Source: Psilocybe azurescens
Taxonomy: Eukaryota > Basidiomycota > Agaricomycetes > Agaricales > Agrocybaceae
Reading direction: 5' to 3'
Length of the DNA stretch: 64,000 nucleotides
Assembly: GCA_023853785.1 (NCBI GenBank)
Contig: JAJIRX010000492.1
Span: 124,001-188,000, forward strand
The translations under genes were made by a program, and so were the position numbers. Below the pieces are notes generated by a model. It saw only the letters and a program-made list of their open reading frames with translations. It had not been told where the DNA came from and searched no databases. This document shows positions 1-64,000 of this stretch, piece by piece. The first letter of the stretch is position 1. Each line of letters starts with the position of its first letter.

Positions 1-961
1 CAGAACACTGGTTTGCACTTCTCCGTCTTTTCGAACTTGCAGACTTCGTATCTGTGTCCAGACCTTGCGCAGATAAGGCAAATGGGGATGCTGGAACGGC
101 TTTCCCCACTTCCCTGACAGAAAACGATTGGGAGGACTGGGAGGATCTAACCGTCCTCCCGAAGAAAAAGGGGTGCTAGAAGGGGAGGATGACACAGGGT
201 GAGAATATGGCTCGAACCGATGCTGAGATTGAGAAGAACAAAACGCCATCTCCAACGCCGTCTGGTAACCCGCAATCTTAACCTGCAACGCCCGACTCTC
301 ACCTCCTCTGCCACCTTTGCTTTTATTGCCTCGAACTTGCGACCCCAAACCGCCTGGTCGAAGCGGAATGGGTTGGTGTGATATTCCTGGCGATATTGGA
401 TATCGAAGCGCAGGATGTCCGGAAAGTTGAGGCGGATATCACAGTGATTATGCCAGTGGGAATAAAGGGCGGGCGAAGACGAAGCTTTGAATCTTAATGA
501 ACTTGAGATAGCTAACCCAGGCTTCCTGCCAATCGATGGAGTCCATTCGGCGATCGTCTGGGAAGAGGGATAGGTTTATAACACGAGACGCCACACTCAG
601 GGCGACCGCCTTTTCACGAGGGATGGAAGTGTATGTGAGGTCGCGGATTGAGCCAAGAACAGAGCGAGCGTAAGTAGATTTTGAGCTCAACCAGACGACG
701 AATGTCAGGGTGAACGCCGAACGCGAGCAATGTATTCACATTCACACAATCGACCTCCTTGTCCTCGTGGAATAGAGGCCCATGCCACGCCGATGAGGTA
801 GCCTGCGCCACACCAACGCCTCGCATCACCTCAGCGATGTGAAGCCGTTCGGCCTCAGACATCTCCGCATACGCCACAAGGAACTGGTTGGCGGACGTTG
901 GAGTAGGCCAATCTGGCCTATGCTGGCAGATCGTGTCTGGGATGCTCGGAAGGCTCGTCAA
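1..961 (-). pseudogene. Broken CCHC zinc-knuckle protein gene (cut by window edge)
   Basis: Read on the minus strand, a conserved-looking N-terminal segment starts at 961 (MTSLPSIPDT...). It changes frame near 680, continues through a region rich in aromatic and basic residues, hits a stop near 450, and resumes in another frame with FDIQYRQEYHTNPFRF and AVWGRKFEAIKAK. At 39-80 it encodes CLICARSGHRYEVC, an exact C-x2-C-x4-H-x4-C zinc knuckle. Such knuckles bind nucleic acid in retroelement Gag and related proteins. The layout resembles a multicopy agaricomycete family that I know only as hypothetical. A Gag-like origin is my inference. At least two frame changes and internal stops with no plausible splice sites argue for a pseudogene. 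The 3' end lies beyond position 1. Confidence 0.6.
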
Positions 962-1838
962 GCGGCCGCGCAGTATGGCGTTGCGGGCAAAGGTCTAATA
1001 TATATAATGTTGGTCTGACTACGAAAGCGTGCTAGCACACAAACCGTGCACAGCCGCTAATGAGATGCACTACACTATCTAATCCACGAGCCGGTGATGC
1101 CTCGCCGTGATTCTCGTCCGAGGAGTTATTGCCTGAAGAAGGACCAGCTTTGATGGGATCAATACCAAGTTGTTGGCATAATGTTGGCTGATGTTGGTCG
1201 AATATGATTACCGAGCTGGAGATTAGCGTAGGAAACAATCATATTGGGGTGAAGAGTGTTGCCGGTGGTGCTGGCAGGACGAAGACACCATAGTAAAGGA
1301 GCGACGACGTCGAAAGAATGATTATGCAACGCGTTTCGAAGAAATACAAAAATATGCCTACTTGTACTCCTCATATTTATATGGAGGATAAATCAGAACG
1401 TCGTGCTTGTTCGACAACCTTGACAGATTTAGCAGGTCCACCAACAAGCTATGTATAGAACTGAAACCGTATGTGCTATCCCGTACACATTGCCTCTATA
1501 CCACAATAATCTATATACCGCTAGTACTCCTCTACCCTAATGCTTATTTGCGAGAAAACCACTCTGTGACCAACTTTGAAGACTCAAGAGCTCTAGATCC
1601 CAGCCTCTACGAAACGCCAGACAGTTCATTTCTGGCCAGCCGACGGCATTTCGAGTCGGACCTATTGGCAAGTTTAGATAATCAGTTGATTTAAGCGTCA
1701 TCTCTATATCAGTCAGGCATTCCTTCTTCTTTCGTCCTTCTTCCACTCGACTTTACATTCTCTACTTCTGACCTGGTGTCATTTTTCCTCGACAATCTAT
1801 AGTCGCTAATCTATTGAGCTGCTGGACACCTTTGAAAA
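962..1838. other. Intergenic, no gene recognised
   Basis: Only short unsupported open frames occur here, including a 95-codon frame on + at 1407-1694 with no recognisable motif and no splice context. A pyrimidine-rich stretch at 1715-1760 lies upstream of the next gene and could be its promoter or leader. Confidence 0.4.
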
Positions 1839-3806
1839 ATGGAAAATTCTGTCGAAACGCCCAACAATCTTCGAATACCTTTCCTAGGGTTCATGGCGAG
1901 TGCCATGTAAGATGTTTCATCCGTCTTGAATTCGTCCATACCTCATCCATGTTCTCTGACTATGATGTAGACTGTTTGGAGTCACGATTCTGCAGAGTTA
2001 TCAGTACTTCGTCAATTACGTCGACGATTCTTTTACCAGAAAAGCTACGGTCAGTTCGCGAGCAGTCATATTTTCCGTGATTTCGTGACTATTGATGTCC
2101 ACTAGATCACTATCGTCTGGTAAGTTTACTGTCTAACGTTTTCGAAGTGCGTAATGCTGCCCTAGTACTCATATCGGGCTATGGGAAATAAATAGCTTCC
2201 TCGATTGTCTTCACTTTATATTCTCGGGGATTATGATCTGTGCTGGATATACAAGTGAGCTGAGATTTTCAGACCCCAATGCGGTGTGGTCAGTATCCTT
2301 TCAGTATCCTGCTTCGATTGCTCAGCTGATGAACCTTTTCCAAAACGCTCAGGGCGTTGAAGGTTGGCTTTTATATTGTTGATTATTTTTCTGTGATGGA
2401 AGTGATTTTTGTAATAGGCCATGGTTACGGCAGACGTAGGTTCCTTTGTCATCTCTTAGACAACGTAGACTGAAGACACGGTTTAACGCTCAAAGATTTT
2501 ACTATTGGTCTTCGTTCAGAGGTCTGCGAAGTCACTATTTTTCTGCTTTTCATCGTTAACGATCGCGTCCGTCCTCTTCAGTTTCTATTTACATCTACTT
2601 TGGACCCGTATGTTCTGCGTCCGCTCTACAATTGTTCCAGGGAATGCGCACTGATGTTCTGTAAAGTAGCGGCAAATGTCCTATCAAAAGCGGGCCTCGC
2701 TAGGACCATTAAGGTATGTTCCCAAAGATCCATCAAGAGAGAATTCATACTACCAAACATTTATACGTAGACATTTTCCACTTTCACATTCTTCTGGGCA
2801 GCAGGCACGTCCTTTATATTGTGTTTCGGTCACACGCATCTCAGTCGACTTGGGGGGCACGTGTAGGATGCGGAATAGGTGAGGACAGCCTCTATTAGTT
2901 GGTCAATTGACCTTTCTTAACGCAATCGGGCCAGGTTTGCTAGCGTATATGTAAGGAGTTTTCTCCTCGAATATCTGTCCTGATTTGACGACGTCACTCG
3001 CCCTCTAAGAGGACAGATAGCCCATGTGTTTCATCTTACATTGTCTCTCAAGGTAGCTCGTCGTCGTTTCCTTTGTCCTATTAAAGTCTTATCATAATAT
3101 CAGAAGATGGTTGTCATCGCTATTGGGTCCACAGCGCTTATTGATGCTGGAATCGCTTTATGCATTGCGATTGTTCTGTACGACATGAATACCTCGGAGA
3201 CCAAAAGGTTGGCGCCGTCGCTTCTGGTCTTGATTTGAATGGGGCATCAGGCGCTCATATAGCCGTTATAGGGGCGGGGAGATTATCAGGGGTCTTATCC
3301 TTTTCTTTGTTGGCATTGGAATATTAACTAGGTACCCTCTGCCACAGGCTTACATCTTATACTATGTCTGATGAATTTCCATCAGCGTGTGCGCCGTGAT
3401 CAAAGTTTCTCTGGTAAGTTCCTCTTTGGTCTAAGGGAGAACGATCACACCAATGATAATCGATGAACTCCGTTGAAGTTTGCTTTAGATCCGAATTCTG
3501 TGCAATATCTGGCAGTACAATTCTGGGTCCCTAAAAGTCAATGATCCGAGCGCTACCGGGTTTTATCTTATCTCATGTATTTGCCTGGCGCCTAAACAGT
3601 CTACGCCAATTCTATTTTAGCGCTGTAAGTGCATTGTTCAATCTCTTGTTGAGCTCTCGCTGATTATCATATCGTATTCACGATACAGGTTTAATGCCAA
3701 GTCCCAGTTGAAGGAGAAGCTGGAGGTATCTGAACATCTTCGTGCATCCAGCTCATTGTTCTTCGGAGAATCTCCTCCAGCCCCTGCTCCCTCAGGAGTC
3801 TCCTAA
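1839..3806 (+). CDS. DUF6534-type multi-pass membrane protein, copy A
   Basis: The gene is fragmented into many small exons. Exon 1 (ATG 1839) encodes MENSVETPNNLRIPFLGFMA and ends AT|gtaaga. Exon 2 from about 1974 gives ILFGVTILQSYQYFVNY, the family's first-helix motif (LYGVTxxQTYxYF). A 14-nt exon at 2106-2119 is followed by LDCLHFIFSG and a D-P-N-A-V-W block, then 10-nt (2353-2362) and 18-nt (2418-2435) exons. Later come AIGSTALIDAGIAL (about 3116), LILFFVGIGILT, SVCAVIKVSL, and the hallmark end VYANSILALFNAKSQLKE. The last intron (3630-3688) joins in phase and the stop is TAA at 3804-3806. The family is a membrane protein of about seven helices of unknown function, expanded in mushrooms. 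I found no certain lesion, but not every middle exon was resolved. It is the closest relative of copy B. Confidence 0.7.
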
Positions 3807-4953
3807 ATAATCAAATTCATAACCCAGAAACGATCCTTTTGTGAGCCCGGCAGTCTGAAACTTGAGGTAAGCACATATTGCTGTATTTGCTTATGGTACT
3901 CTCAGGTATTAGGAACAATCTGCGCATTCATCTGAAAAAAAAAAGTTTGCAAGAGACCCCAATTGGTAGCGCTGATAATCCCTACTTTCCAAATCTAAAG
4001 CATGTCTTCTCAGAGGAGCCGCTCGTAGTATCGCTCGCAGATTCGGAAGCTGCGGGCCACCAGAGAAGGATCTACATCGGAACTTATCGGAGCCCAGCCG
4101 TCTTTTCGATGGACATCCGTGCCACCTTTCCAACGTATCTCCCATCATTCATTAGGCCTTCTAAGATACATAGACACATCCGGAGCCAATGGCCATCTGT
4201 CAAACAGCAGAGGCTATTTTGCCATGACCAATCCATCAGCAAATGTAACTCGTGTTCGGTAGCTTTGTTCCCACCGTCCAGCGACTTCTGTTCTTTGCCA
4301 GTACTCTGAGTAACGGCACACGTTTGGCTACCAATGTTGCATTCATCACAATAAGTCAATTTGAAGACATGTCGATCTCTCTCGCTTAAGAGTCCTGAAC
4401 TCCCGCCTACAGCTAATACTACACAGGTGTGCTCAAACCCAAAGTCGCTCGCCTATTATTCAATATTTATCAATCAACGAGTGCTAAGTCACTGACTGAT
4501 ACTCCTGACTGCCTGCATGACCTAATGCAGTCTATAATAGTATCATGACTCCCATAATGAACTTCCGATGTGCAGTAGAAAAGGACATTGGTCGTTTGCT
4601 TTCCTAAAAGAGTACAACACTTAGAACCTCGAACAAAGGCCGACATCGAATTTTAGTCGAGATGTTCAAAATTGAACAATTCTCGTCATATTTTAAGCAA
4701 AATTACAGCGGCCTCTTCTACTGTTCACATGGTTTTGATCATAATTCATGTCCGTGGTTGAATTGCTTCAAGCACCGAATGTTATAAAAATACCGTATCT
4801 ATCTATAACAAGTCGATGGCGGACAGTACATAAGACTGAAGACTTCACAGACTAGCCTCGTGACCCCTTTGCGCCTTCTTTTTCCATCCAGACGCTCTAC
4901 ATTCACATCCACAGCAAGACTCGTTGAGAGTGCTGCCCTCCGTCGATTGAAGC
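3807..4953. other. Intergenic; no gene recognised
   Basis: There is a 143-codon open frame on + (3878-4309), overlapped by minus-strand frames. None shows a family motif, splice-site support or membrane segments like the flanking DUF6534 genes, so I read it as chance. The stretch just before 4954 is probably the promoter of copy B. Confidence 0.4.
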
Positions 4954-6870
4954 ATGGATTCAGCCCTATCAATGAACACTCGAGCGCCGTTCCTGGGGTT
5001 CATGGTCGGATCAATGTTTATTCACAAGTTACCTCTATGCGAGGCGTCACCTAACGGCGTAATATTGCAGATTATTCGGTGGGACACTACTACAAGCATA
5101 TCACTATTTCCTCAACTGTACAAGCGAGTCTAAAACAAGGAAACTTGTCGTGAGTTTCCCCATTTTTCAACCGTTATTTATTAGGTACCGATAAGATTGC
5201 TATGATGCTAGATCCTCACTGTGTGGTATGTGTCCCACTTGAACAGTAGCTTTGCTCTCGTTTACATGCTGGATGGTAGCTCGCTTGACTGCTTACACTT
5301 CTCATTCTCGGCGATCATGATGAGTTTTGCGTTTACGAGTGCGACAAAATTTGGGAACCCCAACGTAGTTTGGTGCGTCATGCTTGTTTGTTCCACTCTC
5401 CGAGATAGACAAGCAGTATTCATTATCCTGCCTTTATCGGACCATTAAATCAGGAGCATGAAGGTGAGTAGTTACTGGCTCTATTTTGCCGTTCCTCTCA
5501 CTGATCGTAAACCCTCGTGGCTGGCTGTTAGGCGTTATCAACGACAGATGTGAGTGAGGTTCGTCCTACCTCCGGCCGCTTCAAAATTGACCTTTCATGT
5601 GTCCATACGAAGGCCCTATTACTTGTCTTTGTTCAGAGGTGTGCCCAACCAATCATTGTTATCGCTACTAACTCTCAACGACAATATTTTAAAGCTTCTA
5701 TCTACACCTGATATGGGTTTGTGAGTCAATCTATAGCCATGTTACCTCTACCCCTCATTAATCCGATCTTCAGTGGCAGAGAATATGACGGTGGCGAGAT
5801 GGGTCTCACAGTCTATCAGAGTAGACTTTGCCTTCATTCGTCCAGAGAAAGTGGCTAAATCTTTCGTTACCTCAGGCATTCTCGGTGATCACCTTCGCTT
5901 ATGCGCTAGGTACGTTCAGCGCCCGTTTCTAAAATTATGTCACTCTAACGTATGCCGCAGGAATTGGTTCCGGTAGGCTAGCATGGTGTCTTCACGTCAT
6001 GTATAACTGACGTACTTTTGCAGCTTTGCTTGTTCATATGTGAGTCTTCTTCGAAACACTGGATTCTAAGTACATCACAAGCCAACAAATTTAGGGTCCA
6101 ACTGTCTCAAGTATTCCATTTCACGGTTTCATTTAAGGTCCGTACATCTCCGCTTCTACATTGACAAGTCCAAAACTAACCTAGGTCGATCCTATGCCAC
6201 ATTAAACCGCCCGCCACGGTCTTTAGCAAGTAGTGTGCATTGCCATTGGGTCCACGGCTGCCATTGACTCTACAATTGCTATCACGATGACGGTCGTGCT
6301 GTACAAAATGATACCTCTATCTCCAGTGAGGAGGTGAGCAGGAGCAGCATATATTCCCGTCTACTCTTAAAGATAATTGACTGTACTACAGGGGCATGCA
6401 TACAGTTCACCAACTTGTCCTCTTTTTCATAGCAACTGGCATGTTGACGGCGTAAGTATCGTCAGCATCATCACTGAAGCAGAACTTACTCTCGTTTACA
6501 GTGTGTGCGCGGTCATTAGACTAGCCTTGGTGAGTCGCAAGGGTTATATCTGACTATCCCAAGTCTGATCGTCATTAATTTATTTCAGTTTGCGTCCGAC
6601 CCTTCGTCGACGATGTATCTTGCTTTACACTTTGCGGTACCAAGATGTGAGTCATAAAAAATCCATGTAGCGAATGCTACTTATGCACTCTGCACTAGTG
6701 TATGTGAATTCAATATTAGCTTTGTGAGTACTTTAGTAAGGTAGGACGATCAAACGATGACGATTAAGGGCAGGTTCAACTCCAAATCGCGTCTGAAACG
6801 GAACATGGACTGCTCCGAGGAGTTTCGCCTTTCGAGCGGAATACTATTCGGTAATTTCTTAGAGGAGTAA
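4954..6870 (+). CDS. DUF6534-type multi-pass membrane protein, copy B
   Basis: This is the best preserved copy. Exon 1 starts MDSALSMNTRAPFLGFMVGS. Exon 2 gives ILFGGTLLQAYHYFLN and ends at RKLV. Microexons follow: 14 nt (5212-5225), then SLDCLHFSFSAIMM...KFGNPNVVW, then 10 nt (5454-5463) and 18 nt (5534-5551). FYLHLIWV (about 5698) fits the family's FFxYRIW segment. AIGSTAAIDSTIAITMTVVL (about 6237), LVLFFIATGMLTA, AVCAVIRLAL, FASDPSSTMYLALHF, LYVNSILALF and NSKSRLKRN complete the C-terminal DUF6534 region. Each junction there uses GT...AG and keeps phase. Stop TAA at 6868-6870. Function is unknown; a receptor or transport role is conjecture. The exon-1 donor (gtttat) is weak compared with copy A (gtaaga). 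Confidence 0.75.
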
Positions 6871-7722
6871 TATAAGCAAATAATAATAACAAATTTTCCA
6901 CTTGTACAATCGACTTGGGATTCGGACGTAGTACCCCTCGTTATTAACTATTTATTTTCATCCTTAAGTCATGGTCCCGAGTTAGACCTTAATTCTCCAG
7001 ATCACCTAACGACAATCATCGGAGAAATTTCTATTCCGTACGACATGGGGATTGGCGGGGAGATCATGGAATTTATCTTTACAATGGGCGCTGGGGTCTT
7101 CTGAGCGCCGTCGATTTCATCAATCAGCCTATGATCGGCTGGCTTTCAGTCTGACAAGAGCTCCATCCCGTATAGTATAGCTAAGCCAGATTGCCTATTA
7201 CCTAAGGCAACCACCATCCTCTGCAACTTCAATTCAGGAAGTCCTTTGGTTTCATGCCCACCTTACTACACTGGGATGTCTTTCCCATGCACCGTTTAGG
7301 CGGCTCCACAAAATAGATTTTGATTGCTAAAAGTTAAACCAGTACTTGATAGCAATTCAAACATTTATACTGCGTGGCAGAAATACAGGGTATAGGTCAC
7401 ATTTAATGCCCCCTTGGATCATCGAAACCGTCAAGAACAAAATTAGTATTCTGATTCCCCACAGTCTCCACAGTGTGCGTACTGCACATATAGTAAAGTT
7501 ACAAGGCGCGACGGATCGTCCTCGGGCGCTTTTTTTAGACCGTCGGCAGCTTATAGTTATTTACAGAATTTAGCGATGACGACCAAACCATGATAGGTTA
7601 TCACCTCGACAATATTTTGGCCTAAACCTTATTAAAGAACGAATTAAATAAGTGTATTAATAAAGTTGTTGGGTCATAACTTTCAGAGGCCGTAGAGGTC
7701 GTATGAGATAGAGCCCAGATCC
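6871..7722. other. Intergenic between convergent genes; no gene recognised
   Basis: This AT-rich spacer lies between copy B (+) and the glycosyltransferase-like gene (-). A 75-codon frame at 7346-7573 has no motif. The region should hold the 3' UTRs of both genes. Confidence 0.4.
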
Positions 7723-9451
7723 TCACCACAGACCTCCTATAATTCTAGAAACAGCCTCTTCGTTCTTCCTCCATGTTTCCTTTTTGCGTAATTCAAAATT
7801 TCTTTTGCTGCGTATCCACCCATCTTCTATTAGGTTGGCCACCGCATGGCGAACCCGTGGATGAGAATTGAGCGAAATTGGAGCCACTCCAGAAGTAGGC
7901 CCTTTATTGGCGAGGAAACCTGTAGCATCGCCCGTTCGAAGGGCCTTGAGAGCTTCGACCTCGCTCATAACCGCTGGACGCGTTACGGTTATTCTATCGT
8001 CGTCTATATGCGTATATGCATCACGAAGCTGTTGCAATGCCAGAATAGGGACCTTAGATCTATAATGAGAGCAGTATTATCAACGGGAAGAGAATACACT
8101 GACATTCGCCTCCATGCACATGGCAATGCTCGAGCTCGCCTGGTTTCTGAAGTTCATGTCATCCTCACTCAAAAATGCGGGTATACAGATGTCCATTCCT
8201 CCCATGATCTGATAAAATTCAGTGTAGTTCAAATTTGTGTGGAAAACGACGAGATTCTTCAGCTCAATGGGGACGTTTAACCAGCCACTACCGACGAGGT
8301 GGAGTTTGAACTCAGGATGCTCGGCGCTTCTGTCCGGGATAAACGACGGAGTATCACCGAGTGGTAAATACCCCCACGCCTCCGGTTTCGCTAAAAATAG
8401 TCATTGAGATGAGAAGACCAAACATTGTTCTTAAGTAGAGGGCGTACCGTGAAGAGATGCATTTAGCTCTGAAAATATGCGCGTGTAGTCCCGTCTGCTG
8501 TTATCGAATGACCCTTGAATGACCGCGTTGGATAAAACGCGGTTCGGAGAATGGACAGGTAGGTTCTGAATGTCCAGGATTGGGACGTGGAAATCGACAG
8601 GAATGTATTCAAGTCCAGCGGATCTTAGAGCCGGATCAGCGCTTCGAGCTTGGTCTTGAAATTTCGTACGGAAGGTTCGCGCAACACTGAATGGGCACAA
8701 GATTTTTGTCAGACGCCGTCTCTGCTACCTATCGCACAACGCACTGCTCTGAAATGGGAAGCAATCGAATGGCATTTCGGCGGGACCATTCTGGGATATA
8801 GTCTTGCCATATTTCGTCCAGGGCGTTATGCACAATGCAAACTATCTGAAATTTATGCTGGGAGTCGCGAGCATCCCATGCTTTTAAAAGCTCGTCGTTC
8901 CAGTGTCTCATGCTATATATGGAGGTAGAGACGCGACAACCATAGTAAGTTAAGCGGGATATGGATATCAGGGGCCAATCATGTTTTACGCACTCGATTT
9001 CGCATGTCCCGAATATGACAAGATCAATCCCGCCAAGCCCATTGTTACCCTTGATGTCTCGTGTGAGGTCTGCGAAGTCTTTTATTTGCCCACTATACAG
9101 GCCGTACCCATCGATGATCCTCTGAAAATCGAAATAATAGGACCAAGGAGTGTACAATTGAACGCTCCCTTCCAGCATAACCCGCTTAAGCGTCCACGCA
9201 ACCGCCAAATACACATCAAAGTGGTATCCAAAGCTTGAGGCGATGGCAATATTTTTACGAGCTTGCGGAGGCCTGTGCGTCAAGGTGAACCGGTCCACAG
9301 ACGCTTGCAGCGGCGGCTGCAGCACGTCAAAGAACTCGAATCGCCAAATGGGAAGAAAAAGTAAGAGACTTGCGAAGATGCTAACGGCTACTCGACGGCG
9401 TGGTGAAAACCTCGCGAATCGTCCTCCTGTAGAGAGTTTATAGTCCTCCAT
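7723..9451 (-). CDS. Glycosyltransferase-like type II membrane protein (conserved agaricomycete family)
   Basis: Four minus-strand exons join in phase. Exon 1 from ATG 9451 ends at PISE and CA|gtgcgt (about 8742). Exon 2 starts after 'cattcag' (HVARTFRTKFQ...) and ends SLH. Exon 3 encodes KPEAWGYLPLGDTPSF and KLHLVGSGW. Exon 4 begins VPILALQQLRDAYTHIDDDR and runs to the stop at 7723. One membrane helix lies near residues 19-38 (VAVSIFASLLLFLPIW), giving a type II anchor. The segment LVVFHTNLNYTEFYQIMGGM followed by D-x-x-x-P-A-F resembles the donor-side loop of GT-B (GT4-like) glycosyltransferases, and IVIHN/LLPISE-like blocks fit a Rossmann pair. That assignment is inference; I know the family only as hypothetical. 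All splice sites look functional and I see no lesion. Confidence 0.75.
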
Positions 9452-9668
9452 TGTGTATGGATGGACGGAAGTGTCGATTTCTTTCCGCGCGACGCGCTAG
9501 TTGTATGTTGGACCACGTGCTTAAATGTAACGGAGGCAAACAATTAGACTGAGACAGATTCAAGGGAGACAAAGCATATTTATGATTTGAAGAATTCGTA
9601 ACATAAGTAATGATTTATTGATTGTGAAATGTCCATGTTAGTCGTGGCGATTCAAAACTTCACTACGT
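9452..9668. other. Short spacer
   Basis: This is a 217-bp gap between two minus-strand genes. It should contain the promoter of the 7723-9451 gene, but I see no clear TATA box or other site. Confidence 0.4.
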
Positions 9669-10088
9669 CTACTTGTCTTTGATTGGAAAGTCGGAGCCAG
9701 TGGTACTTTTGTAGCCCCGTCGAATAGCGTCGGAGATCTGTTCATCTTTCGCCTGTTCCGCGGCACTTTCATTGTTTTGAGGGCCAGCGCCCATGAATCG
9801 CTCTTGAACGAAATCCACTCCTGTTACAGTAAAGAAATAACGCATCAGAAATTTTAACAATCGAATAAGCAGTGGATTCGACCTTTATCAAGCATATCTG
9901 TTGTATAAATACATACTTATTATACTTCATTTCTCATGATATAAGTGAAGCATACCTTCGTTTTTCTCCCCAGCTTGACCCCCACCGAGAGCTCCATTCA
10001 CTCTATCCGACAGTCCGCCGCCTCCGTTACCCGTTGCAGGTTGTGACCCTTTGTTTTGGCCTGGTAAATGTCCTTTTAAGAAGTTCAT
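9669..10088 (-). CDS. Small conserved fungal protein with NES-AEQAKDEQISD motif
   Basis: Two exons. Exon 1 starts at ATG 10088 (MNFLKGHLPGQNKGSQP...), is Gly-rich and ends GAA G|gtatgc. Exon 2 follows 'ctgtaacag' and reads GVDFVQERFMGAGPQNNESA, then EQAKDEQISDAIRRGYKS and the C-terminus DFPIKDK. The protein is about 100 residues, soluble, with no signal peptide or membrane helix. The acidic/basic helical core ending in QISDxIRxxYKSxTGxDFP is shared by small proteins across Dikarya whose function I do not know; a stress role is only a guess. A TATATAAG box lies about 53 bp upstream of the ATG. The gene is head-to-head with the old yellow enzyme gene, about 500 bp apart. Confidence 0.8.
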
Positions 10089-10140
10089 GGTGATGATGTT
10101 GTTAAAGATGGACTGAACGATATAAGATGTTCAGGTAGGT

Positions 10141-10148
10141 CTTATATA
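10141..10148 (-). promoter_or_regulatory. TATA box of the small conserved gene
   Basis: On the minus strand this reads TATATAAG, about 53 bp upstream of the ATG at 10088. That is a normal fungal TATA distance. No other core element is visible. Confidence 0.45.
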
Positions 10149-10512
10149 CGACTCCACTTGAATGACCTATTCATGACGCTGGAGCGTTTCAGCTCCAGGG
10201 CTTGGCAGTTGCTCTCCTGTAGGCCCAGTTATCATTCGATTGGTCTTTTGATGGCCAGGCACAAGATGCGGATATCCCCGAAAATCTTCCTTTTCGAGGA
10301 TTGATCGCCTAGGCCCGGGCCCTGGGCATTTTCTCTTCGAACGACGTGCGGCCACCTGTAGCCAACTGTCATCGACACCGTTATCACTGCACAGTGCAGC
10401 AAGCAGCAAGGAACACCTATTTCATGCAATTTGTCCCCGATTGTTGGTCATCCAAAAAACCTGTTAGTCATGGCGTTGGGAAGGATAAACCATCTGCAAC
10501 GGCGGGAACCAG
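10149..10512. other. Divergent promoter region
   Basis: This is the shared upstream region of the small gene (-) and the old yellow enzyme gene (+). Open frames of 80, 65 and 84 codons cover it on both strands but lack motifs, and I treat them as chance. Their mutual overlap argues against coding. Confidence 0.4.
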
Positions 10513-10519
10513 TATAAAA
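10513..10519 (+). promoter_or_regulatory. TATA box of the old yellow enzyme gene
   Basis: TATAAAA lies 84 bp upstream of the ATG at 10597 on the same strand. A pyrimidine-rich stretch between the box and the ATG fits a fungal transcription start region. Confidence 0.45.
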
Positions 10520-10596
10520 TTTATTGGAAATGGTGAGTTCTCTTCTTATCCGTCATTTATCTCTTTAATTATTCACCACTCCACCCCAGTAATACC

Positions 10597-12014
10597 ATGA
10601 GTAACGTCAATGCACCAGCACCGGGAGCTCTTTACTTCACGCCTTACCAGAACCCAGCAGCCGGAACTGCTGTTATTCCTCAAGCCAGTGGAAAGCCTAT
10701 TCCAAAACTATTCCAGCCTTTGAAAATCCGCGGATTGGTGTTCCAGAACAGAATATTTGTTGAGTTTCTTGTTCACTGTTGTTGGAAATGTTGCTCATTG
10801 TAATCGTTTACAGGTATCTCCTCTCTGTCAGTACTCGGCGAAAGATGGTTTTGTAACACCCTGGATCATGGCTCACCGTGCGTTTTCCTGTTTATCTTTA
10901 CTCTACCTCGTCACACTTATCTATATTCGTCACTCCTGTAGTCGGTGGTATAGTGTCTCGTGGCCCAGGTTTAACGATCTCGGAGGCAGTTGCCGTCGTA
11001 CCTGAAGGACGCATCACACCTGAGGACGCTGGAATCTGGTCTGATGCACACGCTGAAGCGTTGAAACCCGTCGTAGATTTCGCACACTCGCAAAACCAGA
11101 AAATCGGAATTCAGCTCGCACATGCCGGTCGTAAAGCTTCCTGCATCGCTCCTTGGCTCAACAGCGAGAATCCATTGGCGACCGAGGACCTTGGGGGATG
11201 GCCGAGTAACGTGTGGGCGCCGTCAGCTATACCTTTCCACCCTCTCTATCCTCAACCCAAAGAATTGAGCGTGGAAGGTATCAAGAACGTAGTAAGCGCC
11301 TTCGTCGACGCTGCTAAGAGGGCCGTTGCAGTGGGGTTCGACGTAATAGAGGTCCACTCTGCCCACGGATATCTTTTGTCATCGTTCTTGAGTCCTACCA
11401 GCAACAAGAGGACAGATAACTACGGAGGAAGCTTTGAAAACAGGACACGACTCCTTCTTGAGATTGTCGATGCTATCAGGGCTGTCATACCCCAAGATAT
11501 GCCTTTGTTCGTCAGGTGTGTATTCTGTGTTTGTTCTTGGCCGATTCTGACTGCCACCTGTAGAGTGTCAGGCACAGAGTGGTTGGAAGAAGTAGTCCCC
11601 CTTGAAGATTCGTGGACGACAGAAGATACCGTTCGTCTCGCCCCGGTCCTCGCAGACCACGGCGTAGATCTTCTGGATGTCTCCGCTGGCGGTATAGATG
11701 CCCGTCAGAAGATCCGTCATGGGCCCGAGTATCAAGTCCCTTTTGCAGCAGCCGCCAAAGCAGCGGTTGGTTCCAAAATGCTTGTCAGCGCGGTCGGTGG
11801 ACTATTCGATGGCAAAGTCGCCGCGGGCGTGCTCGAGTCGGGGAAAGCGGATGTCGTCTTCGTAGGCAGACAGTTCCAGAAGAACCCAGGGCTGGTGTGG
11901 GCTATGGCTGATGATATTGACGTGGAGATCTATTCGGCACGACAGATCCAGTGGGGATTCCGAGGGAGAGGGCTTCGCGGACTGGGTAGCACCAAGAAGG
12001 AAGCTAACCTTTAA
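10597..12014 (+). CDS. Old yellow enzyme, YqjM-type NADPH-dependent ene-reductase
   Basis: Four exons (10597-10758, 10814-10877, 10942-11515, 11564-12014) join in phase to give 416 residues. The FMN TIM-barrel features run in order: NRIFVSPLCQYSA (Cys in the SPLCQYS motif tunes FMN redox in YqjM-class enzymes), LGGIVSRGPG, EAVAVVPEGRITPEDAGIWS, IQLAHAGRKAS, then VHSAHGYLLSSFLSP with the paired histidines that bind the substrate carbonyl, FENRTRL, and GRQFQKNPGLVW near the phosphate-binding end. The enzyme reduces activated C=C bonds using NAD(P)H and is probably cytosolic. Length and motifs match the family with no lesion. Physiological substrate is unknown. It sits between DUF6534 copies, with no sign that they are functionally linked. 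Confidence 0.93.
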
Positions 12015-13248
12015 ATTGAATTGCTAGTCGAATAGACACAGCTAATGTATGATATAGTCCTACATAATTTAACCCAATGGTATCACGCTCTGTGATACTG
12101 CTTAACTCCCTTTCATTCCACTATCGAGTCGGCGTTGGATACACCTGGGCTATCGGATCCGACGCTGCATCTCAGTCTGGCTTGAATTCACCTACTACAC
12201 GGAAGCCCTGAGTGGGCCAAGTGTATCGTCATTCCGAACTTCTCATCTAGCCACTTTGCTAGAGTCGATCCAGATAAATGACCTACTTGCTGGCCTAGAA
12301 ATGGCGCTAGCTGTCGAGTACGCAATGGTCTGATACTCACAATAGCAAATCTTTCCGTTGGGTAAGTGCGATATCCGGCGCTTGTGTGGCATCGCTTGAA
12401 GATTTCTGGGATCCGGTATACGACCTCAAACTTTGGCTGAACTGTTGAAGCCACCGTCATCATCAGGAAAACAGCTGGAACCGCAGCTTCCGGTATACTC
12501 ACAAAAGAAATAGCTGTTGCCTTAATAATAGCATGGGAAACAGAGCGGTTAATATTATTCGCTGAAACTTCGAGATCATGCTTACCGACGTCGCAAAACC
12601 CACAACATTCACTTGCTGGGACACTGCTGCCCCCGTTGTTTTTCCAATGATGGTTGAATTCATGCCGATAGATTTGATGACTGACTGACTTATGATAGTG
12701 ATATTAGACGCCATCGAACTATGAATAACCTTTAGGGTCAGCTTCAGTTCCGCATCGCTGTCGAGGATCTAAGTTGATAATTAGCCAAGGCGGTCAATTA
12801 AAAGCGGGTTTGAATCTTTAAAGGTCTACGCATATATCACACAGGCAATTCGCAAAGGGAGGCTGATGTTTCTCTATCGCGTCATCGGGATCAACGTTTC
12901 TGGGCTGGGGGCATATTGGTGCATATCTTAAAACATAAGAAATCCAATGATATGAATTAATGATACATATTGGATTTAGTTGTTGGTACCTGGCATTAGC
13001 GCCGGAGCACGATTGCCACTGGTAGAAACCCAGCTGGTCGATGTTTCGCTCAGTGTATAGTTGGTGTTAAAGAGATTCGGTACTGTCGTGGACTAAAAAG
13101 CCTCTATCATGCCTCGACGTATACAGTATGTGTAGCAGCCATGTTTGCCCGAGTCGACCGAGGTCATAGATTAGGTTTGAAATTTTGATTTCTAGTCAGG
13201 GATAAGTCCACATTGCTTCAACACGTTCGTTTCTCGTACTAAAATCCA
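12015..13248. other. Mostly intergenic; weak minus-strand coding traces at 12188-12714
   Basis: A 71-codon frame (12714 to 12499, -) starts MASNITIISQSVIKSIGMNS and is interrupted by a good donor (gtaagc). A second frame (12502 to 12188, -) contains a hydrophobic run, VPAVFLMMTVAS. They could be exons of a small gene or the dead 5' end of something, but I cannot name a family or build a full model. 12780-13240 shows no coding signal. Confidence 0.3.
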
Positions 13249-15088
13249 CTAAAATCCATCATCGCTTTGCCCATTCTCCACCGATGTGGGATGTTTGAAA
13301 CGAATGCTTTCTGCCTGCAGAGAAAAAAACAGTTTCATAGTCGGACACTAAAATTAAGAGAATCTAGGGGTGATGGCTGACGCACCATACCAATTGATCT
13401 TGGATGTGTACTGCGCAGTGAAGCAGACACGCTGAGACTCTGGTCATTCGGGGTCGATTCCAGCAGCGACATAACAGTCAAGAAGTATATCGATGTGGTG
13501 AGATGCGAGTACAGCACGAACAGCGAGCTGTACGAGAATAGGAAATAGAACTTAGGGAAGAGCAAGTAAGAATGGCGTTGTATTCTGGCTGAGATGGGCT
13601 TACCATGATGATGTTCGATAGAGACGCTACCACAGTCCAGACACCCGTGTTGAGGCATAGTAATACGATTTGCGCCACGGCCGGGATCTTTCTTCATTGG
13701 AGGTCAATCAAGCTGCTCTTCAGCGTATATGCGTCACGTTTAACGCACCTATTCTTTCGAGTCATGGAAGTAAAAACCGAGGCCAAGATATTATCAGAAG
13801 CCCCACGCAAATGCAGGCATTCAACGTCGCATTTACAAACAGTGTCGTCAATAAAAGGTCCTATAATTGGGTTCATACAATTATCGTCCCCGTTGGTAGT
13901 GAAGATTTTACCTTTCGGTAATAATTCCAGATCGACGTAGACCTTTATAGACAGTCAATAAGACGTTCTGTGGCGAGGGTGACAGCGGAATGACGAACGG
14001 AGAAACAATGGATCCTATTTGCACATTATCGCATCATTACGGAGGTCAACTTGATCCAGTGAAATTCACATACCCAGTGATACGGCTTCAAGATCGGAGG
14101 GTTTCATTACTGAGCTATGGATATCGAGCATAGTATTAACTCACCTATCTGCAACACAATGGGAGGTATCTGTTAAGAGGGAATAATTATTAAGGCATTC
14201 TCATGGATTTCTCCTTGTATCGTACAGAAAGAGTGGGGATCAGAAACTGTTCCCCAGAGCCTTGGAGAATGGTAAGTAGAAGCCAGTACAGAAGATAAAT
14301 AAACTGACCTTTCCATATCCGATGGACGCAAAAGGCCTGTGAAGAGGCAGCGACAAGACTTGAGATAAGATTGGTTGCATTCTTTGAGCGTTTAAGAGCA
14401 TGCTAAAATGGTCGAAAAAGAAGACAATCACCGTAAGAGCACTTGCTCTAGGATACGCACGAAATTTGAATGTTGAAACGCAATCACTTAGATAGGGGGG
14501 ATGAACGTACTGTGCTGCAGAATCTGGGTTGATAAATTCCCAGAGAACATAATCTATTTTGACTGGACCCATTTAGGTACAGAATAGCTTCTAGTTATTA
14601 GACATACCTTGCGCAGTGGTTAGACCTTGCAGGGTCGTGGTTGATACCCTGAGATTGACTATGAGGACACATAGACTTGACTGTTTCACTGTCACCCTTA
14701 CCAAAAGCCAAGCAACCTGCATAGGATGGATATCATGTTTTGTACACGGGGAAAAGAGAGCCGAGACTCACCAGTAATTTTATCCTCAGAGAATGGGTTG
14801 ACCTACTCACAGTGGTCATGACAGGCATACCAAATACAAAGATAAGTCAACTAACGTGAAGGCAAACATAACACTAAATCGACGATAAAAATGAATACGC
14901 CATTGAAGTGAAGCGGAGTCACTAGCCTATTACACGTATTTGCCCCTGCGAGAAATAACTTAGTATAAGAACTGCAACTATTCAGCTCGAGCGTCACCCC
15001 ATATTGCGGTAGCCAAGTTGAAGGCCACTAGATCGATAGAATTGAGTTTCTTGAACGTAGCCGACTCAGGGAAGTACGGTGAGGACAT
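13249..15088 (-). CDS. DUF6534-type membrane protein, copy E (decaying)
   Basis: Exon 1 from ATG 15088 reads MSSPYFPESATFKKLNSIDL...ATAIWG, matching exon 1 of copy D. A 19-nt exon follows at 14927-14945. Its donor is gc rather than gt and its coded peptide no longer matches copies C and D. The late exons give VLLCLNTGVWTVVASLSNII (13677-13600) then FYFLFSYSSLFVLY...TSIYFLT (about 13558-13397). The usual VLANLNAR signature is replaced by VMSLLESTP. The last exon AESIRFKHPTSVENGQSDDG ends at TAG (13249-13251). The C-terminal structure parallels copy C exon for exon. The middle exons between about 13700 and 14900 were not resolved, so it may be a pseudogene. Confidence 0.55.
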
Positions 15089-15689
15089 CTTGAAGCCACG
15101 ACTCTCGTGAAGCTTGAAACGTACTCCCGTGGAAAACACACGTCCGAATGAAGGTGAGAGAGGTAAAACAGGATTCTAATGAAGTGGAAGAAGACCCTTT
15201 ATATGGGGTATGATCAACATCATGTTCCATTGCGGACGTTTAGGAGACAGCGAATCGTGATGGACTTGTTGCGGTAAAGCTGTGGTTGTGTTGAGGACTT
15301 GCCACCAAAAACTTGATTTGACAGAAATTGGATGACTAAGCGGGAATTTTTGGTCCGATGCAAACTAACATTGAGCCAACATTTGCTTCATTATGTTTAT
15401 TGCTAGCTGCTAGGTGGCACAGCTCTCAAACACTAGAATGACGTAGCCATAAAAGTTGAAAATGATTATCAAGTTTGACTAACCAACAGATTAATTCGTA
15501 TCACAGAAGCGAGCTGCACAGTTTGTCTGCGCAACAAAGCACGTATATTGGGTCGACCTCTAACTGTGCTCGTTGCTGCGCTTATTTGAGGTTAAGCGAG
15601 AAGATCGTCTCACGTCGTTCCCAGCCGATGACCCTTTTTTATCAGGGTACTAGCAATGAGCATGTACTAGCCTCTAAAACATAGATCTT
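15089..15689. other. Intergenic between divergent copies E and C
   Basis: This is the upstream region of copy E (-) and copy C (+). A 69-codon frame (15475-15684, +) has no recognisable content. No ATG in phase with the coding sequence of copy C is found here. Confidence 0.4.
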
Positions 15690-17625
15690 TCTTCTTCTCT
15701 CCATCTTCCTGTTTGCCTTGCATATCTCGAAGTGGTCCACCATAATCCACTTTCTCAGCAATCTCGCAACTCTCGGGTCGTCGGCATTTTAGGGTGACCA
15801 TGATATCCCTAATTGCAGAGTTTTCAGTTCATAGGGATTGTAGGAATTGGGATATCACAAACGTATGTCGCTTTTGAACCGTCCGCGGAACTGATATTGA
15901 TTTCGTGCTTAGTTTCCCTTACGTCATTGGGTATGTTCTGGGTTAGGTATTTGGAAGCCTTGTCCAACATTCAAAGTTAGGTACCGCAAGGAACGTCTTC
16001 ATATAACATTTCTGGTGTGTACCTTACGGTGTTCAAAATGATGGTACGTGTACAAGCCTGCACGTCTATAGGTGGTGGTGTTATGGTACGCAAATACCAA
16101 ATTATCCATCATTCGATTTTTGTATTCAAGCGTTTTTCAGCGTTTTGGATACTCTTAGACAAACATTCACCATCTATTCCGGTAACCGAAAGAATCTAAC
16201 TATCATATACCGCCGTACTGATGCCATGTCCAGAAATAACACTCTATTTCAACACGATTGTTTATTTTTCTCACACGACGTTGTCAACGTGAGTTCTTTG
16301 AAGCTTGCTATGCCTTCACTTACCTGACATATGTATGGAAGATAGTGCGATTATCGTGCGTACGACGATTCACAATGATTCTTACAGCTGATAATCACTT
16401 CGAAGCTGCCTTATCTATTTCCGGTCAGTTGATATCAGATGTGTCTGTGGCACTCGGTGTGAACTCCCGTATTCAGGCTCTTGTAGCAGTAACGGCTCAA
16501 TTATTTTTCACCTACCGAATCTACATCAGTACGTGACTCCAGCCGTATCGAATTTGCATCTCATACGTGTTGAATCTCTAGTGTCTGAAAGGAAGGTTTT
16601 AGTCCCAATTATTGCGGTAGGTTTACAGTGTATCTGGAAGACTCGTTCTGACGGATTCGGATCAGACTCTGTCTATTCTATTCCAGTTGTGTGAATATGT
16701 CACTACTTCGTAAAAGATGTTTTTGCTAACTCTCCTTTTATCCAGGTGTTGCGCCTAGTGAGACACCTCACCTTTAATGATGAATTCGTTGCTGATAATC
16801 GATAAACCCTGAAGTCTTCTTCAACGCCGTTTCGCAAGATTGGCCTATATATACTCTTCAAGTTGAACCGACTACTGACAGAACAAGGTCGGACGTGATT
16901 TCAATAGCAGCGCAAAAGGTAGGTAGGCCTCGGGTCTAGCATTTAACACGATGTACCTATCAGCAATGATCACCCGCAGAACATTCTTGCTGCCACATTG
17001 GCCACTGGCGTAGCAATTGATACCTCACTGGCAGTAGGCTTGACTGCCGTGTTATGGCCGCAGTACATGCGGGGCACTTTTATGCTGAAGTCGTACATGG
17101 ACTACCATTATTTACCCAGGAGGAGAAGAATTGCAGCTGATGATATGCGTATGATGGTCTTGCGACTGTAATGCAACACTAAGCGGATGCTGCAACGACA
17201 GATCCTCTTTTCAGTGAATACAGGAATGTGGACAGCACTTGCTGCGCTTTTCGTCTTCGTCATTGTAAGTCCATCTCCATTGAGGAATATTTATATAAAC
17301 CGCTCACTAACTGGGGCTTAGTTCATGAAGTCGGGATCCGATGACCTCACGGTCTATGGGTACTTCCACATCATGTCCCTGATATACTTCGTCACGGTAC
17401 TCGCTAATATCAACGCTCGCTCGTACCTACGGAAGCAAGATCATGATACATCCCCTATGCACATCTCTGATCCTGGTACAATGAGATTTGCGGAGGTAAG
17501 CATTTGTGTCTTCAGCTAAAACACTTGTGAAGAGCCTGTGCTCACGTACACCCAAGAATGACGAAATAAGCGGAGACTCTGTAAGGGAGTCGTCTGAAAT
17601 CCAGAGCCGGACGACGACGGGATAG
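15690..17625 (+). pseudogene. DUF6534-type membrane protein, copy C, with early nonsense codon
   Basis: This is a paralog of D and E. The exon-1 equivalent IHFLSNLATLGSSAF has TAG (15790-15792) where D and E encode Trp of A-I-W-G, and no in-frame ATG was found upstream. The rest remains well formed: a 19-nt exon at 15844-15862 (GIGISQT); an 18-nt exon leading to YRKERLHITFL; ALVAVTAQLFFTYRIYIS (about 16480) then LSERKVLVPIIA; ATLATGVAIDTSLAVGLTAV (about 16993); RMLQRQILFSVNTGMWTALA (about 17183); FMKSGSDDLTVYGYFHIMSL...TVLANINARSYL (17322-17436); final exon NDEISGDSVRES... to TAG 17625. The intact 3' half suggests the loss is recent, or that a different upstream start is used. Confidence 0.6.
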
Positions 17626-18483
17626 ATGGGGTCTATCTCTCCTCCTCCTACGCATCTTTGGACATTGTTCCCGATCTCGTATTCCACACATGCTGTGGTA
17701 GTGAAACGGATGGTTCTAGTTCTGTCTTGGAAGGACCTCTACCTCATAAGAGTGTAGGTTTTGTAAAGCAAGACTTCTGAGCCATCGCTAAGCGTTCGCA
17801 GGCCTCGTCTCCCTCGTTCCTTCCTGCTCCGATAAGGCTTTGTATCGACAGCTTGTCAGCCCCGATGCCCTCCCAGCTGATATAACATGAAATCACTTCA
17901 TGTTCAAGTTGTCGCGTCTTACCATTTGCTTGCTGACTGACTAGAAATACCGACCGATGAGTAGGCAGGCGTTAGCTAGTAACTCTATGTGTACATAATA
18001 CATAGTGCTTGTAATGAACGTGATAAAACGAATGCATGGTTCAAGGATCGATGTTGCGTTAAAGAGAGGTTACAGTTAGTGTTGTCCATCTTGTGATTGT
18101 TCGTTAATAGAGAACTACCGGTGTGAAATGTTCGAAATGCAGATAAAATCCCCAGGGACTTCGTTTGTATTTTCCGTTTTATGATCTTCCATGGGTCCAT
18201 CATTGACTCGTATGGAAATATGAGACCTTCGTCTGAAAAGTCACATGTTCCTCAGTTTATAGCTATACAAATAAAACTTGGAATGTACCTTCGTCGACGC
18301 AGGATAGAAAAAGCTCCCGCTATTGACGCGATCGATAGAATGAAATAACAGGTGGTAGATATTAGGATTATCATAAAGGGTTGTCTATCAAAAGGACTCT
18401 GCATTTCTCGTCCAAGGTTCTGGGGGTGACACTCATTATGACGTTAGTACGCGGAAATCACAGGTACCTATGTGAATGAAGGC
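17626..18483. other. Intergenic between convergent genes
   Basis: 3' flanks of copy C (+) and of the Pro-rich orphan (-). A 72-codon minus frame (18203-17985) has no motif. Nothing else is visible. Confidence 0.4.
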
Positions 18484-19380
18484 TCACGTTGGGTTAAAGG
18501 CACTCGAAGGATCAAACGCGCTAGAAGGACCGACGATACCATACGACAAGCTTAGACCCCCGGGAACAACCATTGGGCCCGAGGATGAACCAGCTAACGA
18601 TGTTGGAAGTAGACTGAAAGTCTTCCCGCTAACGGTGATGCACGAATCCGAGCCACCACAGGACGACACTGCAACTGCTGTTCTCTCAGAAGCAGACAGA
18701 GGGAGTACCGCGGTGAATTCTGTCGGAAGAGGCACACTCGTCACTGGAACTGGGGCACTGTTCTGGGTTTCTTGAGACGACGTACTATCAGCAGTAGTGG
18801 AGGTTGGAAGTGGAAAGGCTTGGTTGGCCGAGGATTCCTTGAATCTTGTCAGTATGCGTGATGATAATGATATTCGAGCCTTAAATGCCTCTGAACTTAC
18901 AGAGGTCTGAGACGGAGAAGAAGGCCGGGGTGATTTATTGATGGGCTTAGAAGGTGGGTCACCATTTACTGGCTGTGAGGAAGGTGAGAGAGATGGCGGT
19001 GGAGATGAAGGTGGAGGTGGTGGAGGCTGGGTAACAGCAGTAGGGGTATTCTGTACGGGAGTGAGTGACGTGGATCCCCCACCCCCACCATCAAATCCAG
19101 GTGGAGGTGCAACGTTGCCACCATTGTCTCCAGGAATGAACACGATCTTGCCTACAAAAACATCAGGAGTGGGGAGGAGGGCGTCGGCGACGGCGACGGT
19201 TTTGCCTTGCCAGACCCAGCTACTACTGCCCGTCGAGCCTGGCTGGCCATGTAATGGGATATCTAGTAGGCGGTATTTTTTCCATAGTTCTATGTCAAGA
19301 CTTATTTGTTGACATTGATATCGCATGGACTGCGCCAAAGAAGACTCGAGGGTGCTGAACCGAATTTCCTGGATATCCAT
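18484..19380 (-). CDS. Proline-, serine- and glycine-rich protein of unknown function
   Basis: One uninterrupted frame of 298 codons starts at ATG 19380 (MDIQEIRFSTLESSLAQSMR). An N-terminal part of about 95 residues contains ELWKKYRLLDIPLHGQPG and WVWQGKTVAVADALLPTPDV. A low-complexity middle follows with poly-Gly, poly-Pro (QPPPPPPSSPPPSLS) and Ser/Thr-rich stretches, ending in a conserved-looking SGPMVVPGGLSLSYGIVGPS. There is no signal peptide, membrane helix or known domain. A possible 5' exon lies on the same strand at about 19625-19576 (MFRVVLATWAEQMLQRW followed by gtaagt), but I could not join it in phase. A GTAAGT inside the frame near 18901 raises the option of one intron. The uninterrupted frame supports a real gene; no function is offered. 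Confidence 0.6.
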   Translation of the reverse strand: MDIQEIRFSTLESSLAQSMRYQCQQISLDIELWKKYRLLDIPLHGQPGSTGSSSWVWQGKTVAVADALLPTPDVFVGKIVFIPGDNGGNVAPPPGFDGGGGGSTSLTPVQNTPTAVTQPPPPPPSSPPPSLSPSSQPVNGDPPSKPINKSPRPSSPSQTSVSSEAFKARISLSSRILTRFKESSANQAFPLPTSTTADSTSSQETQNSAPVPVTSVPLPTEFTAVLPLSASERTAVAVSSCGGSDSCITVSGKTFSLLPTSLAGSSSGPMVVPGGLSLSYGIVGPSSAFDPSSAFNPT

Positions 19381-19974
19381 CTATCAGCCTCACAGTGGGA
19401 GACTCTACCTGTATAACCCCGTATAAACTCGTCGATCAGGAAGTCTTGTCAAAATGAATCTGGTGACATACGTTTCGTGTGTGTTTTTTGTGGCAGTCGT
19501 CACGGTTCTCTCTTCATAGTATATTCTTCATTAAAAAAGTCATTGGAGAGCGTGGTGTCAGTGAATCCTTACTTACCATCGCTGGAGCATCTGTTCCGCC
19601 CAAGTGGCAAGAACCACCCTGAACATGATGGTTGCATGATTTGCGCATGATGGATGCAAGCGAGACGAACATCAAAATGTCGAAGACTCGAAATAAGAAC
19701 TTGCACTTGCCGTTTTGCCGAATTGTTTGGTCTTTATTGGGAAAACAAAATACTCAACAACAAAGCTGGGTATCCGAAGCTTCTCTTTCTAATCTTTTCT
19801 TGACATTGGCATACTGTAATGATTAATGACGTTTGAACATTTGATTCGTGATGGAAATGATCAACCGTCTTATCCCCAGCATGAGAACCTAGCGCATGTC
19901 TGTGCACATATATCTGGTGTCTACATCGGTATCATCCTCGTTCACCCTTTTCTCAAGCAGGGGCGGCGTCCACT
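19381..19974. other. Intergenic; possible upstream exon of the Pro-rich gene
   Basis: The minus strand carries an ATG at 19625 opening MFRVVLATWAEQMLQ, closed by a good GTAAGT donor. It could be a 5' exon or a short upstream ORF of the 18484-19380 gene. The remainder is non-coding in appearance and leads into copy D on the + strand. Confidence 0.35.
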
Positions 19975-22031
19975 GTGACCTCTGTACCAGCCAGCCGTTC
20001 CGATATGGAGGCACAACAACTCAATAGCAATACCGGTACTTCCTTGGATATCGTGAGTGATTTAGCACTGCTTGGGTCTGCAGCAATATGGGGTAGGAAA
20101 TTTTTGTCTATCTGGAACCGATATTTCACAATGAACGTGTCCCTTGTTAGGAATCGGTATTTCTCAAACGTGCGTGTCGATGTTCAGGTTGCACAAAGCT
20201 TGCCTGACTCTTGCCTGACTCGGTTATTAGATTTCGATTTTGCATCAAGTGAGCGCGTATATTTCCCTCGTCTTAAGCTATACGTCATAACGCATAGGAC
20301 TGGCCGGGAACCAAAACCTCTCACTATATTCGTACGATTTCATTCATACCACATATGATTCTCTGGCTTAATGCCACCGGCTACTCAGGTCGCCTGGATC
20401 TGGTGAGTATTCGCATGATATCCTCTGGTATGAGTGGCATGCTCAAATATCTATTGCAGCATCGCTGATACGCTACGACAAATCTTCACGACATACTCAG
20501 GTATGAAGGCGCTGCATCATGACGAATTGTTCTAATTGACTTTGATTGGTCAGGAATAACACTGTACTTCAACACAGAGTTTTTGTTTAGAAACTCTGTA
20601 TCCTCTGGGTGAGTGTTAGGTTGACGTAGGGAATAAGACAAATAATTCATCCATACCATGTAGATGTGTTCTCGTGAGTGCGTTCAAGTTTGGGACATGT
20701 TTGCCAATTGAAATGACTGGAAGATGCCCTACCTATGCTCGGTAAGCAGAGATACAGATCTTGCGGCTTGTGGTCTATGATACGAGAATTGATAGGCACT
20801 TGTTGCTGGATCTGCACAAACATTTTTCGCGTACAGACTTTGGATAGGTGAGTTCCTCCTATTGACCCGATGCATAGCAGGAGTCGGACTGATGCCACAC
20901 GGATTTAGTCTCCGAGTTCAAGTGGTTTATTCCTGTACTTGTGGTATGTACATATCTTCTCCCAGTGTACTCGCACGTCTCGATTAGCATCACTCTAGGC
21001 CCCCGCAGTCCTCCTTCAGCTGTGTAAGCAGAGGTTAAAATCTTTCAATGCAAGATGGACACTCATTTCCTTTTACAGCAATACCTCCAAGTAAGCTTTT
21101 ATCTCGTATTCCGGAGCCACTGTAACTCAAGCTATAAGATAGTTTATTTCAGAGCAATCACGTACGATTATGGCAATCCATTGGTCGCGAGTCTATGAGG
21201 CTGACATCCGAATGTAGATCAGACGCGATATCTAGCGATACCCAAAAGCTAGACCTTTACAATCAAGTAGAATGTCTAGTGGCTAATTTCTCCTTTACAG
21301 GACCTCCTAATTACCTCTCTTGTTGTGGGAGCAGTCACCGATGTTTTGCTATCTGCAGGACTCTGCTCACTACTTTGGGGACATTTCGTTACGACGAGTT
21401 CAATTTTAAGACCGTGGGCGACTCTTTACAGCGTACCTTTCATTAATTCACTCACTATTCATCCTCTATAAGGACGAAGGCAATGCTTCAACGTATGATG
21501 TTGTTCTCGATAAATACCGGAATGTGGACGGCTCTTCTTGCGACTTCTATTGTCATTGTGGTAAGTTAAGTTGTCGATTGCAGTGTGGCACTGACCTTCA
21601 TGAACATGAACTAGTTCTTCCGCACAATCACTACCGATTTCATGGTGTTCGGATATTTCCATCTCCTTTCACCCCTCTACTTCACGACCGTCCTTGCGAA
21701 TCTAAATGCTCGACGCTACCTCAACGGGACAGGAGAAATCTCTCTTATGACATTGGACACAAATATGACTAGTGAAATGCAATTTGCACCCGTATGTGGC
21801 TGTATACTCTCGCAGTTTATGTATCGACTGATAGAATTTAACATTCAGGTGGAAGAGGTTTTCGACCGCCTTTCGTATAGGGAGATGTCGTCCTTACAGC
21901 CTCCACCCTCACGATGGCGATTGGGCTCCAGTAATGCGTCCTCGGAAGCTCTCAATCCTCACTTCATTAGATCTCCTAGCGAGATAGACCTTCCTATAGA
22001 AGATGGGGAGTATGCCTTTATCGCCATATGA
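19975..22031 (+). CDS. DUF6534-type membrane protein, copy D
   Basis: Exon 1 (ATG 19975) ends in DIVSDLALLGSAAIWG, parallel to copy E. A 19-nt exon (20151-20169, GIGISQT) and an 18-nt exon (about 20237-20254) follow, as in copy C. Then come TGREPKPLTIF, ITLYFNTEFLFRN, and DLLITSLVVGAVTDVLLSAG (about 21302), the family's conserved helix start. MLQRMMLFSINTGMWTALLA (21483) is followed by FFRTITTDFMVFGYFHLLSP and TVLANLNARRYL, the DUF6534 signature. After one more intron the tail VEEVFDRLSYREMSS... is a long charged cytoplasmic-type C-terminus ending at 22031. It is probably functional, but the 20.5-21.2 kb exons were only partly resolved. Confidence 0.65.
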
Positions 22032-22354
22032 GACGTGTTGCAGAGTGTGTTGGTAAAATATTAAGTTATAGACATATCTCCTCTGATGAAATGTGAAGCC
22101 GTACTCCAAAGAAACCCTCCAGTTTCAACATATGTTAATGACTTTGTGATACTGACCCACTGTTTAATATAGCTAATGTTGTCAATATTTTTGACGATTG
22201 TTACACCACATGGGACTCTTGGTGACAGATGATAATTACTTATAATTGATGTTGCCTTGAAGGCGTAGTACTGGATATATTACGGGACTTGAATTAAGTG
22301 TATACAGATCGCCCGCCCGGCTTCATCCGTACTAATCGGTATGATGTACCGTGA
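22032..22354. other. Spacer between convergent copies D and F
   Basis: This 320-bp AT-rich gap holds the 3' flanks of copy D (+) and copy F (-). I see no gene. Confidence 0.4.
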
Positions 22355-24310
22355 CTATCGCGTCGATAGCGTGTTTTGAAGGGTATCAGTTTCCTTTGTC
22401 GTTGAAGAAACGCCCTGCGTATGCGTCGGAAACATGATCGGTGTTCTCCCAACCTCAAAATCGGTAGGGTCAGCGTGATCTCGCCGCTGTAGCGAGTGTC
22501 GGGCGTTCAGCGACGCAAGAAGAGAATTGACGTATACTGTCGAAGAAGTAAAATGTCAATTGCTCATGTCATCCCTGGCACATTTAATATGAAAACGTCA
22601 CATTTACTCAAAGCGAAGTATAGTCCCATGAAAATGAAGCGCTGTGGCCATATAGCGTACTAGGTAGTGTAAGATTTCAGTACCTCATAACGAGTCGAGT
22701 TAGTGTCTGAGGACTCACAGTTACCAGACATGCCACAGCGCATATACTGTGCGGAGCTATGTCGTCAGTAAACTACAAGGTGATAGCAGAAAATTATTTT
22801 CACCTAGTAAGCAGTCCTAAACGGAGGTGATATAAATAATTTCATGACAATATCAGTAAAGGTGGGGGCAATAACTCACCAGTATTGATGCTGAAAGCCA
22901 TCATTATCTTAAGAATTGAATCCGTGCTAGACGCACTTCAGATTGTGCTAATAAGTCGGCTGACATACATTCAGCTTACCGTTTAATTCCCGTTCGACTG
23001 TTAAAAAGAAGGGTGCAAAGTGATATCGCGACCAGAGAGTCTGCGAATGCAGCTGCGGCAAAACTGGTGTATAGAAGGTACTGCATGGGTAAAAAGAATA
23101 AGCCTCCTAAGTGGGTCAATACAACCTTCGTGAAGGCAAGGTGCTTACGGAGACCTGATTCATTCTTTCGAATGTTATGAGAATGAATCTGTTCAAAATC
23201 GTAAGGTGACGAAAATAGAAGATGGTCAAACACACGAACGATCTAGAAGCGAAACCTAGTATGAGGCATTGGCCCCATGGTCAGTCATCGAATGGTCAAA
23301 GTAAGTGAAGATGTGCTGACCAGTCCCAGTCGCTAAATATTTCAATTCAATCATTCGCCACTGTTTGTGGAAGCTATGATGGGCTCACCGAAAACCACGA
23401 CCGATAACGAGATCTAGTGCAAACGATAAGAATAGAACTTTATTGTACGTTTAGGAGTATAGCTCACGATTATGACGGGAAGAACCACCCTCAAGATGGG
23501 TCTGAGTGGACCACATACTAGGTTAACAAATCAATTTACAATTGTCCAAACAATTCGATTGAATGGGTATTCACATGATGATACCCGTCGTGCAAATAAG
23601 CTTTGAAATCCCATCTGTCAATCAAAGAGGATATTGTGAGCAGAATAGAACTTTGATTACCTTCTGACCATAATATCGCTCATGTTCTAAGAATAACATG
23701 AATGAGGTGGAGCATAATCTACGGTGGTGTATTCCTGACGTACCGTAACGTACACCCCGGCCTACATATCCGAACACAATCAGCCCTACTGGTATGTAAA
23801 GCTGTGAGGACTACTTACCAGAATGGACCTGTGTTAGACGAGAGATGAGAGAGCTCCCCGTAGAAAAGAATGAAGCTTCACTTACCAAGTGGGGGCTTCA
23901 AGAATAGAGTATGAGCCAAAATTGGTTACGAGGTAGAATAGATCCCATGCGCAGTGAATGCGACATGTATGGTGTCCAGTAGCCTACAGGCCTGTTTTGA
24001 GTTGGTCAATCAGACGAGACGCGGCGAATTGACACACCACAAGAAGAATATCTGCAGCGTACAGAAAGTAAGGTAAAATGGGAGGACGACGAAAGATTGG
24101 GGTGACATACTGCTGCTCTGAACCAGCGTCCATCCTTATGGGTGTTTTGAAAGTAAATGAATGTCTGCACGCTCGTCACACCGTAGAGACTGGGGAAAGG
24201 GAGGGTTTGATTTTCAGGGAATATATAGATCATAAGTCGACGCACATGCAAGCAATAAGACACCCGAGTAGAGCCGCACCAAGAGTACCATCAAGCCCAT
24301 TCCCGGCCAT
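22355..24310 (-). pseudogene. DUF6534-type membrane protein, copy F, with small lesions
   Basis: Exon 1 from ATG 24310 reads MAGNGLDGTLGAALLGCLIA. Exon 2 gives LYGVTSVQTFIYFQNTHKDG, and a 14-nt exon sits at 24038-24051 (IFFLW). Exon 4 runs LLDTIHVAFTAHGIY, then needs one extra base near 23938 to continue as FYLVTNFG. After a 10-nt exon (23819-23828) the 18-nt exon equivalent has TGA (23780-23782) and its donor reads 'at'. Downstream is clean: LYTSFAAAAFADSLVAISLC (about 23086), IMMAFSINTG, FIFMGLYFALSKLYVNSLLA joined over an intron, then SLNARHSLQ and a tail to TAG (22355-22357). So it is a nearly intact gene with about three small lesions, in the A/B branch by exon pattern. Confidence 0.7.
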
Positions 24311-26713
24311 CGCGCCTCTTGTTCCCAATGACGGTCTTCACCTGCTTTGAGACAAAGGTCCCGGTGTCTGCGAAGGGGATTCGTATCTGTCCTAACCTAA
24401 AGCGATGTAGATGGGGGAAGGACAAGGAAGGCCTGAAAAAGTCACGCGTAATCGAAGAGCAGCTTTATCATACCAACATTCCCCCGAGGTTTAGCTTGCG
24501 AAGGCGGCGGCGCTCATCTGTACCCATTTTGCTCAGTCATGTGGAAAATTGCAGGGAATCATGTCACTCTAGCGTAGCTAAAAATATCGCTGACAGTCGG
24601 TGATAACCATCTTCAATGCTTCTCAATGTGATGGAACGTGCCTCTGGGGAAGCAAAGTGTCGAAACCGAGTAATAATGGATGGTATGTACAGTCGAACTT
24701 GTCATTGCCCATACCTATCGGTGGACACTGGACAGTTCAGACTACGGGTTATGGCAGGTATGGGGTGACGGAGATAGACTAAAAATAGGTTCAGAAATTT
24801 CAAAACCGAACTCTTCAATAAATGTACGTAGGCTGCGATGTTTCTTAGCAGAAACCCTTTTGAATATTGCTTGAGCGTTTGGACAACCTTTTCTCGCCGT
24901 CACCGCAGACCTACTGGCCCACGAGTCGCTATGTCATGTCCCCTATCATAGGCCCTCGCTTCACTCTCCTGCCAGACCCCAATACTCGTTCTGACTAAAC
25001 ATTATGACTGTGCCCTACAAGTACTGAGCAGGCTTGCCACCAGACTACTTACTCTTCAATCTTGGATTTAATTTGTCGATCCCGTTTGGGGATTTTGAGC
25101 ACATCGATAAGGGAAATAGAGATATGGCTCGACTATTTTCCCGAAAAACTACTCTATTGGTTGTGATTTACTGTGCATAATGCCCGAGAATATCGTAGTT
25201 GAACTGAAAGAAGTTCGGCATGCTAAAATATCCGAGATATTGATTACATAGAATTTACCAAATTTGGCAGTATGCCGACCCTAAAACTTATGGGTTTTTC
25301 TTCCAAAAGGCTATGGATTATTGAATATCACAGACTTATGGGATATAAGGAGTTATGAGGCATCACTGGTATGGATTGTGGCAAGTTCGACTGTAGTACT
25401 AACTTGTAAATTCCTTGCAAGTACTATCTTCTGCAAATGAACAAAGTGACTCCTCGTCCTCTATAAGCCGTGATAGAAAAATTTGCAGCCGAATTCACGC
25501 AATTATCTCCGCGAGTTTAGGCTACAGAATATACTAGGTGTAGCACTTATTCTTGGTTTGTGGCCTTTGTGGGTACATCGGAAGATAGGGTGAAAATTTT
25601 GGCTTTAATGCAAGGAATCAGAAGCAGAAGAAAGGCCCTTGTCTGATTTTCAAGACCTGGAACTCTCAGGGACTCAACGCAACTTGACTGTTTCCTGCAG
25701 ATTTGTTGGTCAGTGTAGGGTCTCAAACTCTCAGGGTCAAATCCTCAAGGTCAACAGGACTTGCTTGAAGTTGTCAGGAGCTTGAAGAAATCGTCCATAG
25801 AAAGCTTCGATTCTTAGGAGTACTTCCGTGCCAGGGGGAGGATATGAGAGCACCAGGGAATGCTGTCCTACCAGGATAGGAAACATCTGGCTGGCTTTCC
25901 GCTTACAGTTATTCAAAAGTCTGACAGTGTCCCAAAGTGACCGAAGAAAGAAGGTCATCCCTTAGCGCTTACCCTTTAACATGTCTATGGTTGTTTTCAA
26001 CATTCTCATATATATTGCGTAGTGTAAACTTCAGCTCGATATCGAGTATTTTAATTGGAGAAATTGAACGGCCCGGCATATGCAACAGGCAGCTGTCGTT
26101 GTCAAGTTGCTGTCAATCCAATATTTGAATGCATGCTTTCTTTCCCCATCTTATCTTGTGCTCTCACCGCCGGTGAGAATCATGAATTGAGACAAATGGT
26201 ATTGTATCCACTCTCTGGAATCAAGTCACACGCCACTTTAAGTTGGTGTCTTCAATTTAGGTTGTTTTGGACAACACCAACTAATGAACGCAGGCAGACA
26301 TCGGAATAGGAGCTCAGAGAGTCATTGCATGACATTGGACAGCGAGATAGAATTTTATGACGTTTACTGAGTCTCCACGCTTCCAAACGAGTCCAGTTAG
26401 AAAAAATTGAAGTCCCGACTCGGCCAACATGGGTCGAGATATGAAACACCCTACGGTTAACACTATTCCGAATCGTTATACCCGTTGCCAATTAGCCGTT
26501 AAGCATATACCGGTCGATGGTAGTACTTAAACGATATACACATAAACAGAATTCGCTGTAACGATTCCTTTTATTTCTCGCTCCTCTCATAGTCAGAAAA
26601 TAATCTCGTTACCTGACACCGAATAGTAGGCTAGTAACAAGTTACTCAGCAATCAAGCACATTGTGTTGACAGTTTAACATCATCGTAGGAGATTTAGCA
26701 GGAGGTTGACGCG
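24311..26713. other. Long gene-poor stretch
   Basis: No gene could be built here. The best coding-like piece is a 73-codon minus frame (25958-25737) with a mixed, non-repetitive composition ending VLLTLRI. A 79-codon minus frame (26491-26252) and several + frames near 24.1-24.8 kb are shadows or chance. No TIRs, LTRs or tandem repeats were noticed. The part next to 26714 should hold the promoter of the acyltransferase gene. Confidence 0.35.
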
Positions 26714-28089
26714 ATGGAGATGCAGACCAGGATAGAGAAAGGAACGTCGTCGACGTCAATGGGACGTCTAGAATCCATGCATGTCGACATGGACAAAACA
26801 TCGGAGTCGACTTCGTTTATGAAGCACTGGCGGTATCTGTCAGTTCGAGGACGTGTACACGCCATAGATAACCTCCGGACGACCCTCGTCATACTCATAG
26901 TTCTTCAGCACGCCGTTCTCTATACGATATCCAACATCTCAAAACACCACATCGACGTGTCCCAAATGCAATATTCAATTCTTATGCTTTTTGTGGGCCT
27001 CAACAAGACGGTGGTTGTTGGGATGCTCTACTTTGTGTCAGGGTTTGGATCAGCTTGTTTAATGAACACCCACATTCATATCCATGGAGTTCGTTCGTCG
27101 TTCAGCTATGCATTCGAAAAGACTGCCCGGATAGCGACCTACATCGTCGGACACTACTTTGCCGCAATCAGCATTCGCCGTGTTTGTGTTTCCGAGCGGT
27201 CTGACACGGGCGTCTCGTTCTTGAAGTATTGGACCCTCCGGGACGGGAGATCCGCTTTGTTGGCTGAACCGATACTATTTCTGCTCCTCCTCCTGGTTTT
27301 CGACTATCTCTACACCACTACGAGAACATTAAACCGACATTCAGATATGATATACAAGCGGATCATCTTCTTTCCCTTACAATATCACTTTGGGAATGTC
27401 ATAGCTGTCGCGTTTATGACACTTTGGACAATCAGCATTACACACTTGATGCTGAATCCTCCGGCGAGAATGTCTCCTTTTATGGGGTATATTGCTCAAA
27501 CAAACCTTGATCCTCACTTTCTCGCTCAATATGCCATCGCCTATCTCGCAGGTGTCAATTTCTTCTCCTTCGCCAATTTTGCGTCGACAGAAGAGACTTT
27601 GCATGTCAGAAATTACTGGTACAAAGCAAATCTTTCGCTCTATCTTTCTTTCTGTACCCTCTTTGCCCTATACCGACGATACCCTTCGCAAATATTGCAA
27701 GTCATCAAGATCGAGGCTCTCCCGGATCAGCAATCAGACCAATGGTCTGGATCACGTTCCCGCTCCGAAGAGTACACTCTTTTTCCTGTTTTTATGGATT
27801 GTGGACAACAGCTACATTTCTCACAGTCTCCTCACGTTTAATCCAACTCGTCATTACCAACCCCAGTCTCAACAAGTCATGGGGTCTCCATTCGAGATCC
27901 ACCCTCTTACAACCATCTATTCATATGTTCTTCGTTTTTCGTCTCGCTCAATGTAGTGATTGGATAGATAGTATTTTTTATAGGTGTATTTTCGTCGGTG
28001 TTGGTGCCGTTGTATGTGCTTGGAGTGTAGGGAATCTTCTCATCATTGTCTGGAATTTACCAAAAATTATTATAATGTTAATGTTATAA
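26714..28089 (+). pseudogene. Acyltransferase-3 family multi-pass membrane protein with two frame changes
   Basis: A single long frame from ATG 26714 has about 60 cytosolic residues. It is followed by RVHAIDNLRTTLVILIVLQH, the R-x-x-x-I-D-x-L-R...H start of acyltransferase-3 (PF01757) proteins, and about eight hydrophobic helices including GMLYFVSGFGSACL. The family's usual C-terminal part is present but in two other frames: STLFFLFLWIVDNSYISHSL (about 27772-27834), then NKSWGLHSRSTLLQPSIHMF...AQCSDWIDS to the stop at 28089. The breaks fall near 27700-27770 and 27838-27870. Introns would have to be about 70 and 31 nt with poor donors, so indels seem likelier. If functional it would transfer acyl groups to an extracytosolic substrate. 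Confidence 0.65.
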
Positions 28090-29031
28090 TGTAGATTTTA
28101 AAAACTCTTGGTGGTTAAGTTGTTATTTTGATATTATCTGATTCCTAATTTTACCTATAATCTAAGAGAGCCCACTCGGATCGTCTTTATTGTGCACACA
28201 ACGCGTGTCAAGTCGCGTGGACTTAGGAGCGTTTACCATCACGTGACTCTTCGGCCTGGACTATATCTATTTGGCACAATCTTCCTAACAAAATACGGAC
28301 CCCGTCTTCTGGAAGTTCCAGGAACATAACGGTAAACTTGAACTCCTCAATGACCGGGCTCTACAGGGTCTCTAATTAATAAGTCCCAGCCAGTCGTAAT
28401 CGCGAAACGTATCATTTATCGTAACACCCTTTCTCCTACCCTGCACGTCATTGCAAGGTCTTGGAAGCAACTTGGAAGGTCCCAGGATGCCATCCTTGAT
28501 GATGGAAGTCTGTAGCACTCCTTCTGATGACCCCAAAGATATAGTTGATGCCTCTAAGTAGTTATCGACCTATTCCATTACAGCCAGAAGTCCACGGCAC
28601 GGTCACAGTTGGGTGGAGACATTTTACCATGAGCCAGTGTCCACCCACCTATAATGAGCACCATGTTTGACGGTATATGCTGAGCTGGCCGGTTCAACAG
28701 GTGGAATGGTTGGCCGTTATATACAAGGTTAGAGCATCACGGAAGTAAAGTCTGACTGTGGAGCTAACTCCTATCGCGAATTTATAGCACCGCCGAAGGT
28801 TTTCTTCCTCCGTTCTTCGTGATCATCTCGTAGTCGGAAGGTCGGAGAGCTCGACGTGCTTGAAGCGGCGATCGTCAGATTAACACCTGAATAAGGCGAG
28901 CGTTTACCTTAAACGTCTACCTTCTTGTCCGTCATTATTGGGTGTCACCCTTGGTACCGAAGATCATGTCTGCATTCCGACGAACCAACCCGAATAGCAA
29001 AACGCCGCGTTAATGGTGCTAACGTACATGG
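28090..29031. other. Intergenic; no gene recognised
   Basis: 3' flank of the acyltransferase gene and 5' flank of the DUF2235 gene. Short frames only, with no repeats of note. Confidence 0.4.
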
Positions 29032-29038
29032 TATAAAA
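29032..29038 (+). promoter_or_regulatory. TATA box of the DUF2235 gene
   Basis: TATAAAA lies 65 bp upstream of the ATG at 29097, on the same strand. Confidence 0.45.
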
Positions 29039-29096
29039 GCAATCGAAATTATACTGAACTACCGGTTCTCTCATCCCCCAGACTCTTCTTCTCAGT

Positions 29097-31440
29097 ATGA
29101 GCGCACATATATCCCCTTATCCCTCTGACTCAGGTATCAGTGTCGATAATGCTGCGGATGGCACGACGTTCTTGTCCTCGTCCACTCGTCAGCTCTCGAC
29201 CAGTGGTGGAAGCTGGGCGGACTCACCATTGAAGCCGCTCACTGATACAGTGCCTCCTGATCATCCCTTTCGGACGTTGGTGCTCTGCTTCGACGGCACC
29301 GGCGATCAGTATGTTCACTTCACTATGATGAACGCTCTTCGTATCCCATTTGACTGACTCCTTGCGCAACTTGCTCTTAGGTTTGATGCTGACGTGAGGA
29401 AAAGGGTTTATTTTTATTAGATATTGTCACTAACTGAGTGTACAACCACGCAACAGAACTCTAACATCGTGGAATTCTTCAGCATGTTGAAGAAAGATGA
29501 TCCTGGAAAGCAGCTAGTATACTATCAGGTCAGCCTTTTTCTCAATTCTGGTGGAGTACGGAAGCTTATGTTATAATTTGATGCTTAGGCTGGCATTGGT
29601 ACTTACACTGTCCCTCAAATCGTGAGCCCTATGATGTCGAAGTTCAGCCAGGTGTGTTTCCTCCACCACGAGGCCTCAATGATATCAATCTAAGCCATTG
29701 AACTATTCTTCATTAGACTCTTGATATGGCTATTGCGTGGAATCTGGACGCACACATCATGGGTACGTTAACGACGCGAGAAGAAATGCTTAGTCTGACT
29801 ATGCTAACTTGGAATCTCAAGCTGGATACGAGTTTCTGATGCAAAACTGTATGTTTTCATCGCTTCGTTTTCCCGTTGCATTTGTTCTGTACAACTCATA
29901 ATGTGTTCTTACTCCAGACCGTGCAAATGATAGGATATGTATCTTTGGCTTCTCCCGAGGCGCCTATACAGCCCGATGGTAACTATCCCTTAGTTTGACT
30001 ACAACCTTTCATGTAGTTTACCCGTCATGATTTTTCAGCTTAGCAGGGATGATCCATAAAGTCGGGCTGCTTCCGACATGCAACCACCAACAAGTCCCGT
30101 TTGCGTACAAGATGTATACACAGGCAGATGATGTCGGCTGGAAGCAGTCGAACGCGTTCAAAAAGACGTTCTCTATTGATGTCGATATCGAATTCTTGGG
30201 CGTCTGGTAAGTGCTATCCGCGGCTCTAGTGGTCAGAACGACTTGATTACTTACTGTCAATCCATTGCTTAATAGGGACACCGTCAGCTCCGTGGGTCTT
30301 ATCCCGCGTCGCCTCCCATTCACCACCTCCAACACCGTTGTGCGCACCTTCCGACATGCAGTGGCTTTAGACGAGCGTCGTGCCAAGTTCAAGGCTAACT
30401 TATGGAACAAACCCAACCAAACCGAGCAACTTCTTGGTGCCTCTGACCAGGCAGTTGACAAGCACGTCAAGAAGAAACAGAAGGACAACGGACACGCCTC
30501 AGAGAATGGAAAAGAACATGGAAATAGTAGCTTGAAGGCGTTAGAGAGGAAGTATAGTAAAGATAAAACGGCAGAGACAGATATCGATGAGGTATACCTT
30601 TGACTTTCATCGCAATGCGCCGCCGTTCGATTCGAGGCTAACGAGTTTCAAACTTTGCGTAGGTTTGGTTCGCTGGATGCCATTGTGGTACGATTCGATC
30701 CTTTTCATTTCAAAGATGGTAATCACTGATCTCTAAACTGGTCATTATTTGACAGATATTGGTGGCGGATCTGGTACGTTTCTCTCGTCATTTTCACTGC
30801 GAGCGTCATTCTGATTCTGATTCTGATCTCACACAGTTGCCAACTCTGTAAAGCCTTGTCTCGCCCGTATCCCGCTTCGCTGGATGATACGTGAATGCTT
30901 CAAAACTCACAGTGGCATCCTCTTCCACGCCGATGGGCTGAGAAAGGTGGGCCTCGACCCGGCATGTCTCTACCCTATTGTCCTGCCCCGTCCACCTGCA
31001 CTACCACTCGACAAGTCGGCTCCCGAGACAGCATACATCCAGAAGGTTCCCAAGAAAGCCCCCGCTCCTGCTGTCGACGATGATGATGAGGAAGAGACTA
31101 CCGCGCTTCTTGGAGCTAAGTTACAAATGGAAGCAGAGGAGCTGGCGGACCTCAAAGATTCTCTGGCCCCTGTCTACGATCAGCTCAGTCTCGCGTGGTT
31201 CTGGTGGCTTCTTGAGCTCATCCCCTTGAGGGTGCGCTTCCAGGACTCGGACAATGATACGGTGTGGGTGTCGAAGTTCAAAATCAATTTTGGACGGGGA
31301 GGCATGTCCCGAAGCAGAGGCGCCAGGGGGTTAGGGTGCATAGGAGTGTTAAGACGAGGTTGGAGGCGGAGTTTGCGAATGGGCAGAAGTATTCACCGAA
31401 GGCGGGGCTGAAGTTGGAACATGTTACATGGGTTGATTAA
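29097..31440 (+). CDS. DUF2235 alpha/beta-hydrolase-like protein (C-terminus frame-shifted)
   Basis: Many exons join in phase. Exon 1 from ATG 29097 ends RTLVLCFDGTGDQ (D-G-T-G motif); then FDAD, NSNIVEFFSMLKKDDPGKQL, AGIGTYTVPQIVSPMM, LDMAIAWNLDAHIM, AGYEFLMQNY, and ICIFGFSRGAYTARCLAGMI, which holds the G-x-S-x-G nucleophile elbow. IEFLGVWDTVSSVGLIPR follows, then a charged linker rich in Lys, EVWFAGCHCDIGGGS with the conserved Asp/His block, and a tail. The domain is related to Tle1-type lipase folds; the fungal role is unknown. After INFGRG the frame runs to a stop at 31411, but the family-like tail HVPKQRRQGVRVHRSVK...EHVTWVD lies one frame over and ends at TAA 31440. So one base seems missing near 31297-31302. 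Confidence 0.85.
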
Positions 31441-31996
31441 TTGGTACTCGTGTATGCTGTAACAACGTTGTCTGTTTCATTCCCTTGTTCATGTTTTATG
31501 ATTTCTCAGTCTCTTAAATCGTATTCATGAATCTCAGCTCTATAATTTAATAGAATATGTTGCCTCATTCCCAAGAAGTGCTTTAGGTGTAGCCTACCTC
31601 GCAGTACTGCTATCGCGCACCGTTTAGTATAGTAAAAATATATGTACTTGGTTTCCAAAAAAAAAATTCCCAAAAGAGGTGTATAACTATAAGCAGCAAC
31701 CCCTGACCACATTTAAAGGACCCGAGAAAAAGATAAGATAAGATCATAAATTTCGCTTCCGCTTTTCCCGCCAAGAGCTGGCCAAGTGACCGAAAAGCAT
31801 AGGCTGACTCTCCTCCGACTCATCTCTGAGTCTGAATGACATTACGCCTTTTCTTTCAAAAGGCCTATACTCAACGACATTCGTACAACTTAGAGCATCT
31901 TATATACCCGTCAAGCGATACCTATCGACCTCTGTTCAGTTACAGCACTCAATTCAGATCCAGAAACCGAAACATAAAACTCATAACTCAAAAGCA
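31441..31996. other. Intergenic; no gene recognised
   Basis: 3' flank of DUF2235 and 5' flank of the TatD gene. It contains a 9-base A run near 31660 and a GATAAGATAAGAT repeat at 31732-31744, a possible GATA-factor site. Confidence 0.4.
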
Positions 31997-33375
31997 ATGG
32001 GCAAACGAAAGTCATCGACTCCCGGAGAAGAGAATCTGTTGCTTCCTATACCACCATCGACGCTCCCCATTGTAGACACGCATACACACATGGCTTCGAC
32101 ATTTGACTTCTATCGTGGCAGGTACAAGGAGGGTAAGTATCAGACTGTGTACGAGTTTGTGAAGGCGATGTATGAGGGCAGGAATGTGGAGGCCGTGGTG
32201 GATGTGTGGTGTGAAGCTCCCGTGAATAGGACGTGGAGAGAGTTCGCGGATGCAGCCGCTGATAAGGAGAAATGGGGTGGGCTGGAGTACTGGTTCGTCA
32301 TGGGTGAGTCGTCATCTTTTCACGGCCTAAACACATAGGCTGATACTTCTTGTCGTAAGGTGTTCATCCGTGAGTGTTTGGATTATAGGCGTCAGAAAGG
32401 TTTTTAAACAATTGTTGTTGAATAGTCATGATGCGAAATCTTACACCGATGACGTGGAAAAAGACATGTTCGTTATCTGATTTTCCGTTTCCAGTTCTTA
32501 CCGCGTTTAATCTTGGAATCATGATGCAGTCTCGAAGCCATGGCCCACCCGCGATGTGTGGGCTGGGGAGAAATGGGACTTGACTACCATTACGACAACT
32601 CACCTCGGGAGATCCAACAAGCTGTATTTGCACGCCAGTTGAAACAAGCCGTGAGGCTCGGAAAATCACTCACGATACACACCCGCGAAGCCGACGACGA
32701 TACGGAGCGTATTTTGAAAGCTGAAGTTCCCAAAGATCATAAAGTGAGTCTAGTTGTCATTGGTAACATGAGCGATGACTGAAAATGACGTGGATTCCAG
32801 ATTCACATTCATTGCTTCACCGATTCACCCGGTTTCGCACAGCGATTACTAGACCATTTCCCGAATCTCTACATTGGAATAACTGGTATGATCTATGTCG
32901 ACACTGCAAAAGACAGACACTCAATGCTCTTCATCTAGGTGTCATCACCTATTCTACAAACACAGACACTTCGACCGTTGTTCATAACATGGTTGCCCCA
33001 CCCTCAGAACCATTATCTGAATCATCTGAATCATCTGCATCCCCTTCATCACTACGCATCCTCCTAGAAACAGATGCGCCCTTCATGGTGCCCGCGAATC
33101 TGTACGACGATCTTCCAGCCATTCGGGGCAAGAAACTCCCTGTTTGTCATACCGCCATGATCCCTTGGACAGCGAAGTTTGTGGCGGACATCACCAACAA
33201 GGCAAGGCTTCGGTCAGCATTACCCACACCGACGCCAGCTTCAGCAGACACAGAAGCGGGACCTGAACCTACCACTGAACCTGAACCTGCTGAGGTCGCA
33301 CAGACCGATGCATGGGACGCCGATCTCGTCATGAGAGTTGCAAGAGATAACGCTCGAAGTGTCTACGGAGTATAA
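31997..33375 (+). CDS. TatD-family metal-dependent hydrolase
   Basis: Six exons (31997-32303, 32360-32369, 32426-32467, 32530-32743, 32801-32885, 32939-33375) sum to 1,095 nt, giving 364 residues. Metal ligands of the TatD TIM barrel are all present: IVDTHTHM (H-x-H), GEMGLDYHY (Glu), LTIHTRE (His), IHIHCF (His) and LLETDAP (Asp). Exon 2 is only 10 nt and supplies GVHP before HDAKSYTDDVE, which the family requires. Family members act as 3'-5' exonucleases or deoxyribonucleases in DNA repair and apoptosis-like degradation; fungal relatives include the S. pombe Scn1 type. A 30-residue acidic and Pro/Thr-rich insert (about residues 310-345) precedes the last helix. No lesion seen. Confidence 0.93.
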
Positions 33376-34097
33376 CGACGACTAGATTAGAGTCGTATGT
33401 CTGCTGGTGTAACGATATTACATATCGTCATAGAATGACATTTTCAACGCATTATCTTAGCTCATGTGTTTGGTTACACCAAGAACCTCGCGCAGTTGGC
33501 TTCACGTCGCACTACACAAGAAGTCCATCCTTCTCTCAATCCATGTATCCCTGGCATGGTTCGCCTTCTTTTATGATCATACAATGAATGTATTACTGAT
33601 TGTATTCTTTATTTCATGTCTGCTCCCGTTTCGACCCAGCCAACGAACGAATAATACTGTTTTTGATTGTTCCTGCATTATTCCTGTCAACTTCCTGTCG
33701 ACCTTCTATTCAATAATTGTACCTGCCCTGACTGTGGGCGCATAACCGATGATAGACGTGTCATCATCTAACACTGGTTCTGACAAGTCTCCACCCCCAA
33801 TTTCAACAGTATTTGAATTCAAAATCAAAATCAAAACGTACCTCGTTCCGAATAAGCGTCGTTTGCTCGCCCATTTTCTTAAGAGAGACTTTGGTAAGTT
33901 AGTCAGTTGACTTGTCGCTTTCAATTCCAAGAGAAAACTGAATTGTCGGGTGTTCAAATCTTTCATTCGTTCATTGATTAATTCTTCATTCTCATACTCC
34001 CCGCAGATGACCTTGTCAGAATTGTCATTACAAGTATCATGGTATACTCACGCAGCCGGACGCGTATGTGGGTCCGAAAACTGAACTTCGAGCTTAG
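33376..34097. other. Intergenic; possible tiny minus-strand gene
   Basis: On the minus strand an ATG near 33882 opens MGEQTTLIRNE, followed by a gtacgt donor. About 60 nt further on, EPVLDDDTSIIGYAPTVRAG ends at 33706. The two parts do not join in phase at the obvious sites, so this is only a hint of a gene of about 40 codons. The + frame at 33464-33745 has no support. Confidence 0.25.
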
Positions 34098-34104
34098 TAT
34101 AAAA
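34098..34104 (+). promoter_or_regulatory. TATA box of the CFEM gene
   Basis: TATAAAA lies 61 bp upstream of the ATG at 34159. The A/C-rich leader between them is typical of highly expressed fungal genes. Confidence 0.5.
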
Positions 34105-34158
34105 TCCCCACAAACCATCCTTGTAAATCAGTAATCATCCCCTAGCTGCTCTGACAAG

Positions 34159-34941
34159 ATGCGACTTACTTTTTCTTTGCTCGCCTCTACCTTCATTACC
34201 CTCCTTTCACTGACAACCACCAAGGCCCAGACTACTGCTGCCTGGTGGAATTCCCTCCTTACCTGCCCCGTACAATGTGCTACATCTGCGGCCGCCAATG
34301 CAGGTTGTGACATGTACGTTCGAATTCCGTCGTCAGCCTGGTATCAGGGATGTTCTCATGCGATCTATCTAATCTTATAGTAACGACTTGAAATGTCTCT
34401 GCAACTCGTCCACATTCTTGACGGATTTCAGGAACTGCGTGGAGCTTTCCTGCGCCGTAACCTCGAATGCGAACCCCGCAATTGCGGCTTTCAGCAATGC
34501 TTGCCGTACGTTCACGGTTCTATCGTTTCATCAGCTATAACACTAACTACCTTCTATTCTTAATCTAGTGGCATTCGACTGGACATGGGGCGAGAGCCCA
34601 TGCATTCGGAACTGTGCTAGCAAGGCGGCCCAAGCTGTTGGATGTGATCTGTACGCTTGTACTCAATACTCTTGTCGTTCTGTCCAATACTGATATTCTT
34701 AAATGATGTTGCTTTAGGAACGATCGCATCTGCCTGTGCAACCATAAAGTTGCATTCCTCGCGAAGTTCTATGCGTGCATTACCAACAACTGCCCTGCAC
34801 AGCTGGAAGATGCTCAGAACTTCATAGCAACTGATTTTATCTGTCGTAAGCATTCTTCTCTGGGCATTGTTGGGATTTGTTGATTGATATAACTTTTGTT
34901 ATCGTTCAGCTATTGTTGATCCTCCGCCACCGAATGCTTAG
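34159..34941 (+). CDS. Secreted protein with two tandem CFEM-like Cys modules
   Basis: Five exons (34159-34313, 34381-34505, 34569-34650, 34718-34845, 34910-34941) sum to 522 nt, giving 173 residues. A signal peptide of about 23 residues (MRLTFSLLASTFITLLSLTT...KA) precedes two modules. Module 1: CPVQCATSAAANAGCDINDL, KCLCNSSTF, FRNCVELSC. Module 2: CIRNCASKAAQAVGCDLNDR, ICLCNHK, FYACITNNCP. Each shows the CFEM order C-x3-C...GC-D-x-x-D-x-x-C-x-C...C-x4-C. CFEM proteins sit in the cell wall or outside the cell and several bind haem through the conserved Asp. A short PPPP tail replaces the usual Ser/Thr-rich GPI region, so the protein is probably freely secreted. Two intron positions repeat between the modules (after GCD+1), suggesting internal duplication. 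Confidence 0.85.
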
Positions 34942-35083
34942 TGCACCTTTCTCCGTCCAAGAATTTATCCACTCGTAGTAAATATATGGCGGAAGTCTCC
35001 AGGCGATTGACATTACTGCGTATTCACATATTCTTCACAAAAAAATATACCATCCTCTACACTAAATTTCTCGACCGTATTTG

Positions 35084-35614
35084 CTAGTATGCCTGGACCG
35101 TTACGGGTGCAGATTGGGCGAAGGCTCCTGTGCTATCTCTTACAAGGAAGGAAACCACCGTGCCTATCAAGCAGATGGAGAACAATGAGACAGTATGTAC
35201 AGAGACTATCTGCCAGTAAACTTACCCGGAGCAACGGCAGTGTTCCAGATTGCTGTGTGGCCAGTTTGTTGTCCCAAATCCACGATGGGAGCCTCATTTC
35301 CTGGGTTGTCAACTCTGGCATGGAGAAATTAAGTGGTCCTGTATTGGATAAGATTGGAATAATACAAACTTCTGTATAAGTGAAATATCAACGGTCAGAG
35401 AGGCACCACTGCACATAAAGCTACCTCACTTACTAAAAAGAATGGACCTGGTATTCGACCATCAATATTTCGAAGAGCGAAAACACAAGAACATTGAAAA
35501 CTTACTGACACCACCTTTCCAAATAATGAGAGTTGGATGATTAGCCACTACGTTGACTCTGTGTTGACACGATTCAAATATGATTAGTGAACATGAATTT
35601 CGATGAGACGCCAT
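35084..35614 (-). CDS. Small extracellular-type beta-sandwich protein (multicopy basidiomycete family)
   Basis: On the minus strand, short exons give CQHRVNVVANHPTLIIWKGG, then GPFFL (a 14-nt exon), then VDNPGNEAPIVDLGQQTGHT with AIWNTAVAP, and a final exon GTVVSFLVRDSTGAFAQSAP ending TVQAY at 35084-35086. The order W-x-G-G-x-P-Y-F-L...(T/S)xTWxVxxxAGTxVxFxxxDSTGxxAQSAP is that of a family of small secreted or GPI-anchored mushroom proteins whose function is unknown. The proposed ATG at 35614 (MASHRNSCSLIIF) gives no convincing signal peptide, so the 5' end may be missing or decayed. The exons between 35330 and 35440 are not fully resolved. Confidence 0.5.
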
Positions 35615-36974
35615 TTACGGAGTATTTATGATTAAGGAAGCCAGTGAGCTGCTGACACATAGGGCAGCCACAGCAAAAGACGATGCAATAAACTTCATTG
35701 TTCGGTAGTAGGGTTGGAGTACGAGTAGATCCTTGCTTGGACTGATTCTCTTTAGACACACGAAGGACTGTCTTTATAGCTCTCCCTTGAGTAAGTCATG
35801 TCGTTATCATCATGAGCCAGTCATCACGCACTAAGTTTAGAGACGGTCATTACAGACCTGGTGAGAATACAATAAAGGGTATATGTATATTCCCCAGAAC
35901 TATTTGTCGCTGAACCCGATATCGGATCCTAAATTAAAGTTGAAATATTGGCCCAGTGGCCTATAAATAACCGATTCAGCTTCTTCAGCGCTCATGAATG
36001 CTAGCGAGAAACAAGTACACCTCAACCTGGCTGGTTAATGATCCAGACCTGAGGGTTTACTCGCCAGTGCAGGCAACTGTAGTTGCCAGATATTTTTGGA
36101 AAACGGCATTGGCAATTCCATGGTGCAGTGGTACACCTTGAATAAAAACGACTTCGTTTTGGTGCAACATTCGCTGTTGGCAGTATTGAATTTTCGACCA
36201 AATAGTGACGAAACATTTCCACGTAAAGGCTTTTTGTGGGTGTGCGCCGGCGGTCTGTCCGTTTAATACGCACACGAGAATTATTGCGCAAAAGATTTAA
36301 CGATAAATAGCCTTCAGGTGACATATTCAAGCAGCCAGACAGCCTTCTTCAACCTGGTCGCCATCTCAGATACATCTTAATGCGCTTGTATCTCACCGGG
36401 AACACTTATGAAATTGAACCAATGACTCTCAATGATGACACATGAAAGCGGTCACCAGCCTCAGTTATAAACATAATGGTATTTCACAACACCACTACCG
36501 ATTCCTGATTTCCACAGTTCCTGATGAGTTTATAAAGCGTTGATGGCAGCACAGATTCGTCAAGGCTTAGACGCTTATACCTCGTAGGATGATCTATTGC
36601 ATGTGGGGCATAATGGTGGTATTTCATCTCAAGACTCACTCGATCTTGGTTTCTTAATTCTCTCAGTTCTTGATTATTTTGTCCGTCGCTGAATCATCTC
36701 TTCCTAAAATATTGCAATTTGGCTTCGAACCCTGCTATCATCAGGGCGATTGCCGGTCGTTCGAGTGCAGTTGCTCATCTCGTATTCTGAAGGCGTGAGG
36801 CTTTAATGACGCACAAAATTGATAACCACAGACCGTGTCAGACCGCAGAATTATCGAGTGCCCGGAGAGTAATTTAACTGAGACGTTTAAATAAACCACA
36901 ACCTGACAGAAAGTACATCGAAAGTGCATAGAATCCAATGGTATTATACGTACAGTAGAGAATTAGGTTAAAGC
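35615..36974. other. Gene-poor stretch
   Basis: A minus-strand frame of 102 codons (36330-36022) overlaps another of 72 codons. One of them contains HQNEVVFIQGVPLHHGIANA, which reads like an exon but matches nothing I know. A minus sequence at about 36721-36745 resembles a tRNA B box, but no cloverleaf forms around it. Nothing else is seen. Confidence 0.3.
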
Positions 36975-37490
36975 CTACTTGAGCATGTACACCCTATTTT
37001 CCGTGGCGACCCTTTCAAGCTTTCTGAACTTTCCTTGCAGTAGCGACAACACTTCTTCAGTTTTTTCCGACCTCGCATACCTCTCATTTTCGTGTTCATC
37101 GCCGATGTCTTCTAACATTCGTTGCTGAGTTACTACCTTGGAGGTTCTGATCTCACGAAGCTCAGAGAATCGGGTCTACCGCTTTGAGGAAAGCATCCAC
37201 ACCTTCGAGCAGTTCCTGTTCATTGAGCATGATATCAAATTTTGCTTTGGTGATCGCTAGAAACTGGGGAAAAGGTTATGTAATTCATGAATTTGAAGGT
37301 ACATCGGCAGGGTGATGCTGTGGAGGAGATAGGAAAGAGTGGCCAAGTAGTAAAGATCGGCATCTGTGCAGTCTGTGGATCAGTTGCTCATTAATGATTT
37401 GAAGGAGAACTTCATTTTGCAAGTCACATAAGTACATTTTGACGTTCCTTGCCTGGAGAGAGAAAACAGTAATTGTCGTTGAAGTCACTG
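36975..37490 (-). pseudogene. Coiled-coil protein fragment with a frame break
   Basis: The minus strand reads TDADLYYLATLSYLLHSITL..., then FLAITKAKFDIMLNEQELLE...AFLKAVDP. After a one- or two-base shift near 37170 it reads FSELREIRTSKVVTQQRMLE...ERYARSEKTEEVLSLLQGKF and LERVATENRVYMLK to the stop at 36975-36977. The C-terminal half has the heptad spacing and charge of a coiled coil. Its 5' side abuts the CpG-depleted repeat block that begins near 37500, so upstream exons may be missing or displaced. I do not recognise the family. Confidence 0.45.
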
Positions 37491-37731
37491 CGGTTCATAA
37501 TTGCAATTGGCTCATGAAAACCAGTCCACAAAACCATTATTTAGCTGGCCCAGCCCTGCAAATTCTGATTTTTGGCCTCTAAAGCCTAGCTTGAGCCCAG
37601 AAATGGAGAGGTGTGAATACACTGTTATTCATATTCAGATAAATTCAAATATTTTCCAATTAAGGAATGGACGTTTTGAACATTTGAACACAGGGACTTG
37701 GAGCCAGAAAACACTGAGTTTAAACTGGGCT

Positions 37732-37746
37732 TGAACCTTATACTAT
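37732..37746 (+). repeat. Left target-site duplication of the SINE
   Basis: TGAACCTTATACTAT, 15 bp, identical to 38995-39009. The pair brackets the element exactly: one side abuts the pentamer tail and the other abuts the tRNA-like head. Confidence 0.8.
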
Positions 37747-38994
37747 TCAATTCAATTCAATGTTATTTATTTCATAGGCTTTGCACATGACAGTAGTTTA
37801 TTGCCTATATAGTATGACTCAGTGTGACCCAGGTATTACTCTAAGTGACCATGTCTATCTACTTTTGTTGTTACATCCCGTGGTAATTGTCTAATTGTGG
37901 CTTACAAATCCTCATTGGATATTGGCAGGCTTTAGGAAAGTCAGCCCTGCTGTCAGGGTTTCTCTTATTTACTTCTATTTTCATCCCATGATTATCTTCT
38001 ATCTTCTATCTTATCTTTTATCTTTTATCATATCTTTTATCTTTGTCAGTATCTTGATCATTCCAGAAGTTTCCATCATCACTCCTTTTCATTACTCATC
38101 ATGATCCTTATTACTCATTATTACTTATTAATTGCTTTCTTTATTATTCATCATGGTTCTTCTTATTACTCATCATGGAATCTTACTTAATCAGTCATCT
38201 CTAGAGTAGTATAAGTACTGCATGTTTTGTAGGTAGATCCCCAGCTTCAATCTCTTAGGATTTCCACTATCATTGGTGTGAACCTTTAGATCATTGATTT
38301 CTCATAAGTCTATCCTCTGCTCTCTCCTCATCCTCTACTCTTACTCTCTTGCTTGTCTTTGTTGGTGGCCTTGTCACACTGATTTTAGTGTTGCCCTGAC
38401 ACCTGCCACCCCTGGAGTTGATCTATTTATATAGCACCTTTCATCATCCCACATAACACCCTGTCATGCAGGTAATCATTATCAGCAGCATGATCCACAG
38501 CAGCCAGTTGCTGTTTGATCCTGAGCAGTTTAATCCTCATGGTCTTGTCCTTTCAGGTTGCTCTAGCCATCTTTGATGTCGGGTTGTAAAACTTCCACCT
38601 TGTGGTCCAGTTGGTCATGCAAGTAGGGGACTGGATTAACAGCCTCAGCATATACCATGTCATGTGACCCTGTCCCTATTCTCCCAGCTCCCCACATGTG
38701 TCTTGGCAATACCTGTTTTTGCAGGCAAGGAAGGTAGAGTCACCACAATTTACAACTAATTATAGGCCAACATGGGTATGTCATATCCAGCTGCTGTGGC
38801 TCTATTTGGTCTGACCACACCTAAGTATACTGCCAGCATTCTTAAAGCCTTCCCAGCACCAGGCCTTCCTCAGTGTCACCCAGAGGCATTGAAAAGTCAC
38901 TTGGTGTCTAAAATGTTTTCCATGTAACCAGCCAGGATTGAACCACCAACCTAGGATTAAGTCTGTGATGGTGCCACCTGAGCCATCACAGCCC
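37747..38994 (-). mobile_element. Long tRNA-derived SINE with pentanucleotide tail
   Basis: On the minus strand the element starts right at the duplication with GGGCTGTGA, then an A box (TGGCTCAGGTGG, about position 10) and a B box (GGTTCAATCC, about position 51). This spacing matches RNA polymerase III internal promoters of tRNA genes. The B box would be GGTTCGATCC before CpG decay. The other end is a tandem (ATTGA)n tail. With 15-bp flanking duplications this is a target-primed retroposon. No ORF of note lies inside. The body of about 1.25 kb is long for a SINE; it includes TTATCTTTTATCTT-type low-complexity DNA at 37990-38180. Confidence 0.8.
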
Positions 38995-39009
38995 TGAACC
39001 TTATACTAT
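38995..39009 (+). repeat. Right target-site duplication of the SINE
   Basis: TGAACCTTATACTAT, identical to 37732-37746 and directly next to the tRNA-like head of the element. Confidence 0.8.
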
Positions 39010-39286
39010 AGTGAGACATTGAGTAATGAGCTTGAGTGCTTGAGTGCTGGGCTCTGTACCCCTCACCAAACATATCTCTGTACCACACAGCAATTCAGGC
39101 AACCCAGGCTTGAGTCATTCAAGTATGCCATAATAGTTTGTCCTTCATGTTTTGTACACTAATCTGGCACTAAAACCAATTCCATCTCCCTCCTCCAGTG
39201 TCCTCCTCAGCACCTTTGGTTGACTGCTCTGCCAACCTGATCAAGAAGCACATTGATTTCTATCTCAACTATACTCCCCATTAAAC

Positions 39287-41009
39287 ATGGACATGTGGCC
39301 TACTGGAGTTCCAATCACCCCCAGCACAGCCCCCTCCTCTCCTGGCTTTGGCAGTACCACTGCCACTGCATCCCATGCCCAGACCCACATCTCATACAAG
39401 GAAGCAAACTCATATTACACTGATCTCTGCTCCCAGCCTACACTCCTCTACAGAACAGGGCAGCTGTGGAACCCTCCTCAAGGTCCTGAGGCCCAGCAAC
39501 AAAAGAAGGAGATCATTGCAGTGTTTAGGGGGTAGATTGAGCAGCCATAGAATAAGGGGGATTTAGCATGGGAGGTTGTGAAATTCATGGAAGATAACAA
39601 GGTCAGTGAATAGGCATCCATCACTTCATGGAACTTGCTAACCAGGTGTTCTAGATCAACTTCAACACCATCAATGTTGTTTGCTTCAAATTGGTCTTAG
39701 ACAACCAGCATGACATGTACACCAGTCCAGTTACTATTTTTGGGTGTTATCCCCAGGTCTACCATGCCCACAGATACCCATAATGCAGCCAAGGGTATTC
39801 AGGATCTTCTCAAGCAGTATGCAATCACTGATGTCATCAGCATTGAGTTTGCCAAAATGTACTATAGATGCCTAGTCAGTCCTCTGCTCTTCAGGCCCAC
39901 CAAATATCTGGACCCACTGGCAGATGTTATTGGTCTGCTCACTACTGCCCTTGGGCTTCCCATTGCCACTGCAGCCAGACCCAACACCCAGAGTACAATG
40001 ACAGCATACCTGCCATGTACTTTTTGGGCCTACAGTACCCAACAAGGACTATGAACATCATAACAGTGCACCTCAGCTGAATGTACACCTTCTTGGGGAA
40101 CAGGCCTTCAACAATCTCCTTGGATCTATCCAGTCAAAAATAGGTGAACATAAGATCATGCTCAAGTTCTATGCTGATCAAATTGAGGACTTTATTGCAA
40201 TAGAGTGCAGTGACAATGCCAACAATGCTAGGAACACTAGCCAGGAACAATTTCAGAACCAGGCCTTGATGGATAGGCATATGGCAGGAATAAATGTGCT
40301 TGACTTGTTCCACAGACATATCCAGCATGAGTGGAGCAAGCCAAAGAACTGCATCCTTGGTCACATCTTACACTCCCCAGCCATCAGATATAACTTTGGC
40401 AAGCACCACTTCACTCAAGATTGGGGTGTGTTCAAGGTTGACTGAGCCAAGCTTGGCAACAGCTTCATAGGCAACAAGGTGTGTTTGTAATGATCTAATT
40501 ACAGTCTCAGACAAACCTAAATATCTGCCTACCCAGGTACAAAAATGGCACCCACAGAGTTCACCAAGAAATGCTTCATCTGCCCCAACACTAATTGGCA
40601 CTTCAAGTATCCCAAGGACAGTATGCTACAGCTTCACAGCATCATCACTGACAAGCTCATGTGCCACCCAGATATGAGAGATTGGGACAATGAACCCTGT
40701 CTGCTTGTTATCAAGAACAGAAACACCACTGGTCTTACCATAGGCCATGCCAACAGCATATTCTCAATTGTTTGTATGCACACCCTTGACAACACAGCTG
40801 TGGAAGGCACATCTATGGAGTGGGCAATCCTGAACTACAACAACCAGTCAGGGCCATTCTCTGAGCCTGGCAACTCAGGTGCAGTGATTGCTGATATCTG
40901 TGGCAACATCAGTGGCATATTGACTGGGGGTAACTGGCATTCCTCTCCCACCATCTCACATTCCTTAAAAGGAAATATGTACAATTTAAGGATACATGAT
41001 TACTTATGA
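39287..41009 (+). pseudogene. Decayed trypsin-like (PA-clan) protein of a mushroom multicopy family
   Basis: Fragments in several frames follow one family order: MDMWPTGVPITPSTAPSSPG, SYKEANSYYTD-like and LLYRTGQLWNPPQGPEA; AWEVVKFMEDNKVS; then ITDVISIEFAKMYYR, YLDPLADVIGLLTTALGLPI and ARPNTQSTM. Further on come ILGHILHSPAIRYNFGKHHF, DWGVFKVD, HPDMRDWDNEPCLLVIKN, GLTIGHANSIFSIV, MEWAILNYNNQSGPFSEPGN and SGAVIADICGNISGILTGG. G-N-S-G-A stands where chymotrypsin-like proteases have G-D-S-G-G, so the catalytic serine motif is recognisable. Many TAG/TGA stops and frame changes break it. Lack of any CpG shows that it decayed under methylation. Whether the family is a protease gene or a transposon passenger is not known to me. 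Confidence 0.65.
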
Positions 41010-41280
41010 TTGCTAACAACCAATGCTGGTTAGGTAGAGTGGTTACTGATGCAAGTTATTTGTTGTGTGCTTGATGGTTCAATTCTTATTGAGTGTGTTT
41101 TTTTAAAATTTAAAAAAATTATACTTAGGGCAATTTCCTAATTGCTATAAGTATTTTTAATACTGCTTTTAGCTATATTAGACATTGTTAGATAGTTGGG
41201 CTAGGAGATTAGAGTTAAGTAGTTAGGAGGTTAGAGCTAGGGCTTAGATATCCATTTCTCTCAATGCAGTAGCACATTCT

Positions 41281-42548
41281 CGGTTCAGTTAGAAGGTTAG
41301 CATGGCTTGTTACATTAGGTGGTTAGTGTATATTTTTTTGAATCTTTTTATTATTGTGCAACAAGCAGACATAGTTCTAAGATGTAGATGTACACCACTC
41401 TGTAGCATTGTATCTACTAGTGCCCAAAACATAGAGAGAAATGAACTTGTATATCTAGGGGTCTATTTATAAGATATAGAGAGATGTAAAGTAAGGCTCG
41501 TTATGAGCCAGAGAGTTAGTGTTGTTAAGAATCTAGACCTAGATAATAGACAATAGAACTACAAGTTTATTAGCTCTATGATAAATGGTACATATGAAAA
41601 GAATATGCATACCTCAGTCAACAGTACATCAGCAAAAGCGACATAAGAATAGCTTGTAATCCATTGGTCATAGAAGGCGTACATGGCCCACATTGTGTAA
41701 ATAAATTCTAGCTACCATGAATTGACGAGGCATTGCAATAGATTCACTCAATAAAAATACAATGTTGTCCAATTATTGCTTAGCATACAATCATTGCTCG
41801 CTATCCATTGCAGTCCAATATCACAGCATTCTTGTATAACCTTGGAAGGTAGTTCGAATTTGTCAAGTTTTACATTAAAGATAGCCAATGCAAGGCTTAG
41901 TCCATCTTCATAATCCCTATGCATTCCAATGGAAAGTAGGTTAGATCCTTATTCAAATGCTCATGAAACTCCGAATTCAGCTTACTTATCGATCACTCAC
42001 AGAATAGTCATATGGTCATACTGTCATCGTATTCAGTAGCAGTTATTACACACAGACGTCATTATATAAAATCATAAGCAAGGGACAATAAAAAGAAAGA
42101 ACAGAACAACACCAAAGGGTGAGTGACACATCCAAGAAGCGTCCAAAAATAAAACAAGTTAGTAAGTGGTCAGTTAGTTTGGCGATGGTATGGTGATTGG
42201 GATAGCGATTCACGATGATTGTGATGCGACTCGCTAAATACAAGGCTTGTGCTCCGGCCCCGGATAGGAGATGACTGTGAAAATTTGTTACCCGACTTGA
42301 CCAAGAATAGGTGGTTGATCGGTTTTCATCCTCATCTGAGGAGAGCACAATCGTCGACTGGTGCTTGGCGTCCTGGCTTCTGTTGAGGTGCAGTTAGCTT
42401 GGATGTTCTTGCAGGAGACGAGGAGCCCCACAAAGTCTCAGAAGACGGTTGGGGGACGGGTCGTTGGGCATGTATATGTCATCATCAGAGGAGGGTTCAA
42501 CTTGGTTCTGGTGACTAACTGCTGGCGCAGTGTGCTGGGTAGAAAGAA
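41281..42548. other. AT-rich spacer, no gene recognised
   Basis: 41010-41500 has repeated TTAG-type purine-rich words (ttaggaggttagagctaggg). The minus frame 42348-42046 begins MLSSDEDENRSTTYSWSSR, whose acidic S-D-E-D-E stretch could be the eroded tail of the neighbouring DUF6698 gene. Confidence 0.35.
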
Positions 42549-44639
42549 TTAATGGCTATGTACAGGAATGAACATGGCGACTGACTGCTGGTGTACTACG
42601 CTGGGTAGTACGTATCGTAGACTGAGTACGAGATTGAGTGTTGTGACTGACCACCAGCGTACTGCGTTGTGTGGAAGGTATGGTTGACTGTGTACGAGAT
42701 CGTGCTTGAGAGTCCCCATGAGTTCTGGTAGACTCAGAACCATGACGGGCGCTGAGGAGATTGACTCGCGAGAGTGGCTACAAATTACAGCCAGGGTAGA
42801 ACGTTGATTGTTGGATGTATGGTGATGGACAGATGATAAGTGGCTGGGAGAGCGGCTGTATGAGTCACGACGACTGCGGGCAGGCGGAGAATGGTAAGGA
42901 ATTTGCTGATGGTCAGAATGTTCCCAAGAGTGTCTATGGGAACGACTTTGATTGCCTCCAGGTGATCGAGTGCGAGAGTGATGACGGACATGAATAGAGG
43001 ATGTGGCTGGGGGCAGGGGTGGTCCCATGCCATGGTCATTTTTATGATGGCAATCGGCAGAATGGGGAGCACGGGCAGCTGCAGCAGCTTTTTGCAGCAA
43101 CAGCTGCAGCTGCCACCACTGCTTTGGCCTCCTTGCGAACACGGGCGCTGCTCAGCAATAATGGTGAAGGTGGATGGGCCTTCTTGGTTTTCGGGTTCGT
43201 CCACATTGCGAGACTCGGTCCCAAACACCTTGCTATGAAAAACATGGCTGTAAGTAATTTAGATGAGGTTATAAAAATACATACGCATTCCACCATTCTA
43301 TTGTGTCTGCACTCCATTCCGAATCACCGCCATCTTCATCCGGGGCAAAAGAGATATGATATACTTATAAAATGTCTCGCGCTCAAATACATTGTCTTCT
43401 ATTCGCCAATCTTCAATGCCGGATAAGGCATAACGAAGCTTATAGGGATATTAGCTATAACATATATCAGCGAAATCAAACTGAATAGTAAGCTTACCTG
43501 GATACATGCATATGCAATCGAAGCAGGAGTCACAGATTCCATGTGATGCATCTTTGCCTGGGAGCTTCGTGTTTTTGTCTTACGTGGCTGGTCCATCAAG
43601 GCTGATGATGGAGACGTGAATATATGTTTCCAAACCTAGCATATATGTGAGCAACGGAAAGTGAGATAAACGTGTACATACCATTAGAAGAATCTTGTTA
43701 TGGAAAAGATCAGAGTCTGTATCCTCAGGATCGTACTTGTCGTGAGGCCAGGCAAATGTTGGCATGTCTTGCGAACGAGCCAGTATGTCTCCATTATCGA
43801 GTTTGCGCATGAGTCTGTGTGCAGAAATAGTAAGTAAGAAAACATGACATAAGGATAAGAATATACGGAATACTCAGTTGGGTTGGCGTCAAAGTCCTCT
43901 AGATGCTTGATAGGACACAGCAAGCGGGCAAGAACTGGATGTTTGAACCCTCGGGTCTCGCTTTTTTTGAGCTTTGCTGAGATTTCCGGGTGGACTTTGT
44001 GATCGGGATCAGCTTCGTTGATGTAGATAAAGATCGTTCGACCTAAGGTTGAGATGTCTTCAGACCTTGCAGCCCCAGAGGCTGCAATCATCTATGAAAT
44101 ATATGTGTTATTACAGCCCTTACATTAATAAAAACCTTACCGCTTTGGCCAGGTCATCTTTGCGGTCAACGTTCTTGGGATTCGAAAAATAGAGGAGGTC
44201 GCTTTTGAAGCATTTGATATGGTGGGTCATATCACTGAATGCCTCAATATCTTCTTTGTACTTTTGTGCAAACCTGGAAAAATATTAGCTGAATACATAT
44301 ATGCGCATATATGCAGCTGACCTTTGCTCAGTAAGCTCTCCATATGTTCCCCCAATGTATGCGAGGCCTTTGTCCAATATATTGTACCAGTTTGCGAAGA
44401 GATTCTCACTCCGAGTGAACCATCGTGAAAAGGAGGTATAGGGCTTGAGTATTTCACTGGAAATTCGTAATCAGTAAGCCAAAATAATGGAATGTGATGA
44501 TAAAGTTAACATACGCTGACTGCTTGGTCTTTCCTTGACCATCCAAAGCTTTGTCAAGGGTTTTGATACGTTCGTCATCAAGCTGAGAATGTTGTTCATC
44601 GTCAGAGAGTTCCCTGTCAGCGGAGGGAGTAGGGGCCAT
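42549..44639 (-). CDS. DUF6698-family protein (likely frame-shifted near the C-terminus)
   Basis: Minus-strand exons: ATG 44639 MAPTPSADRELSDDEQHSQL...DKALDGQGKTKQSA; EILKPYTSFSRWFTRSENLF...GGTYGELTEQR; FAQKYKEDIEAFSDMTHHIK; IAASGAARSEDISTLGRTIF...HPVLARLLCPIKHLEDFDAN; LMRKLDNGDILARSQDMPTF...DSDLFHNKILLM; HHMESVTPASIAYACIQ; DWRIEDNVFERETFYKYIIS. This is the order of DUF6698: DDERI...GKTK, ARSDD, LLCPI..LEDFD, P(T/S)F..YDP, MKSVTPRTIAYA. The next block FAPDEDGGDSEWSADTIEWW-N-A lies one frame over (break near 43346-43362), then KVFG and a low-complexity His/Ser/Arg-rich tail in shifting frames. Function is unknown. It is head-to-head with the transposase gene, 201 bp apart, so it may be a passenger of that element. 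Confidence 0.7.
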
Positions 44640-44840
44640 TATAACAATGCTGGCGGTAGAGAGAAAGAAGGGTACAGATTGAAAGTTGGGGAAATCGGAC
44701 GGATGTGGATTTTGTTCACGTGACCGTTCCTCTGCAATGCACATTCTGAAATGGCGCGTTTGTTTCTCACTTCTAATTCTATATACATTCATGATTCAGC
44801 ATACCTCAATATGAAGAATGCTTTCTTCCTTTTCCTTCTC
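44640..44840. promoter_or_regulatory. Divergent promoter of the DUF6698 / Plavaka pair
   Basis: Only 201 bp separate the two start codons, so both genes must use this region. I see no strong TATA box; an AT-rich stretch at 44765-44800 is the likeliest core. Confidence 0.4.
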
Positions 44841-47800
44841 ATTATGGTTCTGTGTGAAGCTTGCAACCATTCATACAAAAATCTACAAGGTTTAACAGCC
44901 CATCGCAAGAAGTGCAAGCAAACACACAAAAATTCTACGCAAATCGTTCAAAATTCAGCAAAGGTTCTATCAGTAAGGCAGAGAGAGCATCGAAACAAGG
45001 GAATCAGAGCTTCACAAGACCAAGATGCAGAACCAGTATGTTATTTCAAATTTATACACAATTTTCTTTGAATATTAACAGAATTATTGCAGGTCAATAA
45101 CGTTGTAATGCTTGTTGATTCCGTTGCGGCACCTGAGCCAGCTGAAGATGTCTCCATGGCACCTCCAGAACCTCCCAAGTTTGTTCCTGCCCCAACAAGA
45201 CGTGGCAGAGAGCCGTAGATTTCCCAAGCAATTTGCAGATATGTTGCCCAATTCAACAACCCGGCTACCTCATATGCCGCCCTGCACATCTGCGTGTCCC
45301 CAAAGAACCATGTCAACCTCAAAATCAGCTACCAGAGCCTTATCCCAAACCTGCTGACCCTGAGCCTGGGCTTTTAAGAACTGAAATCAACAACTTTGGT
45401 CTCTATCGAGTGTATGCCTCGTTCCCCTCCAAGGAGGTTGACGAAAGTGACGATCTCAACAACCTATGCGATGCTCCTGGGCTTGCCACATCCAGCTCTG
45501 ATAAGCCTCAGAAGCGTTGGTGGAAACCATTTGGCATTGCTTCTGAGTCAAACACCAACTCCGAACCAAAGGATGGTCCCTTCACGCCATTCATGAATGC
45601 TACAGTTTTTCGGCTTGTCAACTGGTTTTATTCCACATCCAATTTGAAGTCAGCTAAAGAGCTCAACCGACTTGTCAAGGAAGTGATTCTAGCTGAGGAC
45701 TTTGACCGGGAACATTTACAGAAGTTTAGTGCAAAAAGGAATTCAGTCGCTTCGACAACGACAATACTACAAAATCTAGTCCATTTACCACTGAGAGCGG
45801 ATGGAAGACATCTACGGTTAAGTTATCGATGCCAGCGGAAGGAGTCAAGCATGCTTCGGAGGCAGATGCTCCTGTCTTAACAGTCCCAAACGTCTATTAC
45901 CGGAGTCTTGTGGATGTCATCAAGTCCGCGATTTCAAGATGTGAGCGCAAATGACTTTCATTACACACCATTCCGTCTCTTCTGGCAACCAACCCCAGAT
46001 AGCACCCCCGAACGGGTTATCTCTGAGCTGTACAACTCAGAAGCCTTCTATGGTGAATACGTGGAACTCAAGAAGCAACCACGAGAGCCTGGTTGTGATT
46101 TAGAAGTTGCCATTGCAGCGATGATGCTCTGGTCGGATTCCACCCATCTCGCCCCAATTTGGTGACGCATCCCTCTGGCCTGTATATCTTTTCTTCGGAA
46201 ACCATTCACAATATTTTCGAGCCAAACCCAGTAATTTTGCTGCACATCACATTGCTTACATCCCTTCGGTAAGTAGAGTGATCTATCTCAAGTTAAAGTC
46301 ACTCATTTTCTACGCTTTAAAGTTACCCAAAAATTTACAAGATCTCTATATGAAGGCGTATAACGGTCTTGCTGCATCTGCAGCTACGATAACCCATCTC
46401 AAGCGCTGAACTCATGCACGCAGTTTGGCTGCTGCTACTCGATCCAGAATTTGTGCATGCCTATGAGCATGGTATTGTCATAAAATGTGCTGATGGTATT
46501 GTTCGACGAAGTCTTCCCAAGATTTTTTACATATTCAGCGGATTACCCCGAGAAGTGAGTCATTTTCTGGATGATTCTCAGGTAATGATATTCTAATATG
46601 ATCCAGAATTCTTTTGGCAACAATCAGATTTCTTGCGAAGTGCCCTTGCCCACACTGTATCATCAAGAAGCTTTGGATTGGTGGGCTGGGAACTCATGTC
46701 GATGACCAAAGACGCCAGCGCCATCGGTTTGACACCCCACAGCGACAACAGAAAGTTGAGACAAGTCGGGTTTGGATTTATGAGAAGGGAAGAGGTGTTA
46801 AGAGCACCAGGGTTGAAGAACTTCTGAAGGAAGACTCTTCCGTTCCAACACGCAGTACGTATGACCACCAGCTTTTCTTTGTGTATCAGGACTAAATCAT
46901 CGACCCTGGCTTACAGAATGCATTCTCTACTAGGCTTTCCAAATTCGGATTCAACTATTTCTCAATGTTCGCTCCAGATCTCCTTCATGAATTCGAACTT
47001 GGGGTCTGGAAGGCTATCTTCACCCACCTCATGCGCATACTATATGCCTATGGTGAAAACAGCATTCAGGATCTCAACTTGAGGTACATGTAGTATCATA
47101 TGGTGTATTAGAATGATGTGCTGACATCTTGATACAGGTATCGTCGGATACAAACATTTGGGCGATCCACAATCCGACGTTTTTCCACTAATGCCTCATC
47201 AATGACAAAGTTGGCTGCAAGGGATTTTGAAGACTTACTTCAGGTGCATTTATTTTGTTCTCCTGTAGTTACGCACTGACATAATTTTTTCAAAGTGTTC
47301 AATGCCAGTCTTCGAGAACTTACTACCAGAAGCACATGACACATTAATCCAGAACCTTCTATTCACGCTATGCACTTGGCATGCCTATGCCAAACTTTGT
47401 CTGCATACATCATCGACACTCTATGGGCTGAAGGCAACTACAAAATCCCTCGGAAGATGCATTCGTGACTTTGCAAAAACAGTATGCCCTATTTATGATA
47501 CCAGAGAACTTCCTCGTGAGGAGGCAGCCCGTGTGCGCCCGACGTGCCAATGCCACCAAGAAGGGAAAGGCCACAGCAGGACGGGCCAACCCAACAAAAA
47601 CAACAAATGCAAAGGCAAATGAACCTGGGAGCCGACGAAAATTATTCAACCTCCTTACCTATAAACTCCATGCTCTTGGGGACTACATATACTCTATTTG
47701 GCAGTATGGGCCATCCAGCGGCTATTCCACGCAGACGGTATGTGCATATGACCTATTATTGTTGATGTTTATACTAATCTGCAATGGACAGGGTGAACTC

Positions 47801-49136
47801 GAGCATAGGAGGGTTAAACGCTTTTATGCGAAGACAAACAAAGGACGCACCTTTGAATGGCAAATAGCAAGGCACCAACGACGAGAGCGTGTTCTTCGTC
47901 ACATTGCTGAACGGGTACAGAGTCAGGAAAAGCAAAATTTCCACCCAGCATCATTCGGTGACCCCCTCATGTTCCATATACTGAGTCTGATCCTCTTCCA
48001 CGGACCTTACCCGAGCTCCACCACCACATATCCAGCAATAAGCGGTTCGGAGACAACATCTTCCAGTGGCTTGAAAAAATGAAGGGGATCCATCGCTCAA
48101 CGTATGATATATAATCGACTTCCGTTTTCCCAATCTAACATGACTGTAATTGGCAGAAATTTCTTCCAAAGCTCAAAGCTCATTTACTCTCACAGCTACT
48201 AGGCCATTCCTTCGACAGTGATGAGTGTACCTACACCGACGAGGAGCGTGGCAACGTCCAGATAGTCAACAACATGATGTATCGTCACAAGGTCATTCGG
48301 TTCAACTACACAACATACGACCTACGGGCGCGAGCAAGACTCCATCAACCCCCGAACCCATGCTGACATTATGACATTATCTGGCAACGATGACGATGGG
48401 CATCCCTACGCATATGCTCGTGTGCTTGGGGTCTATCATGTAGATGTCAGGCACCGTGGACCGCTCTCAAAATCACAACACATTCACCGAATCAATTTTC
48501 TTTGGGTACGGTGGTTCAAGTTGGACACTGGACATGTTGGTGGCTGGAAAACACGACGTCTCCACCGTATTCGCTTTGTGAACACGTCCTCGTCCTCATC
48601 AGCATTTGGGTTTCTGGACCCATCGGATGTCATACGAGCTTCACATTTGATACCGGCTTTTGCTCATGGCACAACTACACGATACATGGGACGTTCTATT
48701 GCACGGGCGTTCTACTAAGGATCATGAACTCCGGAACCAGGACTGGAGATTCTTCTATGTTGGCATGTGAGTTTTCTACCGTCAGCTACTATATCATGAT
48801 TAATGCCTGACCATTTCTTGTTATAGGTTCGTTGACCGTGATATGTTTGTACGTTATCTGGGAGGTGGTATCGGTCATCAAGCTACAAATGAGTACACAT
48901 CAAGCTTACGTCCGGAAGTCCACAATACACAAAGCTCTTTTGAAATGGGAGAGGGTGCCAACGACGATGGCCTATACAGCATGGAAGAGACAGTGGAAGA
49001 GTCTGACTTGGACCTTAATGAAAATGAACAAGTTGATGATGGTGACGAAGAGGAAGTTGACTCTCAAAATGATGATTGGGGTTATATGGCCCATAATCCT
49101 GATAGCGGCAGCGTCAGAGGAGGAAGAAGAAGGTGA
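44841..49136 (+). pseudogene. Plavaka-type (CACTA-like) transposase, degraded
   Basis: It begins MVLCEACNHSYKNLQGLTAH, a C2H2-type finger. Then, in changing frames, come blocks of the Plavaka transposases of mushrooms: RRFPKQFADMLPNSTTRLPH, GLYRVYASFP...LCDAPGLAT, FMNATVFRLVNWFYSTSNLK, ILAEDFDREHLQKFSA, FHYTPFRLFWQP, KQPREPGCDLEVAIAAMMLW then SDSTHLA, HAVWLLLLDPEFVHAYEHGI, KCPCPHCIIKK, APDLLHEFELGVWKAIFTHL, TRRLPRE-like, RRKLFNLLTYKLHALGDY, ELEHRRVKRFYAKT, YTTYDLR, TFLWVRWF-like INFLWVRWFKLD, AFGFLDPSDVIRASHLIPAF, and FVDRDMFVRYLGGGIGH with an acidic tail. At least six frame changes plus stops rule out a working enzyme. The C2H2 start and DLLHEFELG core fix the family. Confidence 0.8.
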
Positions 49137-49892
49137 GGATTGTGATAATTCAACTGATCAGGACTCCGGTGCAGAGGATGGAGACGAACCGTGGGGAATG
49201 GGTGATGCTGATGCTGAGGGTTATGCGGACCTGTAGATTAGAATAGTATAGGGCTTGCCCCTTAACCGTACATCTTAATTACTAGCTGTTCAATTGATCA
49301 TATTTTCTCATTAGTATGTGTGGCTCCTCACTGTGGTTAGATTGCAATTCAACACCGAAAAAGAATCCGACGTCATTCCATTGGATTCCAAGATTGTCTC
49401 AATTATTGATGTTAGCTTGCAATTTTCTCATATTATTTGCTTCAGAGATGCATTCTGTCGCAATCTTTATTCATTTCTTGGAAGCTGACCTCATACTTGG
49501 CTGACTTTCGAAGGAAATGGCAATGATTTTTCTTTCTTCCAACGATACCGAAATCGTTTCGTCGACAGTGCATTCACATTCAATCTTTTACGGATACTTT
49601 CATGCGTGCAAAAATATTCCACTGTAAACTACAATGTACCTACAATAAATTTGGCTGGGTTCCAAGGTATTATAATATTTCTCTCGCCGTACCTTGTTTG
49701 CTAAATTATACCCTGACAATCCAGGGGCATGCATGGGCACTACGAATTTCCCAGACCCAGTCCCATGTCCATGGAAGGACACCCGGTTATCGTGGGACTT
49801 TCAAATGGCCACATCGAGTGGCATTCTTTATGCGGTTTCGCTGATGTAAGAGTGACTGAGGTATTCTACCTACAGGGGGAAATATATATATT
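49137..49892. other. Spacer downstream of the transposase
   Basis: An alternative acidic frame runs to 49236 (…EEEEEGEDCDNSTDQDSG). Beyond that are only AT-rich sequence and overlapping short frames. I did not find terminal inverted repeats that pair with the 41-42 kb side. Confidence 0.4.
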
Positions 49893-50292
49893 TAGTGATT
49901 GTCAGGGGTAACCCCAGGGTAGAATTGGGTCTACCCCTACCCCTACCCCCCAAAAACCCCACTCTTGCCTAGGGTAAGGGTTTTCTCAAGGGTACAAAAT
50001 TCTCTACCCTTACCCTTACCCTTGAGAGGGGTATGGAGTAAAATTTCATTTTTATTGACAAATTAATATGTATTTGGTTGTCTGTAAGATATTGAGTATG
50101 AAATGAGACAGATTTATGCAGGTTTCTCAATTATAACATAGATAAAGTGGGTAGATATGGCATAGTTAAAATACCCCTACCCTTGATCAAGGGTAAGGGT
50201 TTTATCAAGGGTATAAAATCTGTACTCTTACCCCTACCCTCACCATACCCCTGATAAAACCCTGGGGGTTTGGTAAACCCTGACAATCACTA
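49893..50292. mobile_element. hAT-like non-autonomous TIR element rich in telomere-like tracts
   Basis: Both ends begin TAGTGATTGTCAGGG (right end as reverse complement), fitting the Y-A-R-N-G start of hAT elements. The 8 bp outside are tatatatt (49885-49892) and tatatatc (50293-50300), a 7-of-8 duplication; hAT elements duplicate 8 bp. The 400-bp interior has no ORF but four pyrimidine tracts of CCCTA/CCCCTA/CCCTTA (about 49927-49950, 50005-50025, 50170-50180, 50225-50245) with complementary TAGGGTAAGGGTTTT segments that could form hairpins or G-quadruplexes. Confidence 0.7.
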
Positions 50293-50336
50293 TATATATC
50301 TCCCCATAATATAAAGGGCCTTTAGTTTACTTATAA

Positions 50337-50839
50337 TAGGCAGTTTGTGTGGAGCCATGAGGAGCCACCGGTGGCAAAATGTTGATGTGTCATTCCGGCC
50401 CGTGGCTCGCTCGTGGCTTTTCTGTGGCTAAATGACTGTTTTCACCAGTTTTCATTTGTCTATAATACTAATAATAAGACGCGCAAAAGGATGAAAAAAG
50501 TTTAAAAGTTGCCATGAGATGCCTACATTCCATCCTAAGTGTTTGTGAAGAAATCTAAACATGAGAAGTCGACAAAAGACTAGTTTTTAAGCTTACTTTT
50601 ACCTCAAATTTTCTACCAATTTTACAAAGATATGACAGCCTGAACCTGCAGGAGAGTAATATTTACATCGTACAGTTACTACAATGAAAAAGGTCTAATA
50701 TTTGCGCAATATGCACCTCAGAAAACCCGCCAACATTGTCGATCAAAGCCACAGGCCAGCCACGAGCAAGCCACGGGCTGGAATGACACATCAACATTTT
50801 GCCACCAGTGGCTCCCCGTGGCTCCACACAAACTGCCTA
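50337..50839. mobile_element. Non-autonomous TIR element (MITE) with 93-bp inverted repeats
   Basis: The left end (50337-50429) and the reverse complement of the right end (50747-50839) agree at almost every position, starting TAGGCAGTTTGTGTGGAGCC and including GGCAAAATGTTGATGTGTCA. ATAA flanks both sides (50333-50336, 50840-50843). The repeat is built of GTGGCT words. The 317-bp core has no coding potential. The superfamily is not clear from a 4-bp flank match; it could also be TWA or TA duplication with chance extension. Confidence 0.75.
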
Positions 50840-51834
50840 ATAAAGAAGAGGGGGATAATGGGATAACAGTGGAATAAAGATAAACAATGTCTGAAGTGTC
50901 TTTATTATGTTGGTGTTCTCTCAACAATTGTAGGTTAGATTGCTTGAGAATGCACATAAGCACATCCTTGAGTGCACTTGCTCAGTCATGTGATTACCAA
51001 ATAAGGTAAATCGGTGATCTCCGACGCATCACGTGTGACTGAAAATGTGAGACGGGGGGAGTGCAAGGACAGTTACCAACGGGCACCTTGCCTAATCCGC
51101 GTCTCCGGCGCTTAAAGGTGTTAGTACATTCACCGTTTCGTCGACTAACACCGCTTCGACTCACATGCCGTCAGTAATTAATTAAAGCAGTCATTGAAGT
51201 AGTATGTTTTGTATTTAGAACTATAGAAAGATGACATACTAGATTCCCAGCACTACGCTTAAGAAAGGTCACGTATTTGAACAGCGCGCAGAAGTTGCCC
51301 TCCACATCTTGACAAAATTATGTCTATTCAAAGCACTGCGAGCCGGCCGGATGATAGATCTTCGTTCATATGTCTTTCTGACTTCTCGGCTGTGTCGTGT
51401 ATATGGGTACCACATGACAAAATGGAAAAGCCCGGGATGATTCTCATTCACATGTTGAGGCCTGGAGGTATTTTAAGATCTTTTCAGCAGGTCCTTGTTA
51501 CACGGCTATAACTTCGCATTTATCAAAAGTTAGATGTACTCGAGGAATACAGTGATCAAAAGCACGGAGGTGCATCCATTAAAGTTGCTGCCTCTCGCGT
51601 TTGAAGATGCTATATCCCACAGGTTTGTCGGCACTCGGACTGGCACGTAAGTCTGTTTTTAGACATTGCTATCAGCATTCCTTTGATATCGGGATATAAC
51701 CCGAGCCCAACCCGGACTTCTATTCATCCTTTCATACCTGCGATGCCTGTGACATACAGAAATATATCCGTACCATACAGCACTTGAAGTAAGGTGTCCT
51801 TTGTCTCACACTTCCATCCCTTCCGGCGCCTCAT
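50840..51834. other. Intergenic; no gene recognised
   Basis: Right flank of the MITE and the upstream region of the next gene. Short frames on both strands (51269-51511) lack motifs and overlap one another. Confidence 0.4.
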
Positions 51835-53095
51835 ATGATTGCGAGTCTCGTAGTACTCAGCGCTCTGCTAGCGTTCTCGGAGCATGTTGTAGCGCAAGAT
51901 AGTGCGGGGTGGCTCAGTGTCTCCCTGGGGCCGCAGATTGGGTCTGTAGATTTCACATAGATTTGAGCAACTAATCCAGGCTAATCATGCTCGGAAATGC
52001 ACCAGAGTTTCAATTCATTGCAACAAAGTCCATGCCAGATTGGCAGCGATCTTCTATCGGTATGCAATAATGGCCAGCGTGAGTGTTCTAATCGGACTCT
52101 ATATGCTACCGTTGCTTAGTCCCTTTCAAAGCGTCTCCTATACCCCCTTTACCTCAGGGTGCTATCTTCCAGTACTTGGGGCCTCAACTTGGAAGCGACA
52201 CTCCATGCACATGCAGTACTGTGTATTACTCCCTACTGAGCGCCTGCTCAGTATGTCAAGGTCACACTTTTCGCAAGTACGGTTTATACCAATCATTTTG
52301 GAGGAATAAATGCTGATAGCAGCCGGAACGACTCTAGTTGGTCAAAATACAATACGAATTGCACCACCGTTTACTCCCAAACGTGCGTGTGATTGACGAT
52401 GGCATCCATACTGTTTGTTCATTCACTGCGCACAGATTTATCGGGAATATACCCTCAGACACTCGAGTACCAAATTATGCTTACCAAAATGTCGCGGTGA
52501 GAGCTCTAGTAATTGCAAACGGTCCACATTATCTCATGCTCATGCAGGCCTCCGATACTTTCAACGCTACCCTTGCATCGACAGCTGGTATGCTTTCTTT
52601 CTTCTCCTCGGGATCGACTGACGCTTCATCGTAGGTGGTGCCGAGTCAACCAGTATCCCGACTCCCACCTCAGCCGTAGCATCAAGCGTTGCCCCGTCCG
52701 CATCCCCAAACACATCAGGCACAGCGTCCTCGCATTCTCACAGCAAGGCAGGGGTGATCGCGGGTGCTACAGTGGGAGGAATCGTGGGTGCCGCTCTAAT
52801 CGCCGCTCTACTGTACCTTCTCTGGAAGAGAAGGCACCCACAGCCCACAGGCAGATACGACGTGCCACTACCCAAAGATGAACATCCAGGACACCCCATT
52901 CCTGGTGGCGAGCAGATGAAGCTATATGTATGTGATCTCGAAAGTGTTCATTGAGCGAGAGGCTCACAGCTCCATCAGGATCCCAATGATCCAACCACTT
53001 TCCCCCCGAGCTTCGGAGACGGCGCAGTTACTCCAGCGCCATCATACCAAATTCAACACCCGTCATCCGCATTCACGGGTAGGCCAGAAGTGTAA
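51835..53095 (+). CDS. Single-pass cell-surface protein with Cys-rich ectodomain
   Basis: Exons join in phase. A signal peptide MIASLVVLSALLAFSEHVVA is followed by FNSLQQSPCQIGSDLLS (family motif F-N-S-x-x-Q-S-P-C), GAIFQYLGPQLGSDTPCTCS with TVYYSLLSACS, WSKYNTNCTTVYSQT, and FIGNIPSDTRVPNYAYQNVA. A Ser/Thr/Pro stalk (STSIPTPTSAVASSVAPSAS...) then a helix, AGVIAGATVGGIVGAALIAA...LLYLLWKRR, anchor a cytosolic tail of about 75 residues ending SAFTGRPEV at TAA 53095. The last intron is 51 nt and joins KLY to DPNDP. This is a common agaricomycete type I membrane family (cysteine-rich, mid2-like architecture); a wall-sensor role is conjecture. No lesion. The second intron's acceptor (…ccagag|TTTC) was chosen to keep phase. 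Confidence 0.8.
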
Positions 53096-53954
53096 AGATG
53101 CGGAAGATGACTGAAGATAAGGAAAATCGGCGTTCCGAGACTACAGCAATGTGTCGAGGAAATATCACAGGTTGGAGTTCGAAGGTACATATAGTGTTGA
53201 TTATTAGTCTTTACAATTATCCGAGTTCCTCGTTTGGCAACCAACCTGTATTGAAGCTGTATCTGAGCTCAGACTTGCGAACTGAATGTTAGTTGATAAC
53301 ATATGATAAATTCAAACGCAAAACTTTTGTGCGCGCCGCGAAACTCACCGACAGCAACCGTCCTGATGTCACGTGAACGCGTTCTTAGTCTGCTAAGCTC
53401 TCTACAGTTCTGAGTTGAAGCCGGGTAAGCGGCATTAATGACTGGGGATTATCTTGATTCTGTTCTCGATGTTCTCTTACGCAGATAGCAGTGGCGACAT
53501 GATATAGATCTGAAATATATATATTCAAGAATATTGTACATGTGATAAGATCTAAATACAAAAAGTAAGTATTAATGAATATGTAGAACTCGACGAAGAG
53601 TGTAACGCACATTGAAGAGATTTCCATCGAGATTAGTAGATTGGACAAGTTATGAAATGATGTGAGATGAAATGAGGTGTGAATCACTGGCGGGTCGATT
53701 CTTTGATGCAGTACGATAGCGAGAATAAAGATGGCAAGGGGAATGAAACGAGAGAAAGTTGGACATGAAAAGAAACAAGAAAAGATATAAATAAGAATAT
53801 TGAGACATACAAATCATATCTGCACGTCTAGCGACGGTATACAGGACGCTCAAGAATCAAGAAAACCTAGATAGGAGACGGGGAATAGATGAAGCATAGA
53901 ATAGGCGAAAAGTTGCATGGATGGATGGGTGTTCGTGCGATCATGATGTCTTGT
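53096..53954. other. Intergenic between convergent genes
   Basis: 3' flanks of the surface protein (+) and the CCCH gene (-). Minus frames at 53385-53853 are AT-rich and hydrophobic by composition only, so I do not regard them as genes. Confidence 0.4.
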
Positions 53955-55907
53955 CTAGTACGAGAGAGTCACAGGTGCCTCCTTGAAAAATGAAAATGAA
54001 TTAGTCAGACAGAGTATTAATAAGGGACGATCAACGAATTTGAGAGTGACTGCGACTTACAGCCTTGATATCGGCAGGTGGCACTGCGTTCAACTTATAA
54101 TCTGTGAAGCTCGATTTCGAGTTATCCGCCGGTTGAGCATTGGTAGCAGCAGTTGCAGTCGTAGAGGGAACAGGAGCAGCATCCGCTGGCGCTGTCTCTG
54201 CAGGCTTTGCCGCCGAAGATTTCTTCCTTCTCCCCGCTGAGGCAGGGCCCTTACGGTGTGCACCACCAGCACTCGCTTTCCCGCCCTCTCTCGTCTTCTT
54301 CTGCCCGAGTCCAGCAGATTTGGGGAGTTCATCACTGGCCGCCGCAGGCACAGGAGCCGCCTCCCCTTCAACCACACCATCGTTCGTCGTCGCCGATTTC
54401 TCAACCTCGGCCTCACCCTCAACTTTCTCAGATTTCGGCTTCTTGGACGTCTGCTTAACCCCTGCAGACTTCGGCGGCCGCCCAGCAGCCTTCATCGCCT
54501 TCACATGCGCCTTCCACCGCTCGTTGTCGAGCTGGCGCTGCTCTCGAGATTTCTGCTCTGCGACTTCGAGCACCGACTTCACCTTCGCGACCTGCTCGGG
54601 GCTCGTCCACCACCCGCGCTTCGGCAGCGCGTTTTTGAGTGCGAGTAGATGCATTTCGCCGCGCCGAATTTGCAGGAGTCGAGGAGGAAGTAGATGCACA
54701 CGTTCTTGCCGCTGTGGAAAGTAAGATTTTGTGAGTTGCTCCAAACGAATGAAAAGACGAATGAAGCGATATAGAAATTAAAGTGCGAACCACTCACAGG
54801 TCGTCACGGACGCTCTTTTCGTCGGGCGCATGGGAGAACGTGCAGGTCGTGCCACGTCCACATCCGTCGTGGTTGTAGAAGCGACATTGTATGCCGTTCC
54901 CGATATGATTGCAGTCACTGGAGTCCGAGAGTTCCGCGATTTCGAGCGCCTCAAAGTCGTACTGCGGGAATCCGAAATCGACATCCTTGACAAGCTCTTC
55001 GACGGGGTTAGGTCCAAGCTCGTGTTTTCCCAGCTGAGTGCTTGTTTCGATGAAGTGGGTTACTTCGGTGAGGGCGGCACGGGCGAGTAGATGGCTTGGT
55101 TCGTGCTCGAGGACGGTTTCGAAGTCTACAACGGTTCGTTAGTTTGTTGTGAGGTGTATGAAGGGCAGAGTTGAGATATACCGATTTTGGCAGGTTTCAA
55201 AAGTCTTTGTTCGAGGCGTGACACACCTCGCACATATCGAGCTTCTGTGTTTTTAGGATCCAAGGTGAGTGCCCGAGTAGCTGCGTGGGCTGCTTCTTCA
55301 TACCTGTTCGAGACACCCATCATATCAGATCTTGGTCTAAAGACGCAGTATTAATAAAGGGTCACCATTTCAATTTACGGTATGCAGCAGCAAGGCTGAT
55401 AAAGTAAGAGGGTTTCGTGCCACAGAGCTCAATGGCCTGAAGATAATGTGGGTATGAAGCTTTGTAGTTCTTCAAGTCGAAGAGAATATCGCCCTGCGAT
55501 ACAAACATAGTTGATATTGAGCTTCTATTCAAGAGGCACATGAAAACCAAAGTACTCACAGCTCTTTTATGGCCTTCAGCTTTCTCCCTGATCGCTGTCT
55601 TCCTGGCTATACGCTTGAGAGCGCGGGCAGCGATCAACTCCTCCGTACTTTTCGGTGGCGAAAGGACGACTGTCACTGAAGGCGCCGGTGTGACAGATGC
55701 ACTATCATCTGCAGCCAGCGCATTTGCATCTTTCTTCTCCTCAGCAGATGTTGTAGTGGTGGTGTTGACTGGGTCCGCTGTGGCATCCGCTGGTACTGCG
55801 GATACGGCAATAGTGGTGGTGGCAGGAACCTGTTCCGCGACCGTCGATGGCTCTGCTTTAAGCACACTTTTGGCTACTGTGGCTTCATTTTGAGAGGGAG
55901 TGGACAT
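53955..55907 (-). CDS. TPR protein with two CCCH zinc fingers (one-base frame break)
   Basis: ATG 55907 opens a Ser/Thr/Ala-rich leader. Then come RKTAIREKAEGHKRA, GDILFDLKNYKASYPHYLQA and YEEAAHAATRALTLDPKNTE (TPR repeats), and DFETVLEHEPSHLLARAALT. The first finger CRFYNHDGCGRGTTCTFSH (C-x7-C-x5-C-x3-H) is followed by CIYFLLDSCKFGAAKCIYSH (C-x7-C-x6-C-x3-H), then NALPKRGWWTSPEQVAKVKS and a long basic low-complexity tail ending DIKA|EAPVTLSY at 53955-53957 after a final intron. It probably binds RNA. SHSK and NALPKRGWW are in different frames: the T5 run at 54632-54636 (A5 in mRNA) would need one more base. All other junctions are in phase, so I treat it as a gene with a probable sequence error. 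Confidence 0.8.
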
Positions 55908-57848
55908 AATGTGTATAAAGTAGCAGAATTGAATATGAGAGATAGAAAGATGGTTGTGTTGGTATGAAAAAGAGTAGCTACGGAATCAAATCAAAGAAAT
56001 CAAACAGCACCGACATCACTGCATCATTGAATCACGTGAGAAACCACGGTTGCGGATGCAACAGCCTGTTCGAAGCCCATCAGCGCTTCAGCGCTCAGCT
56101 CCGAACGGCCTTCGAATTAAAAATATCTTCGCCTCGTTCCCGCCTTGGGAGTCATGTATAAACCCATCATTGAACGCCTTCGGATACTTAGTCGTTCTTC
56201 CAGATTGAACATCCTCTATGGCCAGACTGCTGTGTATAGAGGGCTTTCATGCCACTGCGTCTGATCCTTGCGAAGCTCTTCGTTGCCTGATCATTAGCAA
56301 AACGGCTTTGTTATGTCCTTCAGATTTCTTGAGCAAGATGCATATTAACTAGGCTATCCCAATGGATAAATCTATCTAGACATTCCCATTTCCGTGAATA
56401 CCCCGGATTCTTTGGAAGCTTTGGCACAAATTTTGACAAAGTTTGGAAAAGACGTGTGTACTTTGAAAGTACGAGCTTTATGATCCAGCGCTACGCGTCG
56501 GGAGTATTCACTGAGCTACCCCTGCCACACGGGCCAACAGCTCGTGATAATATTATACGTAGTCGAGGGAAGACCAATACTGCCCGGTCGCGGGTGATCT
56601 AATCATAGGGGGATCCCGCCTTGTCAAATCTTGCTCAGTGCCAGCGGCACATAATGCCTGTGAGACACCCTCTATTATTACATACCATAGTTATTCAGTG
56701 GTGGACTTATATGTTGCACTGAATCTAGCTTTGGAGAGCTGCTGTAATAAGCAATAGCCTTATGTAATTGACGTGTTATAGCCCCTGGTCCTCCTTCATT
56801 ATTAAAATACCTCTATGTATTGATAGAAGAGCTATTTGAGGACCTAAAATGCAGACCACTATGCAGAGTCCAGGAAGTTTAACGAAGAGGTCTTCACCCT
56901 TGAAAGGTGATGCATGGACCCAGAAATCAATCACCAATTAAACTGTGCCACCGGCCAATGGGGCGGGGAAGGAAGGTGTTCGAGAAGAAGCAGGGCAGTG
57001 AGCGAGTGCATTTTCTCCTGCCAGAGCTGATATATAATTGTTAGTAGTTACAAAGTCAACACGGCGGCGGTCTACGGCGAATACATGCTCAAATTTGGCT
57101 CAAACCCATTGTCGTTGAAGCATCAATCTCAAAAGGAAGTTCAGATCCTGTATTGGAAATAGCATATTGTCAGATCTAAACTCGTATGTATTCACTTGAT
57201 GCGTTCTCAACGAACGCAAACCGAAAGACAACAACAAAACGAGTGCTTACTCGAGTCAGGGTCCAATTAAGACTTGACGTGCACGTGCATCCCAGATTGG
57301 CATGCCTGGCCGGGGGTGCGCCGACAAGCTTTAATCGATTTAATCTCCGAGTTTCTGTGGAAAGCGGCAGTTTCCAAACAAGAAACCCTACGAAATACCC
57401 CAGACGGGTTTGCATAATGATTTATTCTATGGCTATCGTAATGCCTCACTTGTTGCAATACCACTGAAGAAAGGATTAACCATGAACTCATCCCGGTTTT
57501 CGGTTGAAGCTTCATGAAAATGTGATTCGGAGAACATGACTCACGCCGGCTCCGAGTCCATATGCATGATTTCATCCGAAGAAGTTGGAGCATGTAATAT
57601 GAACTCAAAGCTAGACTACAGAGGATCCCGGCTTCGACTACTCTCTGTCGCATCCCTTGGAAGACTGTAAGTAGTAAGCGTTGGAGTCATACAGTTGTCG
57701 AATATCTGTTACTTCTTCTGTTTCCCCCGGGATCATCGCGCCTGTGTGCTCGGATACCTAAAGAGCTTAAAAGGTACGTTCAATTCTCTGTTTTCAACAT
57801 CGAAGTTCCAAAGCCAAAAAATCTCCTAAATATCCATTGGACCATAGG
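55908..57848. other. Long intergenic stretch
   Basis: No gene found. Frames of 60-130 codons at 57186-57653 overlap on opposite strands and lack motifs. A GTAGCTCAGTG word on the minus strand near 56515 resembles a tRNA A box, but no B box follows. The 110 bp before 57849 resemble the region upstream of 60005 (see duplication finding). Confidence 0.4.
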
Positions 57849-59123
57849 ATGTCCGGAAAACTAGGGCCGCACCCAAGAAACAAGCTCTCTGTCTTTGACA
57901 GGGTAAAGATTTCTGTCGTGTTGCTCTCGATGCGTGAGTCTCCCATTCATAAACGTCGAATCAGACTTCGGAGTGTTGAATCCTTTTCAAAAGCCGTCGT
58001 TCTCTCATGGGCACTCCTCCAGTCTATCTGGTCCAAATACGAGAACCACAAAACATGGAAAAGAGTGCTCCTCGATCGCGCGTCAGTATACATGATGTCC
58101 CATTTGAACCGGAGGCAAGCGCGTTCAATAACTGGAACCACTGCCAGCGTCTATGGTGACTTTATGAAAGCACGAGGACTGCCTCAGGTGGTTGAAGAAC
58201 TGGGCGAAGACGCAAGACTTTTCTGGTTTGGACCGAGGGAAGCTGATCGCGTCCTTCTCTACTTCCATGGTATGTGGGGAGGCCTTGCTTCTATCACAAA
58301 TGTGGATTAACAGCCCCTTTAGGCGGAGCTTTCCTATATCCAGCTCTCTCCTCAACACCGTACCTCTGGAACCATGCTCAAGACATAATCGCAAAGAGAG
58401 GGAAGGCATTTGACATCGCGATGTTAAACTATAGTGAGCAATACACCGATGGCTTACAAAAGTCCGCATAGATTAACTCGTGTGCTCGATTCTCAGCTTT
58501 GGTACCTGATGCAGTATTCCCTACCCAGCTTACACAAGCTGTGCTCGCCATCCAACACCTCCTGGACACCGGCACAAGACCCGAGAACATCCAACTGACA
58601 GGGGACTCTGCCGGCGGCACACTCATCCACCAAGTTCTCTCCCACATTCTGCACCCTCTCCCGGGCGTCCCAGAGCTCTCCTTACCCGGTCCACTCGGTG
58701 GAGCATACATGTTGTCCCCTTGGACGTGCCTGACAGATGGAAAAGCTATGCGAAGTAATCAAGGACGAGGGGACCTCATAAGCGCGCCAATACTTGCGTA
58801 CTGGGGATCTAAAGTCCTGGAGGACGTCTCCCCGGAAGGCATGCCATACCTCAACGCACTCTTGGCCCCCAAAAATTGGCTTGAAGGCGTAGACAAAATC
58901 ATCAAACGCATCCTCATCAGCGCTGGAGAGTATGAGATTCTCCGCGATGCGATCATCGAGTATGCGAAAGTGGTTGAGAAGCATCATAAGGATGTGACAT
59001 TTTTCTTGGAGGAAGGTGGGATTCATGATCAGCCGTTCTTGGCTTTTTTTAACGGGGGACGAGGATTTGGGGAAGTTGACGTCGTTCATTGTGGACTGGT
59101 TAGATAGAGGCTTTTCATCATAA
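57849..59123 (+). CDS. Alpha/beta-hydrolase fold-3 esterase/lipase-like protein, copy 1
   Basis: Four exons. ATG 57849 MSGKLGPHPRNKLSVFDRVK; after an intron VVLSWALLQSIWSKYENHKT...ASVYGDFMKARGLP and VLLYFHG|GAF (oxyanion H-G-G); IAKRGKAFDIAMLNYS; ALVPDAVFPTQLTQAVLAIQ with the nucleophile elbow G-D-S-A-G-G (TGDSAGGTLIHQVL); YWGSKVLEDVSPEG; ILISAGEYEILRDAIIEYAK and EGGIHDQPFL, supplying Asp/Glu and His of the triad. The open frame stops at 59107 as ...GFGEVDVVHCGLVR. The expected tail DEDLGKLTSFIVDWLDRGFS, matching copy 2, lies one frame over and ends at 59123. One T too many in the T7 run at 59044-59050 explains it. It is a probable esterase of unknown substrate. Residues before the catalytic domain form a hydrophobic N-terminal anchor. 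Confidence 0.85.
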
Positions 59124-60004
59124 ACATACATCATGCTGGTAGGTCAGTGTGAGGATCTACTATCCGTTTACATGTAGTCTATTCGTAAGTCTGCATTCCT
59201 ATTGGACGAGCCTTTAAAATACGTCTGGAACAAGTAACAAGTAGTCATACCGTTTTTATTGGAATCACGGACATGTTAGACTGAGTATGACCACACGAAA
59301 TGGTTGGACTCTGTTAATTTCTAGTACTTAATACATAGTAATTGTATAGATAACGGGATTGTGGACATAGTAACATATTTAATAATATAAAGACACGCCG
59401 AAATGACAGACCATAGATGTATACAGTCCACACCAAAACTTAGCACTGAAGTTGTTGTGTATAATTTTGAGTAAATTCTGCGGAGAGCCCTAATAAAGAC
59501 ACTGGCGTACGACCAGCTTGCAGTCAATCTTCTCAGTGGGTGTAGTACACTTCAGCGGTAAACTCCCCGATAAGAGGAGGCGAGAGCTAGCTACACTACT
59601 CAATATAAACTGCCAAAATCATCCGCTATATTCTTAACAGGTCGTGGGAGCAATTCCGGAAGCATATGTAAGACCCGGAGGGTATTATGACCTGGGCGGG
59701 TGAAACGGCAACGATACGAACATGACACGGAGGCAAGGTCCACGAAGCTTGAACACTGCTATATAGAAGCTTTCTGGCTCCGACCTCTATTGCCTTTGTC
59801 GCACTAAGTTTCGAATGGTAGATCGACGCTATGTGGCATGAGTCAAGTGATTCTTCAACGGTGACGGGCCTGTGCGATTCGTCCGGGATCACCGCAGTGC
59901 AGTGACAGCACCTGTGCGCTCGGAAGCCAGACGAGTTCAGAAGGTACGCCATCGACACCTCATATCCTCATTATTCACATTACCTCACAAGTACGGCTTA
60001 ACAA
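59124..60004. other. Spacer between the duplicated hydrolase genes
   Basis: No gene. The last about 130 bp (from about 59880) repeat the words found before copy 1, such as GGGATCA-C-CGC, GCACCTGTGCGCTCGGA and AAGGTACG, so the upstream region was duplicated with the gene. Confidence 0.5.
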
Positions 60005-61261
60005 ATGAAGGCAGAACCACACCCAAGAAACAAGCTTACCTTCTTCGACAGAGTCAACATTCTCCTCGTCTTCATCCCAATCCGTATGTTGGCGATTTAT
60101 TTCTGAGGACAATTAAAGTGCTAATCCCTTTTTAAAAGCAATCGTTCTCTCATGGGCACTTATCCAGTCTTTCTGGTCAAAGAAAGACAGACACAAAAGC
60201 TGGAAAAGAGTGCTAGTTGACAATGTATCATTATACATGATGTCTAATCTGAGCCGGAGGCAAGGGCGAGGATTAAATGGTCGGACCACAGCGAGCGTAT
60301 ATGGTGACTTCATGAAGACACAGGGACTACCTGAGGTGGACGAGGACCTTGGCGAAGACGCGAGGCTTTTCTGGCTTGGACCGAGGAAGGCCTACAACGT
60401 CATCTTATACCTCCATGGTACATCAAATGAACTTTTAACTAAGCTGTAAATTGACAAAATTGGTTTAGGTGGCGCTTTTCTGTATCCGGCTCTTGCTTCC
60501 GCACCCTTCTTTTGGCACCACGCACAAATTACTTTGGGAAAGAGAGGGAAGGCCATCGATGTCGCAATGCTGAACTACAGTGAGCTCATTAATCCAAGCC
60601 TTGAAAACCACACAATGTCATATTTAATCACCAAGCTCTCGTCCCCGAAGCGATGTTCCCTACACAGCTAAAGCAGGCCGTGCTTGCCGTGCTACATCTA
60701 ATCGATACCGGGGTGAAACCAGAGAACATCCAATTAGCCGGCGACTCCGCTGGCGGCGCTCTAGTCCACCAAGTTCTATCTCACGTCCTCCACCCTGTGA
60801 AGGGAGTTCCGACTTTGACTTTAGCGAACCCACTTGGTGGTGCATTTATGATGTCTCCTTGGGTCTGCTTGACAGACAGTGATAGTATCCGCAGCAATCA
60901 AGGCAAAGGTGACCTGATTAACATAGCAACATCCATCTACTGGGGTTCCAAGGTTCTCAAGGACGCTCCGGAGGCAGGATTGCGATATCTCAATGCCGTC
61001 ACTATCCCGGAAGATTGGTTCAAAGGCTTAGAAAATATCGTTAAACGCATCCTCATTAGTGCTGGGGATGCAGAGGTTATCCGAGATGCCATTATCAAGT
61101 ACACAAAGGAAGTTGAAAAGCATCACAAAGGATTGTACTTTTTCTTGGAGGAACGTGGAGTCCATTGTGAACCACTCTTGGTCTTTTTAACCAAGGACAA
61201 AGATCTGGGGAAATTGACTCCTTTCGTTGTGGACTGGTTAGACCAAGGATTCACATTATAA
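60005..61261 (+). CDS. Alpha/beta-hydrolase fold-3 esterase/lipase-like protein, copy 2
   Basis: The exon plan is the same as copy 1. ATG 60005 MKAEPHPRNKLTFFDRVNIL; IVLSWALIQSFWSKKDRHKS...ASVYGDFMKTQGLP; VILYLHG|GAFLYPALAS; GKRGKAIDVAMLNYS; ALVPEAMFPTQLKQAVLAVL; AGDSAGGALVHQVLSHVLHP (G-D-S-A-G nucleophile); LGGAFMMSPWVCLTD; ILISAGDAEVIRDAIIKYTK; ERGVHCEPLLVFL; and an intact tail DLGKLTPFVVDWLDQGFTL to the stop at 61261. No lesion. It is clearly a tandem duplicate of 57849-59123, same strand. Likely a membrane-anchored esterase; substrate unknown. Confidence 0.9.
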
Positions 61262-61668
61262 ATGTCATGATAGGTCAGTGATAAAACGGTTGACCTTGCA
61301 ACTTCTCCAAGCTTACTTAGATTCTGATAGCAGGTTGGCTCGGTAGAGGACGAGCGCTTAAAATCATGTTACCAGCATATCATGATTCACGAGTAGATCT
61401 GAGCAAGCTACCAATGATCTCATACTGCTAAAACTCAGGTTAAAGATCAGATATTTAAACAAAGAATCAAATTCGGGGCTTTCAAAAAATACATGTCAAT
61501 GTCGCACTTATAGATACAAAGAGACAGACTATTGAGACGGTTATAGCGAGCGATATCAAAGCATGTACCAAAACCCCAAACCATACTGTACAAAGTTCAT
61601 ACTGTTACTCAAACACCCCATTGTCGAGCCAACAAAGTTTTACCCAGTGGCAGAGCCAATGAGAAAAC
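61262..61668. other. Intergenic between convergent genes
   Basis: 3' flanks of hydrolase copy 2 (+) and of the LPMO gene (-). AT-rich, no gene seen. Confidence 0.4.
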
Positions 61669-62906
61669 CTAGCGCCAGCTGCTTGAAGTGCTGACAGACG
61701 CCGCACAACTGGAGGAAACAGTGTACGACCTGTTGGGGTCGCTTTCCCATGAAACGGCACCGCTGCTGGACACCTTGATGAATTTGTATTGGAACGTCGT
61801 GCCGACGGGGAGGGAAGTAGTGATCGACCACAAGGGGTTGCTGTTGGTATATCCAGAGGCAGAGAGGGGGAAGAGCTGAGCCCGTGTTCCACGAACCGAG
61901 CTGAGGAATGGATCCCACGAGCTTGATGGTGTCGCCAACAACGGTGGTGACAAGCTCGTTGAAGGTGACAGCCACATTTGCGGGAATGGTGCAAGCGGGT
62001 GGAGTTGAGGTAGACACAGGGGACGAGGAGGTGGTAGATGACGAGGAAATAGTAGTAGATGATGAGGAGATGGTTGTAGATGAGCCACCGCCTGGTCCTC
62101 CAGTGATGGCAATATCAGCGCAGGAAAGGTAGATCTGACCAGTTTGGAAAGAGTTCCAGCGGAGGGAGAGAAGAGTGTGGCTGGAGCTATAGTTCGGGAT
62201 CTTGACATTTTTGGTAACAGTGTAGCCGCCGGAGATGCTGGTGTAGCACGATCCGAGAGCAGAGTTGTCAACACCCTGGCACTTGGAGCCGTCGAAGGGG
62301 TTGCAGGTGAACCAATCATTGCGATAGCAGGGTTGACCAGGGGAGCAGTCTCCGCTAAATCCGCAAGTCTGACCAGCCACATCGGTGCAGTCGAGTGTAC
62401 CAGCCTCGAAGCAATCTTCGGCAGCTTGCTTCTCGGCCACGGTTGGCAAATACCCAGGGGTCAGCAATTTGTCGACGATGTCCTGGTCCTGGCAGATACG
62501 ATAGGCGAACATGCCGCCGTGATCACCATTGTGGTCGACACACCACTGAACGCTGACGGTGGAGCCCGCGGTGTAGGTGACGACAGGGGTGTTACCCCAG
62601 TTGGTCGCCGGATTGTTGTAGTCGACGCTGACGCGGGCGTTGTAACCGCAAGGACCGCTTCGGCCAACGGGAGCGGCGGTGAGATCTGGCCAGGATTGGA
62701 CGGGTTCAAGAATCGCGCACTCGGGACAGGTATCTATGCCAGCCTACGTATAAGATTAGAAGATGAACACAAATGTAAGAGAGAGGAGAGAGACGTACCT
62801 CCGATCCAAGACGACTGCGACTCTTTGGAATGGTCATATAGCCATGGCCATAGACAGACGTCGCGAAATAGAGAGCGCCAGCAGCGAAGAGAGCGATAGA
62901 CTTCAT
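61669..62906 (-). CDS. Secreted starch-active lytic polysaccharide monooxygenase (AA13) with CBM20
   Basis: ATG 62906: signal peptide [20 protein letters not shown] cleaved before [16 protein letters not shown], so His21 becomes the N-terminal copper-brace residue. One intron (gtacgt...acgtag) leads to [20 protein letters not shown], then [40 protein letters not shown] (second copper His), [40 protein letters not shown] and [21 protein letters not shown] Ser/Thr linker joins a starch-binding CBM20: [70 protein letters not shown]. The frame breaks at ALP|LSASGY: the G5 run at 61866-61870 has one base too many. Without that the protein ends at 61669. The enzyme oxidatively cleaves starch outside the cell. 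Confidence 0.92.
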
Positions 62907-62968
62907 TTTAATGCTGAAGAAATAACTTGAGTGAGTTACTGGTAAATATACGGAGAAAATGCAGTCCT

Positions 62969-62975
62969 CTTTATA
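62969..62975 (-). promoter_or_regulatory. TATA box of the LPMO gene
   Basis: On the minus strand this reads TATAAAG, about 63 bp upstream of the ATG at 62906. Single element, no further support. Confidence 0.45.
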
Positions 62976-62981
62976 CAATTT

Positions 62982-64000
62982 GAAACATATTGACGTTAGT
63001 GATACTCGTCCGAGGCATTTTTTCAAGTCTGCGTCATATGTTGCGGGGTAATATCAGGTGTTTTTCTGCGACACATTGCTATGCGCACTATCTATGTCCG
63101 GGGAACGACAATCCAGATTATCTTTTCGAAAGAGGACCAATATTTTGGTAGGAGCTACCAGAATAGGAAAGGAAAGAAGCAGATCCGATTTTTCGAGAAT
63201 TGTCGCCTGACCTCTCGGCATACGTCTTGTCGGACTCCTTTGCAGGTTATGACAGACCAGAATAAAGTTGCACGCATCATCGGTTTCGCAAAAATCGACT
63301 CCAGGTTATTTCAAGTTATTTCGTCAAGCTATCGGTCGAAACATCCTAATTAGGAAAGAAAGAAGACCAATGAGTATTGAGAGGCGTCGTCTGACTTCCC
63401 TATATTGGATCGGTCGTTAAAAGAACGCGTTTCAGGAATGTCGATAATACGACCGATCCGTTTGTTTGCAGTATGTAAAATACACTTTGCAGGCACCTGT
63501 CTGACATTTGTAGTGGTTGATTATCAATGTACATCAGCGTTGCATCCAGGAGAAGGACAGGATGTTCCTGCGATGTCTAGGGAAGTCAAGGTAGAGAAAC
63601 CTCGGATCTTAGACCCAGTCAAGTGCAAGTCAAGTGTTCATAGAATTTGCCGCGTCTCCGCACTTCTTGTCCACATGGACCTCGCGTGGATGGTCGGAGA
63701 CGGTCGGTCGTTCCAGTCGAAAAGGCTAATTACAGGGGGCCGAGTCCTTCCAAGTTAGCCCAAGTTAGTCCAAGTAGGAGCGGATGAGAGTGCATCTGAG
63801 TGCATATCGGCGCTGATATCGGTGTTACCAATTACACGTGGCAGGAAATAAGGGAGTTAACTACGTAGCTTAACCAATAGCCGGTATAGTTACCTCGTAA
63901 ACGTGAGTGCAAGTGGGTCCGATCAGAATACGAAATGAAAGAAAAGGATACGACTGCAGCCGCACCCCCGCATGTCCGGGGTAGTGGCCTGTGATAGCTT
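62982..64000. other. Intergenic with small repeats
   Basis: No gene recognised; + frames of 90 and 117 codons lack motifs. Two small structures are seen: an 11-bp inverted repeat GGATCGGTCGT (63407-63417) / ACGACCGATCC (63449-63459), and about three imperfect tandem copies of CCAAGTTAG-C/T (63749-63776). Confidence 0.4.

Follow-up and report, generated by a model that had tools for sequence, protein, structure and literature searches.

A SINE-like element of about 0.8 kb carrying a nested, putative Ty3/Gypsy solo LTR in a CpG-poor region of the Psilocybe azurescens genome

We analyzed a window of 64,000 nucleotides from the mushroom Psilocybe azurescens (C429:124001-188000) and searched the assembly to which it belongs (70.4 Mb; 937 contigs). 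The protein product of one gene in the window has 94% identity to a Psilocybe cyanescens protein over 96% of the query, with Psilocybe cubensis as the next named hit (82%). The minus strand of this window carries a SINE-like element delimited by an exact 15-mer, which, as had been predicted, lies at 37732-37746 and 38995-39009 and is otherwise absent from both strands of the window. Read on the minus strand, the 1248 bp between these sites (37747-38994; the window copy, or C429 copy) begin with a tRNA-like head and end at 37747 with three units of the ATTGA repeat that had been described as the tail. None of the 36 listed open reading frames (ORFs) of at least 120 aa overlaps this stretch. Two further copies, on contigs C465 and C699, form subfamily A together with the window copy. 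The locus contains the following features:

38995..39009, minus strand: target-site duplication at the 5' (head) end of the SINE, ATAGTATAAGGTTCA on the minus strand (exact 15-mer)
38402..38994, minus strand: SINE head and body, 593 bp, 5' of the nested LTR (90% identity to C465 and C699)
38974..38985, minus strand: pol III A-box-like motif TGGCTCAGGTGG (consensus pair scan)
38935..38944, minus strand: pol III B box GGTTCAATCC (consensus pair scan)
38555..38572, minus strand: degraded short body module (AGACRGCTARAGCYRACCC), carrying an indel and giving no pattern match (alignment read by eye)
38402..38406, minus strand: LTR target duplication GCAGG, copy 1, 5 bp (sequence at the LTR edge)
37951..38401, plus strand: putative nested solo LTR, 451 bp, TGTCAG...CTGACA, CpG-free and antisense to the SINE (homologs elsewhere; missing at C465 and C699)
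37946..37950, minus strand: LTR target duplication GCAGG, copy 2, 5 bp (sequence at the LTR edge)
37747..37945, minus strand: SINE 3' part, 199 bp (homologs at the other A copies)
37747..37761, minus strand: (ATTGA)3 tail (sequence)
37732..37746, minus strand: target-site duplication at the 3' (tail) end of the SINE (second site of the exact 15-mer)
37673..41280, no strand: CpG desert, 2 CpGs in 3.6 kb (CpG count)

The segment at 40930-41500 is the start of another repeat, with at least 13 near-full-length matches (~540 to 570 bp; 79 to 82% identity) among 40 scored candidates, and an ORF without a Pfam match (40545-41009) crosses its edge. On the other side, the left flank (36580-37463) has as its only other matches partial ones of 69 to 80% identity at C429:212201-214499, on the other strand and ~50 kb away. 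No allelic empty site of the window was seen, since nothing else in the assembly is nearly identical to the left flank.

The bracketed stretch is composite. Whereas the original prediction took it for a full-length body of 1.25 kb, its 1248 bp resolve into a 792-bp SINE, a 451-bp segment, and a 5-bp duplication. With the whole stretch as the query (40 of 115 first-look candidates scored), query positions ~609 to 1018-1062 matched at least 37 other places over ~400 bp or more; in at least seven contigs (C431, C348, C807, C644, C844, C625, and C626), the copies are paired, with starts 6.37 to 6.50 kb apart. The segment starts with TGTCAG, ends with CTGACA, and has GCAGG on either side. Nine frame pieces beside its copies included three matching Retrotrans_gag and three matching SH3_Tf2-1 and Chromo, and these gag/chromodomain frames lie on the strand opposite to the SINE. 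Given the TG...CA ends, the 5-bp duplication, the ~6.4-kb pairs, and the gag/chromodomain neighbors, 37951-38401 is, judging from its sequence, the solo LTR of a Ty3/Gypsy chromodomain retrotransposon on the window plus strand. It has in common with Ty3/Gypsy chromoviruses the gag, SH3_Tf2-1, and chromodomain sequences beside its relatives, the 5-bp duplications, and the ~6.4-kb LTR spacing but differs in being nearly CpG-free in the copies examined.

After removal of the LTR, the head part retrieved five loci in the assembly (five of five candidates scored), and the tail part (231 bp) retrieved only three (three of three scored). Copies of subfamily A with both ends thus number three in 70.4 Mb (C429, C465, and C699). 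Both C465 and C699 contain the head and the tail and read straight through the LTR site, representing unoccupied homologous sites; the tail part of C699 carries a deletion. The lengths between duplications are 798 bp (C465), 735 bp (C699), and 1248 bp (window copy), and each copy is bounded by an exact duplication of its own (i.e., ATAGTATAAGGTTCA, 15 bp, at the window copy; AATATCACAAT, 11 bp, at C465; and AGAGTGTTGGGTC, 13 bp, at C699). The genome search that had been proposed therefore yielded copies with coinciding ends and independent duplications, although the expected "many copies" came down to three of subfamily A and two of a sister subfamily B (see below) with both ends in 70.4 Mb. 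For a SINE, this is a very small number of copies, which counts against the SINE reading.

Taken alone, a 15-bp repeat within 3 kb would not stand out. Shuffled windows (n = 40) contained a mean of 0.4 and a maximum of 4 such 15-mers, and the real window contains 13, of which 12 fall inside a duplicated region at ~57870-61242. The copies of this region (57870-61261) are ~2.1 kb apart, and an ORF in the first of them (58499-59107) matches Abhydrolase_3 and Say1_Mug180. What gives the 15-bp duplication at the SINE its significance is that the termini of two other copies fall at identical element positions, each copy having a duplication of its own, in agreement with the element ends and target-primed reverse transcription (TPRT)-type duplications that had been proposed. 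Among random junction pairs 800 bp apart, a duplication of at least 11 bp occurred in 0 of 4000.

The pol III box consensus, chosen after the finding had been seen, was TRGYNNARNNG followed 25 to 55 nt later by GGTTCRANYC. Its sole match in the window is on the minus strand (T at 38985; B box at 38944-38935), versus 0.045 matches expected per shuffled window (200 shuffles), and the A and B box starts are 41 nt apart, a tRNA-like spacing near the 5' end that bears out the claim of correctly spaced boxes. The RF00005 tRNA covariance model did not match the head of the window copy (E values of up to 10) or six other loci, four of which have family heads (E values of up to 5), and ARAGORN with default settings reported no tRNA in the window. 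Relaxed ARAGORN settings produced different cloverleaves for the heads of C465, C699, and C504 (subfamily B) and none for the window copy. Heads were also aligned with tRNAs from this assembly, namely 31 of the 62 loci listed (63 scored out of 3033 candidates). The C465 head scored 103, whereas none of 300 mononucleotide shuffles scored above 86 and none of 594 window tiles above 94. The scores of C699 (96), C504 (78), and C569 (92; subfamily B) were not above the best of 300 shuffles (103, 99, and 115, respectively); relative to the 594 tiles, C699 exceeded all, and C569, the window copy (87), and C504 were equaled or beaten by 1, 4, and 13 tiles, respectively. What had been called a tRNA-headed SINE is right as a tRNA-like-headed one.

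The best tRNA partners of the C465 head were a repeated ATA tRNA-like sequence (103) and Ile-AAT (102), scores that, among the 31 loci compared, are too close for a parent tRNA to be named. At least 10 near-identical 72-bp tRNA-like sequences are called tRNA(ATA) by ARAGORN. Two of these copies lie 256 bp apart at C480:211450-211930, each in a ~140-bp TG...CA repeat (read by eye; the first repeat is partial at its start), and the sequence between the repeats includes stretches resembling a primer site and a polypurine tract (also by eye); a further region with such a sequence is C569:607180-607480. The C480 structure resembles a TRIM whose LTR contains a tRNA, the arrangement described for Helenus, which is reported in PMC10886601 from three Agaricomycetes.

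The CpG loss inside the element, which had been described as complete, is nearly so; two CpGs stay (37879 and 38580), and the LTR part was probably CpG-free beforehand. CpG totals are 27 in C465, 27 in C699, 2 in C429, 1 in C504, and 1 in C569 (without its insert). The 15 CpGs common to C465 and C699 correspond at C429 to eight TG, six CA, and one AG; the CpG decay in the window SINE is real, with 14 of the 15 shared CpGs now being TG or CA. Non-CpG divergence is 5.5% and 5.8% between C429 and the other two copies versus 2.0% between C465 and C699, and C429 may therefore also be an older or more distant copy. Decay thus falls mainly on CpG, as the predicted CpG-type mutation implies, and with a non-CpG divergence of only 5.5 to 5.8%, the persistence of 15 identical duplication bases beside the CpG loss is unsurprising.

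The LTR is uninformative about decay, its copies being nearly free of CpG: among 31 aligned pieces from 27 loci, which are the best matches to a CpG-free query and hence a biased sample, 28 have no CpG and 3 have one. This scarcity of CpG in the LTR might reflect adaptation to CpG mutation or decay long ago. The target site of the LTR reads GCGGG at C465 and C699, and both duplication copies at C429 read GCAGG. Since both of these copies are without the CpG of their relatives, it was probably lost before the arrival of the LTR, or else lost twice. The surrounding desert starts ~60 bp outside the tail-side duplication (CpGs resume at 37672) and extends for 2.3 kb beyond the head-side duplication. 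The ~1.9 kb separating the SINE from the next repeat (39010-40929) contain 0 CpGs versus 102 expected, with TpG+CpA at 1.60 of expectation; a second copy of this segment was not reported among 40 of 58 candidates scored, making its single-copy status provisional. CpG observed/expected ratios of the two flanks within 1 kb (some flanks being shorter) are 0.42 and 0.53 at C465, 0.80 and 0.20 at C699, 0.39 and 0.00 at C504, and 0.55 and 0.11 at C569. Given these mixed values, the CpG-rich copies are not simply in CpG-rich surroundings.

Subfamily B comprises two copies with both ends (C569 and C504). The first ~125 bp are common to A and B (76% identity for C569 and 74% for C504), the bodies differ, and the B tail consists of TAGAAATAAAACTAGATC (TAGAAATAAAAGTAGATC in C504) followed by poly(A). 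The C504 copy is 865 bp long with a 16-bp duplication; C569 is 2071 bp long, or ~855 bp without a ~1.2-kb insert, with a 15-bp duplication. The insert (piece positions about 983-2192) has ends that look, by eye, like TGATGA...TCATCA and a 4-bp CCGA/CTGA flank. The B tail without the head was found at C720, C208, and C357 (nine of nine candidates scored). C720 and C208 are tail-only loci with near-identical flanks and 13- and 15-bp duplications, as TPRT with 5' truncation predicts; at C357, no clear duplication was seen. These three loci were rejected as LINE 3' ends after inspection by eye of ORFs of at least 80 aa, C720 and C208 looking like a truncated copy. For the A tail, the partner LINE with the same 3' end that had been anticipated was not found with the 231-bp tail query or with the last 23 bp, which occur (with up to three mismatches) at three loci only in the genome. 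Four ATTGA units occur once in the genome, where a brief inspection covered the ~300 bp before them. PF14529, an endonuclease family often present in LINEs, has 71 matches in the assembly.

C465 carries one intact short body module (AGACRGCTARAGCYRACCC). With at most one mismatch allowed, C699 has one module, C504 has three, and C569 has two, the insert of C569 occupying the place of a third; the module of the window copy is degraded. Stricter scoring of A/B alignments (300 shuffles) supported the head, and the module scored 84 and 89, the shuffle maxima being 88 and 89 (95% points, 69 and 67). The module is thus perhaps common to A and B, its statistical support being weak and borderline. A loose alignment of the A and B bodies scored 322, barely above the maximum of 310 in 200 shuffles, and a first blastn comparison of A and B gave no rows, perhaps owing to gap settings. 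Genome-wide, the module had 20 matches versus 10 for a reversed control; 7 lie in known copies, 9 represent one identical 19-mer of an unrelated repeat and were rejected as family members, and 4 remain. Head-pattern hits at C480 and C874 (three mismatches each) were also discarded, being without further resemblance in the 320 bp read. With a head of ~125 bp in common (the tRNA-like portion and ~50 bp further on), perhaps also the module, and with different tails, A and B could constitute an unnamed Agaricales SINE superfamily with its own conserved 5' domain and a switch of LINE partner (ATTGA versus poly(A)), a proposal that we regard as tentative and less likely than not. The shared head with different tails could help to locate further copies in related species and to test whether LINE partners were switched.

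The account that we favor, with a probability of about 0.87 for the whole, is that of a tRNA-related SINE of ~0.8 kb inserted by TPRT, later interrupted by a Ty3/Gypsy solo LTR and affected by CpG-directed decay. Its anatomy suggests that the SINE RNA would have been produced by RNA polymerase III from the internal A and B boxes and reverse transcribed in trans by a LINE via the SINE 3' tail. Insertion at C429 by TPRT would have generated the 15-bp duplication. A Ty3/Gypsy chromovirus-type retrotransposon would later have inserted antisense in the SINE body, and LTR-LTR recombination may then have left the solo LTR with its 5-bp duplication. CpG-directed C-to-T mutation, possibly by deamination of methylated CpG or by CpG-type RIP, would have erased nearly all of the SINE CpGs, the 2.3 kb beside the SINE head being equally CpG-free. 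The locus illustrates how an element can be made to look oversized by nesting and CpG decay, and it also orders the events.

The 15-bp duplications bracket all 1248 bp, as they would if the middle 450 bp were an original part of a single genuine 1.25-kb SINE family. Such a family has next to no chance of being real: the absence of the middle 451 bp from both other A copies (C465 and C699) refutes it, and elsewhere this part occurs alone or in ~6.4-kb pairs, with LTR ends, 5-bp duplications, and gag/chromodomain neighbors. It is also improbable, if to a lesser degree, that the copies are not a SINE and instead descend from a structured noncoding RNA gene with a few retrocopies (i.e., a processed noncoding RNA pseudogene family). 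The small number of copies with both ends (three A and two B) and the failure of Rfam models to see a tRNA in the head would suit this origin, but two subfamilies with a common head and different tails follow a modular SINE pattern, the pol III boxes have tRNA-like spacing, and five of five copies have their own duplication, so that none looks like an original gene. For the CpG desert only, RIP-type mutation of repeats could replace methylation-dependent deamination and would otherwise be compatible with the nested-SINE account. The affected repeats and the excess of TpG+CpA accord with RIP; we nevertheless consider it rather unlikely, given that C465 and C699 keep 27 CpGs each and that no second copy of the ~1.9 kb with 0 of 102 expected CpGs turned up in the 40 of 58 candidates that were scored.

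The host element is thus SINE-like and 792 bp (~0.8 kb) long, and both the SINE and the LTR are of kinds already known. SINE lengths are given as 100 to 700 bp in PMC10886601; the fungal SINEs in PMC5063351 include MgSINE (472 bp), mgsr1 (800 bp), Egr1 (700 bp), and EGH24 (900 bp), with ~40 to 160 copies for mgsr1, Egr1, MgSINE, and Foxy. The lengths observed here (735 to 865 bp; ~855 bp for C569 without its insert) are above the former range and within the fungal sizes of PMC5063351, and the unusual length originally claimed disappears on correction, ~0.8 kb being not unusual for fungi next to mgsr1 and EGH24. The present element shares with the long ascomycete SINEs (MgSINE, mgsr1, Egr1, EGH24, and Foxy), to which it is likened by description, the fungal SINE class; it differs in its mushroom host, its 3+2 copies, and the ATTGA tail of subfamily A. 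The AfuSINE families of Aspergillus fumigatus, as described in PMC5063351, likewise have a very low copy number and tRNA-related heads without a cloverleaf fold; a portion of their sequence is related to the LINEs I-4_AO and I-1_AF, whereas no LINE link was found here. Because PMC5063351 includes 900-bp SINEs and noncloverleaf AfuSINEs, neither the corrected length nor the poor cloverleaf is distinctive. Among the open-licence PMC papers listed, none dealt specifically with an agaricomycete SINE, and SINEs of mushroom-forming fungi look little described. By the descriptions in PMC5063351, the mushroom element is a new low-copy member of the fungal SINEs, of the 800- to 900-bp kind already in print.
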